From: Desulfobacterales bacterium
Lineage (GTDB): Bacteria > Desulfobacterota > Desulfobacteria > Desulfobacterales > Desulfobacteraceae
Reading direction: 5' to 3'
DNA: 12,394 nt
NCBI GenBank assembly: GCA_022361095.1
Contig: JAKSBO010001159.1
Location: 1-12,394, forward strand
A model generated the notes under the pieces. That model saw nothing but the letters and a program-made list of their open reading frames with translations. It had not been told where the DNA came from and searched no databases. The position numbers and the translations under genes were made by a program. This document shows positions 1 to 12,394 of the stretch, in pieces (positions within the stretch are counted from its first letter, which is position 1; every line of letters starts with the position of its first letter).

Positions 1-2954
1 AGATAAGTGGGATATAAAAATAGATAAAAAGAGAGGGGGCGGGAAAAATTTGCGCCCAGAACCCCATCCACAAACAATCTGCTGATATGATGTTCATGAC
101 GCAGCATATGCTGGGCCTGGAAAAATATCGCCTTTTCTTCGGGGGTCATTTCAGACACCACACGGATTAATGAGCTTTGGGCCCGGGGCAGATACATCCA
201 GAAATAAAAAAGATCCAGGGCGTTAATGATGATCAATGTTGCCAGATCCCTGACTTCTGAGTTTTTGTTGTCTAACAGCATATCTGAATTTTCTAAGATC
301 TTGAGTTCTTCCGTGTCTGGAAACAGCATGATCAACTTAGAGTAAATATCAAAAAATTCTGATATTTTTTTACGGATATTTTGCTTTCTAAGACGCGTGT
401 AAACAGATCTGTCCGCCGCCGCTTCAATGAATCCGGCTACAATATCGGATGCCCCTTTTGAAATGATGGCCGCCCATTTTTGGAGAATCGCATTAATATT
501 GGGGACGTTTAAAAAGCCTAAGCCCGCGCCTATGCCTGCACTGAGCACAACGGCAACGGGGATGGAGATAATGCTTCTGAAAAAATTACCGGCCACAGCC
601 CCTTTGGGCAACCCCCTGAAAAAGTTATGGGTGGAAAGATAAATTCCATTGGCAAGGCCCATGACGGCATAAAGCATCACAGGTCCGTTATCTATTGTAA
701 TACCAAGCGTATCGTCCAAAAGAAGGGTTTTAACCAGATAGTCCAGCAACGGGACTGAAAAGCCTGTGAATAATAGAGAATCGGCAAGCCTGTCCCAACT
801 GACATAGTCATTCCATTTTAAACGGGATGCCCTTCTAATACCGCCGCCGCCGATTACCGATTGAATGACATTTCTTATGCCTGTTATGCCAAACCAGATT
901 AACGCGCCAAAATAGGCCAGAAGCCACCAGTCTTTGGTCAGCATGAAGCAAAGCTGGGCCGGAATAAATCCTGTAATGACCTTGAATAAATTTTTAAGCT
1001 GGGTATTCAGGTATTTAAAAGATTTTTTAGGCTTTGATGCGTTACCGGATTTTGCAACATATGTATCTTTTTGTCCCATCAACGCCGATCGTCCAAGGGT
1101 AACCAGGTTCCCTTTGGAAGCCGGATGAAGCAGAAAAAATTCAGGTATCCACTTTTTTTTCCTGGTGGATAATAAAAAACGCATACCGGGAATCCAGGCA
1201 ACCGCACCGGGAATCGATTCCGGTGGAGACGAGATGGTACACAAACTGGTTTTCACATCGACCGGAAGGCGCAGCATGCCGCTGCTTTCTTTTCTTATTT
1301 TTTGGCGAACCCTGAAGGGCAGGGTGTCAATGACAGCAAACCCCATACCGTAATGCCCGGGTTTTCCTGTGGAGTCAGATCCGATTCTTAATTTGATAGG
1401 CCGGGCATCAAACATATGCTTGAATTCGTTAATGTCGTTGAGGATCACGGACAGCGAATGCAGCAGGTCCCTCTTTTGATCTGCACCGTGTTTTTGCACA
1501 TCTGCAAGAATTTTTGAAATGATGCGCTTTAATTTTAGAATGCTTCCCTGGTTGATGGCTGCCTGCAGTTCATTGACCCGGAGCGTGGTTTTATTGTCCA
1601 GAGGATTGTATTTTTTCAGATTAATAATTTCGATTCTGGAGATTTTGCCGTAGCTTTCATATAACAACTCAAGCACATCTTCAGGCATGAGCCTGTCCAG
1701 GGTGAGGGTGATTCTAAAATCATCAAGAAGGTTGTCTATCTGTCCCAAAAGCGTACTGAACGAAACACAGAGCCTTGGGGGGGCATCATCGCCTTTCTCT
1801 TTAACATAATCGTAAAGTCCGCTGAAAAAGTGCTCTGCATCAAGGTATTGTTCAAGGATATCGCTGGCCATGAAATCATTCATGGTTTTGGATAGGCGGC
1901 TAAAATGTTCTTGGGCTTTCGGGGTGGTTTGGTCCTCTTTTAAATGGGCCATTTCCAATTGAATGGCCTGAAGGGCTTTTGAGTGGATGAATTCACCAAG
2001 ATACTGATAACTTGCCTGGCCAGGGCCGACAAAATCGAGAAATTGTTCAGCCGCCACCGGCGGTATGGTAATCCCAAGATCCCGGGACAATGCCATACGT
2101 CCTGACGCATTGAATTTTTCCAGCAAAAGATAAAGATATTTTTCCTGGAACCTGACAAGGGCTTTGCCTTGTTCCATGAACTGAGTCACTGGGGGCTGGG
2201 CAAGAAAATTTAAAAAAGATTCAATGGTGGGCAGTCCCCTGGAGACCCAGATGAGCGATATGTATCTGCCCCGGTGAATGGGCCAGAATTCAATGCCGAT
2301 TCTCAGATCAATTTCCATAATTCCGGCAGCTTCAATCAGTTCCAGTGCCCATTTGGGTTCGATATAGTGATAATAGATGACGCGCAGTCTTCGAATGCCT
2401 TTGATCCAGGCATCCAGGATCAGATGTGTGGCACTTTTCCTGCCCGAGGTGTTGGCATCATGGACGTGATCATCAAAGGTAATTTGATTCCACTCTTCGG
2501 GCATTTCAAGCAAATGGTAATGGTCAAGCAATTGCCGGATGACCCTGGGTTTGCCGAATGCGGCAAGTCTGAAGTCGTGGGCCAGCTTAAGCTGATGTTC
2601 AGGCTGCCCTTTGGCCCGAACCAGGTCTTTCATGATCTGCATCAGTACCCTGGACGTATTTTTGGGTATGGGGCCGCCCACAGTGTCCACAATATCATCC
2701 TTAAGGCCTTTCAGGGCTTCAAGGCGGTTTGTGATATCACCGCTTTTAATGGATTCCATGAGGTTGATAATGGCGTATGCAGCCCGAAGTCCTCTGGATT
2801 CCGCAAGCTCCTTGATCCCTAACGGGTGAAAATAAGGATATAACAGCTTGCCTGTGTATCCCAGCGTTTTGGGTTCGCTATACACCGAGTCTACAATCTC
2901 AATGAGTTTGTAATCCCGCTTATCAAAAAAAATGGAATTAATAACCCGCTGCAT
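1..2954 (-). CDS. Large PHP-like plus multi-pass membrane protein, C-terminus beyond window
   Basis: The frame is open from ATG at 2954 to the left edge, giving 984 residues with no stop. An AAAGG-like ribosome site lies about 8 bases upstream of the ATG. Residues 160-225 resemble a PHP phosphoesterase core: DDHVHD at 161-166, a lone His at 196 where PHP has its TDHD motif, and GIEFWP at 220-225. Most other metal ligands are not evident, so hydrolase activity is doubtful. Residues 230-650 look soluble and helical. From 655 hydrophobic segments appear, roughly at 659-693, 723-746, 757-779, 795-815 and 903-922, with a conserved-looking GGGGIRRASRLKWNDY between the first two and HNFFRGLPKGAVAGNFFRS at 776-794. 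The C-terminal half vaguely recalls the membrane family labelled site-specific recombinase Gcr (PF10136), but I cannot confirm this. The function is unknown. Coding quality is even throughout, so the gene looks intact. Confidence 0.85.
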   Translation of the reverse strand, partial: MQRVINSIFFDKRDYKLIEIVDSVYSEPKTLGYTGKLLYPYFHPLGIKELAESRGLRAAYAIINLMESIKSGDITNRLEALKGLKDDIVDTVGGPIPKNTSRVLMQIMKDLVRAKGQPEHQLKLAHDFRLAAFGKPRVIRQLLDHYHLLEMPEEWNQITFDDHVHDANTSGRKSATHLILDAWIKGIRRLRVIYYHYIEPKWALELIEAAGIMEIDLRIGIEFWPIHRGRYISLIWVSRGLPTIESFLNFLAQPPVTQFMEQGKALVRFQEKYLYLLLEKFNASGRMALSRDLGITIPPVAAEQFLDFVGPGQASYQYLGEFIHSKALQAIQLEMAHLKEDQTTPKAQEHFSRLSKTMNDFMASDILEQYLDAEHFFSGLYDYVKEKGDDAPPRLCVSFSTLLGQIDNLLDDFRITLTLDRLMPEDVLELLYESYGKISRIEIINLKKYNPLDNKTTLRVNELQAAINQGSILKLKRIISKILADVQKHGADQKRDLLHSLSVILNDINEFKHMFDARPIKLRIGSDSTGKPGHYGMGFAVIDTLPFRVRQKIRKESSGMLRLPVDVKTSLCTISSPPESIPGAVAWIPGMRFLLSTRKKKWIPEFFLLHPASKGNLVTLGRSALMGQKDTYVAKSGNASKPKKSFKYLNTQLKNLFKVITGFIPAQLCFMLTKDWWLLAYFGALIWFGITGIRNVIQSVIGGGGIRRASRLKWNDYVSWDRLADSLLFTGFSVPLLDYLVKTLLLDDTLGITIDNGPVMLYAVMGLANGIYLSTHNFFRGLPKGAVAGNFFRSIISIPVAVVLSAGIGAGLGFLNVPNINAILQKWAAIISKGASDIVAGFIEAAADRSVYTRLRKQNIRKKISEFFDIYSKLIMLFPDTEELKILENSDMLLDNKNSEVRDLATLIIINALDLFYFWMYLPRAQSSLIRVVSEMTPEEKAIFFQAQHMLRHEHHISRLFVDGVLGANFSRPLSFYLFLYPTY

Positions 2955-3007
2955 ACAAAATTGCCTTTAAGTAAATTTTTTATAAGAAAATCCGGGTAAG
3001 TTTTTAT

Positions 3008-3042
3008 ATGAAAGAACCAATAAGTTGCTAAGTTTCTTTCAT
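3008..3042. other. Hairpin next to repeat copy A
   Basis: ATGAAAGAA at 3008-3016 and TTCTTTCAT at 3034-3042 are a perfect 9-bp inverted repeat around a 17-base loop. It lies between the large membrane-protein gene (start 2954) and repeat copy A. There is no T-run on either side, so it is not an obvious terminator. It may be part of the dispersed element, or a structure in the leader of the large gene. Confidence 0.5.
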
Positions 3043-3044
3043 GT

Positions 3045-3094
3045 TTTGTTGTGGGGCGAGCCTGGGTGCTGATAGGCCAGGTCGGCCCATGGCC
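3045..3094 (-). repeat. Dispersed repeat, copy A (inverted relative to copy B)
   Basis: Read on the minus strand, this 50-base stretch matches 5271-5320 on the plus strand at 42 of 50 positions without gaps. The conserved core is GGCCATGGGCCGACCTGG, and both copies end in CCACAACAAA. Weaker similarity, with small gaps, continues about 45 bases further on the same side, through the hairpin at 3008-3042. In both copies one frame reads NGHGPTW, followed later by PTT, so the element may come from a coding sequence. It lies upstream of the large membrane-protein gene. Confidence 0.75.
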
Positions 3095-3173
3095 GTTAGG
3101 GTTTGTCAAAATTAGGCCTTTTATTTATTTTATGGGGTATTTTAATGTCTTTTGGGTATCAATGCTATATTTT

Positions 3174-3524
3174 TTATCCGGTTCCGGGATCTGAATTTTT
3201 GCTCACAAAGGTAAATGCTGTTTTTCCATGATCTTTGAATATGAAACTGCCTGTGCCCAATGTGCAACCAGTGGCCACTTGGATCGCATCCGCTATGCAT
3301 GTCTCTGTTTCAACAATGGCCACAATTTTTTCATCCTGAGCCTGTGTTTCTGAAAAAAAAATCATACCGGCCACGGCCCGGCCCGACATGTCATCTGCCG
3401 GACGCATCCCACTGCGAAAAATTAAAGATCTATATCGGTTATTTAGACGTTCATATAAACCTATATGTGCTTTCCCAAGCGCCGCATCGAATTGCTTAAA
3501 ACATAGGCAATGATTCAGTGTCAA
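3174..3524 (-). pseudogene. FmdE-domain remnant
   Basis: A 116-codon frame from TTG at 3524, with an in-frame stop just upstream and no ribosome site. Residues 66-106 match the core of the FmdE family (formylmethanofuran dehydrogenase subunit E-like, PF02663): EKIVAIVETETC, then DAIQVATGCTLGTGSFIFKD, then HGKTAFTF. FmdE proteins normally begin with a HGHxCPG metal-binding motif. Here the matching place (residues 45-50) reads DDMSGRAV, so the His and Cys ligands are lost. The first 40 residues resemble nothing in the family, and the C-terminal zinc-finger extension found in many members is absent. I read it as a decayed gene. A divergent functional short protein is less likely. It ends 65 bases before tRNA-Leu. 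Confidence 0.7.
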
Positions 3525-3533
3525 GGAAGAACT

Positions 3534-3572
3534 GTGGATTTAGGCTTGCAAATCCACGCGCAATAATATATT
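3534..3572 (+). promoter_or_regulatory. Possible tRNA-Leu promoter with overlapping hairpin
   Basis: GTGGATTT (3534-3541) and AAATCCAC (3550-3557) form a perfect 8-bp inverted repeat with an 8-base loop. Overlapping it, TTGCAA (3546-3551) and TATATT (3567-3572) make a sigma-70-like pair, but with a short 15-base spacer. The predicted start is about 10 bases before the tRNA. The hairpin could equally be an old terminator or an operator. Confidence 0.3.
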
Positions 3573-3589
3573 TTTCACATTAATTAAAT

Positions 3590-3676
3590 GCCTGGGTGGC
3601 GGAACTGGTAGACGCAAGGGACTTAAAATCCCTCGCCCGAAAGGGTGTACGAGTTCAATTCTCGTCCCAGGTACCA
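3590..3676 (+). tRNA. tRNA-Leu (anticodon UAA)
   Basis: A complete class II tRNA of 87 bases including CCA. The acceptor arm GCCTGGG pairs with CCCAGGT (G1 opposite T is a wobble), with discriminator A and an encoded CCA at 3674-3676. The anticodon stem AGGGA/TCCCT encloses the loop CTTAAAA, giving anticodon UAA, which reads UUA/UUG. The long variable arm CCC-GAAA-GGG and a T arm ACGAG-TTCAATT-CTCGT are typical of leucine tRNA. No second copy of its 3' end is visible in the window, so there is no direct evidence of an integrated element using it as an attachment site. Confidence 0.97.
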
Positions 3677-3685
3677 AATAAAAAC

Positions 3686-3719
3686 AAGGAGTTTGCCTGT
3701 TTGCGGCGCTCCTTTTTTT
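3686..3719 (+). terminator. Rho-independent terminator after tRNA-Leu
   Basis: AAGGAG (3686-3691) pairs with CTCCTT (3709-3714) across a 17-base loop and runs straight into a T tract. It starts 9 bases after the tRNA CCA end. The stem is short but the position and T-run are right. Confidence 0.65.
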
Positions 3720-3841
3720 ATTGATGGTTCACTCTTAGGAGGCAAATGGGGGAGCAAAAGGACATAATGTTTGCATGACCGGGGTAGGTTAACACCAAGA
3801 GCGCAGGCCGTTTTTACATGCGTTAAACCTGCGTTTTATTG

Positions 3842-3870
3842 TTGACTTGATGTTACAATGTGGTATTGTA
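3842..3870 (+). promoter_or_regulatory. Candidate promoter with palindromic site
   Basis: TTGACT (3842-3847) and TATTGT (3864-3869) have a 16-base spacer, a moderate sigma-70 match. A perfect inverted repeat TACAAT-gtggt-ATTGTA (3854-3870) covers the spacer and the -10, as an operator would. The terminator at 3889 is only about 13 bases past the predicted start, so a transcript from here would be about 45 bases long unless termination is regulated. Confidence 0.3.
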
Positions 3871-3888
3871 TTTCATACTCTTTCTTTT

Positions 3889-3922
3889 AGCGTCGGCTGA
3901 TCCCCCGGCGCTTTCTTTTTTT
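3889..3922 (+). terminator. Strong Rho-independent terminator
   Basis: AGCGTCGG (3889-3896) pairs with CCGGCGCT (3905-3912) over 8 bp with one G-T wobble and an 8-base loop, followed by TTCTTTTTTT. It is the best terminator in the window, yet no protein gene on the plus strand ends before it. It may end an unannotated short RNA or read-through from the tRNA. Confidence 0.75.
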
Positions 3923-4009
3923 AGACGACATTATTCACGGTTGCCTGGGAAGTAGGCCAACAGCAATTGCCAAGGGCGTATTCACGTAAATGCGGTTTAT
4001 AATACCTGA

Positions 4010-4165
4010 CATTCCTGCCAAACTTATAAAATCATTGGCCGCTTCTGCGGCTCCTTGCTGATTTCAGCGGATGCGCCCGATGTGGCAACAGAGCGCCATG
4101 ATATCCTGGATTGTTCGTACTGCCTTGGTGAAAGAGCGGGAAAACCATGGGGCCGTCAGCTTTAA
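4010..4165 (+). pseudogene. Possible gene remnant with CxxC motif
   Basis: A 51-codon frame opens directly after a TGA at 4007 and has no ATG, GTG or TTG start in its first part. Codon choice looks coding-like, and the product contains FCGSLLISADAPDVATER, then DCSYCLGERAGKPWGRQL, with cysteines at positions 3, 13, 35 and 38, which could be a metal-binding knuckle. I do not recognise it. It lacks a start and ribosome site, and its stop overlaps the convergent gene at 4162 by four bases. A broken gene is the likeliest reading, and chance is not excluded. Confidence 0.25.
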
Positions 4166-4455
4166 TACGTCGGATAAAAATGGCTTAAATCAACCGTCCA
4201 CATTGGCAGAGCGTCGCTACTGCCAAAACCTTTGTTAAGCCATAATTTGGGAAACCCGTTATCTACAGGTTTGCTTAACCTGATAAAACATTCACAGATA
4301 TACAGCCAGCCGTCTTTGCCGATCAGGGGAAGACCTTTTGACGTTTTGATTTGCTCCCAATTGGGCAGAACAAGTTTATAAAGGGCGCTCAAGGCTTGTT
4401 CCGTATTGTGAGATTGTTTAAAGATATGGTCAACTTGTTCTTTTGTTATTTCCAT
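4162..4455 (-). CDS. Small hypothetical protein, 97 residues
   Basis: ATG at 4455 is preceded by a strong GGAGGGG ribosome site about 4-6 bases upstream, which fixes the start. The product begins MEITKEQVDHIFKQSHNTEQ and is acidic to neutral and soluble, with no signal peptide or membrane segment. It has an amphipathic N-terminal half (residues 1-35) and a Trp-rich C-terminal half containing GKDGWLYICECF and FPKLWLNKGFGSSD. No known family is recognised. It is the last of three same-strand small genes (4986 to 4162) and lies 63 bases after the preceding one. A perfect palindrome ATATCA-A-TGATAT at 4465-4477 touches its ribosome site and might control translation or local transcription. Confidence 0.7.
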   Translation of the reverse strand: MEITKEQVDHIFKQSHNTEQALSALYKLVLPNWEQIKTSKGLPLIGKDGWLYICECFIRLSKPVDNGFPKLWLNKGFGSSDALPMWTVDLSHFYPTY

Positions 4456-4518
4456 GACCCCTCCATATCAATGATATTTATAAATCCAGTTGTCATCCGT
4501 TTGACCAATTTGATCGTT

Positions 4519-4743
4519 TTATCCCGCTTTTTTAATCACACCGCCTGCCTGCAGCAACTCAAAATAATACACGCTTCCGATATGATATGATAAGCGATGT
4601 TTTTCTTTGCTTATCTTCTTGTAAACCACCTGGTCGTCGTCAATAATTAAACAAATATGGATCATCTCGTTGTTTGGGTTGTTTTTTGCAAAAAAAATTT
4701 TATATCTCTCTCCAGGCCTGAATCGGTTTTTTCTTATGTCCAT
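4519..4743 (-). CDS. Small hypothetical protein, 74 residues
   Basis: ATG at 4743. The nearest ribosome-like AAGGA is about 13 bases upstream, farther than usual. The product is basic (MDIRKNRFRPGERYKIFFAK at the start) with alternating hydrophobic stretches such as MIHICLIIDDDQVVYKKI and SYHIGSVYYFELLQAG, suggesting a small beta-rich soluble domain. There is no signal peptide and no catalytic motif I can name. It lies between the PEP-CTERM-like mini-gene (72 bases upstream) and the 97-residue gene (63 bases downstream) on the same strand, so the three probably share the sigma-54 promoter at 5040-5055. Its function is unknown. Confidence 0.6.
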   Translation of the reverse strand: MDIRKNRFRPGERYKIFFAKNNPNNEMIHICLIIDDDQVVYKKISKEKHRLSYHIGSVYYFELLQAGGVIKKAG

Positions 4744-4815
4744 TTTGTCTGCATCGTCCTTTTTATATAAAACATCACGCTTTCAGCAAACACCATTCAA
4801 CTGGCTGCAATGGGT

Positions 4816-4986
4816 TCAGGTGATTTTCCTGCCGAACTTAGCAAGGCCCAGGAGGCAAAACCCTAAGGTTATCATGGACATGAAATTAAAAGTTGTCCGG
4901 CTGCTGTAAGAAATGATATCTGCAAATGCGAGCGAAGATGTAAGGATACAAGCTGTTACAATAATAAAGAAAAAAACCGTTTTCAA
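4816..4986 (-). CDS. 56-residue secreted/membrane mini-protein with PEP-CTERM-like tail
   Basis: The start is TTG at 4986, chosen because a perfect AGGAGG lies 6 bases upstream. Residues 1-22 form a clear signal peptide: MKTV, a run of hydrophobics, then TSSLAFA with likely cleavage before Asp23. Only about 12 residues follow before a second hydrophobic helix (35-49) and the basic end KFGRKIT. The tail TLGFCLLGLAKFGRKIT closely resembles the hydrophobic-plus-Arg anchor of PEP-CTERM proteins recognised by exosortases. The Pro-Glu-Pro that should precede it is absent (the place reads RTTFNF), so recognition by an exosortase is uncertain. A lipobox reading (VTAC, Cys13) is possible but would leave a very short signal. 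The mature protein would be about 34 residues and mostly anchor. It heads a three-gene minus-strand group. Confidence 0.65.
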   Translation of the reverse strand: MKTVFFFIIVTACILTSSLAFADIISYSSRTTFNFMSMITLGFCLLGLAKFGRKIT

Positions 4987-5024
4987 CGTTAACCTCCTGG
5001 CTTAAATTTCAAATTTATTTATTC

Positions 5025-5039
5025 TTGAAATAATTTCAA
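5025..5039. promoter_or_regulatory. Perfect palindrome at the sigma-54 start site
   Basis: TTGAAAT-A-ATTTCAA is a perfect 7+1+7 palindrome covering the predicted transcription start (about 5029) of the small-gene operon, directly next to the -12 element. Further TTTCAAA/TTTGAA half-sites surround it. It could be a repressor site, or simply AT-rich sequence. Confidence 0.4.
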
Positions 5040-5055
5040 AGCAATTTGAATGCCA
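5040..5055 (-). promoter_or_regulatory. Sigma-54 (RpoN) promoter of the small-gene operon
   Basis: On the minus strand the site reads TGGCATTCAAATTGCT. It matches the RpoN consensus TGGCACGN4TTGCW at all positions but two, with the diagnostic GG and GC dinucleotides exactly ten bases apart. The predicted start is near 5029, leaving a 43-base leader to the TTG at 4986. Sigma-54 promoters need a remote activator; the palindrome at 5181-5195 is a candidate site. Confidence 0.7.
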
Positions 5056-5180
5056 TGGTTTTATTATGTTGTTAATACAGTATGTTACGGTTTTTTGGTG
5101 GTGAGGGGTGGGGCCGTATTTGATAATTAAGTATCTAACTTGTGGGTAAAAAAAGTAATACAATATTGGCAATTATGTCA

Positions 5181-5195
5181 GTTATTTAAAATAAC
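5181..5195. promoter_or_regulatory. Candidate upstream activator site (palindrome)
   Basis: GTTATTT-A-AAATAAC is a perfect 7+1+7 palindrome centred about 160 bases upstream of the predicted sigma-54 start. That is within the usual distance for enhancer-binding proteins. A short palindrome CAATATTG lies nearby at 5161-5168. The role is inferred from geometry only. Confidence 0.35.
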
Positions 5196-5231
5196 CCAAA
5201 CACGCAGGCTGATTGTACATGGTTCAAATGA

Positions 5232-5243
5232 GAAACGCGTTTC
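5232..5243. other. Perfect 12-bp palindrome
   Basis: GAAACGCGTTTC, in the gap between the small-gene operon promoter and purU. It is too short for a useful hairpin and has no T-run, so protein binding is more likely than termination. No regulator can be named. Confidence 0.3.
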
Positions 5244-5270
5244 ATTGATGAATGGCGTGCCGAAACGAAT

Positions 5271-5320
5271 GGCCATGGGCCGACCTGGTCTATAACAACC
5301 GAGGTTCAGCCCACAACAAA
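5271..5320 (+). repeat. Dispersed repeat, copy B
   Basis: This is the inverted partner of 3045-3094 (42 of 50 bases identical, no gaps). It begins GGCCATGGGCCGACCTGG and ends CCACAACAAA. Weaker similarity runs on to about 5366, touching the stop codon of purU. One plus-strand frame reads NGHGPTWSITTEVQPTTN, parallel to the copy A frame. Confidence 0.75.
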
Positions 5321-5363
5321 TTTTGAAAAATATGGGCAACTTACCCGAGCTTTCTTATGAAAA

Positions 5364-6203
5364 CTACAAAATAACCGTTCTGTTCCCGTGTAGGAATATC
5401 CGTCTTTCGGCGTACATTTCAATCGCGCGGGCAAGCACCCTGGCTTCAGTATCCTGCCCTCGAATTTGTAACTTTTTTGGACAATCCCGGTGATCAATAC
5501 GCATGACGTCCTGCTCTATAATCGGCCCTTCATCAAGATTTTTCGTAACAAAATGGGCGGTCGCCCCAATAAGTTTTACGCCCCGCTCATACGCCTGACG
5601 ATAGGGCTTTGCGCCTTTGAATCCCGGCAGGAATGAATGATGGATATTGATCAATCGTCCTGCATATCTCTCGCACATATTTTCGGAAAGAATCTGCATA
5701 TATCGCGCAAGCACAATGAGCTCCGTATCCGTTTCCCCGATAATGCTGAAATGCTGCTCTTCGACCTTGCTTTTATCAACGTTCTGGGTGGGTACATAAT
5801 AAAATTTAAGCCCGAATTGCTCACAAAGCTTGCGGTTAACTGTATGATTTGAGACGACACCAACGATTTCTATGTTAAGGTGCTTTGTTCTCCATCGATA
5901 GATAATGTCGTTCAGGCAATGATCATCTTTGGATACCATAACAAGGGTTTTGACCGGTTCATCCATCTCTTTCACATACCAATTCATGCCGAATTCCCCG
6001 GACACCGTTTCAAACATGGCTCTAAACTTTCCTGCAGCCCCTTCAGTGACTGCAGAAAACATAACACGCATAAAAAATTGGTTGGAAAATGGATCATAAA
6101 ATTGTGAAGATTCTTCAATATTACAGTTTGAATTACATAAAGCGTTTGCCACCGCAGCAACAATTCCCGGCCGGTCATCGCAATTCAGGCAAAGTATGTA
6201 CAA
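5364..6203 (-). CDS. purU: Formyltetrahydrofolate deformylase
   Basis: Hydrolyses 10-formyl-tetrahydrofolate to formate and tetrahydrofolate in the cytoplasm, balancing one-carbon pools and, where PurT is used, feeding formate to purine synthesis. The start is TTG at 6203: AGGAGG lies 6 bases upstream, and 279 residues equals the usual length (E. coli about 280). The frame is open for 56 more codons upstream, but that part has no family similarity. Residues 1-75 are an ACT domain (ILCLNCDDRPGIVAAVANAL). Residues 84-279 are the formyl-transferase fold, with the catalytic trio Asn186 and His188 in LINIHHSFLPGFKGAKPY and Asp224 in LDEGPIIEQD, plus IGATAHFVT. The gene is intact. It lies 131 bases after a GFA-family gene but has its own promoter overlapped by a palindrome, suggesting separate regulation. 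Confidence 0.95.
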   Translation of the reverse strand: MYILCLNCDDRPGIVAAVANALCNSNCNIEESSQFYDPFSNQFFMRVMFSAVTEGAAGKFRAMFETVSGEFGMNWYVKEMDEPVKTLVMVSKDDHCLNDIIYRWRTKHLNIEIVGVVSNHTVNRKLCEQFGLKFYYVPTQNVDKSKVEEQHFSIIGETDTELIVLARYMQILSENMCERYAGRLINIHHSFLPGFKGAKPYRQAYERGVKLIGATAHFVTKNLDEGPIIEQDVMRIDHRDCPKKLQIRGQDTEARVLARAIEMYAERRIFLHGNRTVIL

Positions 6204-6245
6204 GGAAAACCTCCTTTTTTTGTTCTCAACATTGTTTAATCGGAA

Positions 6246-6262
6246 GTGTTTATAGTAAACAC
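6246..6262. promoter_or_regulatory. Palindromic operator over the purU -10
   Basis: GTGTTTA-TAG-TAAACAC is a perfect 7+3+7 inverted repeat. It contains the -10 hexamer of the purU promoter, a classic repressor position. It is not the E. coli PurR site, nor an FNR or LexA box that I recognise. Confidence 0.55.
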
Positions 6263-6277
6263 ATCCGTTAACGACAA
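6249..6277 (-). promoter_or_regulatory. Sigma-70 promoter of purU
   Basis: On the minus strand TTGTCG (6277-6272) and TATAAA (6254-6249) are separated by exactly 17 bases. The predicted start is near 6243, leaving a leader of about 40 bases that ends in the AGGAGG of purU. Confidence 0.6.
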
Positions 6278-6334
6278 GAACTAATATTTTTGCCTGTCTT
6301 CTTTTTTTGAGGGTGAGGCCCATGATGGGATGGT

Positions 6335-6826
6335 TTAAAGCAACTTGGAGTGATCCTTGTGTCCTGACCATTTGGGCAAATTATCATGGGGTTCTATAAC
6401 GCTGTTGCCATAGAATAGGTGACAGGTCGGTCTGAATGCGTCCGGCACCTTGGCGGAATGCCCGAAATTAAACAATGATGGAAAAGCCAGCCACATTCTG
6501 CGCCCTTCATCAGCAATTGGTGTGCCGCACTTGCTGCAGCGAACTTTACAGGGCAGGATGCGCTCCGGCCGATTTTGTTCACTGTTGTAAAAGATCAGAC
6601 TTTCAACACCTGCGGTGAATCTTACATGGTGCTTATGGAAAATTGCAGCCCACTGCATAGGGGCGCCATGTAGTTTTTGGCAAGTCAAGCAATGGCAGAT
6701 TTTGACATCTACCGGATCACCACTCACTTCATATCGAACGGTGCCGCAAAAACATGAGGCGTTATATTTGGGAACAAATTCTGTGTTTTCCAGAGACGCA
6801 TATTCCGGACCGAATGGTATTGTCAT
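6335..6826 (-). CDS. GFA-family zinc protein (formaldehyde-activating-enzyme-like)
   Basis: A 163-residue protein counted from ATG at 6826 (MTIPFGPEYASLENTEF). A TTG at 6877 in the same frame would add 17 residues but overlaps the upstream gene and has no ribosome site. The product carries the full seven-cysteine zinc pattern of the GFA/CENP-V fold: CFC (25, 27) in SCFCGTVRYEV, CHCLTC (44, 46, 49) in CHCLTCQKLHGAP, and CSKC (97, 100) in RCSKCGTPIADEG. The founding member was described as a glutathione-dependent formaldehyde-activating enzyme, but many family members have unknown substrates and a true formaldehyde role here is inference. The C-terminal NLPKWSGHKDHSKLL is typical of one fungal/bacterial subgroup. 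It follows the DUF6122-like gene by 29 bases on the same strand, so it is probably co-transcribed. Confidence 0.88.
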   Translation of the reverse strand: MTIPFGPEYASLENTEFVPKYNASCFCGTVRYEVSGDPVDVKICHCLTCQKLHGAPMQWAAIFHKHHVRFTAGVESLIFYNSEQNRPERILPCKVRCSKCGTPIADEGRRMWLAFPSLFNFGHSAKVPDAFRPTCHLFYGNSVIEPHDNLPKWSGHKDHSKLL

Positions 6827-6855
6827 AATCCGTACCTGTTTGCGTTTATCTAAGC

Positions 6856-7188
6856 TTATAACCTCATCCAGAGACAATCTTGATAATCCGTGAACATATG
6901 GAAAAGTAATCCAACCGACACTATTTTAACTGTTTTTTTTCTGGAAAAGATAAAGAACAGGAAATAAACAGCGATTGCATAGTAAGAATGCAACGGATGA
7001 AACCCTATCCCGCACCTTGCCGGATCAAATACCGGGTCAGCAAATAAATGGTCTAAATCCACAAGCATCGTAGCGACTATTATCAACCACGCCTTTTTCC
7101 AATCAGCTCTAAAAAATACCCAGGCGATCAGTCCTGGAAAAGCCAAATGTAAGCTGTAATGGGTGATCTGTTGTAACGCAGGCGGCAT
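6856..7188 (-). CDS. DUF6122-like integral membrane protein
   Basis: A 110-residue protein. I chose ATG at 7188 (MPPALQQITHYSLHLAFPGL): it lies 16 bases after the stop of the J-domain gene, whereas the longer frame from 7260 overlaps that gene and adds 24 unrelated residues. About four membrane segments are seen, near 11-27, 32-49, 68-81 and 87-101. Conserved polar motifs sit at the membrane edges: ATMLVDLDHLFADPVFDP (39-56), GFHPLHSY (62-69) and GLLFHMFTDYQDC (93-105). The Asp/His-rich pattern suggests a metal-dependent membrane enzyme, reminiscent of YdjM-type membrane hydrolases, but no activity is established to my knowledge. Assignment to DUF6122 rests on recalled motifs. Confidence 0.75.
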   Translation of the reverse strand: MPPALQQITHYSLHLAFPGLIAWVFFRADWKKAWLIIVATMLVDLDHLFADPVFDPARCGIGFHPLHSYYAIAVYFLFFIFSRKKTVKIVSVGLLFHMFTDYQDCLWMRL

Positions 7189-7204
7189 ATTGGTGATGGC
7201 ATTC

Positions 7205-7522
7205 CTATATTTTATTTCTTTTGGTATTGCCCCATAAAGGGTCATGGCCAAATCTGTCAAACCACCACTCTTCAGCGGATAGATGTTGTTTCAGCGCTTC
7301 TTTTTTAAAAGAATATTTATATTGATTGCAGTAAAGACAAATGGTTTTATATGCAGCGGTCAGCTTTTTTGTCATTTCAGTGCATTTTTCATTATTGCCG
7401 GGGTGTTTATCCGGATGCCACTGCATAATCAGTTGTCTGTAGATTGATTTAATCTCTTCCATTGATGCCTGTTCAGGCAGGTTTAACAGTTCTTTGGCTT
7501 CAGCAATATCATTATAATTCAT
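7205..7522 (-). CDS. Short J-domain (DnaJ-like) protein
   Basis: A 105-residue protein from ATG at 7522 (MNYNDIAEAKELLNLPEQAS); a weak GGTGA ribosome site lies about 8 bases upstream. GTG at 7534 and TTG at 7546 are possible longer starts. Residues 8-60 are a J domain with the diagnostic HPD at 36-38 inside QLIMQWHPDKHPGN, followed by the helix III pattern LTAAYKTI. It lacks the Gly/Phe, zinc-finger and C-terminal domains of true DnaJ, so it is a class C J-protein expected to recruit an Hsp70 to a special client. The C-terminal 35 residues (YCNQYKYSFKKEAL, then EEWWFDRFGHDPLWG) may bind the client. Tight spacing with the membrane gene downstream suggests the two work together. First gene of a likely three-gene operon. 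Confidence 0.88.
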   Translation of the reverse strand: MNYNDIAEAKELLNLPEQASMEEIKSIYRQLIMQWHPDKHPGNNEKCTEMTKKLTAAYKTICLYCNQYKYSFKKEALKQHLSAEEWWFDRFGHDPLWGNTKRNKI

Positions 7523-7563
7523 AATTTTTTTCACCGGTATCGGCAACTCACATTGCTTTGTTA

Positions 7564-7592
7564 TCTAAAACAGGATTTATTTTTAAATGCAA
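7564..7592 (-). promoter_or_regulatory. Possible promoter of the J-domain operon
   Basis: On the minus strand TTGCAT (7592-7587) and TTTAGA (7569-7564) have a 17-base spacer. The match is moderate. It is the best sigma-70 pair in the divergent gap before the J-domain gene. Confidence 0.35.
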
Positions 7593-7612
7593 CTAGTTAA
7601 AATAAATCAGGT

Positions 7613-7640
7613 TCAGGTTTGTCTGGACATTTGCCGATAT
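7613..7640 (+). promoter_or_regulatory. Sigma-28 (FliA-type) flagellar promoter
   Basis: TCAGGTTT (7613-7620), 12 bases, then GCCGATAT (7633-7640). The -10 matches the sigma-28/sigma-D consensus GCCGATAW almost perfectly. The -35 agrees with TAAAGTTT at 6 of 8 positions, with spacing one base longer than the commonest. The downstream gene looks motility-related, which supports it. Predicted leader about 58 bases. Confidence 0.6.
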
Positions 7641-7704
7641 TTTTTTTACAGTTTTAGTTATGTAAACAGACAATAAAGCGTTTTATTAAAGGAGCATTAG
7701 CATT

Positions 7705-7911
7705 ATGAACATTAGCGGGACCCCTAATACGGCCGCATCAACCGACGCTATGAAAAAAGCGATGGCAATGCCCAATCTTATGCTCAATCTTCTTCAACAC
7801 CCAGCCAGTGCTTCAAGTCAGTCTCTTAACACCCAAATTCCTGAAGTTCAACAGCCCTCTGATCTTGCAACAATTACGGGTAAAGGTAAAGCGGTTGATG
7901 TCATCGCGTAA
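7705..7911 (+). CDS. YjfB-like putative motility protein, 68 residues
   Basis: ATG at 7705 follows AAAGGAGC by about 9 bases. The protein starts MNISGTPNTAASTDAMKKAM, continues MPNLMLNLLQHP, then a Gln/Ser/Pro-rich linker, and ends GKGKAVDVIA. This layout (short N-terminal MxI, an Ala/Lys/Met amphipathic helix with LL, ending in G-x-x-VDVxA) fits the small YjfB putative motility family (PF14070), whose members are commonly 55-70 residues; the assignment is from recalled patterns. There is no signal peptide or membrane helix, so it would be cytoplasmic or exported by the flagellar apparatus. A sigma-28 type promoter precedes it, consistent with late flagellar expression. It converges on ppc with a 22-base gap and no clear terminator. 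Confidence 0.65.
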   Translation: MNISGTPNTAASTDAMKKAMAMPNLMLNLLQHPASASSQSLNTQIPEVQQPSDLATITGKGKAVDVIA

Positions 7912-7933
7912 CATTTAAAATTTATCTCCCCGG

Positions 7934-10702
7934 TCATCCGGTTGTACCAAGCGCGTTGGCAATGGCATTCACACACTGCAAAAGGGCGAACAGATACTGA
8001 TCTTCTTTTTTAGCGTTTTCCTTTTTGGCTTTACGCCATTTTCTGAGCAGCTCAACCTGGGCATCGTGCAGATTATTGAGCGCTTCAGCCCTGAGTATGG
8101 TCGAATAATAGTGATTAATGCGCCGTTCGTTAATTGGCCGCTTCAACACATTGGCTACCGTTTTACGTGTTAGGTCCAGTTCCTTTTTAATGATTTCCAT
8201 AAACCGGTCGCGAATCGTCATTGATTCAACCAGCGACGCATATTTTTCCATAATCCGTTCATCGGTCGCTATGAGGCTGCTATCCAGATTGGTCATTACA
8301 AAACGCACAAAAGGATTGTATTCAACAAAACGAAGCAATTTTTTGTACGATTCCGGATTTTCGTTTCTTAATTCATCCAAAGTGGAACCAACACCGTACC
8401 AACTGGTAATATTGAAGCGCGATTGAGACCAGCTGAACACCCAGGGGATTGCCCGGAGATCATCCATACTGCGTTTGCCTGTACGACGTGCCGGACGAGA
8501 CCCGATTTTACTTGACTCGATCACATCAATGGGTGTTGCCTGGGAAAAGAAGGTGATAAAATCAGGATCGGAAATCAGCCGGCGGTAATGATAACGTCCC
8601 CGATCACCTAACTGATGGAACACGCTTTCTATTTCATCGCGCGTTTCTTTAGTATTTTGGTGTATTACGGTTTGTGCCGTAATACTTGAAACCATCAGTT
8701 CCAGGTTATAAGCCGCATTGACTTGGTTGGCATATTTGCGTTCAATGGTCTCGCCTTGCTCTGTAACACGAAACTTACCATTGATTGATCCGTGGGGTAA
8801 TGTTTTGATGAACCAATGGCTTGGCCCTGCCCCCCGGCTTATGCTTCCCCCGGTGCCGTGGAAAAAACGGATTTTTACACCGTATTTTTGGCCTGTCTTT
8901 GTCAATTCTTTTTGTGCTTGATGCAAGAGCCAGGAGCTGGCTAGAACACCGCCGTCCTTGTTGCTGTCGGAGTAGCCGATCATTACATCCTGAATCAATT
9001 CGGCATTGGGATTTTTCAACGACTGCATCTGCAAACTGTTTATGACAATCGGATGGCCCAGGTAATCGTCCAGAATAGCCGGGGCGGCCTTTAAGTCTTC
9101 AATGGTTTCAAAAAGGGGCACAACAGGCAGAATGGCCCCGAGCAGATCCCCGTCTTTTACAATCAAACCGACTTCACGCATGAACAGGTAGACGGTGAGC
9201 AGGTCCTCCGTATTCCGGGTCATACTTACAATCAGCTTTCCAAACGCATTTGGGCTGTAGCGGTGAACATGGTCACTTACAACCTGCAGCGCCCCTATCA
9301 CATTTTGCCCTTCTTGATCGATGCTTTTATGGTGCACCAAAAATGGGCGGTTGATTTTGAGTTCCTGATCTAAAAAAGTACGCCTGGCTTTCCGGGAGTT
9401 TTGGATCTGTCCGGCAGCTTTTGCCCCGAGAGATGCTGTAACCAACTGTGCTAAAGCCTTTTCATGATAGTCACTGTTTTGACGGATATCCAACTTCGCT
9501 AAATGGAAACCAAAGATTTTTAAAATCCGCTTCATGCGGCCGACATCAACATGGGCGACCTCGCCGATTCCGCATTTTTTCAGTTCGTCGTGCAGCAGGC
9601 TTAGGTCCGCAATCAATTCGATGGAACTTTTGTAACTATTCGGCTTATCTTTTAATTCAAGATTAAATTCCCGGCTTAAATCAATGGGGATTTTTTGCAT
9701 TAAGATAAGCACATAGGCCTTGAAAACTTCCTCGGCATGTTCTTTGATTTCAATTTCGGCATTTATGCCGACTTCTTTGCGCAGTACTTTAATCCGCTCA
9801 GCAAAATTGGGGCTCACATCCGAGATATTGTGATAAATACTAAGCTTTTGCGCCAACCCTTTCAATTCGTTTTTTATGATATAGAATGCATGAATGCGAA
9901 GTTTTTCAACGGTGTTTTTAGTAATCTCCGGGGTCACAAGGGGATGCCCGTCACGATCCCCGCCCACCCAGTTTCCAAACGACAGCACCGGGAGCAGATC
10001 CGAGTCATTCAGCACCGCCGGATCAAAGCCGGACTCTTTCCAGGCATGACGCAAACGTTTATCCAGCATCATGATTACATTGGGAAAAACATGGGTCAGA
10101 TAGTACAGTATATTGTCCAGTTCCGATGCCAACCGCGGCTTTTCTATGTAGATTTCCCCCACATGCCACGCGCGATGCAGAATCTGCTTAATTTCCTGCC
10201 GAATGTCTGCGCGTTCATTTCGGGTGTAAATTGGGTTCTCACGTTTAACCAGCAACAGGTAAAGCTTACGGTATTCCTGTAGCACCACCGTGCGTTTGGC
10301 TTCTGTCGGATGTGCCGTTAAAACCGGTTCGACCAGAACGTTGGGCAATACCTTTAGAATCTGGGACTCCGAGATCTTCCTGGACTTCAAATATTGGAGC
10401 TGATTCGCCCACAGGCCGTTCACCTGGGCCATATCCTCATCTTCTTTCTGACGGCGACTTTGAACCGCCCCGTTTACTTCCACCAGATTTAACAGCTGAA
10501 AACATATTGACATCATATGGATATATTCATTGCTTGTTAAATCCGGTTCCGGCGGAACGGTGGAATTCAACCACGGAAGCAGATCAACCAGTCCCTGCTG
10601 ATGATTTTCTTCCAACACTTCTTTAAAGCAAGTCAATAGAAAATGAAGATCGTCATAGGGTTTGCCCAATGCATTTTTTACTTGGGTGAAAACTGTATTC
10701 AT
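7934..10702 (-). CDS. ppc: Phosphoenolpyruvate carboxylase
   Basis: Carboxylates PEP with bicarbonate to oxaloacetate, refilling the TCA cycle; a cytoplasmic tetramer in known cases. It has 922 residues from ATG at 10702, within the family range (E. coli 883). Signatures in order: LTAHPTEAKR with catalytic His131, GNWVGGDRDGHP (243-253), LDIRQNS (404-410), GYSDSNKDGG (576-585) with Lys582, the glycine loop at 614-627, GSRPARR (734-740) and LRAIPWVFSWSQSR (749-762). Two oddities: the glycine loop reads FHGTGGSISRGAGP, so the Arg matching E. coli Arg581 is Thr617 while the essential second Arg (Arg623, matching Arg587) is kept; and the end is LGTTG instead of RNTG, replacing the Asn that binds the inhibitor aspartate. 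No strong ribosome site is visible. It has its own sigma-70 promoter. Confidence 0.97.
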   Translation of the reverse strand: MNTVFTQVKNALGKPYDDLHFLLTCFKEVLEENHQQGLVDLLPWLNSTVPPEPDLTSNEYIHMMSICFQLLNLVEVNGAVQSRRQKEDEDMAQVNGLWANQLQYLKSRKISESQILKVLPNVLVEPVLTAHPTEAKRTVVLQEYRKLYLLLVKRENPIYTRNERADIRQEIKQILHRAWHVGEIYIEKPRLASELDNILYYLTHVFPNVIMMLDKRLRHAWKESGFDPAVLNDSDLLPVLSFGNWVGGDRDGHPLVTPEITKNTVEKLRIHAFYIIKNELKGLAQKLSIYHNISDVSPNFAERIKVLRKEVGINAEIEIKEHAEEVFKAYVLILMQKIPIDLSREFNLELKDKPNSYKSSIELIADLSLLHDELKKCGIGEVAHVDVGRMKRILKIFGFHLAKLDIRQNSDYHEKALAQLVTASLGAKAAGQIQNSRKARRTFLDQELKINRPFLVHHKSIDQEGQNVIGALQVVSDHVHRYSPNAFGKLIVSMTRNTEDLLTVYLFMREVGLIVKDGDLLGAILPVVPLFETIEDLKAAPAILDDYLGHPIVINSLQMQSLKNPNAELIQDVMIGYSDSNKDGGVLASSWLLHQAQKELTKTGQKYGVKIRFFHGTGGSISRGAGPSHWFIKTLPHGSINGKFRVTEQGETIERKYANQVNAAYNLELMVSSITAQTVIHQNTKETRDEIESVFHQLGDRGRYHYRRLISDPDFITFFSQATPIDVIESSKIGSRPARRTGKRSMDDLRAIPWVFSWSQSRFNITSWYGVGSTLDELRNENPESYKKLLRFVEYNPFVRFVMTNLDSSLIATDERIMEKYASLVESMTIRDRFMEIIKKELDLTRKTVANVLKRPINERRINHYYSTILRAEALNNLHDAQVELLRKWRKAKKENAKKEDQYLFALLQCVNAIANALGTTG

Positions 10703-10739
10703 AGCATTGCCGACTTTAGTTGATATAGAAAACAGATAA

Positions 10740-10768
10740 ATTATGTATTAGTTCTCAACGATTGTCAA
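10740..10768 (-). promoter_or_regulatory. Sigma-70 promoter of ppc
   Basis: On the minus strand TTGACA (10768-10763), 17 bases, CATAAT (10745-10740): 11 of 12 consensus positions with ideal spacing. The predicted start is near 10733, about 31 bases before the ppc ATG. It overlaps the last codons of the pseudogene at 10755-11096. Confidence 0.75.
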
Positions 10769-11096
10769 ACGTGTAGAAATCTGCGTTCCGACCGGCAATC
10801 GGCTTACCTGTCAAAGAACCTCCGGCGTTAAAATCGCTCCACGCCTATGGTAACCTTGGGGGTTCTCCCAACAATGGGTTCAGGGGCCGCGGACAATAGC
10901 GGGGACATGCAACGCCAGGGTAACCAGGTCATTATGACATGTCCAGAAGAATTGAGTTTTGTGGGGGATTGATTCCTTTTGGTGCATGGTAAGAAAAAAC
11001 CGCATCCGGGCTGATACAGTCAAATTCGGGGTAAACGGCAATTTTGTATTTGGGGTTACTCACATTGACATGGGAACCATCCTGTGTATAGTCTGT
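10755..11096 (-). pseudogene. Unrecognised gene remnant with several frameshifts
   Basis: No long frame exists, but consecutive minus-strand pieces each look coding and join end to end when the frame is shifted. Piece 1 (11096-10932) contains NPKYKIAVYPEFDCISPD and ends ILLDMS. Piece 2 (to 10880, next frame) reads HNDLVTLALHVPAIVRG. Piece 3 (10908-10828) reads APEPIVGRTPKVTIGVERF then stops at TAA. Piece 4, back in the first frame and ending in TGA at 10755, reads NAGGSLTGKPIAGRNADF then YTFDNR. Dropping one T from the TTTT run at 10830-10833 joins GVERF to NAGGS cleanly, so at least one frameshift is well supported. The family is unknown. The 5' end is missing: a stop lies at 11097 and the nfi promoter occupies that area. 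Alternative: an intergenic repeat with chance coding character. Confidence 0.5.
11065..11092 (+). promoter_or_regulatory. Sigma-70 promoter of nfi
   Basis: TTGACA (11065-11070), 16 bases, TATAGT (11087-11092): 11 of 12 consensus positions. Predicted start near 11099, a leader of about 26 bases to the ATG. Confidence 0.7.
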
Positions 11097-11110
11097 TTAA
11101 AAATTTAAAC
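11095..11110. promoter_or_regulatory. Inverted repeat at the nfi start site
   Basis: GTTTAAA-AA-TTTAAAC, 7-bp arms two bases apart, spans the predicted transcription start of nfi. This is an operator-like position. It is AT-rich, so chance is possible. Confidence 0.35.
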
Positions 11111-11124
11111 GCAAAAGTTATACA

Positions 11125-11814
11125 ATGAAACCGAAATTCGAACACGCTTGGGCCGTTACGGAAAATGAAGCACTGAAGCTGCAGACGTCACTTTCCAAAA
11201 AGGTGATCCGTGACGGTCAACTCAATGGTTGCAGATTGGCTGCAGGTGTGGATGTCGCTTATCAAAAGAATGGCGACAGACTAGTTGCCGCTGCCGCTGT
11301 TCTGGATGTGAAAACCTTTAAACTGGTTGAAAGTGCCCATGTGGAGGATGAGGTGAAGTTTCCTTATATCCCGGGGCTATTTTCTTTTCGAGAGCTTCCG
11401 GCCTTAATCAAAGTTTTGGACAAACTCTCCAGCACGCCGGACTTTATTGTGTGTGACGGACAGGGCATCGCTCACCCCCGGAGATTTGGCTTGGCGTGCC
11501 ACTTGGGCGTTATTTTCGACATCCCGACCATTGGCTGCAGCAAAACGCGACTCACCGGCACAGCCGATACACCTGAAGCACAACGCGGCGCAAGCGCTTT
11601 ACTGAAAGACAAGGGTGAAGTGATCGGGGCAGCGCTGCGCACCCAGGATAATATAAAACCGGTCTATGTCTCCATTGGCCATCGTGTCTCTCTGGAAACC
11701 GCCTGTCAATGGATATTACGCCTCTCTCCCAATTATCGCCTGCCCGAAACCACACGTTACGCCGATCAAATGGTCAATGCATATCTAAAAAATAGAGAGC
11801 TGCACCTGCAATAA
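11125..11814 (+). CDS. nfi: Endonuclease V (deoxyinosine 3'-endonuclease)
   Basis: Nicks DNA at the second phosphodiester bond 3' to deoxyinosine, starting repair of deaminated adenine. It has 229 residues, normal length for the family (E. coli 223). Motifs in order: AAGVDVAY with metal ligand Asp43; FPYIPGLFSFRE (79-90) with the wedge Tyr81 and catalytic Glu90; CDGQGIAHPRRFGLACHLG with Asp111; the GCSKTRLTG loop with Lys140; YVSIGHRVSL; and LPETTRYAD with Asp214, where E. coli also has Asp. The protein appears intact. There is no Shine-Dalgarno sequence before the ATG at 11125, so translation may be weak or depend on the short AT-rich leader. It is transcribed alone, from a strong promoter in the pseudogene remnant. 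Confidence 0.95.
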   Translation: MKPKFEHAWAVTENEALKLQTSLSKKVIRDGQLNGCRLAAGVDVAYQKNGDRLVAAAAVLDVKTFKLVESAHVEDEVKFPYIPGLFSFRELPALIKVLDKLSSTPDFIVCDGQGIAHPRRFGLACHLGVIFDIPTIGCSKTRLTGTADTPEAQRGASALLKDKGEVIGAALRTQDNIKPVYVSIGHRVSLETACQWILRLSPNYRLPETTRYADQMVNAYLKNRELHLQ

Positions 11815-11952
11815 TAAGAAAAATCAAAAAGATGTGTACTACGGGAGTATGGAAAGCGTATGCCCGGATTGCTGAAAAATGAAAAACGCCGGAAAGACAG
11901 TGCATGATTATTACATCAACAATTAATAGATGGTGTCTATAACCGCCGACTA

Positions 11953-12394
11953 TTAATCACTTTCATGGCGCAGGGAATCAATGAATCTTTTTAACGGCTT
12001 CAGGTAAGGGATAATGATGATGACGCAGATGGCGCCAAAAACATACTGAAGCATTTCAAACCGGTGCTCAAGAAAATCAAACCCATAGCACCAGGCCACG
12101 ATGGCTGTCAGGGTGCCAAGGCCTGCTGCACTGAAATTGCTGAACAAAGGCATTCTGATCATATAACCGATGATGGTGCCGACCACGGGGCCTGTGACGG
12201 GCAGGGGGGCCATCACAAAGGCAAATATTCCGATCCAGCCCCAGCGCTCTATTTTCTCTTTTTTCTCCTCAGCCTTTTCCTTGAGCCTGCCCATGGCTCT
12301 TTTGATCCAGGCGGCTTTGAATATACCGCTGGTGCTCAGGACAAAAGCGGCATAGGTATAACAGACAATAAGGCACTCTAAATAAAAATTTAAG
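11953..12394 (-). CDS. Small multidrug export-family membrane protein, N-terminus beyond window
   Basis: The frame is open from the right edge to TAA at 11953, giving 146 visible residues. An internal ATG at 12294 exists, but the 33 upstream residues (CLIVCYTYAAFVLSTSGIFK) form a membrane segment, so the true start is outside. A charged loop with KEKAEEKKEKIERWG follows, then the family hallmark IFAFVMAPLPVTGPVVGTII, a further segment around SNFSAAGLGTLTAIVAW, and a final helix VFGAICVIIIIPYL. The layout fits PF06695 (Sm_multidrug_ex), inner-membrane proteins whose name reflects an old export assignment; substrates are generally unproven. The last 138 bases between it and nfi hold nothing notable. 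Confidence 0.75.
   Translation of the reverse strand, partial: LNFYLECLIVCYTYAAFVLSTSGIFKAAWIKRAMGRLKEKAEEKKEKIERWGWIGIFAFVMAPLPVTGPVVGTIIGYMIRMPLFSNFSAAGLGTLTAIVAWCYGFDFLEHRFEMLQYVFGAICVIIIIPYLKPLKRFIDSLRHESD

Follow-up and report, generated by a model that had tools for sequence, protein, structure and literature searches.

Sigma-54 promoters are usually regarded as fixed switches of particular operons. The closest described counterparts of the locus reported here are the PEP-CTERM/exosortase systems and the associated PrsK/PrsR genes; in PMC1569441 the PrsR regulon is given as a 17-nt motif ending TTTACA, a 32–92 nt spacer and a sigma-54 site. Our locus resembles these systems in the layout of its first product (a signal peptide, then a hydrophobic helix at the C-terminus that ends in basic residues), in a sigma-54 site that precedes the start by about 70 nt and has an element ending TTTAC upstream of it, and in a genome that holds both exosortases and PEP-CTERM proteins. 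It differs in that the 56-residue product has no Pro-Glu-Pro, no match to the family models and almost nothing between its signal peptide and its tail, while the promoter has no TGT-N11-ACA, as we read the PrsR box, and the genome has no PrsR above the cut-off.

Two further systems bear on the comparison. The pepA gene of Aquincola tertiaricarbonis is an RpoN-dependent PEP-CTERM gene involved in floc formation (PMC9850573), and it shares with our locus a sigma-54 promoter (TGGCAC / CTGCTT), an exported protein and a hydrophobic tail; the 56-residue protein, in contrast, has no PEP-CTERM motif and is known from sequence alone. In Desulfovibrio vulgaris most enhancer-binding proteins control one to four operons, and an enhancer site lies upstream of a tGGcacg/tTGCt promoter (PMC4641369), as a candidate enhancer site does here. 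There the enhancer-binding protein is tied to its target operons, whereas in our case the promoter itself is dispersed and stands before tiny genes.

We put at about one half the probability of our preferred reading: a dispersed sigma-54 cassette under enhancer control, present here as one of its copies, that serves tiny accessory proteins, the 56-residue product being exported. The recurrence of a promoter of about 150 bp, comprising a distal T-rich element, a dyad, ACA-N3-TGT and the –24/–12 site, in 7–10 genomic contexts suggests that the control module as such can spread and be given new genes, as an enhancer-plus-promoter unit with changing cargo within one genus.

A conserved sigma-54 promoter and three small genes

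The window, the whole stretch of DNA that was analysed, is 12,394 nt long (contig JAKSBO010001159.1, from a Desulfobacterales bacterium). The sequence-only reading had described a sigma-54 site followed by a Shine-Dalgarno sequence, a TTG start and ORFs of 56, 74 and 97 residues, and all of these are present on the minus strand (Table 1). The interval it drew, 4162..5195, agrees closely with the block that is conserved from one genomic site to another. Its spacing of 43 bases between promoter and start is correct when counted from the predicted +1, near 5029, to the TTG; from the end of TTGC to the TTG the distance is 54 bases.

Table 1. Positions of the cassette features in the window
Feature	Position	Strand	Basis or remark
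Sigma-54 –24/–12 promoter, TGGCATTCAAATTGC / TGGCATTCAAATTGCT	5041..5055 (TGGCATTCAAATTGCT to 5040)	–	GG/GC ten apart
Shine-Dalgarno region CCAGGAGGTTAACG, with SD CCAGGAGG within	4987..5000	–	strong; conserved among homologues
56-aa gene, TTG start at 4986	4816..4986	–	ORF, homologues, dN/dS
Predicted Sec signal peptide codons, cleavage after AFA	4921..4986	–	by pattern
74-aa gene	4519..4743	–	ORF, dN/dS, structure model
97-aa gene	4162..4455	–	ORF, dN/dS, relatives
Block conserved between different genomic sites	~4158..5190	–	comparison of sites
Distal conserved upstream element TTACTTTTTTTACC, candidate enhancer site	5145..5158	–	13 aligned promoters
GATA/TATC dyad, here GATACTTAATTATC	5122..5135	–	aligned promoters
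Proximal element AACATACTGTA (ACA-N3-TGT)	5076..5086	–	aligned promoters, pattern search

Taken from the window alone, the evidence for the promoter is weak: with one mismatch allowed, the sigma-54 pattern matches twice (once exactly) against 1.43 matches expected. The 56-residue protein occurs in 9 of the 59 genomes searched, namely the window's own and 8 of the 18 other Desulfobacter genomes, and in none of the 40 genomes of other genera. All nine copies of its gene have TGGCA-N6-TTGC at one position together with about 100 bp of conserved upstream DNA, and because the site stands at the same position in all eight homologues we take the promoter to be real.

The three frames are coding and under purifying selection, since NG86 dN/dS lies below 1 in nearly all pairs: in 28 of 28 for the 97-residue gene (eight sequences), in 10 of 10 for the 74-residue gene (five sequences) and in 19 of 21 for the 56-residue gene, where the remaining two pairs gave 1.14 and 1.48. 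The last figure comes from seven of the nine genomes, the copies in G013 and G017 having indels. A chance ORF is ruled out by the conservation together with dN/dS. None of the three proteins matched Pfam, NCBIfam, PADLOC or PHROG models better than E 0.01, in keeping with the earlier description of the 74- and 97-residue genes as unrecognised. The observation on the locus is thus real and conserved, and its arrangement is unusual.

Upstream of the –24/–12 site, the distal element ends 86–90 nt before the –24 element in all 13 aligned promoters. The GATA/TATC dyad is found in many copies, is altered in several and is absent from the most divergent one (G008). The proximal element lies 32 nt from the –24 GG in the window and 30–32 nt from it at 16 other sites, which a search with the proximal element plus the –24/–12 pattern recovered in 19 genomes, against none for the reversed pattern. 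The window's own copy falls outside these 16 because its proximal element departs from the consensus right after TGTA. Ten of the 16 are cassettes, four precede a MotA/MotB-like operon, and one each lies in G005 and G011. At the motility promoters the profile described below matches the proximal half only, so the distal element is not common to them. The proximal element is therefore part of a wider sigma-54 set and may be common to promoters of this kind in general; it is the distal element that marks the cassettes.

The form of the element shared with the MotA/MotB-like operon is AACAYnnTGnAWATNA, seen at G000:C312 (L095/L099) and G002:C237 (L087/L108), and likewise at G016:C1:3498728 (L111) and G018:C1:1456300 (L106). 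At L079 (G011) and L088 (G005) the proximal element and a sigma-54 site stand before frames of 315 and 141 residues (stop to stop), for neither of which a Pfam match was found.

Dispersed copies with changing gene content

A promoter profile was built from the 13 aligned promoters and used to search 19 genomes of the genus, with up to 150 candidates scored per genome. It gave at least 15 strong matches, of 67–107 bits, in 12 of the 19 genomes; among the candidates scored, the next match below these 15 reached 27 bits. Thirteen of the 15 strong copies had been in the profile alignment, the new ones being a copy with a 78-residue gene in G018 and a copy in G005. Twelve copies were reached through the small genes, and their link to tiny genes therefore arises partly by selection. 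The promoter itself led to only three: the 78-residue copy of G017 by the pattern, and the 78-residue copy of G018 and the promoter of the G005 97-residue gene by the profile. Among the candidates scored in the 19 genomes no strong match stood before any other kind of gene, and this absence is the non-circular part of the link. A looser promoter pattern gave 13 sites against one control hit; one of its sites, G002:C230, lies before a different gene and does not count among the strong profile matches.

Gene content varies among the 15 copies. The 56-, 74- and 97-residue genes are intact together in four (G000, G016, G006 and G013), and a fifth, in G015, has the first two with a broken 97-residue gene. 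The 56-residue gene stands alone in four others (G002, G017, G018 and G008), with neither partner within the fetched flanks, the 97-residue gene is alone in four (G004, G015, G005 and G009), and the 78-residue gene is alone in two (G017 and G018). In G009 and G005 the 97-residue gene occupies the spot where the 56-residue gene starts elsewhere, and the –24 element of these two copies reads TGGTA with GG and GC kept. Because the 15 copies lead into varying members of a four-gene set, the three genes form no fixed operon. The two partner proteins proposed earlier are thus not supported as constant companions: the 56- and 74-residue genes occur together in only five of the 15 copies, one of them with the broken third gene, and the combination of the three varies.

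The downstream flanks sort the 15 copies into ten groups, or seven when every shared flank is merged. Between purU and a truncated tRNA-Leu, G015 has no cassette. No terminal repeats common to the copies were seen in the five copies scanned, and apparent movement could stem from rearrangement of the DNA around the cassette.

The 74-residue protein is predicted to adopt a small beta-rich fold (pLDDT 76), for which the structure model gave no confident match; one more relative of it was found on a further contig. The 97-residue protein has longer relatives, 32–41% identical, at 11 places in nine genomes, and a twelfth, weak match contains internal stops. Neighbours of the longer relatives include RadC, DUF2958, DUF932 and ArdcN/ArdC-type genes, one example of each being confirmed and the rest assigned by eye. 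Such genes are a setting of integrative elements, and the 97-residue protein looks like a shortened relative of an integrative-element accessory protein. The 74- and 97-residue products look cytosolic, since no signal was seen by eye. The fourth tiny gene, of 78 residues, lies behind the same promoter at L071/L133 (G018) and L060/L132 (G017) and had no family match over the cut-off; in G018 an SprT-like/DUF2786 gene is found further downstream of it.

Carriage by phages found no support: 18 viral stretches were picked up by the promoter pattern, but none scored above 10.9 bits with the promoter profile. An alignment search for relatives of the 97-residue protein in viral contigs found none. 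On plasmids there was likewise no match for the 97-, 74- or 78-residue proteins.

The 56-residue protein and the PEP-CTERM question

The mini-protein consists of a predicted signal peptide and 34 further residues, which include a hydrophobic helix towards the C-terminus and finish in basic residues. Hydropathy and an AxA-type pattern point to the N-terminal signal peptide; the predicted cut follows AF[AG] in 12 of the 13 family members and VFS in the remaining one, and all 13 have the second hydrophobic stretch and a net charge of +2 or +3 in the last eight residues. The earlier description of a protein that is almost only signal peptide and hydrophobic helix therefore stands in all 13 members, by pattern and hydropathy. 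On these two kinds of evidence, the 56-residue product is probably an exported membrane peptide. It is probably not an exosortase substrate.

The sequence-only reading had placed the protein near the PEP-CTERM proteins under PrsK/PrsR and sigma-54 control, an interpretation that is partly supported. The window's genome does contain exosortase (four PF09721 matches over the cut-off) and PEP-CTERM proteins (15 matches over the cut-off of a short model that also passes it in 2 of 14 control genomes). A scan of the genome at E ≤ 10 found PEP-CTERM matches at 18 places, none on the window's contig. The mini-protein itself gave no TIGR02595 or PF07589 match at E ≤ 10, a setting at which the HMMER filters still drop most matches above E ~0.1, and so was not recovered as a family member. 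The lack of Pro-Glu-Pro, conceded from the start, is confirmed: neither PEP nor PxP precedes the helix in any of the 13 aligned members, although three members of the genus have [ND]PA at about the PEP position.

A profile built from 17 PEP-CTERM tails of the window's genome scored 15 of its own tails at 44–56 bits and an untrained Nitratidesulfovibrio tail at 35.5 bits. Eight of the nine mini-proteins entered this test, the G002 protein falling outside by the hydropathy filter, and they scored from 14.5 down to 2.1 bits, against 3.1 bits for the best of 136 other membrane tails. Seven of the eight beat all controls; the G006 protein (2.1) does not. When the residue order within the helix is shuffled, the real score is still reached in 1–32 of up to 300 trials for the various members, and a PEP-CTERM tail that was not used for the profile and continues beyond the helix (L019/L023) scored only 1.2 bits. 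The claim of a PEP-CTERM-like tail thus holds as a likeness, with seven of eight above controls and helix plus basic end in 13 of 13, but not as family membership. The likeness of the tail to a sorting tail is supported by these comparisons; its membership of the sorting system is not.

Control by PrsR, part of the same interpretation, was not borne out. The best TIGR02915 (PrsR) score was 413.5 against a cut-off of 502.6; as the genome is 95.67% complete, a missing or divergent PrsR is possible. The box TGT-N11-ACA is our own reading from a Nitratidesulfovibrio plasmid, five distinct strict sites being present on the stretch it was read from, and may differ from the published logo. So read, it occurs in none of the 13 cassette promoters, against 0.53 expected from shuffling, and in none of the 15 PEP-CTERM upstream regions examined, out of 18 loci (L022, L023 and L026 were left out). 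The PrsR regulon reading is thereby weakened. The distal element ends TTTACC, one base off the published TTTACA, and its 86–90 nt spacing lies inside the published 32–92 nt, so that a motif related to the PrsR box is possible despite the absence of TGT-N11-ACA.

The examined upstream regions of PEP-CTERM genes do not show the cassette elements. In two of these genes a sigma-54-like site does precede the start, by 69 and 75 nt, and the start of the 56-residue gene likewise lies 69 nt after the –24 T. Exosortase is present in nine of nine genomes with the 56-residue gene versus five of ten without it (p = 0.033), and in 12 of 12 cassette genomes versus two of seven without a cassette (p = 0.0018); both p-values are post hoc and uncorrected for ancestry, and two of the cassette-free genomes are only 56% and 74% complete.

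Possible roles of the cassette and its neighbourhood

The functions proposed for the cassette products are read from sequence. In the proposed mechanism, an enhancer-binding protein would sense a signal and activate sigma-54 polymerase by DNA looping, and the activated polymerase would switch on the tiny genes wherever the cassette sits. The Sec pathway would probably export the 56-residue product, with cleavage after AFA; the 34 residues left would span the membrane once, their N-terminus facing the periplasm and the basic tail the cytoplasm. This peptide would most likely remain in the inner membrane and serve an envelope complex as a small accessory or regulator, rather than become an exosortase-processed surface protein. 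MgrB, AcrZ and KdpF are small inner-membrane regulatory proteins of tens of residues with a single span. The 56-residue product is like them in size, in its single span and probably in binding a membrane partner, but differs in its predicted signal-peptide cleavage; the likeness is one of form and not of compared sequence.

The 56-residue protein could instead be a stripped-down exosortase client or PEP-less decoy, perhaps under a divergent PrsR-like regulator, which we consider unlikely but arguable. The seven tails above the best control, the exosortase in every genome with the mini-protein or the cassette, the TTTACC ending at a published spacing and the start distance shared with one PEP-CTERM gene all speak for it, and the likeness of the distal element to the published PrsR motif counts against the cassette reading. 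These points are offset by the missing PEP and family match and by the lack of both PrsR over the cut-off and the box as we read it. Moreover, the association p-values ignore kinship and are post hoc, helix-order shuffles can match the real tail scores, and a genuine PEP-CTERM tail scored as low as 1.2 in the same test. A variant that joins the two readings, in which the dispersed sigma-54 cassette would supply a PEP-less mimic whose uncleavable tail occupies or tunes the exosortase, is improbable in our estimate; were it true, the mimic would adjust surface-protein sorting on demand in exosortase-bearing Desulfobacter. The 56-residue product separates a sorting-like tail from any passenger protein, and so offers a compact test of exosortase recognition beyond Pro-Glu-Pro.

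Membership of a motility sigma-54 regulon, suggested by the proximal element and –24/–12 site before the MotA/MotB-like operon in G000, G002, G016 and G018 (an operon with MotA_ExbB and, in the next gene, an OmpA domain), is decidedly unlikely: the profile covers only the proximal half there, so that the distal element is not shared, the proximal element may be general to these promoters, and the non-cassette sites in G005 and G011 precede frames with no Pfam match. A toxin-antitoxin pair, with the 56-residue gene as a hydrophobic toxin and the 74- or 97-residue gene as its partner, would suit the small hydrophobic product, the linked small genes and the dispersed locations. We hold it to be very improbable, as the 56-residue gene occurs without the 97-residue gene in four of the 15 copies and the 97- without the 56-residue gene in four, the cleavable-looking signal peptide is conserved, and the best PADLOC match has E = 0.011. 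That the 56-residue frame is a leader or arrest peptide controlling the genes behind it, as its first place in the operon and its signal peptide with a short tail might suggest, is scarcely credible when four of the 15 copies keep it with neither the 74- nor the 97-residue gene in the fetched flanks. The independent loss of genes rules out both the leader peptide and the toxin-antitoxin pair as the main reading.

Around the cassette, the window contains a 984-residue ORF at 3-2954 (minus strand) that runs off its end and has no NCBIfam and no significant Pfam match. An FmdE-like fragment, named by eye, lies at 3174-3524 (minus strand), its start differing from that of the longer L002 ORF (2736-3164), and is probably decayed. 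A tRNA-Leu(taa) adjoins the cassette at window positions 3590-3676 and at loci L135, L138 and L145. In G006 and G015 the same neighbours adjoin a remnant of only 60–79 nt of the tRNA region, a picture like that of an integration site.
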